From assembly GCA_001898425.1 (NCBI GenBank), contig MKTV01000055.1:53028-93844 (forward strand): a DNA stretch of 40,817 nt, read 5' to 3'. A program made the translations under genes and the position numbers. The notes beneath the pieces are model-generated. The model was not told where the DNA came from and did no database searches. It worked only from the letters and a program-made list of their open reading frames with translations. Within the stretch, counting starts at the first letter, position 1, and every line of letters begins with the position of its first letter. Origin of the DNA: Rhodospirillales bacterium 69-11 (GTDB taxonomy: Bacteria; Pseudomonadota; Alphaproteobacteria; Acetobacterales; Acetobacteraceae). Shown here piece after piece: positions 1 to 40,817 of this stretch.

Positions 1-151
1 GCGCCAGCACCTGCGGGTCGCCCCGCTCCTCCCCCGCCATGATCAGCGCCGGATCGCCCGGCATGAGCTGCTGCAGGCCGAAGACCAGCACGCTGACCAG
101 CAGCAGCGTCGGGATGATCTGGCCGATGCGGGCGCCGAGCGAACCGCTCAT
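1..151 (-). CDS. ABC transporter permease, DppB/GsiC type (N-terminal part only)
   Basis: The frame starts at the ATG at 151 and runs off the left edge, so only the first 50 residues are seen. They read as a short polar start (MSGSLGARIGQ), a hydrophobic first membrane helix and then the LMPGDPA segment that typically follows the first helix in permeases of the dipeptide/oligopeptide/nickel family. It lies 31 bases downstream of a family 5 solute-binding protein on the same strand, as expected for a peptide-type uptake operon. The second permease and the ATPases would lie beyond the window. Substrate cannot be told from this fragment. Confidence 0.85.
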   Translation of the reverse strand, partial: MSGSLGARIGQIIPTLLLVSVLVFGLQQLMPGDPALIMAGEERGDPQVLA

Positions 152-182
152 GCGGGCGTGCCGCGGGTTGGACGCAGGGCGC

Positions 183-1706
183 TCACTGGGCGAGCGCCAG
201 GCCCTGGAGGCGGATCATGCCGTCCGGCACCGGTCGGAAGCCGGTCACCTTGGCCGACAGGCCCATGATGTTGCGCGGGCTCCAGAGATAGGTGATCGGC
301 AGGTCCTGCCGCAGGATCGGCCACATCTGGTCGTACGACGCCTTCCGCTTCGCGAGGTCCACCGACCCGCGGGCCTGGTCGAGCAGCTTGTCGACCGCTG
401 GGTTGCCGTAGCCGCTCGAGTTGTTCGATCCGCCGGAATGCAGGAAGGCGTAGGTGTTGCCTTCGATATCGGCACGGCCCGACCAGCCGATCATGTAGGC
501 CTGGTAGTCGCCGCGCTGCGACGTCTGCAGGGAGGAGGCGAACTCCATCGCCTGGATCTTCACCTCGATCCCGGCTTCCGCCGCCATCGACTGGATCACC
601 TCGGCCGCCTGCAGGATGTCGGGATTGTTGAAGGCGAGCAGGTCGAGCTTCACGGGCAGCGTCACGCCCGCCTGCTTCAGCAGCGCCTTGGCCTTCTCCA
701 CGTTCCGCTCCGGCGGCTTGATGGCCGCGTCATAGAAGGGGGAGCTCTCCGGCACCGCCTGTACCGTGGGCGCATACATGTCGGCGAAGACGACACCCAC
801 CAGCGCCTTGCGGTCGATGGCCAGATCCAGCGCCTGCCGCACCGCGGCGTTCTTGCCGTACGGGTTGTCCGCGCGCGGTCCATTGCCGACGTTGTTGGTG
901 ATGCCGAAATACCCGAGGCCATCAAAGACCGCGAGCCGGAGCTTCGGGTCCGCCTTCACCGCGGGGGCGTCGGTCGGCAGCACGTATTCGACGATGTCCA
1001 CCGTGCCGGTCTTCAGGTTGGCCAGCCGGACCGAGGATTCGGTCAGCACCTGGTAGACGACCTTGTCGAAATGGATCGCCTTCGCGTTCCAGTAGCCGGG
1101 GTATTTCTCGAGCATGACGTGGTCCTGCGGCACGCGCTCCACGAAGCGGAAGGGGCCGCTGCAGACGGGTGCGCGGGCGAAATCCTTGCCGGCCGCCTCG
1201 GTCGCCTTGGGCGGCAGGATCATGCCGGCGCGATCCGTGAGCTGCGAGAGGAAGGCGCCCGAGGGCTGCTTGAGGGTGATCTTCACCGTGGCCGGATCCA
1301 CCACGTCGATGTGGTCGATCGCGCTGAGCTCGCTGCGGCGGAAGCTGCCGGGCATCGTCAGGTGCCGTTCGAGCGAATACTTGACCGCGGCGGCGTCGAG
1401 CGTCTCCCCGTTCTGGAAGGTCACGCCGGGGCGGATCTTGAGGACCAGCGTCTTGTCGTCGGCCCATTCGTAGCCGGTGGCGAGCTGCGGGACGATCTGC
1501 AGCTTCTCGTCGATGTCGAACAGCTTGTCGCAGAGGCCTGCGAAGACGATGCGGCCGACATAGGTCGTGGCGAGGGTGGGGTCGAGGACGTCGAGGTCCT
1601 GGCGCAGGGCGATGCGCAGGGTCTGGGCGGCGGCGGGCGCGGGGGCGGCCGTGGCGGCGAGGGTCACGCCAAGGGCGCACACCCCGGCCTGCAGGATGGG
1701 TCGCAT
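183..1706 (-). CDS. ABC transporter substrate-binding protein, family 5 (peptide/nickel/opine type)
   Basis: A 507-residue periplasmic binding protein. Residues 1-28 form a Sec signal peptide with an Ala-rich core ending around AAAQ. The mature part has the family 5 layout: an early LDPTLATTYVG segment, a GYEWADDKTLVLKIRPGV block in the first third, the RQALDLAIDRKALV helix near the middle and a WSPRN segment near the end. The length matches DppA/OppA relatives. An AGGGAG-like Shine-Dalgarno stands about 8 bases before the ATG at 1706. The permease gene follows 31 bases downstream, so this binding protein delivers a ligand to that transporter. The ligand may be a peptide, an opine or another small molecule and is not determined by the sequence. 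Confidence 0.92.
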   Translation of the reverse strand: MRPILQAGVCALGVTLAATAAPAPAAAQTLRIALRQDLDVLDPTLATTYVGRIVFAGLCDKLFDIDEKLQIVPQLATGYEWADDKTLVLKIRPGVTFQNGETLDAAAVKYSLERHLTMPGSFRRSELSAIDHIDVVDPATVKITLKQPSGAFLSQLTDRAGMILPPKATEAAGKDFARAPVCSGPFRFVERVPQDHVMLEKYPGYWNAKAIHFDKVVYQVLTESSVRLANLKTGTVDIVEYVLPTDAPAVKADPKLRLAVFDGLGYFGITNNVGNGPRADNPYGKNAAVRQALDLAIDRKALVGVVFADMYAPTVQAVPESSPFYDAAIKPPERNVEKAKALLKQAGVTLPVKLDLLAFNNPDILQAAEVIQSMAAEAGIEVKIQAMEFASSLQTSQRGDYQAYMIGWSGRADIEGNTYAFLHSGGSNNSSGYGNPAVDKLLDQARGSVDLAKRKASYDQMWPILRQDLPITYLWSPRNIMGLSAKVTGFRPVPDGMIRLQGLALAQ

Positions 1707-1823
1707 CGATCAGTCTCCCTGGCTTCGTCCCGGCGGTGGCCGGATCGCGCTTCGTTATCGCTATCCTGGCGCGGGCGGCGGGGGCGCCGCAAGGCGGGTC
1801 GTGGCGGACGGGAGGGCGTCTTT

Positions 1824-2195
1824 TCAGACCGAGGCCGCCGCGAGCTTCCGGTCCAGCGTCACCAACTCGCCGTCGAGTGTGCGGGAAAGCCAGAGATAGC
1901 TCGCGTCGTAGACGGTCAGTCGCGTCGCTACCGCGAGATCCAGGACTGCAAGATGGTCGACCGCCACCGTGTCGATCTTCAGCCGTCCCCGCAGCCGGAA
2001 GGCCGCTCGGAGTGCCTCTCGCTCGCCTGGTTGCCGTCGAAGCTTGGTCAGGCAGACGTTGGCGAGCTCATAGTCGAGCAGGGCAGGCGCGACGAGACGA
2101 CCTTCCGCGAGCCGTTCGGCAACGATATCAGCCTCCGGTTCCGCGAAAAGGATGGCGGCGAGCGCCGAGGCGTCGACGACCTTAATGCCGGTCAC
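1824..2195 (-). CDS. PIN-domain toxin, VapC/FitB type
   Basis: A 123-residue protein covering one PIN ribonuclease domain. The four acidic residues that bind Mg in this fold are visible: D8 in VVDASA, E43 in LLDYELANV, D97 in TVYDASYL and D115 in LVTLDRKL. Such toxins cleave RNA and are held inactive by the antitoxin made just upstream. I chose the GTG at 2195 over an ATG at 2240: the PIN fold begins at residue 5 from the GTG, and the GTG overlaps the antitoxin stop by 14 bases, the usual coupling in these operons. The frame remains open to 2240, so a longer form is not excluded. The pair sits between two unrelated ABC operons. Confidence 0.85.
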   Translation of the reverse strand: MTGIKVVDASALAAILFAEPEADIVAERLAEGRLVAPALLDYELANVCLTKLRRQPGEREALRAAFRLRGRLKIDTVAVDHLAVLDLAVATRLTVYDASYLWLSRTLDGELVTLDRKLAAASV

Positions 2196-2418
2196 GGTCT
2201 GCGCGGATGATCTCGGCCGCGTCACCCGGCGAATGAACACCGAGCCGCCGCACCTCGGCGAGGAGTTCCGCCGGGCTCAAATCCCGATCGGCCCTCACCG
2301 CTTCCTCGACGATGGCAAGCAGTTCGCCTTGTAACGATCGATGATGCCGCGCGGCCCGCAGGCGGAGCCGTCGGACCAGGTCATCCGGTGCATTCCTGAT
2401 CGAGAGAGTCGTGGGCAT
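2182..2418 (-). CDS. FitA-like ribbon-helix-helix antitoxin
   Basis: A 78-residue protein beginning MPTTLSIRNAPDDLVRRL, the short N-terminal strand plus helix of ribbon-helix-helix antitoxins of the FitA group. It continues with a second helix (SLQGELLAIVEEAV) and a C-terminal tail with LSPAELLAEVRRLG that would wrap the toxin. The ATG at 2418 places the RHH strand at the very N terminus, as in the family. It precedes and overlaps the PIN toxin gene by 14 bases. By analogy with FitAB and VapBC it should bind and neutralise the toxin and repress its own promoter. I saw no clear operator in the 110 bases upstream. Confidence 0.8.
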   Translation of the reverse strand: MPTTLSIRNAPDDLVRRLRLRAARHHRSLQGELLAIVEEAVRADRDLSPAELLAEVRRLGVHSPGDAAEIIRADRDRH

Positions 2419-2528
2419 GCGGCTGCACATAAGCTCCCATTTGGGGCTCCCGTCTGGCGACAGGATACCACGATCCCCCGCTGGATCCCATGCGGGATGC
2501 ATGCCGCAGCCCCGGGGAGAACGCCGCC

Positions 2529-3320
2529 TCACCGCCAGCGCAGCAGCACCCGTTCGGCCACGCCGATCGCCCAGGCGACCGCGAGCCCCAGAACCGAGAG
2601 CACCACGATCCCGGCAAGCAGCGCGTCCATGTCGTACAGATTGCCCGCGGCCAGGATGAAGGCGCCGATGCCGCGCTCCGCCCCGATCATCTCGGCCGCG
2701 ACCAGCAGCACGATCGCGATGGAGCTGGTGACGCGGAACCCGGTCAGGATCGCCGGAAGCGCCCCCGGCAGCACGATGCTGCGCACGATCTTCCAGGTCG
2801 GCAGGCCGAACCCCTGCCCCATCCGGATCAGCCCGCGCGGCACCCCGTCCACGCCCCCCGCGGTCGCGATCACGGTCGGGAAGAACACGCCGAAGCCGAT
2901 CGTCGCGATCTTGGAGCCCTCTCCGATGCCGAACCAGATGATGAACAGCGGCACCAGCGCGATCTTCGGGATCGGGAACAGCGCCGCCACAACCGCCATG
3001 ACCGGGGAGCGCAAGGCGGACCACAATCCGACGGCGAGGCCGACCGCGATCCCGAACACGGTCCCCACCGTCCACCCCACCGCGAGGCGCAGCAGCGACG
3101 CCGACAGGTGCTTCCACAGCTCCCCGCTGACCGTCAGCGCCCACAGCGTGCGGCCGATCGCGAGCGGCGCCGGCAGGAACAGCGTCGGCACCAGCTGAGC
3201 CATCTCCAACGCCTGCCACAGCGCCACCAGCCCGATCAGGGTGCCGGCCGCCGCCCAGGCGCGGGCGCGAGGCGCGAAGCCCCCGCCGCGGAACGCGATG
3301 GCTCCGTCAATCCGCCGCAT
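2529..3320 (-). CDS. ABC transporter permease, SsuC/TauC (nitrate/sulfonate/taurine) type
   Basis: A membrane protein of about 263 residues with roughly six hydrophobic segments. The cytoplasmic coupling loop reads GQGFGLPTWKIVRSIVLPGALPAILTG in outline, matching the EAA loop of SsuC/TauC permeases (key features: the W-K-I block and the LPGALP turn). The ATG at 3320 overlaps the ATPase gene's stop by 14 bases; an in-frame ATG at 3350 would add ten residues of unlikely MRRPPNGSGS sequence. It is the last gene of an SBP-ATPase-permease operon read from 5162 down to 2529. It forms the membrane channel; substrate depends on the binding protein. Confidence 0.92.
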   Translation of the reverse strand: MRRIDGAIAFRGGGFAPRARAWAAAGTLIGLVALWQALEMAQLVPTLFLPAPLAIGRTLWALTVSGELWKHLSASLLRLAVGWTVGTVFGIAVGLAVGLWSALRSPVMAVVAALFPIPKIALVPLFIIWFGIGEGSKIATIGFGVFFPTVIATAGGVDGVPRGLIRMGQGFGLPTWKIVRSIVLPGALPAILTGFRVTSSIAIVLLVAAEMIGAERGIGAFILAAGNLYDMDALLAGIVVLSVLGLAVAWAIGVAERVLLRWR

Positions 3321-4131
3321 CGACCCGCTCCCGTTCGGCGGTCGCCGCATCGTCGCGGATCATCGCCCAGATCCGCGCCTCCATCGCGAGCAGGTCGGGG
3401 TCGGTCGCGCGGCGGCCCTCGATCGGGCGGTCGATGCGGAGCAGGGCGCGCACCCGCCCGGGACGGCGGGACATCACCGCGACCTCGTGGCCGATCCGCA
3501 CCGCCTCGGACAGGGTATGCGTGACGTAGACCGTGGTCGTGCCGGCGCGCGCGATCAGGCCGGCGAACTCCTCCAGCAGCAGCGTGCGGGTCTGCGCATC
3601 CAGCGCGGAGAGCGGCTCGTCCATCAGCAGGCAGGCGGGGCGCACGGCCAGGGCGCGGGCGATGCCGACCCGCTGGCGCATGCCGCCCGAGAGCTCGCGC
3701 GGCCACGCCTCGGCGAAGGCGTCGAGCCCGGTGAGGGCGAGCACCTCGTCCACCCGCGCGCGGCGGGCGGCACGCGGCAGATGCGGCTCGAGGGGGAGCG
3801 CCACGTTGTCGCGCACGCTGCGCCAGGGCAGCAGGGCGAAGTCCTGGAAGACGTAGGTGATCGGGTTGAGGCAGTCGTCCGCGACCGCGCCATGCGCCTC
3901 CACCACGCCCGCCGCCGGCGCGATCAGCCCGCCCATGATGCCGAGGAGGGTGGATTTGCCGCAGCCGGACGGACCGACCAGGGCCAGCACCTCCCCCGGC
4001 GCGACGGTCAGGTCGATGTCCTGCAGCACCTGCAGCCCGCGATAGGCATGGCCAATGCCACGCAGCGTGAGCCGCAGGCCCTGCCCGCCGCTCATGCCCG
4101 AGGAGAGCGGCGGCCCCTGCGCTGCGCTCAT
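3307..4131 (-). CDS. ABC transporter ATP-binding protein, SsuB/TauB type
   Basis: A 274-residue single nucleotide-binding domain. All motifs are intact in order: Walker A GPSGCGKST near residue 54, Q-loop in YVFQDFALLPWRS, signature LSGGMRQRVGIARALA, Walker B LLMDEPLSALD, and the H-loop His in TVYVTHTLSEAV. The CGKST P-loop and the LLPWRSV stretch after the Q-loop are typical of nitrate/sulfonate/taurine ATPases. Its start overlaps the stop of the binding-protein gene by four bases and its end overlaps the permease gene, so the three are translationally coupled. It powers import by the permease encoded next. Confidence 0.93.
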   Translation of the reverse strand: MSAAQGPPLSSGMSGGQGLRLTLRGIGHAYRGLQVLQDIDLTVAPGEVLALVGPSGCGKSTLLGIMGGLIAPAAGVVEAHGAVADDCLNPITYVFQDFALLPWRSVRDNVALPLEPHLPRAARRARVDEVLALTGLDAFAEAWPRELSGGMRQRVGIARALAVRPACLLMDEPLSALDAQTRTLLLEEFAGLIARAGTTTVYVTHTLSEAVRIGHEVAVMSRRPGRVRALLRIDRPIEGRRATDPDLLAMEARIWAMIRDDAATAERERVDAAD

Positions 4132-5162
4132 CGCGTCGGCAGGAAGCGTGTGTCGAGCATCGATCGCGGATCGGCGTCGCCCTTCACCAGCCCCTCGGCG
4201 CGGAACCAGCGGAGCTGGTCGAGCACGTCCGCCACGTCCAGCGCCGCGTTCTCGTCGTAGTAGCCGACGCCGGCCAGGATCTTCGCCTCAGCCTGCGGGT
4301 CGCCGGTGAAGACGTAGCGGCTGATGTCCGCCACCGCCGCGAGCGTCAGCGCATCGACCACCGGCCGGCCCTGCGGATCGCGCCGCAGGAAGGCCGCGCG
4401 GTAGTCGGCGACGCCGCGCTTGTAGGCCTGGCAGAAGCGGCGCACCTGTTCCGGGGAGTCGGTGAGGAAGCGCGTCGCGGCGAACAGCGCGGTGATCTGG
4501 TACGGCACGAGGTCGCCGGCCCATCCGATGATGTGCGCCTGCCCCGCCGCCGCGGCGGGTCTCGCCTGGGAGGCGATGGCGATCGTGGCATCCACCTGGC
4601 CCGACGTCACGGCGGCCAGCATGTTGGAGATCTGCTGCACCGGCCGCAGGCTGACGCTCGACAGGTCGAATCCCTTCGCCTGTGCGATCCTCCCCAGCAT
4701 GTAGTGGAACGACGAGCCGTACTGGGTGATGGCGAAGCTGTGCCCCGGCAGCTTGTCGACCGAGGTCAGGCCGGCCTCGAACGCCTTGTTCGACACCAGG
4801 ATGGCGGAGCCTTCGTAGCCGCGCTCCTCGTGCAGCCCGCCGCCGATCACCTTCAGCACGCCCTTCTCGGCCAGGTTGAAGAAGCCGCCGGTCAGCGCGG
4901 TGACGCCGAGATCGATGTCGCCGGCGACGGCCGCCGCGGCGATCGGCTGCGCCGCCTGGAAGAAGCGGAAGGCGACGTCCAGCCCCTCGTCACGGAAATA
5001 GCCGCGCTCCTGCGCGAGGTAGAACGGCGCCGGCGAGAGCGTGTGCAGCAGTCCGAACCGCACCGGTTCGGCCGCGCGGGCGAGCCGCGGCGCAAGCAGC
5101 GCGCTTCCCAGCAGGAGGCGGCGTGACAGGGCTGGCTGACGCCTCATTCCGCTCGCTCGCAT
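4128..5162 (-). CDS. ABC transporter substrate-binding protein, NMT1/SsuA type
   Basis: A 344-residue periplasmic protein. The N terminus carries a basic segment, then SRRLLLGSALLAPRLARA, which could be a Sec or a weak Tat signal cleaved near residue 30. The mature domain opens PVRFGLLHTLSPAPFYLAQERGYF in outline and has AVAGDIDLGVTAL, the standard first-lobe features of the NMT1/SsuA family that bind pyrimidines, sulfonates, nitrate or aromatic acids. First gene of the SBP-ATPase-permease operon. An alternative ATG at 5147 would remove five residues; neither start has an ideal Shine-Dalgarno. No TPP riboswitch signature is visible upstream, so thiamine precursor uptake has no support. Ligand unknown. 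Confidence 0.9.
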   Translation of the reverse strand: MRASGMRRQPALSRRLLLGSALLAPRLARAAEPVRFGLLHTLSPAPFYLAQERGYFRDEGLDVAFRFFQAAQPIAAAAVAGDIDLGVTALTGGFFNLAEKGVLKVIGGGLHEERGYEGSAILVSNKAFEAGLTSVDKLPGHSFAITQYGSSFHYMLGRIAQAKGFDLSSVSLRPVQQISNMLAAVTSGQVDATIAIASQARPAAAAGQAHIIGWAGDLVPYQITALFAATRFLTDSPEQVRRFCQAYKRGVADYRAAFLRRDPQGRPVVDALTLAAVADISRYVFTGDPQAEAKILAGVGYYDENAALDVADVLDQLRWFRAEGLVKGDADPRSMLDTRFLPTR

Positions 5163-5336
5163 GTGCCGACCGATCGCCTCCCGCTCTGATGCGGCGGTCC
5201 TCTCCGTCGCGGACGGGGACGGGGCCGAATCGCCACGGGCCGTATGCCATGCCGTGGGCCGTCAGGCGAGACGACCACTTGCCCTGACGATCCGCAGTCG
5301 TGATGGTGCGCCGCGACGGCAGCGAGGATGCGTGGA

Positions 5337-6203
5337 ATGGACGTGCGGGTCGTGGGGGTGGTCGGTCTCGGCAACATGGGGCTGGGAATGGCGGGCAGCC
5401 TGGTACGCGGCGGTTTCACCGTGATCGGACACGACCTGTCGGCCGACCGCCGCGCCGCCGCCGCCGAGGCGGGTTGCGGCGTGCGCGACTCGCTCGCCGC
5501 CGTCATGGCGGAGGCCGACGCCCTGGTGTTCTCCCTGCCCACCGCGCGCGACGTGGAGATGGTGGCGACGACCGGCGGCCTGCTCGCGCGGCGGGACCGG
5601 CGGGTGGTGGCGATCGACACCTCCACCTCCGATCCCGGCACGTCCCGCCGGCTTGCGGGGATCTTGGCCGAGGCGGGTCACGGTCTGCTGGATGCGCCGG
5701 TCAGCGGCGGCCCCGCAGGGGCGGCCGCCGGCACGCTGACCATGATGGTGGGCGGCGACGCAGCGGATCTGGAGCGGGTGCGCCCGGTGCTCGCGGCCAT
5801 GGCGGCGAAGGTGGTGCATGTCGGGCCGTCGGGCGCCGGGAACGTGGCCAAGCTGGTGAACAACCTGCTCGTGGCGGCCCACCTGATCACCGCGCAGGAG
5901 GCGCTGCGCCTGTCGGAGGCCGCCGGCCTGCCGGCGCAGGCCGCGCTGGGGGTGATCAACGCCGCCACGGGCCGCAGCGCCGCGACGGAGGTGAGCGTGC
6001 CGCGCTGGGTGATGCCCGGCACGTTCGACAGCGGCTTCAGCGCCGGGCTGATGCGCAAGGACGTGCGGCTGGCGCTGGAGATGGCGGCGGAGGCCGGGAC
6101 GGCGCTGCCGCTGAGCGCGCTGGTCGCACAGCTCTGGCGCGAGGCGCCGCTGGCCGACGGGGAGGACTTCACCCGGATGGCGGATTTCCGCCGCGAGGGG
6201 TGA
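5337..6203 (+). CDS. NAD(P)-dependent beta-hydroxyacid dehydrogenase (3-hydroxyisobutyrate dehydrogenase family)
   Basis: A 288-residue cytosolic oxidoreductase. The Rossmann motif GLGNMGLGMA is at about residues 10-19. The substrate-binding signature DAPVSGGPAGAAAGTL is near residue 120 and the catalytic Lys is in GAGNVAKLVNNLL at about residue 172. These define the family of 3-hydroxyisobutyrate, tartronate semialdehyde and related dehydrogenases, which interconvert beta-hydroxyacids and semialdehydes. I prefer the ATG at 5337, as GAGG at 5324-5327 lies nine bases upstream; the ATG at 5328 directly abuts it. It is transcribed divergently from the NMT1-type ABC operon, which might import its substrate, but that link is inference. 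The exact substrate is not determined. Confidence 0.9.
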   Translation: MDVRVVGVVGLGNMGLGMAGSLVRGGFTVIGHDLSADRRAAAAEAGCGVRDSLAAVMAEADALVFSLPTARDVEMVATTGGLLARRDRRVVAIDTSTSDPGTSRRLAGILAEAGHGLLDAPVSGGPAGAAAGTLTMMVGGDAADLERVRPVLAAMAAKVVHVGPSGAGNVAKLVNNLLVAAHLITAQEALRLSEAAGLPAQAALGVINAATGRSAATEVSVPRWVMPGTFDSGFSAGLMRKDVRLALEMAAEAGTALPLSALVAQLWREAPLADGEDFTRMADFRREG

Positions 6204-6300
6204 GTTCGCGGGTTCCGCGACGCGCCGAGGTTTGGGCTGGCCGGGCTCGTCGCATGGTGCGCGAGCAAACGGCCGGAGTCGGACCCGGATAGCGCGCACC

Positions 6301-6339
6301 GTCACGGCCGGCCGTCGAGCCGGCCAACCCCACCGGCAT
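6301..6339 (+). repeat. REP-like palindrome, copy 1
   Basis: The stem arms GGCCGGC and GCCGGCC flank a short CGTCGA-type loop. The palindrome is followed by a short tail ending CACCGGCAT, conserved in the related copies at 6348, 21781, 22245 and 22338. It opens with GTCACGG where the others have GTCATGG. Confidence 0.7.
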
Positions 6340-6347
6340 CATCGCCC

Positions 6348-6386
6348 GTCATGGCCGGCCGTCGAGCCGGCCATCCCCCTCGGCAC
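6348..6386 (+). repeat. REP-like palindrome, copy 2
   Basis: Same unit as copy 1, nine bases downstream in the same orientation. It opens GTCATGGCCGGC, closes the stem with GCCGGCCAT and ends in the conserved CGGCAC tail. Confidence 0.75.
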
Positions 6387-6460
6387 CCAATCCATCATGA
6401 GACCCTCTCCGCCGGATCTTGGATCGTCGTCATGACGGGTCCTCTCGCAGGCCAGTAACG

Positions 6461-6493
6461 GTGTGGATGGCCGGCTCGACGGCCGGCCATGAC
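6461..6493 (-). repeat. REP-like palindrome, copy 3 (inverted)
   Basis: Reads GGATGGCCGGCTCGACGGCC then GGCCATGACG on the plus strand, which is the reverse complement of copy 2's core. With copies 1-2 it makes a two-plus-one inverted cluster between convergent genes. Confidence 0.7.
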
Positions 6494-6556
6494 GCGGGGG
6501 CGGTCGGAGCCGGCGCTTCGTGACAGCGGGGTGTCGCGGCGGCGCGTCGTGACCGT

Positions 6557-6583
6557 CGCGGCGCGGACCAACGCCGCGCCGCG
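6557..6583 (-). terminator. GC-rich stem-loop 3' of livF
   Basis: A perfect 10 bp stem (CGCGGCGCGG with CCGCGCCGCG) around a 7-base loop lies 16 bases past the livF stop. There is no U-tract, so it is either a 3'-end stabiliser or a weak terminator; intrinsic termination is not shown. Confidence 0.4.
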
Positions 6584-6598
6584 GCGATCCGCGCCCCC

Positions 6599-7336
6599 TT
6601 ATCCCGCCGGGACCTGCATCTCCCCCAGATACGCCTCGCGGATCAGCGGGTTGCGCCGCAGCTCCTCCGCCGTGCCGGACAGCACCACCTGGCCGGTCTG
6701 CAGCACATAGGCGCGATGCGCGATCGACAGCGCCATGTTGGCGTTCTGCTCGACCATGAAGATCGTCGTGCCCTGGCGGTTGATCGCCTGGATGATGTCG
6801 AACACCTGCTCCACATAGCGCGGCGACAGGCCCATCGACGGCTCGTCCATGCACAGCAGCCGCGGCCGCGCCATCAGCGCGCGGCCCATCGCGACCATCT
6901 GCTGCTCGCCGCCCGACAGCGTGCCCGCGATCTGGTTGCGCCGCTCCTTTACGCGCGGGAACAGGTCGTAGACGCGCTCGAGATCCTCGTCGAACTCCGT
7001 GCCGCGTTTGCGCAGGTAGGCACCCATCTCCAGGTTCTCGAACACCGTCATGCGCGGGAACAGCCGCCGGGCCTCGAGCACCGGCGCGATGCCGCGGCGG
7101 ACGCGTTCGGCGGTGGGCAGGCGCTCGATCGCCTTGCCGTCGAACTGCACCGTCCCGGAGGTCGGGCGCACCACGCCCATGATCGTCTTCATCGTGGTGG
7201 ATTTGCCGCAGGCATTGCCGCCCAGCAGCGCGATGATCTCCCCTTTCCCGATCGCGTAGTTCACCTGCTTCAGCACGTGCAGGTCGCCGTAATGCGTGTT
7301 CACGTCACGGAACTCGAGCAGCATCGGCTCACGCAT
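6599..7336 (-). CDS. livF: Branched-chain amino acid-type ABC transporter, second ATPase (LivF)
   Basis: A 245-residue ATPase. The Walker A motif reads GGNACGKST (residues 39-47) where most LivF proteins have GxNGAGKTT; the essential GK-S-T are kept. The Q-loop region, signature LSGGEQQMVAMGRALM, Walker B LLCMDEPSMGLSP and H-loop Glu/His region (FMVEQNANMALSIAHRAYVL) are all present, and the EQN triplet is a LivF hallmark. It is the last gene of the livK-livH-livMG-livF operon and overlaps the fused livMG gene by eight bases. LivF pairs with the LivG domain of the fusion to drive import of branched-chain amino acids or related amides or carboxylates. Confidence 0.92.
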   Translation of the reverse strand: MREPMLLEFRDVNTHYGDLHVLKQVNYAIGKGEIIALLGGNACGKSTTMKTIMGVVRPTSGTVQFDGKAIERLPTAERVRRGIAPVLEARRLFPRMTVFENLEMGAYLRKRGTEFDEDLERVYDLFPRVKERRNQIAGTLSGGEQQMVAMGRALMARPRLLCMDEPSMGLSPRYVEQVFDIIQAINRQGTTIFMVEQNANMALSIAHRAYVLQTGQVVLSGTAEELRRNPLIREAYLGEMQVPAG

Positions 7337-9374
7337 TGGCGGAGACCCCGGTGGCGGCGACTCCCGCGGCGGCGGCCTGGGCGTTGCGGCCGAGATAGGC
7401 GCGCAGCACCTCCTCGTCCTGGCGCACCTCGGCCGGCGTGCCCTGGGCGATGATCTCGCCGTGATCCAGCACGTAGACCCGGTCGGCGAGCGTCGTGACC
7501 ACGTCGAGCTTGTGCTCGATCAGCAGCACGGTGAGGCCGAGCTGGTTGAGGCTTTTCACTTGTTCGGCGAGTTCCAGGGTTTCGGCCGGGTTCATGCCGG
7601 CCGTCGGCTCGTCGAGCAGCAGGATCCGTGGACGCGAGGCTAGCGCGCGCGCGATCTCGGTGCGGCGGCGGTTTGCGTAGGACAGGCCCGTCACCATCTG
7701 CCCGACCCGCGGCGTCAGCCGGTTGCCGAAGATGCCGAAGATCTGCATCACCCAGCGGCGGGCTTCCGTCTCCTCGTCGCGGGTCGAGCGGGGGCGCAGG
7801 ATCGCCGCCGCGATGCCGGTGCGCAGGCGGGCGTGCTGGCCGATCAGCACGTTCTCGAGCACCGTCAGGTTGCCGAACAGGCGCAGGTTCTGGAACGTCC
7901 GCGCGACGCCCTTCTCCAGGATCTCGTGCGGCGACAGACGCAGCAGCTCGTCGCCATGGAACAGGATCGAGCCCTTCGCCGCGGGCACGAGGCCGGTGAT
8001 CACGTTGAACAGCGTCGACTTGCCCGAACCGTTCGGGCCGATCACCGCGATCACGCTGCCCACGGGCACGTCGAGGCTCACCTCGTTCAGCGCGACCAGG
8101 CCCCCGAAGCGCACGGTGACGCCGCGGATCGCCATCGCCGTCTCGCCGCTGCGGTGTTCGCCGCCGAGCCCCTGGAATTCCAACTCCTGGATCCCGCCGC
8201 GGCGGACCTCCGCGTGCTGCTGGTCGAAGCTGAGCGCTGATTGCGGGCGCGTTGCCGGGATCAGCCCCTCCCGCCGGAACAGCATCATGCCGACCAGGAT
8301 CAGGCCGAAGATCAGCTCGATCGAGGGCACGAGGTCGACATGGGCGAGCCAGTCGCTGTGCAGGAGCCGTCCGCCGGCGTTGATCCAGAACGTCAGGTCC
8401 TGCAGCCACCAGGATTGCAGCAGCTGCAGGATGAACGCGCCCAGCACGACGCCCCAGACGGAGCCGATGCCGCCGAACACGATCATGACCAGGATCATGA
8501 CCGAGACCGGGAAGCCGAACATCTCGGGCGTCGCGGTCTGCAGCTTGGCGACGTAGAACACGCCCGTCATGCCGCCGAACGCGGCGCCGATCGCGAAGGC
8601 CATCAGCTTGAAGCGCGTGCGGTCGATGCCCATCGCGGCGGCGGCGATCTCGTCCTCCCGGATCGCCATCCAGGCGCGGCCGATGCGTGAATCCCGCAAT
8701 CGCAGGCTGACGAAGACCAGCAGCGCCACCATCGCCATGGCGACGTAGTAGTACGGCGTCGCATCGACGCCGAAGCTCCAGCCGAACAGCTTCGGTGCCG
8801 CGACGCCGTTCAGCCCGGCCGCGCCCCCGGTCAGGTCGGACCAGTTGCGCACGACGATCGGCACGATCTCGCCGAAGCCCAGCGTGACGATCGCCAGGTA
8901 GTCGCCGCGCAGGCGCAGGGTCGGTGCGCCGAACACGATCCCCCAGAAGGCGGCGAAGGCGGCTGCGAGCGGCAGGGCGATCCAGAAGGAGACGGTGAAG
9001 TGCACCGCCATCCCGCCGCTCTCGCCGGCGATCTGGGACACGAGGCCGACCTGCCGGAACGGCTCCCAGAACGGGCTCCAGGGTGGTTCCAGCTGGAACG
9101 ACGTCAGCAGCCCGTAGGTATAGGCGCCGATCGCGAAGAACGCCGCGTAGCCGAGGTCGAGCAGGCCGGCGAAGCCCACCACGATGTTGAGCCCGAGGGC
9201 GAGCGTGGCATAGGCGGCCGCATTCGCCATGCTGTCGATATCGGCGTCGTTGTCGTGCAGGATCGGGAAGAGCAGCGCCGCCGCGACCAGCAGCGTGAGG
9301 CCGATCTGCCGGCGCCGTGCCTCGGGCACGCGCGCGAGCAGGGGCTGGGTCCAGGAGGTCATCGCGCCGCTCAT
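7329..9374 (-). CDS. Fused LivM permease - LivG ATPase of a branched-chain amino acid-type ABC transporter
   Basis: One 681-residue frame joins two usually separate proteins. Residues 20-375 are a LivM permease with about nine or ten hydrophobic segments, the GLNIVVGFAGLLDLGYAAFFAIGAY entry block in outline and the cytoplasmic coupling helix GRAWMAIREDEIAAAAMGI at 232-250. After a polar linker (about 376-412), residues 414 to 660 are a LivG ATPase: Walker A GPNGSGKST (446-454), Q-loop ARTFQNLRLFGNL, Walker B ILLLDEPTAGMNP and H-loop LLIEHKLDVV. The signature is LSYANRRRTEIARAL rather than LSGGQ, as is usual in LivG. It overlaps livH by four bases and livF by eight. LivM-LivG fusions are known in proteobacteria. 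Confidence 0.93.
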   Translation of the reverse strand: MSGAMTSWTQPLLARVPEARRRQIGLTLLVAAALLFPILHDNDADIDSMANAAAYATLALGLNIVVGFAGLLDLGYAAFFAIGAYTYGLLTSFQLEPPWSPFWEPFRQVGLVSQIAGESGGMAVHFTVSFWIALPLAAAFAAFWGIVFGAPTLRLRGDYLAIVTLGFGEIVPIVVRNWSDLTGGAAGLNGVAAPKLFGWSFGVDATPYYYVAMAMVALLVFVSLRLRDSRIGRAWMAIREDEIAAAAMGIDRTRFKLMAFAIGAAFGGMTGVFYVAKLQTATPEMFGFPVSVMILVMIVFGGIGSVWGVVLGAFILQLLQSWWLQDLTFWINAGGRLLHSDWLAHVDLVPSIELIFGLILVGMMLFRREGLIPATRPQSALSFDQQHAEVRRGGIQELEFQGLGGEHRSGETAMAIRGVTVRFGGLVALNEVSLDVPVGSVIAVIGPNGSGKSTLFNVITGLVPAAKGSILFHGDELLRLSPHEILEKGVARTFQNLRLFGNLTVLENVLIGQHARLRTGIAAAILRPRSTRDEETEARRWVMQIFGIFGNRLTPRVGQMVTGLSYANRRRTEIARALASRPRILLLDEPTAGMNPAETLELAEQVKSLNQLGLTVLLIEHKLDVVTTLADRVYVLDHGEIIAQGTPAEVRQDEEVLRAYLGRNAQAAAAGVAATGVSANA

Positions 9375-10300
9375 GATTTCTGCGGCGCCAGTCGCCCGAA
9401 CAGGCCCGCCGGCTTGAACACCAGGACGAGCACGAGGATCGAGAAGATGATCACGTCCGCCCAGGCGGTGGCGATGAACTGGCCGGCCATCGCCTCGATC
9501 AGGCCGATCAGCACGCCGCCCACCATGGCGCCCGGCACGTTGCCGATCCCGCCCAGCACGGCGGCGGTGAAGGCGCGCAGCCCGGCGGTGAAGCCGATGA
9601 TGAAGCTCGTGAAGTTGTAGTAGAGGCCGAAGATCATCCCCCCTGCCCCGGCCAGCGCCGATCCCAGGAAGAACGCGGTGATGATGACCTTGTCGACTTC
9701 CACGCCCATCATCCGCGCGGCCTCGGGATCCTGGGCGGTGGCGCGCATCGCCTTGCCCATCTTGCTCCGCTGCACGAAGAGGTAGAGCCCGACCATCAGC
9801 ACGAGCGCGACGATCCAGATCAGGATGACGCGCAGGTCGAGCGTCGCGCCCTCGATGTGGAATCGCTTCGCCGGCATCGGGTTCGGGAAGTTCTTCGCAT
9901 CGGCGCCCTGGTTCAGCAGCACGACGTTGAACAGGATGTAGGAGACGCCGATCGTGGTGATCATCGCCGCCGGACCCTTGACGTTGCGCAGCGGGCGCAG
10001 CGACAGCACCTCGATCGCGACGCCGAGCGCGCCGGAGGCGACCATGGTGACGGTGAAGGCGGCGATCAGCACCAGTGCGAGGGGCATGCCGGTCAGGATC
10101 ACCTCCTGACCGTGCAGCCCGAAGAGCTGGAGCGTGCCCATGGCGATGAACGAGCCCACCATGAACACGTTGAAATGGGCGAAGTTGATCAGCTCCAGGA
10201 TGCCGTAGACCAGGGTGAACCCCAGCGCGAGCAGGGAATACATCGCGCCGAGGCTCAGACCATTGATCGTCTGCTGCAGCAGCAGGTCGAACGTGGTCAT
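9371..10300 (-). CDS. livH: Branched-chain amino acid-type ABC permease (LivH)
   Basis: A 309-residue integral membrane protein starting MTTFDLLLQQTINGLSLGAM, a typical LivH N terminus. It then has SLLALGFTLVYGILELINF, the family's first-helix block. Several further hydrophobic helices follow, with the coupling segment SKMGKAMRATAQDPEAARMMG and a GGIGNVPGAMVGG motif near the end. The frame is open upstream to 10495, but that part overlaps livK and is not protein-like, so the ATG at 10300 is the start. It lies seven bases after livK and overlaps the livMG start by four bases. LivH and LivM together form the channel. Confidence 0.94.
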   Translation of the reverse strand: MTTFDLLLQQTINGLSLGAMYSLLALGFTLVYGILELINFAHFNVFMVGSFIAMGTLQLFGLHGQEVILTGMPLALVLIAAFTVTMVASGALGVAIEVLSLRPLRNVKGPAAMITTIGVSYILFNVVLLNQGADAKNFPNPMPAKRFHIEGATLDLRVILIWIVALVLMVGLYLFVQRSKMGKAMRATAQDPEAARMMGVEVDKVIITAFFLGSALAGAGGMIFGLYYNFTSFIIGFTAGLRAFTAAVLGGIGNVPGAMVGGVLIGLIEAMAGQFIATAWADVIIFSILVLVLVFKPAGLFGRLAPQKS

Positions 10301-10307
10301 GACGCGC

Positions 10308-11552
10308 TCAGGACTGCGGTGCCACCCCGACATATGTGTACTGCCGGGAGACGTCGTCGGGCCGCGCCGACGGATCCTGCTTGATCTGGAACACGCTGAC
10401 GGTGCGGTCCGCGAGGTCGCCGTTGGCGTCGAACGACACGGTGCCCTGGATCGTGCTGACCTTCGCGCTCTGGATCGCATCGCGCACGGCGTCACGCGTG
10501 ACCTTCTTGCCGGAGGCGGCGACGCGGCGGATGCTGTCGATGATCACCAGCGTCGCGTCATAGGCGGTGATGGTGTAGTCGTCCGGCGGGCTGTGGAACC
10601 GGCCCATGTAGTGGTCGACGAAGGCCTGCGCCTTGGTGTCGCCCACCAGATGCGGTGACGCGATCGTCGCGTACCATCCGGCGGCGGCGGGGAAGCCGAC
10701 CGCGGTCAGCATCGCCGGCCCGTACATGCCGTCGCCGCCGCCTTTGATCACATTCGGGATGATGTCGTAGGACTGCTTGGCGACCTTCACTCCGGCCTGG
10801 CCGACGCCGCCGTAATACAGCGCCTCGGGGTTGAGCGACTTGATCTTCGTCAGGATGGTCGTGTAGTCGGCCGCCTTCGGGTCCAGCCGGTCGCGGCCCA
10901 GGATCTTGATGCCTTTCGCCTCGGCCTGCTTCTGGAACGTGTCGGCGATGCCCACGCCATACGCGCCGCTGTCGTCCAGGATGTAGACGCTCTTCACCTT
11001 CAGCGTCTCGGCGAAGAAGTTCGCCATGTTCGGGCCCTGGTAGGCGTCCGTCGTCACGGTGCGGAAGTAGATCGGCTTGCCCGCGGGCCGGTACTGTTCG
11101 GCGAATTTCGGGTTGGTGATGTCGGGGTTGGTGGAAGCCGGGGTGATGATCGCGAGCCCGCCCTGGCTGAGGATCGGCGCCATCGCCTTGCCTGCCCCGC
11201 TCATCTGCGGGCCGACGGCGGCCATGATGTCGCGGTCGGACACCATCTTGCGCGCGTTCGTCGCGGCCTGCGCGGGATCGTACTGGCCGGCGGTGGGCGT
11301 GCCGTCGTCATAGGTGACGAGTTCGAGCTTGATGCCGGGAATGGCGTTGGCGTCGTTCGCCTCTTCGATCGCCATCATCACGCCGTTGCGGACCCGCTGC
11401 GCGCTCTCCGCGTCGGCGCCGGTCAGGGAGCAATCGAGTCCGACCTTCAACACCGTGTCTGCTGCCCAGGATCTGCTCACCGGTGTGACGGTCGAGGCGG
11501 CCCCAAGGGCCAGCGTGGCAAGAAATTGTGCAGCGCAACGGCGCGTCAGCAT
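10308..11552 (-). CDS. Branched-chain amino acid-type ABC substrate-binding protein (LivK-like)
   Basis: A 414-residue periplasmic binding protein of the Peripla_BP_6 family. Residues 1-31 form a signal peptide ending SWAAD. The mature part begins VLKVGLDCSLTGADAES, the LivJ/LivK opening. It also has IKLELVTYDDGTPTAGQYDP and the AVGPQMSGAGKAMAPIL ligand-pocket strand. First gene of the operon, with GGGGGT about eight bases before its ATG. It supplies ligand to the LivH/LivMG/LivF transporter. Family members bind leucine/isoleucine/valine, but also amides, urea and aromatic acids; the ligand here is open. Confidence 0.92.
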   Translation of the reverse strand: MLTRRCAAQFLATLALGAASTVTPVSRSWAADTVLKVGLDCSLTGADAESAQRVRNGVMMAIEEANDANAIPGIKLELVTYDDGTPTAGQYDPAQAATNARKMVSDRDIMAAVGPQMSGAGKAMAPILSQGGLAIITPASTNPDITNPKFAEQYRPAGKPIYFRTVTTDAYQGPNMANFFAETLKVKSVYILDDSGAYGVGIADTFQKQAEAKGIKILGRDRLDPKAADYTTILTKIKSLNPEALYYGGVGQAGVKVAKQSYDIIPNVIKGGGDGMYGPAMLTAVGFPAAAGWYATIASPHLVGDTKAQAFVDHYMGRFHSPPDDYTITAYDATLVIIDSIRRVAASGKKVTRDAVRDAIQSAKVSTIQGTVSFDANGDLADRTVSVFQIKQDPSARPDDVSRQYTYVGVAPQS

Positions 11553-11790
11553 GTCAAGACCCCCTGTTATGACGTCTTATCGGGGCAGCTAAGCAAGGCG
11601 CGCGCCATCTGTCATCATCATTCCGTCATCTGGCTTCAGCGTTGCTCACGCTCGGCCGGGTTCTACGCCGAACCCGCTGGTCCCGCTGCACGACCCGTCT
11701 TCGGCGGACAGCCCGCTGATCAGGGCCGTCCGCGCCGTGCGTGAGCGGCGTCCGCTCCCCGCCCAGCCGCATATGCCCTATACGGCGCGG

Positions 11791-13596
11791 ATGGCCCCGC
11801 CCCTCCTCACGCTCCAGGACATCCATCTCACCTTCGGCAGCACGCCGCTGCTCGCCGGCGCGAACCTCGCCGTCTCCGAAGGGGACCGCGTCTGCCTGGT
11901 CGGCCGCAACGGATCGGGCAAATCCACCCTGCTCCGCGTCGCCGCCGACATCCTCGGCCCCGATTCCGGCCGCCGCTTCGCCCAGCCCGGCGCGACCATC
12001 CGCTACCTGCCGCAGGAGCCGGACTTCACCGGCTTCGCCACGACGCGCGACTACGTGGAGGCCGGGTTCGGCGATGCCGCCGGCGATCGCCACCGGGCCG
12101 ACTACCTGCTGGAGCAACTCGAGCTCACCGGCGCCGAGGATCCGTCCCGGTTGTCCGGCGGTGAAGCGCGCCGCGCCGCCCTCGCCCGCGTGCTCGCACC
12201 CGAACCCGATATCCTTCTGCTGGACGAGCCCACCAACCATCTCGACCTTCTCGGCATCGAGTGGCTGGAGCGCGAACTCTCCTCCCTCCGCTCCGCAATC
12301 GTGCTGATCAGCCATGACCGCCGGTTGCTGGAGAAACTATCGCGCACCACCGTCTGGCTCGACCGCGGCACCACCCGCACGCTGGACCAGGGCTTCGCCG
12401 GCTTCGAATCCTGGCGCGACTCCCTCCTCGAACAGGAAGAACTCGAACACCACAAGCTCGGGCGCAAGATCGCCATGGAGGAGGACTGGCTCCGCTACGG
12501 CGTCACCGCACGGCGCAAGCGCAACCAGAAGCGCCTCGCCGACCTGCATACGCTGCGCAAGCGGCACAAGGAGCGGCGCGGCGCCGTCGGCAAGGTGCAG
12601 ATGGAGGCGGCGGAAGCCGACCTGTCGGGCCGCCTCGTCTTCGTGGCCGAAGGCGTGTGGAAGTCGTTCGGCGAGCGGGTGATCGTGCGCGACCTCTCGA
12701 CCCGGATCCTGCGCGGCGACCGCACCGCACTGGTCGGGCCGAACGGCGCGGGCAAGACCACGCTGCTCAACCTCCTGATGGGCACGCTGGATCCCGACCA
12801 GGGCGAGGTGAAGCGCGGCACGAATCTCGAAGCCATCACGCTCGACCAGCGCCGGGAAACGCTCGATCCCGGCCAGACGCTGCGCGATGCGCTCACCGGC
12901 GGACACGGCGACACGGTCACCGTGGGGGGACAGAACCGCCACGTGATCGGCTACATGAAGGACTTCCTGTTCGCGCCGGAACAGGCCAACACGCCGGTCG
13001 GCGTGTTGTCGGGCGGGGAACGCGGGCGCCTCACCCTGGCCCGCGCCTTCGCCCAGCCGTCGAACCTGCTGGTGCTCGACGAACCGACCAACGACCTCGA
13101 CCTCGAGACGCTCGACCTGCTGCAGGAGCGGCTGGCGGACTACGCCGGAACCGTCCTGCTGGTCAGCCACGACCGCGACTTCCTCGACCGCGTCGCGACC
13201 TCGGTGATCGCGGCCGAAGGCGACGGACGATGGGTCGAGTACGCCGGCGGCTACAGCGACATGCTCGCGCAACGGGGTCCGCTGCGCAGCCCGTCCGCCG
13301 CCGCCCCGCGCCCGAAGGCCGCGGCCCCGGCCGCGCCGCGGACGCCGGCGCCCGCACGCAAGCGGATGACGTTCAAGGACCGCCACGCGCTGGAGACGCT
13401 GCCCGCGCGGATCGAGACGCTGCAGCAGGAGATCGCGAAACTCACCGCGGCGCTGGCGGACCCGGACCTCTATGCCCGCGACGCCGTCCGATTCCAGCGC
13501 ATCACGGCCGCGCTCGCCACGGCGCAACAGACGCTGGCGGAGGCGGAGGAACAGTGGCTCGCGCTGGAGATGCTGCGGGAGGAGATCGAGGGCTGA
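11791..13596 (+). CDS. uup: ABC-F family ATPase, Uup type
   Basis: A 601-residue soluble protein with two ATPase domains and no membrane segment. Domain 1 has Walker A GRNGSGKST, signature LSGGEARRAALARVLA and Walker B LLLDEPTNHLD. Domain 2 has GPNGAGKTT, LSGGERGRLTLARAFA and LVLDEPTNDLD. The linker is rich in Arg and Lys. After a Pro/Ala-rich hinge, the last 80 residues form a charged coiled coil (KRMTFKDRHALETLPARIE...), the C-terminal domain that separates Uup from EttA. Uup-type proteins act on ribosomes or branched DNA structures rather than transport. I chose ATG 11791, where homology starts (MAPPLLTLQDIHLTFG); an ATG at 11773 is also in frame. It is divergent from livK and ends seven bases from a convergent gene. 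Confidence 0.93.
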   Translation: MAPPLLTLQDIHLTFGSTPLLAGANLAVSEGDRVCLVGRNGSGKSTLLRVAADILGPDSGRRFAQPGATIRYLPQEPDFTGFATTRDYVEAGFGDAAGDRHRADYLLEQLELTGAEDPSRLSGGEARRAALARVLAPEPDILLLDEPTNHLDLLGIEWLERELSSLRSAIVLISHDRRLLEKLSRTTVWLDRGTTRTLDQGFAGFESWRDSLLEQEELEHHKLGRKIAMEEDWLRYGVTARRKRNQKRLADLHTLRKRHKERRGAVGKVQMEAAEADLSGRLVFVAEGVWKSFGERVIVRDLSTRILRGDRTALVGPNGAGKTTLLNLLMGTLDPDQGEVKRGTNLEAITLDQRRETLDPGQTLRDALTGGHGDTVTVGGQNRHVIGYMKDFLFAPEQANTPVGVLSGGERGRLTLARAFAQPSNLLVLDEPTNDLDLETLDLLQERLADYAGTVLLVSHDRDFLDRVATSVIAAEGDGRWVEYAGGYSDMLAQRGPLRSPSAAAPRPKAAAPAAPRTPAPARKRMTFKDRHALETLPARIETLQQEIAKLTAALADPDLYARDAVRFQRITAALATAQQTLAEAEEQWLALEMLREEIEG

Positions 13597-13607
13597 CCGC
13601 GGTCAGC
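13592..13607. terminator. Perfect 16 bp palindrome holding both convergent stop codons
   Basis: GCTGACCGCGGTCAGC is fully self-complementary; as RNA it gives a 6 bp stem with a CGCG loop on either strand. It contains the uup TGA (13594-13596) and the TGA of the opposing small membrane-protein gene (13603-13605 on the minus strand). Its position suggests a shared bidirectional 3'-end structure, but there is no U-tract on either side. Confidence 0.45.
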
Positions 13608-13911
13608 GATCGCCGCCGCGCCGCCGCAGCTCCCGCACGTAGCAGCGTTCCCCGGTGGTCGGCTCGACATGCACCACCACCTGGTCGCCGCTCACCGGAT
13701 CGATGAAGCGCTCCCGCGTCGCCTGCCAGCCGGGCGGCGGCACGTCGCGCAGCGCCTTGTAGCGCCGCCGCTCGAACAGCGTCCCGCCCAGCAGCATCAG
13801 GCCCAGCAGCACCGGGACGATCGCGGCGCCCAGCGTGCCCGTCAGCGCCGGAAGCGCGAGCCCCAGCATCACGAGCACGATGCCGCCGGCGAGAACGGCG
13901 AACCGCAGCAT
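13603..13911 (-). CDS. Small membrane protein of unknown function
   Basis: A 102-residue protein. Residues 1-21 and 24-43 are two hydrophobic helices separated by a short turn. The rest is a charged cytoplasmic or periplasmic tail with a RERFIDPVSGDQVVVHVEPTTGERCYVREL strand-rich stretch (key residues DPVSGD and GERCYV). I do not recognise the family. Its ATG overlaps the YbjQ-family gene's stop by one base (TGATG), so the two are translationally coupled and probably act together, perhaps at the membrane. The 3' end abuts uup in convergent orientation. Confidence 0.75.
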   Translation of the reverse strand: MLRFAVLAGGIVLVMLGLALPALTGTLGAAIVPVLLGLMLLGGTLFERRRYKALRDVPPPGWQATRERFIDPVSGDQVVVHVEPTTGERCYVRELRRRGGDR

Positions 13912-14234
13912 CAGCCTGCCGGCTCGATCACCACCGCGGTGCCGTAGGCCACGATCTCGCTCATGGTCTGGCCGATCTCGGACGAATCGAAACGCATCAT
14001 GATGACCGCATTGGCGCCCATCGCGGTGGCGTTCGCGACCAGCCGGTCCACCGCGTGCCGACGCGCCTCTTCGAGCAACTGCGTGTATTCGGTGATCTCG
14101 CCGCCCACGATGCTGCGCAGGCCCGCCATGACGTTGCCGCCGACGCCGCGGCTGCGCACCACCACGCCGAAGCACTGGCCCAGCGTCTCTCGCACGCGAT
14201 GGCCCGCCACGGTTTCCGTCGTCACCACCAGCAT
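13911..14234 (-). CDS. YbjQ/UPF0145 family heavy-metal-binding-like protein
   Basis: A 107-residue soluble protein beginning MLVVTTETVAGHRVRETLG. It then has VVVRSRGVGGNVMAGLRSIVGGEI and ANAVIMMRFDSSEIGQTMSEIVAYGTAV in outline, matching the short YbjQ family along its whole length. Family members form a pentameric barrel and are often named putative heavy-metal-binding proteins from sequence only; the function is unknown. It is the first gene of a two-gene unit with the small membrane protein downstream. Only one Cys (C21) is present, so a metal role has no direct support here. Confidence 0.88.
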   Translation of the reverse strand: MLVVTTETVAGHRVRETLGQCFGVVVRSRGVGGNVMAGLRSIVGGEITEYTQLLEEARRHAVDRLVANATAMGANAVIMMRFDSSEIGQTMSEIVAYGTAVVIEPAG

Positions 14235-14273
14235 CGCAGTCCTCCTCGGGGTGTCCGCGAAACGTTTAGCACG

Positions 14274-14341
14274 GCTGGCCGGATGCGGCGCACCGTGAGA
14301 TGCGGCGCGCCCCCAGATCCGGCGTACCGTCAGATCCGGCG
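14274..14341. repeat. Four tandem 17 bp units at the 3' end of the DHA2 exporter gene
   Basis: Units at 14274, 14291, 14308 and 14325, each ending GATGCGGCG or GATCCGGCG, for example CACCGTGAGATGCGGCG and TACCGTCAGATCCGGCG. The last unit contains the exporter's stop codon (14330-14332 on the minus strand), so the array begins in coding DNA and extends downstream. Confidence 0.65.
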
Positions 14342-15844
14342 AACCGGCAGCCACCAGGCGAACAGCATGCCGGTCGTGGTGAAGCAGGAGACGGTCAGGA
14401 ACGCGCCGCGGAACGCATCGGCGATCTCGGCCTGCACCAGCACGCGCCGTGCCTCGGGCAGGCTTGCGAGCACGCGGGGCCCCGCCTCGACGAGATCGGC
14501 GAACAGGGACGCGGTCTCCTGGTCCTGAGCGGCGAGCAGCGCGAACAGCACGGCGCCGACCAGCGCGGTGCCGAACGCCGCGCCGACGGAGCGCGCGAAC
14601 TGGACGGAGGCCGCGGCGGCGCCCAGGAACTTGGGTCCGGCCACGGTCTGCACCGTCATCTGCACGACCGGCATCGCGCCGCCGGTGCAGAAGGAGGCGA
14701 GGCCGAGGAGCAGCGTCAGTCGTTCGGTCGGCAGATGCGGGGCGAACAGGCCGAGGGAGACCAGGGTGGTGGCCGCGATCGCGAGGCCGATGGACGGGAT
14801 GATCGCCGTCCGTCCCGTCGCGGCGATGGTGCGCCCGGTCAGGAACGAGCCCGCGGCGATGCCGACCGTCAGCGGCAGCAGCAGGAACCCCGAATGCGCG
14901 GCGTCGGCCCCGCGCACCACCTGCAGGTACATCGGCAGGAAGCTCACCAGGGAGACGGTCTGCGCGGCGACGCAGGCCGCGATCATGTCCGCCCGCCAGA
15001 TGCCCGCCTGCCGGAGCAGCACGATCGGCAGCAGCGGCGCCGGCGCCCGCCGCTCCTGCCGCAGCAGCAGGACGAGGCAGGTCGCCGCCACTGCCAGCAG
15101 CAGCGCGACCATGGGCAGGACGCCCGGGGTAAAGCGCTGGCCCTGCTCCAGCGCGAGGAGCACGGGTGCCACGAAGCCGGTGAAGAACACCGTCCCCCAG
15201 ACGTCGAACTGCACCCGCCGCCCGCCCGCGGCATGGTTCGGCAGCCGCATCACCAGCAGCGCGGCAATCAGGCCCAGCGGCAGGTTCACCAGGAAGACCG
15301 ATCGCCAGCCGAATTGCTGGGTGAGCCAGCCGCCGGCCACCGGCCCGAAGGTCGCGGCGGTGGCGTACATGCCCGAGAGATAGCCCTGGTAGCGCCCGCG
15401 CTGGCGCGGCGGCACCGACTCGGCGATCAGCGCCTGGGACAGCGTCATCAGCCCGCCCCCGCCTAAGCCCTGCAGCAGCCGCGCGGCGGTGAGCATGAGC
15501 ACCGACCCGGCCGCGGCGCACAGCAGCGAGGCGCCGACGAACACCGCGAGAGCGACGAACATCATGCGCTTGCGGCCGATCGCGTCGCCCAGCCGGCCAT
15601 AGACCGGCGCGGCGATCGTGGTCGCGATCAGGTAGGAGACGACGACCCAGGAAATCCGCTCCACGTCGCCCAGCGATCCCGCGATGGCCGGCAGGGCGGT
15701 GGCGACGATCGTCTGGTCCAGCGCGGCCAGGAACATCGGCAGCATGATCGAGGGGAAGACGGCCAGGAACAGGGCGCGGCCCTGCGGCGCGGCTGCCACC
15801 CCTGCGACGTCGGCCGGTTGCGGCGGTGTTGGAGGGACGGACAT
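14330..15844 (-). CDS. MFS drug exporter, DHA2 (EmrB/QacA) family
   Basis: A 504-residue transporter with about 14 hydrophobic segments, the number that marks the DHA2 family. The helix 1 motif LDQTIVATALPAI (the family's motif D1, with its conserved Asp) lies at about residues 41-55. The loop 2-3 motif GRLGDAIGRKRMMF and the helix 5 motif C stretch GPVAGGWLTQQFGWRSVFLVNLP in outline (key G-G-W and FLVN) are also present. It would export a drug or other hydrophobic compound by proton antiport. It lies 47 bases downstream of the MAPEG gene on the same strand. No EmrA-type membrane fusion gene is adjacent. A tandem array covers its stop codon. Confidence 0.92.
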   Translation of the reverse strand: MSVPPTPPQPADVAGVAAAPQGRALFLAVFPSIMLPMFLAALDQTIVATALPAIAGSLGDVERISWVVVSYLIATTIAAPVYGRLGDAIGRKRMMFVALAVFVGASLLCAAAGSVLMLTAARLLQGLGGGGLMTLSQALIAESVPPRQRGRYQGYLSGMYATAATFGPVAGGWLTQQFGWRSVFLVNLPLGLIAALLVMRLPNHAAGGRRVQFDVWGTVFFTGFVAPVLLALEQGQRFTPGVLPMVALLLAVAATCLVLLLRQERRAPAPLLPIVLLRQAGIWRADMIAACVAAQTVSLVSFLPMYLQVVRGADAAHSGFLLLPLTVGIAAGSFLTGRTIAATGRTAIIPSIGLAIAATTLVSLGLFAPHLPTERLTLLLGLASFCTGGAMPVVQMTVQTVAGPKFLGAAAASVQFARSVGAAFGTALVGAVLFALLAAQDQETASLFADLVEAGPRVLASLPEARRVLVQAEIADAFRGAFLTVSCFTTTGMLFAWWLPVRRI

Positions 15845-15891
15845 CTGACCAGCCTACGTGCGGAATTGCGCCGCGTTCGGCCGGCGGCGGG

Positions 15892-16392
15892 TCACGCGAG
15901 CCAGACCCAGATCGCACCGACCAGGGCGGCGAGGTTGGCCCCGGCCGTCGCCGCCATGCCCGGCGCGCGGAACAGGGGCGCGCGGAGATAGCCCGCCCAG
16001 AAGGCGAGCCGCCCCAGCGCGAAGACGATGCCCAGCGCGAGCAGTCCCGGGATGTCGGCCGGCAGGCTGCGCGCGGCGAAGGCCAGCATGGCGGGGATGA
16101 ACACCGCGAGCTGCTCGACCGTGTTGCTAATCACCCGCTGGTTCACCACCAGGAACCGGGTGTCACGCCCGGCGGTCGGATCGATCACGACGGCGGAGAA
16201 CCGCGCGCCCATCTGCGCCAGGATCATCGCCGCGAGGACGGCGGCGGCCGGCAACAACGCGGCCAGCCCGAAGGCCAGGCGCTGGTAGGGCGTGCCGGTC
16301 GGGGCGGGCACGAGTACGGCGGTCAGCAACCGCCAGGCGAGCAGGGCCCCGATCAGGCCGATGGTGGCGAGCAGGACCGATTTGCGGCGCAT
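15892..16392 (-). CDS. MAPEG family membrane protein
   Basis: A 166-residue protein with four hydrophobic helices (roughly residues 5-28, 42-62, 95-130 and 140-165). The MAPEG signature is visible in the third quarter: NQRVISNTVEQLAVFIPAML, where the N-x-x-E-Q pattern contributes to glutathione binding in characterised members, followed by GRLAFWAGYL. Eukaryotic members make leukotrienes or detoxify with glutathione; bacterial roles are mostly unknown. Its ATG overlaps the accA stop by one base (TGATG), so it is translated with accA. A link to lipid peroxide detoxification is inference. Confidence 0.85.
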   Translation of the reverse strand: MRRKSVLLATIGLIGALLAWRLLTAVLVPAPTGTPYQRLAFGLAALLPAAAVLAAMILAQMGARFSAVVIDPTAGRDTRFLVVNQRVISNTVEQLAVFIPAMLAFAARSLPADIPGLLALGIVFALGRLAFWAGYLRAPLFRAPGMAATAGANLAALVGAIWVWLA

Positions 16393-17348
16393 CAGATTGC
16401 GACGTCGCGGCCCATTTCGAGGAACTTCTCCCGTCGGCGCGCCCGCAGCGTGGCGCCGTCGAGGCCGAGAAGGGGGGAGAGCGCCAGGTCGATCGCCTCG
16501 CCCACCGTGGCGACGGCCGCCTCGGCATCGCGCTGCGCGCCGCCCAGCGGTTCGGGCACGATCGTGTCGATCAGGCGGAGGCGCTTGAGGTCATCGGCCG
16601 TCAGGCGCAGGGCCTCGGCCGCGGTCGGCGCCTGGGCGGCGTCGCGCCACAGGATGGAGGCGCAGCCCTCGGGCGAGATGACGGAGTAGATCGCGTGCTC
16701 CAGCATCAGCACCTGGTCGCCGGCCGCGAGCGCGATGGCGCCGCCGGAGCCACCTTCCCCGATGATCGTGGCGATCAGCGGCACGGGCGCGTCCAGGCAC
16801 GCCTCGATCGCGCGGGCGATGGCCTCGGCCTGGCCGCGCGCCTCGGCCTCGATGCCGGGAAACGCGCCGGAGGTGTCGACGAAGCTCAGGATCGGCAGGC
16901 CGAACCGGCCGGCCAGTTCGATCAGGCGGCGTGCCTTGCGGTAGCCCTCGGGCCGCGCGCTGCCGAAATTGTGCTTCACGCGGCTGTCGGTATCGCGCCC
17001 CTTCTCGGTGCCCAGCACGACGACGGAGCGGCCGCGGAACCGGCCCAGCCCGCCGATCACGGCGGCATCGTCGGCGAAGGCGCGGTCGCCGGCCAGCGGG
17101 GTGAACTCGGTGATCAGCCCGCTCACGTAGTCGGTCGCCTTGGGGCGGTCGGGGTGGCGCGCGACCAGGGTCTTCTGCCAGGGCGTGAGCTTCCCGTAGG
17201 TGGCGCGGAGCTGCTTGTCGGCGACCGCGGTCAGGCGCGCGACCTCGTCGGCGATGTTGATGCCGCCGGGCTCCGACATGCGCCGCAGCTCCTCGATCTT
17301 GCCTTCGAGTTCGGCGATGGGCTTTTCGAAGTCGAGGTAGTGGCGCAT
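16392..17348 (-). CDS. accA: Acetyl-CoA carboxylase carboxyltransferase subunit alpha
   Basis: A 318-residue protein of full family length. It starts MRHYLDFEKPIAELEGKIEEL, the characteristic AccA N-terminal helix. Further landmarks are the DRPKATDYVSGLI region, GREKGRDT-like residues (GTEKGRDTDSRVKHNFG), LPILSFVDTSGAFPGIEAE and the oxyanion-type glycine stretch GEGGSGGAIALA, then SVISPEGCASILWRD. With AccD it moves the carboxyl group from carboxybiotin to acetyl-CoA, making malonyl-CoA for fatty acid synthesis. accD is not in the window. The MAPEG gene and the exporter follow closely on the same strand. Confidence 0.97.
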   Translation of the reverse strand: MRHYLDFEKPIAELEGKIEELRRMSEPGGINIADEVARLTAVADKQLRATYGKLTPWQKTLVARHPDRPKATDYVSGLITEFTPLAGDRAFADDAAVIGGLGRFRGRSVVVLGTEKGRDTDSRVKHNFGSARPEGYRKARRLIELAGRFGLPILSFVDTSGAFPGIEAEARGQAEAIARAIEACLDAPVPLIATIIGEGGSGGAIALAAGDQVLMLEHAIYSVISPEGCASILWRDAAQAPTAAEALRLTADDLKRLRLIDTIVPEPLGGAQRDAEAAVATVGEAIDLALSPLLGLDGATLRARRREKFLEMGRDVAI

Positions 17349-17417
17349 GGGGCTGGGCGTTTAGCACACCCGAGGCAGAAGGAAAGGTTGGAGGGCCGCC
17401 GCGGGCACCCTCCTCGA

Positions 17418-17987
17418 TCACCTCCCAGCCAGGACGGCCGTCCGCGCCGCGCGCAGCACGGCCTCCGCCTCCGCCGGGTCGTCGGCCAGGCGTGCGAGCA
17501 CCACCGCCCCCACCATGGTCGCCAGCGCCGCGCGTCCCCGGTCATGGCCGGCCGAGGCGTCCCCGGGCGGGAGCAGCCGCTCCAGCACGTCCGTCATGCG
17601 CCGCACCGAGTCGCAGATCGGACCCCGATGCTCCGGCCGGCGCGCCACCTCCGGCCCGATCGTCGCCAGCACGCAGCCGCGCTCCGCCTGCGCCACGTGG
17701 GCGGGATCGAGGTAGGAGGCGACCAGGCTGTCCAGCGCGTCCGGCCCGTCGGCCTGTGCCGCGGCTTCCCACCGCGCCGCCGACCGCGCGAGGGACGCGG
17801 CCGCCACCTCCCCCACCAGCGCCTCCTTCGACGCGAAATGGCCGTAGAACCCGCCATGGGTGAGGCCCGCCGCCCGCATCACCGCGTCCACGCCCACCGC
17901 GTCGATCCCGTGCTGACGGAACAGCCGCGCAGCGGCCTCGACGATCCGAGCGTGGGTTTCGGCCTTCTGCGCGGCCGTCGTTCGCAT
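17418..17987 (-). CDS. TetR/AcrR family transcriptional regulator
   Basis: A 189-residue repressor-type protein. The N-terminal HTH domain reads ARIVEAAARLFRQHGIDAVG followed by VDAVMRAAGLTHGGFYGHF, with the usual GxFYxHF end of the recognition helix and SKEAL after it. The helical C-terminal part (about 65-189) would bind an effector. The frame is open to a TTG at 18002, but the ATG at 17987 has GGGA nine bases upstream, so I start there. It is divergent from an MFS gene, and two copies of a perfect inverted repeat lie between them, so it very likely represses that transporter and itself until the ligand appears. Confidence 0.9.
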   Translation of the reverse strand: MRTTAAQKAETHARIVEAAARLFRQHGIDAVGVDAVMRAAGLTHGGFYGHFASKEALVGEVAAASLARSAARWEAAAQADGPDALDSLVASYLDPAHVAQAERGCVLATIGPEVARRPEHRGPICDSVRRMTDVLERLLPPGDASAGHDRGRAALATMVGAVVLARLADDPAEAEAVLRAARTAVLAGR

Positions 17988-18007
17988 GTGCATCATTCCC
18001 AAAACGC

Positions 18008-18021
18008 ATGACGAGCGTCAT
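18008..18021. promoter_or_regulatory. Inverted-repeat operator 1 of the TetR regulator
   Basis: ATGACGAGCGTCAT: perfect 6 bp arms ATGACG/CGTCAT around AG, 21 bases before the tetR-type start. It shares both arms with the second site at 18043. Confidence 0.7.
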
Positions 18022-18042
18022 CAAAGACGCTTGTCGGATCAT

Positions 18043-18056
18043 ATGACGGCCGTCAT
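18043..18056. promoter_or_regulatory. Inverted-repeat operator 2 of the TetR regulator
   Basis: ATGACGGCCGTCAT: the same ATGACG/CGTCAT arms around GC, here fully palindromic. It lies 35 bases centre-to-centre from site 1 and ends 28 bases before the MFS start, so a bound regulator would sit over the transporter's promoter or leader. Confidence 0.7.
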
Positions 18057-18084
18057 GCTACTCGCAAGACGAGAGGAGCTCCCC

Positions 18085-19362
18085 ATGCCGGTCGCCGCAC
18101 GCCTGGCCCGTTCCATATCGGGCCGCATTCATTACGGCTGGATCGTCGTGGGGGTGATGTTCACGGTGACGCTGATCGGCGTCGGCGTGCGCGCCGCACC
18201 CTCCGTGCTGCTGCGGCCGCTGCAGGACGAATTCGGCTGGAGCACCGACACCATCTCGGGCGCGGTGTCGCTGAACATCCTGCTCCTCGGTCTGATGGGA
18301 CCGTTCATGACCGCGGTCATGCAGCGGGTGGGGATCAAGCGGACGATCCTGGGCGCGCTCGCCCTGCTGCTCCTGGGCGCGATCGGGAGTGCGATGATCA
18401 CCCAGGTCTGGCAGCTCTATCTCACCTGGGGCGTGCTGATCGGGCTGGGCGCCAGCGCCACCGGCTTCGGCGGCGCGGCGCTGGTCGCCAACCGCTGGTT
18501 CGTGGAACGGCGTGGCTTTGTGATCGGCCTGCTCACGGCCAGCAACGCCTCCGGGCAGCTCGTCTTCCTGCCGTTCCTGGCCGCGCTGTCGGGAGCGTTC
18601 GGCTGGGTCAGCGTGCCGCTCGCGGTGGCGCTGACCCTGGCCGCGCTGATCCCGATCGTGGCCCTGTTCCTGGTGGAGCGCCCCGGCTCCGTCGGCCTCA
18701 GCTCCTACGGCGCCGAAGGCGAGGCGCCGATGCCGCCCACGACCGGCAATCCGTTCGCCAACGCGGTCCGCGGCCTCGGCCAGGGCGTGCGGTCGCTCGA
18801 TTTCTGGCTGCTGGCCGGCAGCTTCGCCGTGTGCGGGTTCTCGACCTACGGGCTCGTCGGCACGCACATGATCGCCTACTGCATGGACCACGGCATCTCC
18901 GAGGTCGCCGCGGCCGGCGTGCTCGCGACGCTGGGCGTGTTCGACCTGTTCGGCACGATCGGATCGGGCTGGCTGTCCGACCGCTACAACCCGCGGATCC
19001 TGCTGTTCTGGTATTACGGGCTGCGCGGCCTGGCGCTGCTCGCCCTGCCCTTCACCGCCTTCGACCCGCTCAGCCTCGGCATCTTCGCCGTGTTCTACGG
19101 GCTCGACTGGGTGGCGACCGTGCCGCCCACGGTGATGCTCACCACGGAAGTGTTCGGCCGCAAGGATGCCCCCGTCATCGTCTCCTGGGTGTTCTGCGCG
19201 CACCAGATCGGCGGCTCGATCGCCGCGATCGTCGCGGGTGCGATCCGCACGGAGACCGGCAGCTACATGATGGCCTTCGTGGCGAGCGGCATCGCCTGCC
19301 TCATGGCCTCCCTCCTCGTGCTGCGGATTGCGCGGCGGCCGGCGCTGGTGGCGGCGGAATAG
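18085..19362 (+). CDS. MFS transporter, OFA/monocarboxylate-like
   Basis: A 425-residue protein with about 12 hydrophobic segments. It begins MPVAARLARSISGRIHYGWI; the R-x-HYGWIVVG start of helix 1 is frequent in oxalate/formate antiporter and monocarboxylate-type MFS proteins. A GSGWLSDRYNPRILLFWYYG loop (motif A, with D-R) lies in the second half. AGGAG at 18074-18078 is six bases before the ATG. It is divergent from the TetR gene, with two operator copies between. It probably moves an organic acid whose presence is sensed by the TetR protein. Its last 62 bases overlap, on the opposite strand, the 3' end of the MarR gene. Confidence 0.9.
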   Translation: MPVAARLARSISGRIHYGWIVVGVMFTVTLIGVGVRAAPSVLLRPLQDEFGWSTDTISGAVSLNILLLGLMGPFMTAVMQRVGIKRTILGALALLLLGAIGSAMITQVWQLYLTWGVLIGLGASATGFGGAALVANRWFVERRGFVIGLLTASNASGQLVFLPFLAALSGAFGWVSVPLAVALTLAALIPIVALFLVERPGSVGLSSYGAEGEAPMPPTTGNPFANAVRGLGQGVRSLDFWLLAGSFAVCGFSTYGLVGTHMIAYCMDHGISEVAAAGVLATLGVFDLFGTIGSGWLSDRYNPRILLFWYYGLRGLALLALPFTAFDPLSLGIFAVFYGLDWVATVPPTVMLTTEVFGRKDAPVIVSWVFCAHQIGGSIAAIVAGAIRTETGSYMMAFVASGIACLMASLLVLRIARRPALVAAE

Positions 19363-19795
19363 CGGCGCCCAGCTCGCTGAGCAGGCTCCGCAGGGTCGCC
19401 ATCTTCGCCGCGCCGATCTGCGCGGCGAGGTCCGCCTCGGCGGCGGCGCTGAGCGCGAGCAGCGCGTCCCACACCGCCTCCCCGCGCGCGGTCAGCCGCA
19501 CGCGCTTGGCGCGCCGGTCGTCCGGATCGGGCGCGACGATGACGTAGCCGGACGCAGCCAGCGCATCGACCAGATAGGCCATGCTCTGCTTGGTCATCCC
19601 CGCCCGCTCCGCCATGTCGGAGACGCGCGCGCCCTGCGGCGTGATGGAGCGGAAGACGGCACTGTGCGCCTCGCGGATATCGGGGAAGCCGCGCGCGGCG
19701 AGGCCGCCATAGACGATCTTCTGCAGGTGTCCGTATGGCAGGCGCAGCAGCGCGCCCAGCGTGCCGCGCTGTTCGGAGATGTTGCGTCCGGTCAT
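19301..19795 (-). CDS. MarR family transcriptional regulator
   Basis: A winged-helix regulator of 164 residues. The HTH reads RVSDMAERAGMTKQSMAYLV followed by DALAASGYVIVAPDPDDRRAKRVRLT, with the DxxDxRAKxVxLT wing of the family. The ATG at 19795 is preferred: the longer frame, to 19825, would run through the operator. A Pro/Ala-rich tail after about residue 145 overlaps the convergent MFS gene by 62 bases. It is divergent from an NTF2-like gene, and two perfect inverted repeats lie between, so it probably controls both. The DNA-binding helix is intact. Confidence 0.9.
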   Translation of the reverse strand: MTGRNISEQRGTLGALLRLPYGHLQKIVYGGLAARGFPDIREAHSAVFRSITPQGARVSDMAERAGMTKQSMAYLVDALAASGYVIVAPDPDDRRAKRVRLTARGEAVWDALLALSAAAEADLAAQIGAAKMATLRSLLSELGAAIPPPPAPAAAQSAARGGRP

Positions 19796-19805
19796 GTCGC
19801 GGAGA

Positions 19806-19811
19806 TTGACA
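19806..19811 (+). promoter_or_regulatory. Possible -35 element TTGACA
   Basis: A perfect consensus TTGACA directed toward the NTF2-like gene. It is followed by CATATA/TATACC near 19831-19838, which would give a spacer of 19-21 bases, longer than ideal. The first operator lies in the spacer, which would fit repression by occlusion. Confidence 0.35.
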
Positions 19812-19815
19812 GATC

Positions 19816-19830
19816 GACAGATCATCTGTC
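19816..19830. promoter_or_regulatory. Inverted-repeat operator 1 of the MarR regulator
   Basis: GACAGATCATCTGTC: perfect 7 bp arms GACAGAT/ATCTGTC around one base. An extra half-site, TTGACAGAT, stands just upstream (19806-19814). Confidence 0.75.
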
Positions 19831-19838
19831 CATATACC

Positions 19839-19853
19839 GACAGATAATCTGTC
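19839..19853. promoter_or_regulatory. Inverted-repeat operator 2 of the MarR regulator
   Basis: GACAGATAATCTGTC: the same 7 bp arms with A as the centre base, 23 bases centre-to-centre from site 1. It ends 15 bases before the NTF2-like start codon, next to the GGGGG Shine-Dalgarno. Confidence 0.75.
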
Positions 19854-19868
19854 TTCTGGGGGACTCAC

Positions 19869-20285
19869 ATGCTCGATACGACCGCGATCGACCCGATCGC
19901 CGCCAATCTCGCCGTCGTGGACGAACACATCCGGGGCGAGGCGCGCGACCCGGCCTCCGTGATGGCGCTCTACACGGACGACATCGTGCTGGAGATGCCG
20001 ACCCGCGGCCTGCGCCTGGTCGGCAAGGCGGCCATCGAGGCGAACTACCGGCGCATGTTCGCCGCGATGGCGGAGGTCGAGATCAGCCCGGGCGAGCGTT
20101 TCGCGACGTCTGACCGCGTGGTGGACGATTGCATCGTGCGCTTCCGGCTGACCGGCGACGGCATGGCCAATGCGCCGCTGCCGGTGGGCAGCCGGGTCGA
20201 GCTCCGGCTGCTGCACGTCTTCGCGATGCGCGACGGCCGGATCGCGCGGGAGACGGTGCTGGAAGGCTGGCGCCGCCTGGACTGA
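19869..20285 (+). CDS. SnoaL/NTF2-like fold protein
   Basis: A 138-residue soluble protein with the pattern of a cone-shaped NTF2-like domain. An N-terminal helix is followed by DPASVMALYTDDIVLEMPTRG (the usual A-L-Y-x-D-D-x-V start), then GKAAIEANYRRMFAAM. Three strands follow, the last reading LRLLHVFAMRDGRIARETV. Family members include ketosteroid isomerase-like enzymes and polyketide cyclases, but many are ligand-binding proteins only. GGGGG lies about seven bases before the ATG. It is divergent from the MarR gene and almost surely its target. No catalytic pair can be assigned with confidence, so the reaction is unknown. Confidence 0.8.
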   Translation: MLDTTAIDPIAANLAVVDEHIRGEARDPASVMALYTDDIVLEMPTRGLRLVGKAAIEANYRRMFAAMAEVEISPGERFATSDRVVDDCIVRFRLTGDGMANAPLPVGSRVELRLLHVFAMRDGRIARETVLEGWRRLD

Positions 20286-20419
20286 GCCGCAGCGCCGGAC
20301 GCGCTTTCCAAACACGAGCCATGCGCCATGCGACGGGGACGGTGAACGGAGACGGGCGGGCCGCGCTCTAGGCCCCGGCGGGAAAGCCTGTAGGCTGGCC
20401 GCAGGAGAAGAGGCAGCGC

Positions 20420-21697
20420 ATGCAGCACCCGGACCAGCCTTCCGCCGGCGCGCGGGGGGGAGACGCACTGCGCCCCGGCGGCCACGCTCCGGCGGGCCAT
20501 GCTGCAGCCGGCCCGCCCTCTTCCCTGCGGACGATGCCGCTCTGGCCGCTGGCCGCCACGCTCGCCGTGCAGACGCTCGCGACCATGTCGCTGTTCTCCG
20601 TCCCGGCCGTGGCGCCGGCGATCGCCGCCGCGCTGGGCGTCTCGGGCGCGCTGGTCGGCGTGTTCGTCTCGCTGGTCTACACGGTCGGCATCGTCTCGGC
20701 CCTGGTCTCGCCCGGCTTCATCCACCGCTTCGGCGCGACCCGCATCACCCAGGTGGCGCTGCTCGCGGTGTTCGGCCTGCTCGCGATCGGGGCCGGCGGC
20801 ACCCTGGTCGGGCTCGCGGTGGGCGCGGTCGTGCTGGGACTCGCCTATGGCTCGATCGCTCCGGCGAGCACGCATCTGTTGGTGCCGAACACGCCGCGCA
20901 GCGCGTTCAACATGGTGATGTCGCTGCGCCAGATCGGCGTGCCCCTCGGCGGCGTGCTGGGGGCCGTGCTCCTGCCCCCGATCACCCTCGCGCTGGGATG
21001 GCGCTGGGCGCTGCTGGTGCAGATCCCGCCGGTCCTCGCGCTGATGCTGCTGATGGAACTGCCGCGCCGGCGGTGGGATCACGACCGGTCTGACACCCAG
21101 CGGCTGTTCGGACGGACGCTGCTACTGCCCTTCCAGCTCCTGCGCGACGGCGCGATCCGGCGGCTGTCGGTGGCGAGCTTCGTCTACTCGGGCACCCAGC
21201 TCTGCTTCGTCGCCTTCATGACGGTGCACCTGACCACCACCGTGGGATTCGACCTCGTGCGCGCGGGCCAGGTGCTCGCGACCTACCAGGTGTTCGGCGC
21301 TGTGAGCCGGCCGATCTGGGGCTGGATCGCCGACAAATGGCTGACGCCGGCGCAGACGCTCGCGGTCCACGGGCTGGGCATGGCGCTGGCGGCCTTGGCC
21401 GCCGGCCGGTTCGGGCCGGCCTGGCCGCATGCGGCGATCCTGCTGGTGGCGGCGGTCGCGGGATGCACCGCGGCCGGCTACACCGGCGTCGCCTATGCCG
21501 ATTTCGCGGCACTCGGGGGCGCACGGCGGACCGAGGCGACGGGCCTCGGCACCGCGGTCATGTTCGCCGGCGTGACGCTGATGCCGCCCGCGTTCAGCGC
21601 GCTCGCGACCGGCTGGGGGTATCCGGCGGGATACGAGATGCTGGCGGTATGCTCGCTCATCGGGGCGGTCATGCTGGTGCTGCCACGCCGACAGTGA
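20420..21697 (+). CDS. MFS transporter (unassigned subfamily)
   Basis: A 425-residue protein. Residues 1-38 are a hydrophilic Gly/Ala/Pro/His-rich tail. About 12 hydrophobic segments follow, with motif A-like features weak in the first half and GAVSRPIWGWIADKWLTPAQ (loop 8-9 motif A variant, G-x-x-A-D-K) in the second. The start ATG has AGGAGAAGAGG upstream. The closest family resemblance I can name is the cyanate/nitrate-like MFS group, at low confidence. It lies 134 bases after the NTF2-like gene on the same strand, so it may be co-transcribed under MarR control. An 18 bp tandem array begins five bases past its stop. Confidence 0.85.
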   Translation: MQHPDQPSAGARGGDALRPGGHAPAGHAAAGPPSSLRTMPLWPLAATLAVQTLATMSLFSVPAVAPAIAAALGVSGALVGVFVSLVYTVGIVSALVSPGFIHRFGATRITQVALLAVFGLLAIGAGGTLVGLAVGAVVLGLAYGSIAPASTHLLVPNTPRSAFNMVMSLRQIGVPLGGVLGAVLLPPITLALGWRWALLVQIPPVLALMLLMELPRRRWDHDRSDTQRLFGRTLLLPFQLLRDGAIRRLSVASFVYSGTQLCFVAFMTVHLTTTVGFDLVRAGQVLATYQVFGAVSRPIWGWIADKWLTPAQTLAVHGLGMALAALAAGRFGPAWPHAAILLVAAVAGCTAAGYTGVAYADFAALGGARRTEATGLGTAVMFAGVTLMPPAFSALATGWGYPAGYEMLAVCSLIGAVMLVLPRRQ

Positions 21698-21701
21698 GGG
21701 C

Positions 21702-21755
21702 TGGAGGATGGTAAGGGCGGGGAGGACGGTAGAGGGAGGGAGGACGGTCGGGGCT
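21702..21755. repeat. Three tandem 18 bp units just 3' of an MFS gene
   Basis: Units at 21702 (TGGAGGATGGTAAGGGCG), 21720 (GGGAGGACGGTAGAGGGA) and 21738 (GGGAGGACGGTCGGGGCT), with a partial fourth (GGAGGAGGAG). The core is GGAGGAYGGT. The array starts five bases after the stop codon. Confidence 0.65.
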
Positions 21756-21780
21756 GGAGGAGGAGCCTACCCCGCCTCTC

Positions 21781-21819
21781 GTCATGGCCGGGCTCGACCC
21801 GGCCATCCTCACCGGCACC
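21781..21819 (+). repeat. REP-like palindrome, copy 4
   Basis: GTCATGGCCGGG, then a CTCGAC centre, then CCGGCCATCC and the tail CACCGGCACC. It differs from copies 1-2 mainly in the bases flanking the loop, where both arms changed together (compensatory). Confidence 0.75.
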
Positions 21820-21907
21820 CTGCAGCTCCGGCGGGAGCCCCCGGGCAGCTCTGGCGCGGCGGCTCCGGCGGGAGTCCCCCGCACGGCTCTAGCCGTGCTG
21901 GTGGCTC

Positions 21908-22197
21908 GAGCTTTGATTCAAACACAGAGTTGAGGCGAGTTAAGGCGAGACACAGAGGACGGAGGTGTCACCCGCCAGCGGCTCCGCACGGACGTCCGAG
22001 TGGCGCGAAGCGCTGAATTGTTCATGGAATCGAGCGGCGTGGAGGCGCGTGCCAACGCTCGATCGGTGATCGGTGCCGAGCTCTGGTGGGGAGCTTCGCG
22101 TCCCTGGCGGCCGCGCGCGACTCGCCGCAATCACCAAGGTCCGGCTCTCTCTGTGCCTCCCTCAACTCGCCTTAAACTCTGTGTTGAATCAAAGCTC
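21908..22197. mobile_element. MITE-like element with about 50 bp terminal inverted repeats
   Basis: The left end (21908-21957) opens GAGCTTTGATTCAAACACAG and the right end (22149-22197) closes GTGTTGAATCAAAGCTC, its reverse complement with a few mismatches and one-base indels. Both ends also carry CTCTGTG and an AACTCGCCTTAA-type core. The 191-base interior has no convincing gene. Length, long inverted ends and lack of a transposase fit a non-autonomous element. I see no certain target-site duplication. Confidence 0.6.
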
Positions 22198-22244
22198 ACG
22201 CAGCCCGCACGGACCAAGGCGTCGGACGCACCGGCTTGCCGCAT

Positions 22245-22283
22245 GGTGCCGATGGGGGTGGCCGGGTCGAGCCCGGCCATGAC
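22245..22283 (-). repeat. REP-like palindrome, copy 5
   Basis: Inverted copy: on the minus strand it opens GTCATGGCCGGGCTCGAC, closes CCGGCCACC and ends with the conserved CGGCACC tail. Confidence 0.75.
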
Positions 22284-22337
22284 GGGAGGGCGCGGTCCGC
22301 ACGGGCGGAGGCGGCGGACGCGCCGGCTTGGCCGCAT

Positions 22338-22376
22338 GGTGCCGGTGGGGGTGGCCGGGTCGAGCCCGGCCATGAC
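22338..22376 (-). repeat. REP-like palindrome, copy 6
   Basis: Identical in stem to copy 5, 93 bases away. It differs only in the base between the stem and the tail. Confidence 0.75.
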
Positions 22377-22390
22377 GGGAGGGCGCGGTC

Positions 22391-22462
22391 CGCCGCTCCC
22401 GCCCACGCTCCGCCGCTACCGCCTACGCTCCGCCCCTCTCGTCTACGCTCAACCCCTCCCGT

Positions 22463-22470
<8 letters not shown>
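22391..22470. repeat. Four tandem 20 bp units overlapping the valS stop codon
   Basis: Exact 20-base period: CGCCGCTCCCGCCCACGCTC, CGCCGCTACCGCCTACGCTC, CGCCCCTCTCGTCTACGCTC, AACCCCTCCCGTTCACGCGA. The last unit holds the valS stop (22463-22465 on the minus strand). Divergence increases toward valS. Confidence 0.7.
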
Positions 22471-25174
<2,704 letters not shown>

Positions 25175-25236
25175 CGGCGGGACCTCCTGCGGCCCGGGGC
25201 GGATGCCGCAGAAGGCCGCGCATGGCAAGTTCGGGT

Positions 25237-25824
25237 CTACGGAACGGCGCGGCGGACGACGCGCTCGATCTCGGCGCGGACGAGGCGCTCGACCAGATCG
25301 GGCAGGAACGTGTCGAGCCACTCCTTCAGCAGCGGGCGGAGTTCGGCGCGCACGAGATCCTCGATGGTCGGGCCTCCGGCATAGACATGGGTCGAGCGTT
25401 CCGAGGCGAGCGTGCGCACGAGCCCGCTGACGGCCGACGCGGCGGCCGCGGCGGTTTCGGGGGCGAGCAGGTCGGATGCTGCCGGTCGGGGGGCGGGCGC
25501 GTCCGGGGCGGGCGGCTCCGGGACGACGGCGGCCTCGAACGGGTCCGGATCGGGGGCCGCCGCGGCCGGCGCCGGGTCGGGCTCGTCCTCGATGGGCGCG
25601 GTCGAGAGCGGCGGCGGTTCGGCGCCTTCCGGGACTTCCATGCTGGAGTCCAGTACCAGCACGTCGTCCTCGGCCGCCGGCCCCGCCTGGGGCGCGGCCG
25701 GGGCGAGCGTCGCCGCCTGGGGCTCGTCCTCGCTCAGGATCCGCCGGATGGAGGCGAGGATGTCCTCCATCGAGGGATCCGCGCCGCCCTGCTCCTTGCC
25801 CCCCGGCGTCTTGGCCCCGCTCAT
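25237..25824 (-). CDS. popZ: PopZ-like polar organising protein (DUF2497)
   Basis: A 195-residue acidic, low-complexity protein with the three-part PopZ plan. A short N-terminal helix, SMEDILASIRRILSEDE (about residues 18-34), recruits partners. A long Pro/Ala/Asp/Glu-rich disordered spacer covers about 35-125. The C-terminal helices TIEDLVRAELRPLLKEWLDT and FLPDLVERLVRAEIERVVRR drive self-assembly. In Caulobacter PopZ forms the polar matrix that anchors ParB and the origin. It lies between tolC (25 bases) and valS, an order conserved in the class, which supports the call. The spacer is longer than some relatives', but this region is variable. Confidence 0.88.
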   Translation of the reverse strand: MSGAKTPGGKEQGGADPSMEDILASIRRILSEDEPQAATLAPAAPQAGPAAEDDVLVLDSSMEVPEGAEPPPLSTAPIEDEPDPAPAAAAPDPDPFEAAVVPEPPAPDAPAPRPAASDLLAPETAAAAASAVSGLVRTLASERSTHVYAGGPTIEDLVRAELRPLLKEWLDTFLPDLVERLVRAEIERVVRRAVP

Positions 25825-25849
25825 GCCGCGTCCCCTGGCTGCGTGCGGG

Positions 25850-27313
25850 TCAGCGACCCGGCTGATTGGTGGCGTAGTCCCCGAGACCGGCCCATTTGTT
25901 CTTGACCTCGTTGTAGTAGGCGGTCTCGTCGTAGAGCGGCACGGGCAGGTGCAGGTCGCGGGCGGTCAGGCGCCCGAGCGCCTGGGCGACCTGGTAGGAG
26001 GCGTTGACGAGCTGGGTGAGCGACTGGACCAGGTTGGTCCGGGAGTTCAGCAGGGTCTGCTGCGCGTTCAGCACGTCGAGCGTGGTGCGGCTACCGACGA
26101 TCGCCTCCCGCTGCACGCCTTCGAGCGCGATCTCGTTGGCGCGGATCTGCGAGCGCAGGCTCTGCGCCGAGGCGCGGGCGGCGACCAGCGTCTCCCACGC
26201 GTTCACCGCGTTCTGCACCGCGGTGCGCCGAGCGTCGTCGACCGTGCGGCTGGTCTGCTGCTGGGTCTGCCGCGCCTGGCGGACCTGGGAGTATTCGGTC
26301 CCGCCCTGGTAGACGGGGACGGAGAGCTGCACGACGGCCTGGTAGCCGTTCGCCTGGCTGCTGCGCGATCCGACGTTGTTCTGCTGGAAGGTCTGCCCCT
26401 GCAGGCTGACCTGCGGCAGCAGGTTGGAGAACGCGACGTCCACCGCATCCTTGGCGGCGGCATCGTTGTAGAGCGCGGAGATCACCTGCGGGTTGTTCGC
26501 GGCGGCGAGGGCGGCGGCCTGCTGCTGGGTCTTGATCGGCAGCGCGAGCGGCTGCGGCTCCACGAGGTCACCCGGGGGCAGCACGCCGACCACCTGCTGG
26601 AACGTGCCGCGCGCGGTCTGCAGATTGCCTTCGGCGACCTGGCGCTGCGCGGTGGCGCCGGCGAGCGCCGCCTCGGCCTGCGCGACGTCGGTCTTGGTGA
26701 TCTCGCCGACCCGGAACCGGTCGTTGGTCGCCTGCAACTGCTTCTTCAGCACCTGCTCGTTGTTGATGTTCAGTGCCAGGATCTGCTGGTACTGGATGAC
26801 GTTCACGTAGGCGGTAACGGTGTTGTAGAAGCTGGTCTGCTCCTGGTTGAGCAGGGTCGCGCGCTCCGCCATGACCTGGTTCTTGGCGCGGTTCACGTTC
26901 GCCTGGGTCTTGCCGCCGGTATAGAGCGGCTGCGTGACGGTCGCCTGCGCCGAGGCGATGTTGCGGTCCGTCTGGGAGTTCGCATACCGGTTGAGCTGGC
27001 TTGTGTAGGTCCGCGTCATGCCGTCGCCGTAGCCGACGCTGCCGGCGAGCACGACGGTCGGGCGCCAGCCCGACAGCGCCTGCGGCACGTTTTCGTCGGT
27101 CGCCCGCAGCCTTGCCCGTTCGGCCTGCAGCGCGGGCTGGGTCGAGTAGGTCAGGGCCAGCGCCTCGGTCAGCGTGCGGGGCGCGGTGATCGTCGCGCCC
27201 GGGGCGGGCGTCTGTGCGGGGGCGACCTGCCGGTTCGCGGGAATCGGCTGGGCCAGGGCGGTGCCCGCCATGAGCAGGCCGGCACCGAACAGCAGGGCGT
27301 GACGCACAATCAT
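25850..27313 (-). CDS. tolC: TolC family outer membrane efflux protein
   Basis: A 487-residue protein. Residues 1-22 (MIVRHALLFGAGLLMAGTALA) are a Sec signal ending ALAQ. The mature part carries two outer membrane efflux repeats. The first opens RTLTEALALTYSTQPALQAE and the second opens LALPIKTQQQAAALAAANNP. Both have long Gln/Ala-rich coiled-coil helices (RQTQQQTSRTVDDARR) and a Tyr/Gly-rich beta-strand block. It forms the outer membrane and periplasmic tunnel for tripartite pumps and type I secretion. The ATG at 27313 matches the signal peptide; the frame is open to 27439 without protein character. No pump partner is adjacent; it heads the tolC-popZ-valS unit. Confidence 0.92.
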   Translation of the reverse strand: MIVRHALLFGAGLLMAGTALAQPIPANRQVAPAQTPAPGATITAPRTLTEALALTYSTQPALQAERARLRATDENVPQALSGWRPTVVLAGSVGYGDGMTRTYTSQLNRYANSQTDRNIASAQATVTQPLYTGGKTQANVNRAKNQVMAERATLLNQEQTSFYNTVTAYVNVIQYQQILALNINNEQVLKKQLQATNDRFRVGEITKTDVAQAEAALAGATAQRQVAEGNLQTARGTFQQVVGVLPPGDLVEPQPLALPIKTQQQAAALAAANNPQVISALYNDAAAKDAVDVAFSNLLPQVSLQGQTFQQNNVGSRSSQANGYQAVVQLSVPVYQGGTEYSQVRQARQTQQQTSRTVDDARRTAVQNAVNAWETLVAARASAQSLRSQIRANEIALEGVQREAIVGSRTTLDVLNAQQTLLNSRTNLVQSLTQLVNASYQVAQALGRLTARDLHLPVPLYDETAYYNEVKNKWAGLGDYATNQPGR

Positions 27314-27448
27314 GCAAACCTCGTTTCCGGACACCGTTGGTCCTGCAGGAGTTCCGTGTGCCACAGAGCGACGGCGGACGCCAAGGACTTGCATTCCTTC
27401 CGGCCGACCACCGCCCCTGCGAGGCACGACTCGCCACATGCGGACAGG

Positions 27449-27476
27449 CGTATGCTACGGGGCGATGCGTTAACAA
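27449..27476 (-). promoter_or_regulatory. Possible tolC promoter
   Basis: On the minus strand TTGTTA (27476-27471) and CATACG (27454-27449) are separated by 16 bases, about 135 bases before the tolC start. The -10 match is weak. Confidence 0.25.
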
Positions 27477-27585
27477 ATCCTGCCCAACACTGGCGACTGG
27501 TGCGTCGCGGGCGGGGGATCGCGCCCGTCGCGCGCCTTCATCCGCTCGGCGCGGATTGGCACGAGCGCACCCGCCGGCACCGTCC

Positions 27586-27615
27586 CATCCGCGTGGATCC
27601 GCGTGCATCCGCGGC
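27586..27615. repeat. Three tandem 10 bp units
   Basis: CATCCGCGTG, GATCCGCGTG and CATCCGCGGC follow one another without gaps. It resembles short ATCCGCG-rich repeats seen scattered in other genomes, but that link is from memory. Confidence 0.5.
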
Positions 27616-27776
27616 TCCACCGTCCCCGCGCGCCGCACGGCTCCAGCAGTCCCTGCCCCCGCCGCCCGGCCTCGCCGCTGCAGCCCGCCCATCGCAACGC
27701 ACCGGATGCGCCCGCCGCACTTGCGGGTCCGCCGCGCGGGTGATAGTGCCCGCGACGCGTTTGGAAGGGCTCGCGG

Positions 27777-28058
27777 ATGGCGTCCACGTTTGACACGGTG
27801 GCTGGGATCATTGCGGAAACATGCGATATCGAGCGTGACACGATCACGCCGGACAGCCACGCCATCAACGATCTCGGCATCGACAGCCTCGACTTCCTCG
27901 ACGTCGCCTTCGCCATAGACAAGGCGTTCGGGATCAAGATGCCGCTCGAGCAATGGACGCAAGAGGTGAATGAGGGCAAGGTCTCCTCGGACGAATACTT
28001 CGTCATCAAGAACCTCTGCAGCAACATCGACAAGCTGGTGGCGGCGAAGTCCGCCTGA
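27777..28058 (+). CDS. acpXL: Long-chain acyl carrier protein AcpXL
   Basis: A 93-residue acyl carrier protein. The phosphopantetheine Ser is S37 in [10 protein letters not shown]. It differs from housekeeping AcpP (about 78 residues, DSLDTVEL) in the [10 protein letters not shown] helix and in the tail [20 protein letters not shown] plus YFVIKNLC. These are features I recognise from rhizobial AcpXL, which carries the very-long-chain hydroxy fatty acid of lipid A. GGAAGG lies about eight bases before the ATG. It is followed within three bases by the dehydratase gene and heads a five- or six-gene operon. Whether the product here goes to lipid A is not shown: no LpxXL acyltransferase gene is present in the window. 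Confidence 0.9.
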
Positions 28059-28061
28059 TCC

Positions 28062-28550
28062 ATGCGGCTCGAGTATTTCCAGATGGTCGACCGGATCGTG
28101 GAACTCGATCCGGAGGCGCGTCTGGTGCGCACCGAATGCCGGGTCCCTGACGAGAGCCCGGTGTTCGAAGGACACTTCCCCGGCTACCCCATCCTGCCCG
28201 GCGTCCTGATGATCGAGACGATGGCGCAGACCGGCGGCTGGCTGGTCCTGGCCACGCTCCGATTCGCCGCGATGCCGTTCCTGATCCAGGCGCGCGAGGC
28301 GAAGATGCGCAGCTTCGTCAGCCCCGGCCAGGTGCTGGCCGGCGAAGCGAGCCTGGTGCATGACGGCTCCGGCTTCGCCGTGGTCGAGGCGAAGCTGACC
28401 TCCGACGGCAGGAAGGTGGCGGAGGCCGAGATCCGCTACCGCGTCACCCCCTTCCCGAACGAGACGCTGCGCGCCCAAATGCTGGAGACGGCGCGGCGCA
28501 TCGGCGTCGCCGAGACGCATTTCCCGGAGACTCCCGCCCATGGCGCGTGA
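28062..28550 (+). CDS. FabZ-like 3-hydroxyacyl-ACP dehydratase of the AcpXL system
   Basis: A 162-residue hot-dog fold protein. The active-site region reads VFEGHFPGYPILPGVLMIET then MAQTGG. The catalytic pair is H38 and E52, spaced 14 residues apart as in E. coli FabZ. It would remove water from 3-hydroxyacyl-AcpXL during chain elongation. The start lies three bases after acpXL, and the end overlaps the next gene by 11 bases, so translation is coupled. It matches the position of fabZXL in rhizobial acpXL clusters. It might also accept other long or hydroxylated chains; only assays could tell. Confidence 0.88.
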   Translation: MRLEYFQMVDRIVELDPEARLVRTECRVPDESPVFEGHFPGYPILPGVLMIETMAQTGGWLVLATLRFAAMPFLIQAREAKMRSFVSPGQVLAGEASLVHDGSGFAVVEAKLTSDGRKVAEAEIRYRVTPFPNETLRAQMLETARRIGVAETHFPETPAHGA

Positions 28551-29793
28551 TTCCGACCCGTCGGCCGAACCGGAGCCGGCCGACCCGCGTGCCGCCGCCG
28601 ATCGCACGATCGCGCGCCAGGCGCTGATCACCGGCGTGGGCCTGGTCTCCTGCCTGGGCGAGGGACTGGACGCGCATTGGGAGGGGCTCGACGGCTTCGC
28701 CGCGACCGGCCCCGTGGTCGACACGACGAGCTTCCCGCCCTTCCCCGTGCACCCGATCACGGCGCTGGAATTCGACCGGCAGATCCCGAAGCGGGGCGAC
28801 CAGCGGCAGATGGAAGCCTGGCAGCGGATCGGCACCTATGCCGCCGGCGTCGCGCTGGAGGCCGCCGGCATCAAGGGCAATGCCGACCTCCTGGGCCGCA
28901 TGGACATGATCGTCGCCGCGGGCGGCGGGGAGCGGGACTACGCGGTCGACGCGGCGATCCTCGCCGGGCTGCCCAAGGCGGACGATCCCGGCGCCTTCCT
29001 CAACGAGCACCTGCTGAGCGACCTGCGGCCGACGCTGTTCCTCGCCCAGCTCTCCAACCTGCTCGCCGGCAACATCTCGATCGTGCATGGGGTGGTCGGC
29101 TCGTCGCGCACCTTCATGGGCGAGGAATCCAGCGGCGCCGACGCGGTGCGCATCGCCTGCGCGCGCATCGCCGCGGGCCAGGGGGATTTGTTCCTGGTGG
29201 GCGGCTCCTACAACGCCCAGCGCCCGGACACGCTGCTGCACTACGCGATGGGCGGCAAGCTGTGGAAGGGCGCCCCCACCCCGGTCTGGGCCCGCCAGGA
29301 CGCAGGCGGCGGCATGACCCTCGGGTCGATGGGATGCTTCCTGGTGATCGAGAGCCGATCCCATGCCGCGGCGCGGGGGGCGACCCCGCTCGCCCATGTC
29401 GCGGCGATCGCCACCGACCGCTGCCGCCGCCGCCCCGGCGAGGCCGCCGCGGTCGCGGACCGCCAGCTCGCCACGCTCGCCGGCCAGTACGACGCCGCCC
29501 GCACCGCCGTGATCTCCGGTGCCTCCGGCGTGGCCGACCCGACCACGGAGGAACGCGCGGTCCTCGAACGTCTCGGCCTTCCGGTGCGGGCCACCGGCTC
29601 CGCGATCGGGCACGGCATGGAGCCCAGCTTCCTCGCCAACCTGGCGATCGCCGCCGGCGCCGTCGCCCGCGGCCGGCTGTTCGCCCCGCTCGAGCTGGCC
29701 GAGGCTGCAATGGAGGGGCCCCTCGCCCAGGCCCTGGTCACCGGCTGGGGGCACTGGCGCGGCGAGAGCATCGCGCTCGTCGCCGCCGCCTGA
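28540..29793 (+). CDS. Ketosynthase-fold protein lacking the active-site Cys (FabF2XL position; chain-length-factor-like)
   Basis: A 417-residue thiolase-fold protein aligned over its length with the next gene's product. At the Cys site the partner reads TSTACASGG; this protein reads TFMGEESSGA, placing E196 at the Cys position. The first catalytic His (NAHGTST in the partner) is replaced in VISGASGVAD, about S329. The Lys of NKSMIGH is lost (ATGSAIGH, G353), while H358 remains. It therefore should not condense acyl chains. The pattern recalls chain-length factors of type II polyketide synthases, where Gln or Glu replaces Cys and the protein shapes the KS pocket. It overlaps the dehydratase gene by 11 bases and ends nine bases before the active KS. 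In rhizobia this position is annotated fabF2XL. Confidence 0.85.
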   Translation: MARDSDPSAEPEPADPRAAADRTIARQALITGVGLVSCLGEGLDAHWEGLDGFAATGPVVDTTSFPPFPVHPITALEFDRQIPKRGDQRQMEAWQRIGTYAAGVALEAAGIKGNADLLGRMDMIVAAGGGERDYAVDAAILAGLPKADDPGAFLNEHLLSDLRPTLFLAQLSNLLAGNISIVHGVVGSSRTFMGEESSGADAVRIACARIAAGQGDLFLVGGSYNAQRPDTLLHYAMGGKLWKGAPTPVWARQDAGGGMTLGSMGCFLVIESRSHAAARGATPLAHVAAIATDRCRRRPGEAAAVADRQLATLAGQYDAARTAVISGASGVADPTTEERAVLERLGLPVRATGSAIGHGMEPSFLANLAIAAGAVARGRLFAPLELAEAAMEGPLAQALVTGWGHWRGESIALVAAA

Positions 29794-29802
29794 GGAGCTG
29801 TC

Positions 29803-31086
29803 ATGGCACAGGATACCGACCATCTCGGGCGCCCCATCGTCGCGGTCACCGGCCTCGGCGTGCTCACCTCCCTCGGCGAGGGCCAGGCCGCCAACTGGGC
29901 GGCGCTGACAGCCGGCACGTCCGGCATCCGCCGCATCAGCCGCTTCCCGATCGCCGGGTTGCGCACCACCATCGCCGGCACCGTCGACTTCGTCGCGGTC
30001 GACGACCCCTCCGGCCCCGCCTTGTCGGAGCGCCTGGCCGAACGGGTGATCGCCGAGGCGATCGCGGAGGCGAGGATCGGCGCGGACGGCGACTTCCCCG
30101 GCCCGCTCTTCCTGGCGCTGCCGCCGATCGAACTGGAATGGACGCAGCGCAGCATGCTCGCCGCGGCGGCCGGGGCGAACGAGACGATCGGCTATCCCGA
30201 CCTGCTGCGCGCCGCCGCCGCCGGCGACCGTGGCGCGGTGTACGAACGGTTCCTGTTCGGCTCCGTGGGCGAGCGGCTCGCGGACCGCTTCGGCACCAAG
30301 GGCTCGCCCATCGCCACCTCCACGGCCTGCGCCTCCGGCGGCACCTCCATCCAGCTGGGCGTCGAGGCGATCCGGCGTGGTGAGACCGACGTCGCGCTCT
30401 GCGTCGGCACCGATGCCTCGGTGAACCCGGAAAGCCTGATCCGCTTCTCCCTGCTCTCCGCGCTGTCCACCCGCAACGACCCGCCCGCGGCGGCATCCCG
30501 TCCGTTCAGCAAGGACCGCGACGGGTTCATCATGTCCGAGGGCGCCGGCGCCCTGGTGCTGGAAAGCCTCGCGCATGCCCGCGCCCGCGGCGCCACGATC
30601 CTGGGCCTGATCGAGGGCTGCGGAGAGGCCGCCGACGGGTTCCACCGGACCCGCTCCTCGCCCGACGGCAAGCCGATCGTCGCCTGCATGCGGCGCGCGC
30701 TGGAGGATGCCGGGATCGGACCCGATTCGGTCGACTACGTGAACGCCCACGGCACCAGCACGCCCGAGAACGACAAGATGGAGTGGGTCGGGCTCACCAC
30801 GGTGTTCGGCGATCGCGCGGGGCGGATCCCGGTCTCGTCGAACAAGTCCATGATCGGCCACACGCTGACCGCGGCCGGCGCGATCGAGGCGATCTTCACG
30901 CTGCTGACGATCCGCAATGGCCTGCTGCCGCCCACGATCAACTACGAGACGCCCGATCCGGCGATCCCGATCGACTGCGTGCCCAACACCGCGCGCCCCG
31001 GCACCGTCCGCCACGCGATCTCCAACTCCTTCGGCTTCGGCGGGCAGAATGTCTGCCTCGTGCTGGGCGCCGCACCACAGGATTGA
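29803..31086 (+). CDS. Beta-ketoacyl-ACP synthase II (FabF1XL position)
   Basis: A 427-residue condensing enzyme with the complete catalytic set: C176 in TSTACASGG, H316 in VNAHGTSTPEND, K348 and H353 in SSNKSMIGHTLTAAGA. GFGGQNVCLVLG near the C terminus is the usual KAS glycine stretch. It would add two-carbon units from malonyl-ACP to acyl-AcpXL. It lies nine bases after the Cys-less paralogue, an arrangement like KS-CLF pairs, and four bases before the reductase. It corresponds to fabF1XL of rhizobial clusters. Housekeeping FabF is presumably elsewhere in the genome. Confidence 0.92.
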   Translation: MAQDTDHLGRPIVAVTGLGVLTSLGEGQAANWAALTAGTSGIRRISRFPIAGLRTTIAGTVDFVAVDDPSGPALSERLAERVIAEAIAEARIGADGDFPGPLFLALPPIELEWTQRSMLAAAAGANETIGYPDLLRAAAAGDRGAVYERFLFGSVGERLADRFGTKGSPIATSTACASGGTSIQLGVEAIRRGETDVALCVGTDASVNPESLIRFSLLSALSTRNDPPAAASRPFSKDRDGFIMSEGAGALVLESLAHARARGATILGLIEGCGEAADGFHRTRSSPDGKPIVACMRRALEDAGIGPDSVDYVNAHGTSTPENDKMEWVGLTTVFGDRAGRIPVSSNKSMIGHTLTAAGAIEAIFTLLTIRNGLLPPTINYETPDPAIPIDCVPNTARPGTVRHAISNSFGFGGQNVCLVLGAAPQD

Positions 31087-31089
31087 GCC

Positions 31090-31827
31090 ATGACCGACAC
31101 GCCCCCTCCCCGGCCGCGCGCGCTGGTGATCGGCGGGCGGCGGGGCATCGGCGCCGCGGTGGTCGAGACCCTCGCCGCACGCGGCCTTGCCGTCACCTAC
31201 ACGTACCGCACCGAACCGGGTCCGGTGCGGGACGGCGTCGACGCCCTGGCGCTCGACCTCGCGGACCGCGACGCCGTTGCCGCCTTCGCCGCGGCCCAGG
31301 AAGACGCGCCGGCCTGGGATGCCTTCGTGCAGGTCGGCGGCACCACCTATGACGCGCTCGCCGCCATGATGGACCAGGATGCGGCGGAGCGGGCAATGCA
31401 GGTGAACTACTTCGCATTCGCCCGCCTCGTCCGCGGCGTGATCCGCCCGATGCTCCGCGCCCGACGCGGGCGCATCGTCGCGATCGGATCGGTCATCGGG
31501 CAGTTCGCCACCCAGGGCAACGCGGCCTACGGCGCCACCAAGGCGGCGCTGCTCGCGCATGTCCGCAGCCTGGCGATCGAGAGCGCGAAGCGCGGCGTGA
31601 CGGTGAACTACGTGGCGCCCGGCTTCATCGACACCGAGATGATGGCGCCCTTCGCCGCCCATCGCAGCGCGACCGAGGGACGCATCCCTGCCGGCCGTTA
31701 CGGCCGGCCGGAGGAGGTCGCCGCCCTGGTCGCGTTCCTGGTCTCGCCGGAGGCGTCCTACGTCAACGGTGCCTACATCCCGGTGGATGGCGGGCTCACC
31801 GCCTCCGCCGGCGTGCCGCGCGCCTGA
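31090..31827 (+). CDS. SDR family 3-oxoacyl-ACP reductase (FabG-like)
   Basis: A 245-residue short-chain dehydrogenase. The nucleotide motif is GGRRGIGAA (about residues 15-23), with the usual TGxxxGIG first residues changed to IGG. The catalytic tetrad is complete: N106 in MQVNYFAF, S134 in IGSVIGQ, Y147 and K151 in AAYGATKAAL. The C terminus YVNGAYIPVDGG is typical of FabG. It starts four bases after the ketosynthase, so it is the likely ketoreductase step of AcpXL chain elongation. As I recall, rhizobial clusters carry an alcohol dehydrogenase-type gene (fabXL5) here, so this is a different reductase choice. No enoyl reductase is present. Confidence 0.88.
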   Translation: MTDTPPPRPRALVIGGRRGIGAAVVETLAARGLAVTYTYRTEPGPVRDGVDALALDLADRDAVAAFAAAQEDAPAWDAFVQVGGTTYDALAAMMDQDAAERAMQVNYFAFARLVRGVIRPMLRARRGRIVAIGSVIGQFATQGNAAYGATKAALLAHVRSLAIESAKRGVTVNYVAPGFIDTEMMAPFAAHRSATEGRIPAGRYGRPEEVAALVAFLVSPEASYVNGAYIPVDGGLTASAGVPRA

Positions 31828-31845
31828 ACAGCGGAATCGCACGCG

Positions 31846-32772
31846 ATGCCGATCAAGATCCCGAACGATCTGCCGGCCCGCGCCGTGCTCGAGCAGGAGC
31901 GGGTGCCGGTCATCAGCGAGACGGCCGCTCTGCGCCAGGACATAAGGCCGCTGCAGATCGCGCTGCTCAACCTGATGCCGGAGAAGATCAAGACCGAGAC
32001 GCAGCTTCTGCGCGTCCTCGGCTCCACGCCCCTGCAGGTCGAGATGACCCTGCTGCGCCCGGCGAGCCACACGTCCAGGAACACGCCGCAGGATCACCTG
32101 GCGGCGTTCTACCAGACCTGGGCGGAGGTGCGGGACCGCCGCTTCGACGCGCTGATCGTCACCGGCGCGCCGGTCGAGCACCTGGAATTCGAAGACGTCG
32201 CCTATTGGGACGAGCTGACCGCGATCCTCGACTGGACGCGGACCAACGTGTTCGGGACGCTTTTCATCTGCTGGGGCGCGCAGGCGGCGCTGCATCATTT
32301 CCATGGGCTGCCGAAGCACGCGGTCGGCGCCAAACGGTTCGGCGTGTTCCCGCACCGCGTGCTGCGCCCGTTCGAGCCGCTGGTGGCCGGATTCGACGAC
32401 ACGTTCCCGGTGCCGGTCTCGCGCTACAGCGAGATAAGACATGCCGACCTGGCCGCCGCGCCGGAGATCCAGATCCTGGTCGACTCCGACGAGACCGGGC
32501 TCTGCCTGCTGCAGGATCCGCTGCGCCGCCGCGTCTACATGTTCAACCACCTGGAATACGACGCCGAGACGCTGCTGGGCGAGTACCAGCGGGACCGTGC
32601 GGCGGGGGTCGAGACGGGCGTGCCCTTCAACTACTTCCCGGACGACGATCCGACACGCCCGCCGCGGCTCACCTGGCGGGCCCACCGACACCTGCTGTTC
32701 GGCAATTGGATCAACCAGATCTACCAGGGAACGCCCTTCGATCTCGCGAGCCTGCCGCCCGTCCCGGACTGA
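31846..32772 (+). CDS. metA: Homoserine O-acyltransferase, MetA family (predicted acetyl-CoA-specific)
   Basis: A 308-residue enzyme of the methionine pathway. The nucleophile is C142 in LFICWGAQAAL, with H236 and E238 in FNHLEYD completing the catalytic set. Residue 111, in TGAPVEHLEFEDV, is Glu. In MetA enzymes Gly at this position goes with succinyl-CoA use (E. coli) and Glu with acetyl-CoA (Bacillus cereus), so I predict O-acetylation of homoserine. The start lies 18 bases after the reductase, with GGAA eight bases before the ATG, so it may be read with the acpXL operon although unrelated in function. No SAM riboswitch could fit in that gap. A 16 bp tandem array follows 32 bases past the stop. 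Confidence 0.93.
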   Translation: MPIKIPNDLPARAVLEQERVPVISETAALRQDIRPLQIALLNLMPEKIKTETQLLRVLGSTPLQVEMTLLRPASHTSRNTPQDHLAAFYQTWAEVRDRRFDALIVTGAPVEHLEFEDVAYWDELTAILDWTRTNVFGTLFICWGAQAALHHFHGLPKHAVGAKRFGVFPHRVLRPFEPLVAGFDDTFPVPVSRYSEIRHADLAAAPEIQILVDSDETGLCLLQDPLRRRVYMFNHLEYDAETLLGEYQRDRAAGVETGVPFNYFPDDDPTRPPRLTWRAHRHLLFGNWINQIYQGTPFDLASLPPVPD

Positions 32773-32975
32773 GCGACCCGCGCGGCCCCGCGCGCGCCGG
32801 ACGATCGGATGCCTCGTCGGTCGGATGCCCCGCCGGTCGCATGCCCCCTCGGTCGCATGCCCCGCCGGTCGCATGCCCCCTCGGTCGCATGTCTCGTCCG
32901 GTATGCGGCCCTCTCGCCCCTGGCGGCGGCCCCGAGTCCTGCGCATGATCGCGGCTTCGCTCTGAAGGCCGGACC
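32773..32975. other. 203-base gap with a tandem array
   Basis: Between metA and the GMC oxidoreductase gene on the same strand. Nearly half is the 16 bp array (32805-32900). The remainder shows no promoter I can defend. Confidence 0.6.
32805..32900. repeat. Six tandem 16 bp units 3' of metA
   Basis: Units start at 32805, 32821, 32837, 32853, 32869 and 32885. Examples are TCGGATGCCCCGCCGG and TCGCATGCCCCCTCGG. Units 2-5 alternate between CCCGCCGG and CCCCTCGG ends, giving a 32 bp higher-order period. The inner units carry the palindrome GCATGC. Confidence 0.8.
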
Positions 32976-34538
32976 ATGCTTCACGACAGTTACGACACGA
33001 TCATCGTCGGCGGCGGTTCCGCCGGCGCCGTCCTCGCCGCCCGCCTCTCCGAGGACCCCTCCCGCCGCGTGCTGCTGCTGGAAGCCGGCCGCGACTTCCG
33101 CTCCGCCGAGACGCCGGACCACATCCGCATCCCCAACCCGATGCGCGCGATCGCCGACGACGACTACCGCTGGCCGAAGCTGCTCGCCCGCCGCACGGAA
33201 ACGCAGGAGCCGAAGCTGCTGTGGCGCGGCCGCGCGATGGGCGGCAGCTCCACCATCAACGGCCAGATCGCAATCCGCGGCGTGCCGGACGATTTCGATC
33301 GCTGGGCGGCGCAGGGCTGCGCCGGCTGGGCCTGGGACGACGTGCTGCCGTATTTCAACAAGCTCGAAACCGACGTGAACTTTCCCGACGCGCCCTGGCA
33401 CGGCGATTCGGGGCCGATCCCGGTCTACCGCGCACCGGTCGACAGCTGGGGGCCCGTCGACCGCGCCGTCCGCGAATCCGCCCTCGCGCTGGATTACCCC
33501 TGGTGCGAGGACCACAACGCGCCGACCGGCACCGGCGTCTCCCCCTACGCGATCAACAGCCGCAACTTCGTCCGCGTTTCCACGAATGACGGGTATCTCG
33601 AGCCGGCGCGCGGCCGGTCCAACCTGACGATCGTCGGGAACGCCCTGGTGGGCGGGCTCAGCTTCGAGGGGAACCGGCCGCACGCCAACGGCGTGTCCGT
33701 CACGATCGGCGGGCAGGTGTTCACGCCGCGCGCCACGCAGGAGGTGATCGTCTGCGCCGGCGCCATCCACACCCCCGCCATCCTGCAGCGTTCGGGCATC
33801 GGGCCCGCCGCCTGGCTGCAGGCGCTAGGCATCCCGGTGGTGGCGGACCGGCCCGTCGGGCAGAACCTGCTCGACCATCCGATCATGGCGCTGACCCTGA
33901 TGCTGCGCGAGGATCGGCAGGTGAGCACCCTCGCCCACCGCCACACCAATTGCTGCCTGCGCTACGGGTCGGGCCTGGCCGGCGCGGGCGAGAACGACAT
34001 GATCATGATCGCCGGGAACCTGGTTTCCCTCGGCGGCGGCGACACCTCCCGCGGGCGGCTCGCCGTCTCGGTCTACCAGGCGTTCAGCCAGGGCACCGTG
34101 CGGATCACCACGCCCGATCCGACCATCGATCCCGCGGTGGACGAGCGCATGCTGTCGGACGAGAGCGACCTGATCCGCATGCGCGACGGCGTCCGCCGCG
34201 CGCGGGAGATCGCGCTGCGGCCGCCGGTGCAGGCGATCACGCACCAGGTCGAATACGGCATGAGTGGCCGCCCGATCACCGAGGAGCTGACCGGCACGGC
34301 GCTCGACGAGTGGCTGTTCGCGGAGTGCTCCGACGCGCAGCACGCGAGCGGGACCTGCCGCATGGGCGCGGCCGGCGATCCGCGCAGCGTGGTCGATCCG
34401 GCGTGCCGGGTGATCGGGGTCAGCGGGCTGCGGGTGGTCGACGCCTCGGTGATGCCCGAGGTGGTGCGGGCGAACACCAACCTCTCCACGATCATGGTGG
34501 CGGAGAAGATCGCCGACACGATCCGGCATGGCGGGTAG
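32976..34538 (+). CDS. GMC family FAD-dependent oxidoreductase (choline/alcohol dehydrogenase-like)
   Basis: A 520-residue flavoenzyme. The N-terminal dinucleotide fold reads DTIIVGGGSAGAVLAARLSE and ends at LLLEAGRD. The GMC signature follows: RGRAMGGSSTINGQIAIRG in outline (key G-G-S-S-x-x-N-G). The C-terminal catalytic pair is H456 in QHASGTCRMG and N500 in RANTNLSTIM, spaced 44 residues as in choline oxidase. It oxidises an alcohol group; the substrate is not predictable from sequence. No signal peptide is visible, so it is probably cytosolic. GAAGG lies about eight bases before the ATG. The neighbouring convergent esterase could release an alcohol for it, but this is only suggestive. Confidence 0.92.
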   Translation: MLHDSYDTIIVGGGSAGAVLAARLSEDPSRRVLLLEAGRDFRSAETPDHIRIPNPMRAIADDDYRWPKLLARRTETQEPKLLWRGRAMGGSSTINGQIAIRGVPDDFDRWAAQGCAGWAWDDVLPYFNKLETDVNFPDAPWHGDSGPIPVYRAPVDSWGPVDRAVRESALALDYPWCEDHNAPTGTGVSPYAINSRNFVRVSTNDGYLEPARGRSNLTIVGNALVGGLSFEGNRPHANGVSVTIGGQVFTPRATQEVIVCAGAIHTPAILQRSGIGPAAWLQALGIPVVADRPVGQNLLDHPIMALTLMLREDRQVSTLAHRHTNCCLRYGSGLAGAGENDMIMIAGNLVSLGGGDTSRGRLAVSVYQAFSQGTVRITTPDPTIDPAVDERMLSDESDLIRMRDGVRRAREIALRPPVQAITHQVEYGMSGRPITEELTGTALDEWLFAECSDAQHASGTCRMGAAGDPRSVVDPACRVIGVSGLRVVDASVMPEVVRANTNLSTIMVAEKIADTIRHGG

Positions 34539-34570
34539 CGGGGGCCGATAGCCGGCGGCGGGCAGCCGAA

Positions 34571-34588
34571 CGGCGATCCGCGTCGCCG
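34571..34588. terminator. Short hairpin between convergent genes
   Basis: CGGCGA and TCGCCG form a 6 bp stem around a 6-base loop in the 94-base gap between the GMC and esterase stops. No U-tract is present on either strand. Confidence 0.25.
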
Positions 34589-34632
34589 GTCGGCACCCGG
34601 ACCGCCGGCACGCTCCCGCCCGCGGCGCCGGG

Positions 34633-36273
34633 TCAGCCCCAGATGGCGCGGGCGATGGAGATCGTGGACGTCTCGGGGGCGATCAGCCCCCCTGGGCCGC
34701 CCAGCACGTTCACCGGCGGCGTCACGTCGGCCAGGGCCTGCCACGGGGCTCCCAGGGCGCCGTCCCGCGCGAAGCGGGCCCAGGCGGTGAGCATGAAGTC
34801 CGACAGGGCGGCGGCATCCGGCCCGTCGCCGCATTTCGGCGCGAAGAACGGATCGGCGTAGGTGCGGAAGACGAACGGGATCTCGGCGGTGTGCGGCACG
34901 CCGTGCGCCGGCGCCACGATCGGATGGGCGAACTCGTAGAGGTAGGTCAACTGCCCGGATGCGGCGTGCCGCACGGCCGCGGTGCGGGCCCGCAGGGTGA
35001 ACACCACGTCGGTATAGATCGCGATCCAGAGCGAGAGCGGGTCGGTCGGCTGCGCGCCGGCCAGCGCCGCATCGGTGTAGGCGCCGATGACCTCCGAGGG
35101 CAGCGTGCGCGATTCGGGGCGGTAGACCTTCATCAGGTCGGCCACCATCCGTTTGAGCTGGTCGGGATTGGTGGGTGGCGTCGGTCCTGGCACGCGGCTG
35201 CCATCCGGCGCGATCAGGTCGTACCAGAAGACGGCCTCCGACCGGGTGGTGCCGATCAGCAGCGGCACCGGCGCGAGCTTGCCGTCGCGCGGCCAGGTCT
35301 TCAGCACGATCCCGTCCAGAACCGGCAGGACCGGCGGGCGCCCGATGCCGCGCACCATTTCGGGGTCGCGCGCCAGGGCGAGTTCCGTCCGGTGCAGCGT
35401 CTCGGCCGGGACGCGCCGCAGGCCGTCCACGGCGACGTCGAGCCGCTTCGCCAAGGCCTCGGCATAGGCGGCGGCGGTCGCGGGTTCGGGGAAGGCCGGC
35501 GCTCCGTGCAGCGAGCCGCTCTCGATGATCGCGCGATGCAACAGGCCGGCGTGACGCGGATCCTGCGCGATCGAGGCGACGGAGGATCCGCCGGCCGACT
35601 GGCCGAACAGCGTGACGCGGCCGGGATCGCCGCCGAAGGCCGCGATGTTGGCCTGGACCCAGCGCAGGGCCGCGATCTGGTCCTGCAGTCCCCAATTGGC
35701 GAAGGTGCCGGTCTCGGGGTCGGCGAGGGCCGGATGGGCAAGCCAGCCCAGCGCGCCCAGCCGGTAGTTGAGCGTGACCACCACCACGTCGCCGCGCGCC
35801 GCGAGCGCCGACCCGATCGTGCCGGCCGCATCGCCACGCCCGGTGCGCCAGGCGCCACCATGCAGCCACACCATCACGGGCCGCCGCCCCTCGGTGTCGG
35901 GCGTCCAGACGTTCAGGAACAGACAGTCCTCGGCCTGCGGCGACGCGCCCTCGTAGAGCCAGGCCGCGGGCCCGCCCAGGGTCTGGATCGAGGCCGCGCC
36001 CGGCTGCGACGCATCCCGTGGTTCAGTCCATCGGGCCGGTGGACGAGGCGAGGCATAGCGCAACGGACCGACCGGCGGCGCGGCGTAGGGGATGCCGAGG
36101 AAGGCCGAGACGTCATCCGCCCGCGTGCCCCGGACGGGCCCGGTGGCGGTGTCCACAACCGGGGAGTCCTTCGCAGAGGTCCCGGACTCCGATGACTGGG
36201 CCATGGCTCCTCCGATCGGCGGGAGTGCGGCGCACAAGCCGCCCGCGAGGATGGAGCGGCGGTTCAGCGGCAT
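34633..36273 (-). CDS. Type-B carboxylesterase/lipase family protein
   Basis: A 546-residue alpha/beta hydrolase. The N terminus MPLNRRSILAGGLCAALPPI looks like a signal peptide with a twin-arginine pair (NRRSILAGG), so export is likely. The type-B features are FLGIPYAAPPVGPLRY (about 58-73), the oxyanion segment HGGAW (138-142) and the nucleophile S226 in GQSAGGSS. The His is in the PAHGVPHTAEIPFVF region. The EDCLFLNVW motif is also present. It hydrolyses carboxylic esters or carbamates outside the cytoplasm. Its start overlaps the MBL gene's region by a single base (36273), but that gene ends there on the same strand, so the two may be co-transcribed. Confidence 0.93.
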   Translation of the reverse strand: MPLNRRSILAGGLCAALPPIGGAMAQSSESGTSAKDSPVVDTATGPVRGTRADDVSAFLGIPYAAPPVGPLRYASPRPPARWTEPRDASQPGAASIQTLGGPAAWLYEGASPQAEDCLFLNVWTPDTEGRRPVMVWLHGGAWRTGRGDAAGTIGSALAARGDVVVVTLNYRLGALGWLAHPALADPETGTFANWGLQDQIAALRWVQANIAAFGGDPGRVTLFGQSAGGSSVASIAQDPRHAGLLHRAIIESGSLHGAPAFPEPATAAAYAEALAKRLDVAVDGLRRVPAETLHRTELALARDPEMVRGIGRPPVLPVLDGIVLKTWPRDGKLAPVPLLIGTTRSEAVFWYDLIAPDGSRVPGPTPPTNPDQLKRMVADLMKVYRPESRTLPSEVIGAYTDAALAGAQPTDPLSLWIAIYTDVVFTLRARTAAVRHAASGQLTYLYEFAHPIVAPAHGVPHTAEIPFVFRTYADPFFAPKCGDGPDAAALSDFMLTAWARFARDGALGAPWQALADVTPPVNVLGGPGGLIAPETSTISIARAIWG

Positions 36274-37070
36274 CAGGCGGCCTCCAGCTCGAGCACCATG
36301 CCATCATAGCCAGGCTCCACCCCGGCCGGCAGGTTAGCGTTCAGCCATGCCCAGTCCATGTCGGTGCCCATATGGGTCAGGATGGTGCGGCGGGGACGCA
36401 GGCGGTCCACCCATTCGAGCACGAGCGCCAGATGCGCGTGGGTCCAATGTGGCCCCTCTCGCAGGAAGCAATCGACGACCCAGGTCTCGATGCCGGCGAG
36501 TGCCGCGAAGGCGGGTTCCTCCAGCTTCACCACGTCGGTGGAGTAGGCGAAGCGGCCGATGCGCAGGCCAAGGGTCTCGACCCGGCCGTGGTCCTGGGAG
36601 AACAGGGTGACGTCCATTCCCGCGATGCGGACCGTCTCGCCCGGCGCGACCGGCTGCGGCGCCAGCACCGGCCGGAAGAAGCCGGGCGGCTGCCAGGGCT
36701 TGAAGGCGTAGCCGAAGCGGCGGGTCAGCTCGTCCAGGGTGGTGGGCGTCGCGTAGGCTTGCAGCGGGCGATCGATGATCCGGTTGAGGATGCGGATGTC
36801 GTCCATCCCGACGATGTGGTCGGCATGGGCATGGGTGAACAGCACGGCGTCGACCCGCGGCACCCGGCAGTCCAGGAGCTGGTTGCGCATGTCGGGTGAG
36901 GTATCGACCAGAAGCCGCTGACCATCCTCGGATTCGATCACGATGGACGTGCGGGTGCGCCGGTTGCGCGGTTCGTTCGGATCGCAGACGCCCCAATCGC
37001 CGGCGCCGTCCGCGCCGCCCAGCATCGGCACCCCGGCCGAGGCCCCGGTGCCGAGCAGGACGACTTTCAT
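36273..37070 (-). CDS. MBL-fold metal-dependent hydrolase, PhnP-like
   Basis: A 265-residue metallo-beta-lactamase fold protein. It starts MKVVLLGTGASAGVPMLGG and the metal motif is THAHADHIVGMDDIR (H-x-H-x-D-H), with a later SQDHG and THMGTDMDW supplying further ligands. The early CDPNEPRNRRTRTSIVIE strand is typical of the PhnP/RNase Z-like group, which includes phosphodiesterases acting on cyclic phosphates. The longer open frame to 37673 overlaps tatD and is not real. Its ATG overlaps the tatD stop by four bases, and the holB-metG-tatD-MBL order is common in alphaproteobacteria. Substrate unknown; no C-P lyase genes are near. Confidence 0.9.
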   Translation of the reverse strand: MKVVLLGTGASAGVPMLGGADGAGDWGVCDPNEPRNRRTRTSIVIESEDGQRLLVDTSPDMRNQLLDCRVPRVDAVLFTHAHADHIVGMDDIRILNRIIDRPLQAYATPTTLDELTRRFGYAFKPWQPPGFFRPVLAPQPVAPGETVRIAGMDVTLFSQDHGRVETLGLRIGRFAYSTDVVKLEEPAFAALAGIETWVVDCFLREGPHWTHAHLALVLEWVDRLRPRRTILTHMGTDMDWAWLNANLPAGVEPGYDGMVLELEAA

Positions 37071-37840
37071 GCGGCCTTCCGGAAGAGGCGGCGGAAATTG
37101 GTGGTGGTGAGGTCGGCGAGCGCCTCCGGGGTCAGCCCGCGCAAGTCGGCCAGCACCTTGGCAGTGTGCGCGACATAGGCCGGCTCGTTGCGCTTGCCCC
37201 GGAAGGGCACCGGCGCGAGGTAGGGCGCGTCGGTTTCGACGAGCAGCCGATCGAGCGGAACGTCGCGCGCGATGTCCCTGAGTTCGCTGGATTTGGGGAA
37301 GGTGAGAATGCCCGAGAAGCTGAGGAAGCCGCCCAGGGCGAGTGCCGCCTCGGCGAGGCCGCGTCCCGAGGAGAAGCAATGCAGCAGGAAGGCGAAGTCG
37401 CCGCCCTCCTCCCGTTCGGTGCGCAGGATCGTGGCGATGTCCTCGTCGGCGTCGCGGGCGTGGATGGCGAGCGGCACCCCGGCGAGCCGCGCCGCGCGGA
37501 TATGGGCGCGGAAATTGTCCGCCTGAACGTCGCGCGGGGCCTTGTCGTAGAAGTAGTCGAGGCCGGACTCGCCGATCCCGATGACCTTCGGGTGTTCGGC
37601 CATGGCGGCGAGGGTCTCCGGGGTGGGAACCGGCGCCTCGGCCGCGTGGTGCGGATGGACGCCGATCGTGCACCAGAGGTTCGGGTGCGCCTCCGCCATG
37701 GATGGGAGGATCGCCGACTGCGCGAGGGTCGTGCCGATGGTGACCAGCTCTCCCACACCGGCCTCGGCCGCGCGGGCGAGCACGGCCGGGAGCTCCATCG
37801 GCGTGTAGTAGTCCAGGTGGCAGTGAGAGTCGATCAGCAT
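37067..37840 (-). CDS. tatD: TatD family metal-dependent hydrolase/deoxyribonuclease
   Basis: A 257-residue TIM-barrel enzyme. Metal ligands are seen in order: H6 and H8 in IDSHCHLDYY, E in GIGESGLDYFYD, H in LAIHARDADED, H in FLLHCFSSG and D in LLVETDAPYLAPVP. TatD-type proteins are 3'-5' exonucleases acting on single-stranded DNA or RNA and in some cases D-aminoacyl-tRNA-like or other substrates. It overlaps the MBL gene by four bases and follows metG across a 287-base gap that holds repeats, so it may have its own promoter. Confidence 0.93.
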   Translation of the reverse strand: MLIDSHCHLDYYTPMELPAVLARAAEAGVGELVTIGTTLAQSAILPSMAEAHPNLWCTIGVHPHHAAEAPVPTPETLAAMAEHPKVIGIGESGLDYFYDKAPRDVQADNFRAHIRAARLAGVPLAIHARDADEDIATILRTEREEGGDFAFLLHCFSSGRGLAEAALALGGFLSFSGILTFPKSSELRDIARDVPLDRLLVETDAPYLAPVPFRGKRNEPAYVAHTAKVLADLRGLTPEALADLTTTNFRRLFRKAA

Positions 37841-37898
37841 CAGTGGGTTATCTCTGCGTGCTCAAGTGAGACCGTAGGTCGCGTGCAAGGTCGTCGTC

Positions 37899-37927
37899 GT
37901 GGATGGCCGCCCTTCGGCGGCCATGAC
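37899..37927 (-). repeat. REP-like palindrome, copy 7 (divergent)
   Basis: GTGGATGGCCGCC then CTTC then GGCGGCCATGAC. It has the same GGATGG...CCATGAC frame as copy 3 but a shorter GGCCGCC stem. Confidence 0.55.
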
Positions 37928-38000
37928 ACGGGGAAAGCCCGCGTCGCGACACAGGGAGAGCCGGTGTCGCGACAAACACGGGGAAAGCCCGCGTCACGAC
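37926..38000. repeat. Three tandem 25 bp units
   Basis: Units at 37926, 37951 and 37976. The outer two, beginning ACACGGGGAAAGCCCGCGTC, differ at a single base; the middle one (ACAGGGAGAGCCGGTGTCGC start) is diverged. The array is enclosed by two inverted REP-like palindromes. Confidence 0.65.
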
Positions 38001-38027
38001 AGACACCGAGCGGGCGCCTGCCTTCGT

Positions 38028-38057
38028 GTCATGGCCGGGCTTGGCCCGGCCATCCAC
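38028..38057 (+). repeat. REP-like palindrome, copy 8
   Basis: TCATGGCCGGGC then TTGG then CCCGGCCATCCACG. Opposite in orientation to copy 7, about 100 bases away. Confidence 0.65.
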
Positions 38058-38127
38058 GACTGCACCGCTCCCCACTCGCGGCATGCCGTCCCACGCTCGG
38101 TCATCGATGCCGGTCCAGGCGTCCCCA

Positions 38128-39663
38128 TCAGGCCGCCGGCTCGACATAGCGGGGGAAGACGCCCTGAGGCGGCGGCAGCGCCTCGCCGTCATCCAGCGGC
38201 ACCGACAGCCCCTCCAACCCGCGCCGGTCCGACGCGACGCCCAGCTGGTCGAGCATGCGGGACATGGAGTCGGGCATGAAGGGCTGCAGCACCGTCGCGA
38301 CCGCGCGCAGCGTGTCCAGCAGCACGCGCAGCACCTCGCCCATCCGCGCCTTGTCGGTCTTGTTCAGCGCCCAGGGCGCCTGCCGGTCGATATAGCCGTT
38401 CGCAGCGCGGATGACCTTCCACACCTCCTCGAGCGCCTCGTTGAAGGTCTGGCGGTCCATGTGCGCCTCGACCGCCGCCGGGAGCCCCTGGGCGGCGGAG
38501 AGCAACGCAGCATCGTCCTCGCTCGCCGCGCCGCGGGCGGGGCGCGCGCCGCCGCAATTCCGCGCCACCAGCGACAGCGTCCGCTGCGCCAGGTTGCCGA
38601 GGTCGTTCGCCAGCTCGACGTTGATCCGGCTGATGATCGCCTGGTGGCTGATCGAGCCGTCCGCGCCGAACGGCTTCTCCCGCATCAGGAAGTAGCGGAT
38701 CTGGTCCAGGCCGAACGTGTCCACGAGCTTGCGGGGCTCGATCACGTTCCCCAGCGACTTCGACATCTTCTCGCCGTCGACGACCCACCAGCCGTTGGAG
38801 GTCACCCGCTTCGGCACGGGCAATCCCGCCGACATCAGGAAGGCCGGCCAGTAGACTGCATGGAAACGGATGATGTCCTTGCCCACGAAATGCAGGTCGG
38901 CCGGCCAGTAATGCCAGCGCGGCGCGGCCTCGTCGGGGAAGCCGCAGGCCGTGACGTAATTGTTCAGCGCGTCGAGCCAGACATACATCACGTGGCCCGG
39001 CGCGTCCGGCACCGGGATGCCCCAGTTGAACGTGGTCCGGCTGATCGAGAGGTCCAGCAGCCCGCCGCGGACAAAGCTCATGACCTCGTTGCGGCGCGAG
39101 GACGGGGCGATGAACTCCGGATGGTCCTCGTAGAACTTCAGCAGCCGGTCCTGCCAGGCGGAGAGGCGGAAGAAGTAGGAGGGCTCGCGCACCCATTCCA
39201 CCGGTGCGCCCGAGGGCGCGACCTTGGTGCCGTCCGGCCGCGTGGTGAGTTCGGCCTCGTCGTAGAAGGCTTCGTCCCGGACGGCGTACCAGCCCTCGTA
39301 ATGGCCCAGGTAGATGTCTCCGGCCGCGGCGATCCGCTTCCACAACTCGGTGCAGGAGATCTTGTGCCGCTCCTCCGTCGTGCGGATGAAGTCGTCGTAC
39401 GAGATCCCCATGACGCGCGCCATGTCCTTGAAGTCGGCGGCGATCCTGTCGACGAAGCTCTGCGGATCGAGGCCCGCGTCGGCGGCGGCCTTCTCCACCT
39501 TCTGCCCGTGCTCGTCGGTGCCGGTCAGGAAGAACACCTCATGGCCCTGCAGCCGCTTCCAGCGCGCCATCACGTCCGCCGCGACCGAGGTGTAGGCGTG
39601 GCCGATATGCGGTGCGCCATTCACGTAGTAGATCGGGGTCGTGATGTAGAAGCTTCGTGTCAT
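38128..39663 (-). CDS. metG: Methionyl-tRNA synthetase
   Basis: A 511-residue class I synthetase that charges tRNA-Met. The HIGH motif is in GAPHIGHAYT (about residues 16-25) and the KMSKS motif is KMSKSLGNVIEP near residue 297. FLTGTDEHGQKVEKAA, YEGWYAVRDEAFYDE and the anticodon-binding helix WKVIRAANGYIDRQAPW are also seen. The connective peptide has no Cys knuckle (AVRDEAF where zinc forms have CxxC), and there is no C-terminal EMAP-like domain, so this is the short zinc-free form. The ATG at 39663 begins MTRSFYITTPIYYVNG; the upstream extension is repeat-derived. The spacer to holB is a 30 bp duplication. Confidence 0.96.
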   Translation of the reverse strand: MTRSFYITTPIYYVNGAPHIGHAYTSVAADVMARWKRLQGHEVFFLTGTDEHGQKVEKAAADAGLDPQSFVDRIAADFKDMARVMGISYDDFIRTTEERHKISCTELWKRIAAAGDIYLGHYEGWYAVRDEAFYDEAELTTRPDGTKVAPSGAPVEWVREPSYFFRLSAWQDRLLKFYEDHPEFIAPSSRRNEVMSFVRGGLLDLSISRTTFNWGIPVPDAPGHVMYVWLDALNNYVTACGFPDEAAPRWHYWPADLHFVGKDIIRFHAVYWPAFLMSAGLPVPKRVTSNGWWVVDGEKMSKSLGNVIEPRKLVDTFGLDQIRYFLMREKPFGADGSISHQAIISRINVELANDLGNLAQRTLSLVARNCGGARPARGAASEDDAALLSAAQGLPAAVEAHMDRQTFNEALEEVWKVIRAANGYIDRQAPWALNKTDKARMGEVLRVLLDTLRAVATVLQPFMPDSMSRMLDQLGVASDRRGLEGLSVPLDDGEALPPPQGVFPRYVEPAA

Positions 39664-39664
39664 T

Positions 39665-39724
39665 GGATTTTCCGAGTTCGGCGTGCCACGCCGGAAATTT
39701 TCCGAGTTCGGCGTGTCATGCCGG
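39665..39724. repeat. Two tandem 30 bp units between holB and metG
   Basis: Both units contain ATTTTCCGAGTTCGGCGTG at an exact 30-base offset (39667 and 39697), with four or five differences. Unit 2 contains the holB stop codon (39716-39718); unit 1 ends two bases before the metG ATG. Unit 1 also has GGCGTGCCACGCC, a hairpin-forming palindrome 17 bases before the start codon. Confidence 0.75.
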
Positions 39725-40732
39725 GTTGCCTGCCAGCATGGCGAGGCCGGCAACGATCGCCTGGCGCTTGTCCAGCGCGAAGCGTTCGGTTTCGTCCTGC
39801 AGCCGTGTCAGCGCGTGCCACAGCTCGCCCCAGGCATCAAGCGGGCGCAAGGCGGCGAGCCGCGCCTGATCGGGATCCGCCCGGCCGCGGGCCGCTTCCC
39901 GCACCGCTGCGGCGATGCCGGCGCGGAGCAGGTCCATGAACGTGCCGAACCCGCTCTCGCTGCGACCCAGCGCGTCGGCCACCTCGTAGCCCTTGGTCGC
40001 CGGGAGGTCGGGAAGTGCGCCCAGCACCTGGTCCACCAGGGTGGCGATGGCCAGGCCCTCCTCTTCCGCGAGCAGCAGGGCGCGGCCGGGGGCGCCCTCG
40101 GCCAGCGTGACCAGCCGGCCGCGCTCGAGGTCGGGCAGTTCGGGGACGTACTGGGCGAGCAGCTGGCCCATGTCGGCGTCCGTCAGCGGGGAGAGCCGCA
40201 AGCGGCGGCAGCGGCTGCGGATCGTGGGGAGCAGCCGGCCGGGGGCGCTGCACACCAGCAGCAGGATGGCGCGGGGCGGCGGTTCCTCCAGCACCTTCAG
40301 CAGGGCGTTGGCCGAGGCCTGGTTCAGCTCCTCCGCCCCGTCGACGATCACGACGCGCCAGCCGCCTTCGGCCGGGGTGAGCGACATGAAGCCGTTGATC
40401 TTGCGGACGTCCTCGACCGCGATCTGGGTGCGCATGCGCTTGCGCTTGGGATCGTAGGCGCGCTCGACGGTCAGCAGGTCGGCATGCGAGCCGGCGGCGA
40501 TGCGGCGGAACACGGGGTGGGCGGGGTCCATGGCCAGGCTCTCGCCGGGCGTTCCGCCGGCCAGCAGGCGGCGCGCGAACCGGTAGGCGAGCGTCGCCTT
40601 GCCCACGCCCTCGGGCCCGGTGATCAGCCAAGCATGGTGCAGGCGACCGGCGGCGAGCGCCCCGGCCAGCGTCGCCTCGGCCTCGGCGTGGCCGAGCAGG
40701 AGGGGATTGGCGCGGGGATCGGGGGCGGGCAT
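39716..40732 (-). CDS. holB: DNA polymerase III delta' subunit
   Basis: A 338-residue AAA+ clamp-loader subunit. It opens with PLLLGHAEAEATLAGALAAGRLHHAW, then the P-loop GPEGVGKATLAYRFAR (about 39-54), VVIVDGAEELNQASANALLK (Walker B region and the N-A-L-L-K-x-L-E-E-P-P motif) and CSAPGRLLPTIRSRCRRL (SRC motif). Delta' is a stator of the clamp loader that opens the beta ring. No zinc Cys cluster is obvious. The ATG at 40732 is followed directly by MPAPDPRANP. It is followed by metG after 52 bases. tmk often stands upstream in this order but cannot be recognised in the 85 bases left. Confidence 0.94.
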   Translation of the reverse strand: MPAPDPRANPLLLGHAEAEATLAGALAAGRLHHAWLITGPEGVGKATLAYRFARRLLAGGTPGESLAMDPAHPVFRRIAAGSHADLLTVERAYDPKRKRMRTQIAVEDVRKINGFMSLTPAEGGWRVVIVDGAEELNQASANALLKVLEEPPPRAILLLVCSAPGRLLPTIRSRCRRLRLSPLTDADMGQLLAQYVPELPDLERGRLVTLAEGAPGRALLLAEEEGLAIATLVDQVLGALPDLPATKGYEVADALGRSESGFGTFMDLLRAGIAAAVREAARGRADPDQARLAALRPLDAWGELWHALTRLQDETERFALDKRQAIVAGLAMLAGNPA

Positions 40733-40738
40733 GCGGGG

Positions 40739-40744
40739 AGTATA
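40739..40744 (-). promoter_or_regulatory. Possible -10 element of holB
   Basis: TATACT on the minus strand ends six bases before the holB ATG, so a transcript from it would start at or within a base or two of the start codon (leaderless). The matching -35 is poor, and the upstream gene is not visible. Confidence 0.25.
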
Positions 40745-40817
40745 GCCGAAGCCGTGCGGGCGCCGGCATCCCTGTCGGCACCACCGCTGGCGCGTGTGGT
40801 CCTTGCCCTCCCCTTCG

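What the first reader, a model, noticed from the sequence alone, without database searches (positions are those of the whole stretch)
28540..31086. Ketosynthase plus Cys-less chain-length-factor-like partner in an AcpXL operon
Adjacent genes encode two ketosynthase-fold proteins that align residue for residue around the active site. The second keeps Cys-His-Lys-His (C176, H316, K348, H353). The first has Glu at the Cys site (E196), no His at the first His site (about S329) and Gly for Lys (G353), keeping only H358. This mirrors KS/CLF heterodimers of type II polyketide synthases, where the Cys-less partner sets chain length. Applied to very-long-chain acyl-AcpXL it would give a measured-length mechanism for the C26-C30 chain. 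In rhizobia both proteins are usually just named FabF.
Basis: partly seen in the sequence, partly recalled or inferred. Interest (0 to 1): 0.72.

Follow-up and report, generated by a model that had tools for sequence, protein, structure and literature searches.

The report
Silent partner of lipid-A chain builder
Next to the enzyme that builds the extra-long fatty acid of the outer membrane in many alphaproteobacteria lies a look-alike that has lost its catalytic residues and is inherited together with the working enzyme; it probably pairs with it and shapes the space that holds the very long chain.

Summary
Window 28540-29793 (F2, FabF2XL family) is a ketosynthase-fold protein with Glu at the Cys site and neither the first His nor the Lys. 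Window 29803-31086 (F1, FabF1XL) keeps Cys-His-Lys-His. The Glu is fixed: 93 of 93 aligned F2 rows, and 45 of 45 genomes from samples not picked by the motif in which the site could be read. F1 keeps all four residues in 92 of 92 rows.

The pair occurs together: of 289 class genomes 14 have F1 and 15 have F2; the one mismatch is a contig end. F2's best conserved block (161-185, 0.95 against 0.67 overall) is the dimer-interface segment of ketosynthases. A fused F2-F1 model is confident (pTM 0.89) and matches the PfaC KS-CLF didomain, but fusion favours a dimer.

Best reading: F2 is a non-catalytic, chain-length-factor-like partner of F1. Heterodimerisation is likely; length control by F2 is inferred. 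Descent from polyketide CLFs is unresolved (p-AU 0.43). The genes are known; the open-access searches listed no paper noting the missing residues.

The parts
27777..28058 (+). acpXL, specialised acyl carrier protein
   Evidence: NCBIfam NF005079 173.3 bits, cut-off 83; the only over-cut-off match in the genome
28062..28550 (+). FabZ-like 3-hydroxyacyl-ACP dehydratase (fabZXL position); overlaps F2 by 11 bases
   Evidence: Pfam FabA-like domain 2.2e-18; below NCBIfam's FabZ cut-offs; a relative lies between acpXL and F2 in 78 of 80 related loci
28540..29793 (+). F2 (FabF2XL family): ketosynthase-fold protein without the catalytic Cys, first His and Lys
   Evidence: NF005084 539 bits; alignments
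28921..28938 (+). F2 residues 128-133 (GGGERD), where polyketide CLF gatekeepers begin; E131 and R132 invariant
   Evidence: 93 of 93 rows for E131 and R132, 92 of 93 for D133; column map
29020..29094 (+). F2 residues 161-185, best conserved block, in line with FabF 128-152
   Evidence: mean majority frequency 0.95 over 93 rows; interface and tunnel role from family knowledge and passages of PMC9519891
29125..29127 (+). F2 codon 196: Glu in place of the nucleophilic Cys
   Evidence: E in 93 of 93 rows
29515..29517 (+). F2 codon 326: Ser at the first catalytic His column
29596..29598 (+). F2 codon 353: Gly at the catalytic Lys column
   Evidence: G 52, A 32, T 5, Q 2, S 1, gap 1 of 93
29611..29613 (+). 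F2 codon 358: second His, kept here, replaced in 7 of the 92 rows with a letter there
29803..31086 (+). F1 (FabF1XL family): ketosynthase with the full catalytic set
   Evidence: NF005076 711 bits; C176, H316, K348, H353 in 92 of 92 rows
30328..30330 (+). F1 codon 176: nucleophilic Cys
   Evidence: 92 of 92 rows
31090..31827 (+). FabG-like ketoreductase, probable last gene of the elongation module
   Evidence: Pfam SDR matches over cut-off; the FabG models of NCBIfam match below cut-off; a relative lies downstream of F1 in 32 of 80 related loci, some of them cut by contig ends

Best explanation
F2 is a ketosynthase that has lost its chemistry and serves as the obligate structural partner of F1. 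The working enzyme is an F2-F1 heterodimer with one active site: F1 Cys176 takes the acyl chain from AcpXL, and F1 His316/Lys348/His353 carry out the condensation. F2 contributes the opposite wall and floor of the acyl tunnel across the pseudo-twofold interface. Having only one active site frees the space that a second acyl chain would fill in a FabF homodimer, so a single C26-C30 chain can be housed; F2's conserved GGGERD...D137 and E195/E196 cluster forms the end of that space. With the neighbouring FabZ- and FabG-like enzymes and AcpXL it makes a dedicated elongation module, built like the KS/CLF/ACP/KR/DH set of reducing type II polyketide systems. Shown here: loss of catalytic residues, its fixation, co-occurrence, conservation pattern, predicted fold. 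Shown by others: FabF2XL is needed for the very long chain in Agrobacterium. Inferred: heterodimer in the cell, tunnel, and length control.
For: Glu at the Cys site in 93 of 93 rows, with no Lys or first His in F2; F1 complete in 92 of 92. Samples not picked by the motif: 34 of 34 genomes over the cut-off of the family HMM (15, 19; read), and 34 of 34 AcpXL-anchored loci that reach the site out of 37 examined, 3 being cut by contig ends; 45 distinct genomes by my count. Co-occurrence: F1 (E up to 1e-120) in 14 and F2 (over cut-off) in 15 of the same 289 class genomes, all 14 shared, the extra F2 (G227) lying at a contig end. F2 then F1, same strand, in 80 of 80 related loci. F2 161-185 at 0.95 against 0.67 for the whole of F2, while the aligned part of F1 (146-165) is at 0.70 against 0.76 for F1 and the stretch before it (124-145) at 0.49. 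FabF Asn140 is kept in F2 (21 of 21) but is Gly in 20 of 21 F1. Fused model pLDDT 89.1, pTM 0.89; Foldseek rank 3 is PfaC KS-CLF 6riw over 949 columns with TM 0.71 of the model, against about 0.44 for one-half matches. F2 131-140 has pLDDT 66 alone and 89 beside F1. An A. fabrum fabF2XL insertion mutant had no very-long-chain acid in lipid A and was partly restored by fabF2XL on a plasmid (PMC11901934, section 2.2 read). KS/CLF tunnels run to the heterodimer interface (PMC12664062 passages).
Against: No experiment shows the complex. The model was made from F2 and F1 read as one chain, and two linked ketosynthase folds would tend to dimerise in any case. I had no coordinates, so no tunnel was measured. 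6riw aligned with rmsd 7.2, and being KS first it pairs F2 with KS, which a pseudo-twofold dimer allows but which is no proof. The best conserved F2 stretch stays poorly predicted beside F1 (161-170: pLDDT 54 alone, 62 with F1) and 171-180 falls from 89 to 83; the two alignments also differ (94 and 40 rows). F2 keeps the second His in 85 of 92 rows, which a purely structural role does not explain. F2 R132, at the actinorhodin CLF F109 column, does not vary, so it cannot explain C26 versus C28 versus C30. The A. fabrum mutant is in the first gene of a shared operon, so part of its defect could come from genes downstream; restoration was only partial.
Confidence: 0.7

Rival explanations
1. F2 is a priming decarboxylase, like KSQ domains: Glu in place of Cys lets it decarboxylate malonyl-AcpXL to make the starter, and it does not set length.
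For: Other residues at the Cys site are known in loading-module ketosynthases (recalled, no call); Glu is fixed and H358 is kept in 85 of 92 rows.
Against: First His and Lys are absent in the 92 rows with letters there, and H358 is replaced in 7, so no catalytic His pair is conserved.
Confidence: 0.08
2. F1 and F2 each form homodimers; F2 has taken on another role, such as holding AcpXL or the operon enzymes together.
For: The classical FabF enzymes are homodimers (recalled); F2 alone folds confidently in prediction (pLDDT 89.5).
Against: Co-occurrence and adjacency; conservation of the interface segment in F2 more than in F1; better confidence of F2 131-140 beside F1.
Confidence: 0.1
3. F2-F1 is an obligate heterodimer, but F2 only stabilises F1 (as proposed for PqsB with PqsC) and chain length is fixed elsewhere, for example by F1's own variable 124-145 stretch or by the acyltransferase LpxXL.
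For: F1 124-145 varies (0.49) while F2 E131, R132 and D137 are fixed; PqsB lacks the catalytic residues and is given a scaffolding role (PMC4807248 passages).
Against: In that same case the PqsBC cavity extends into PqsB, and in KS/CLF enzymes changes in the interface channel do change length (PMC12664062 passages).
Confidence: 0.3

Closest known systems
FabF2XL / FabF1XL of the rhizobial acpXL-lpxXL cluster
   Same: Same families (NF005084 and NF005076 over cut-off); same gene order acpXL-fabZXL-fabF2XL-fabF1XL
   Different: Here followed by a FabG-like gene and a metA-like gene instead of adhA2XL and lpxXL. In the passages seen, both proteins are called 3-oxoacyl-ACP or beta-ketoacyl-ACP synthase or fatty acid elongation proteins
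Type II polyketide KS/CLF heterodimers (actinorhodin 1tqy)
   Same: Adjacent pair, one partner with Cys-His-Lys-His, the other without the nucleophile (Gln in 4 of 5 CLF-position proteins fetched, His in 1); ACP beside them in 4 of the 5 stretches seen
   Different: Gene order reversed (KS first in 5 of 5 fetched pairs); the 5 CLFs keep Lys and have Arg at the second His column, F2 the opposite; product a saturated chain on AcpXL
Aryl polyene ApeO-ApeC and ishigamide Iga11-Iga12
   Same: KS-CLF heterodimer with separate reducing and dehydrating enzymes and free ACPs (PMC8358021 passages)
   Different: A. baumannii ApeC keeps only one thiolase fold domain; F2 is a full-length ketosynthase fold
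PfaC KS-CLF of PUFA synthase (6riw)
   Same: The one listed PDB chain that matches more than one half of the fused model; long fatty chains (recalled)
   Different: KS and CLF in one polypeptide, KS first
PqsBC of Pseudomonas aeruginosa
   Same: Heterodimer of one active and one inactive thiolase-fold subunit; cavity extends into the partner (PMC4807248 passages)
   Different: FabH-like; a single condensation with a CoA substrate
KasA of mycobacteria
   Same: Acyl channel that includes a helix of the partner subunit (PMC9519891 passages); very long chains (recalled)
   Different: Homodimer with two active sites

Membership tests
FabF/KAS II catalytic ketosynthase (for F2) | Cys-His-Lys-His catalytic residues | tested here: not met
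   E196, S326, G353; only H358 kept
FabF/KAS II catalytic ketosynthase (for F1) | Cys-His-Lys-His catalytic residues | tested here: met
   92 of 92 rows
FabF2XL family (NF005084) | Score over NCBI's cut-off | tested here: met
   539 against 320 bits; best match under the cut-off in 289 class genomes 94 bits
acpXL-lpxXL cluster | acpXL, fabF2XL and fabF1XL together in order | tested here: met
acpXL-lpxXL cluster | lpxXL acyltransferase in the cluster | tested here: not met
   next genes are FabG-like and metA-like; the one Lip_A_acyltrans match in the genome is on another contig and was not identified as LpxXL
KS/CLF heterodimer (works like) | Adjacent pair, one partner lacking the nucleophile | tested here: met
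KS/CLF heterodimer (works like) | Partners inherited together | tested here: met
   14 of 14 genomes with F1 have F2; 14 of 15 with F2 have F1, the other at a contig end
KS/CLF heterodimer (works like) | Physical heterodimer | tested here: inconclusive
   fused-chain model pTM 0.89, biased by the fusion
KS/CLF heterodimer (works like) | Partner residues set product length | not testable with these tools
   needs enzyme assays; no coordinates for a tunnel
Polyketide CLF family (is a member of) | Common descent with CLFs | tested here: inconclusive
   best quick tree puts F2 with F1 (support 81.5); F2+CLF not rejected, p-AU 0.431
Polyketide CLF family (is a member of) | CLF residue pattern at the old active site (Gln or His at the Cys column, Lys kept), as in the 5 CLFs fetched | tested here: not met
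   F2 has Glu at the Cys column and Gly or Ala in most rows at the Lys column

The most novel reading that the evidence does not exclude
The F2-F1 pair is an independently evolved ruler for a fatty acid of the outer membrane: a second invention of the chain-length-factor principle. F2's conserved charged cluster (E131, R132, D133, D137, E195, E196) sits at the far end of one long tunnel and recognises the hydroxyl at the next-to-last carbon of the chain, so growth stops when the hydroxyl end docks there. This would fit a chain started from a 3-hydroxybutyryl unit, which after twelve extensions gives exactly 27-hydroxy-C28. The starter idea is arithmetic and speculation, not a result of any call.
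Probability: 0.12. Interest if true: 0.88.

Novelty: new variant of a known kind. Interest (0 to 1): 0.62.

Why it matters
None of the passages I read says how the C26-C30 acid of lipid A in rhizobia and their relatives gets its length. A catalytically dead ketosynthase as obligate partner gives a concrete, testable mechanism. It would also carry the chain-length-factor principle from polyketide metabolism into outer-membrane synthesis. And it corrects an annotation: F2 is named a synthase, but the Cys, first His and Lys of such an enzyme are absent from the aligned relatives.

Tried and rejected

Bias and dropped rows: the 80 loci were found with patterns that include SRTFMGEE, so their Glu is partly selected; hence the HMM- and AcpXL-anchored samples. 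The HMM itself was presumably built from such proteins, but its members score 371-625 bits against 94 for the next protein, so one residue cannot decide membership. Of 70 over-cut-off AcpXL matches (7, 63) only the best 37 were fetched and read. In one search, F2 rows L080 and L092 fell out by a length filter (start chosen wrongly by my script), F1 rows L051 and L074 because the contig ends, and L014 is partial. One search reported 33 GE motifs and one false match in a wrong frame (L177), corrected. One search used wrong orientations for some loci and was redone. The tree held an outlier, L124, left out; both are quick trees.
Full report
What is there. The plus strand of the window carries, in order, acpXL (27777-28058), a FabZ-like dehydratase (28062-28550), F2 (28540-29793), F1 (29803-31086), a FabG-like reductase (31090-31827) and a metA-like gene (31846-32772). 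AcpXL, F2 and F1 score over NCBI's cut-offs for NF005079, NF005084 and NF005076; I take these to be the families of the rhizobial lipid A very-long-chain cluster, because their members stand in the same order. The genome has one over-cut-off AcpXL match. The closest named relatives found are Acetobacteraceae (F2 77% identical in L043).

The residues. F2 has Glu196 where FabF has its nucleophilic Cys, Ser326 at the first His, Gly353 at the Lys, and keeps His358. F1 has C176, H316, K348 and H353. Over 93 F2 rows E195 and E196 are invariant; the Lys column is G 52, A 32, T 5, Q 2, S 1, gap 1; H358 is replaced in 7 of the 92 rows with a letter there. Over 92 F1 rows all four catalytic residues are invariant. 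By its residues F2 is not an ordinary condensing enzyme.

Is the Glu an effect of how relatives were found? The 80 loci were found partly with the motif itself. I therefore used two samples not picked by it. The family HMM gave 15 over-cut-off genomes of 289 in the class and 19 further ones from a phylum sample; all 34 have Glu-Glu. AcpXL alone gave 37 loci, the best of 70 over-cut-off matches; 34 reach the site and all 34 have Glu-Glu; L127, L132 and L180 are cut by contig ends. Together these are 45 distinct genomes by my count. In the phylum sample the family is over cut-off in 22 of 249 genomes: 22 of the 67 listed in the window's class and 0 of the other 182.

Pairing. In the same 289 class genomes, F1 at E up to 1e-120 is in 14 and F2 over cut-off in 15; all 14 coincide, and the fifteenth F2 (G227) lies at a contig end. 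In 80 of 80 named loci F2 precedes F1 on the same strand; in 78 the whole order acpXL-fabZ-F2-F1 was found, L067 lacking acpXL at its contig end and L111 lacking a FabZ match.

Conservation. F2 161-185 averages 0.95 majority frequency, against 0.67 for F2 as a whole and 0.50-0.86 for its other blocks. The aligned part of F1 (146-165) is at 0.70 against 0.76 for F1 as a whole, and the stretch before it (124-145) at 0.49. In ketosynthases this region lies at the dimer interface and lines the acyl channel (family knowledge); for KasA the channel is described as made by helices including one of the other subunit (PMC9519891 passages). F2 keeps the FabF Asn140 of this region, which is Gly in 20 of 21 F1. 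So the part of F2 under strongest selection is the part that would face F1, as a structural partner predicts.

Where a ruler would lie. The actinorhodin CLF sequence printed lets the length-setting positions F109, T112 and F116 (positions recalled from the literature, from no call) be placed through the column map: they fall on F2 R132, A135 and A139. R132 is invariant, with E131 (93 of 93), D133 (92 of 93) and D137 (93 of 93); A135 and A139 are small or polar and vary. The presumed tunnel end in F2 is thus charged and fixed, unlike the bulky gate of polyketide CLFs.

Descent. With KS and CLF-position sequences from five plasmid clusters, F2, F1, KS and CLF are each one group. The best tree joins F2 with F1 (support 81.5) and KS with CLF (90.8), but F2 with CLF is not rejected (p-AU 0.431). 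I call F2 CLF-like in design, not a CLF by membership.

Function known from others. In Agrobacterium fabrum the fabF2XL insertion mutant had no very-long-chain acid in lipid A, and fabF2XL on a plasmid restored it partly (PMC11901934, section 2.2 read). The mutated gene heads an operon with fabF1XL, adhlA2XL and lpxXL (passages), so effects on these cannot be excluded. In Bradyrhizobium ORS278 no mutant could be obtained in acpXL, fabZXL, fabF1XL or fabF2XL (PMC5613085 passages). A protein without the catalytic residues is thus needed for the product, which fits an essential partner.

Mechanism. I commit to a heterodimer with one active site in F1 and F2 lining the far side of the tunnel. Dropping the second active site frees the space where two acyl chains would meet in a homodimer. 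I put the partner role at about 0.8 and control of length by F2 at about 0.5.

Novelty. The genes are known, and inactive-partner condensing enzymes are known in polyketides, PUFA synthase and PqsBC. What the open-access searches did not turn up (with cut listings) is a statement that FabF2XL is such a partner.

Noticed in passing
PMC7663294 (passages) says Mesorhizobium loti lacks fabZXL and uses the housekeeping FabZ.
   Followed up: partly
window 31090-31827: A FabG-like gene follows F1 here and in 32 of 80 related loci; in A. fabrum this place is taken by adhlA2XL, whose loss also removes the very long chain. An enoyl reductase role for that dehydrogenase is worth testing (my guess).
   Followed up: partly
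window 32805-32891: Tandem array of a 16-base unit, 5.4 copies (32-base unit, 2.7 copies), between the metA-like gene and the next large ORF.
   Followed up: no
L124 8533-11541: An E. coli plasmid carries a ketosynthase, a 261-residue neighbour called hypothetical, an ACP and an SDR gene beside a C39 peptidase/ABC exporter and TolC-family gene: possibly another ketosynthase system tied to an exported product.
   Followed up: no
G000 contigs C29, C76, C118: The host genome holds several very large open frames with ketosynthase domains (up to 3966 codons), probably modular polyketide synthases.
   Followed up: no
G000:C62:72639-73481 (L193): The only Lip_A_acyltrans family match in the genome lies away from the AcpXL operon; whether it is LpxXL was not settled.
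   Followed up: partly
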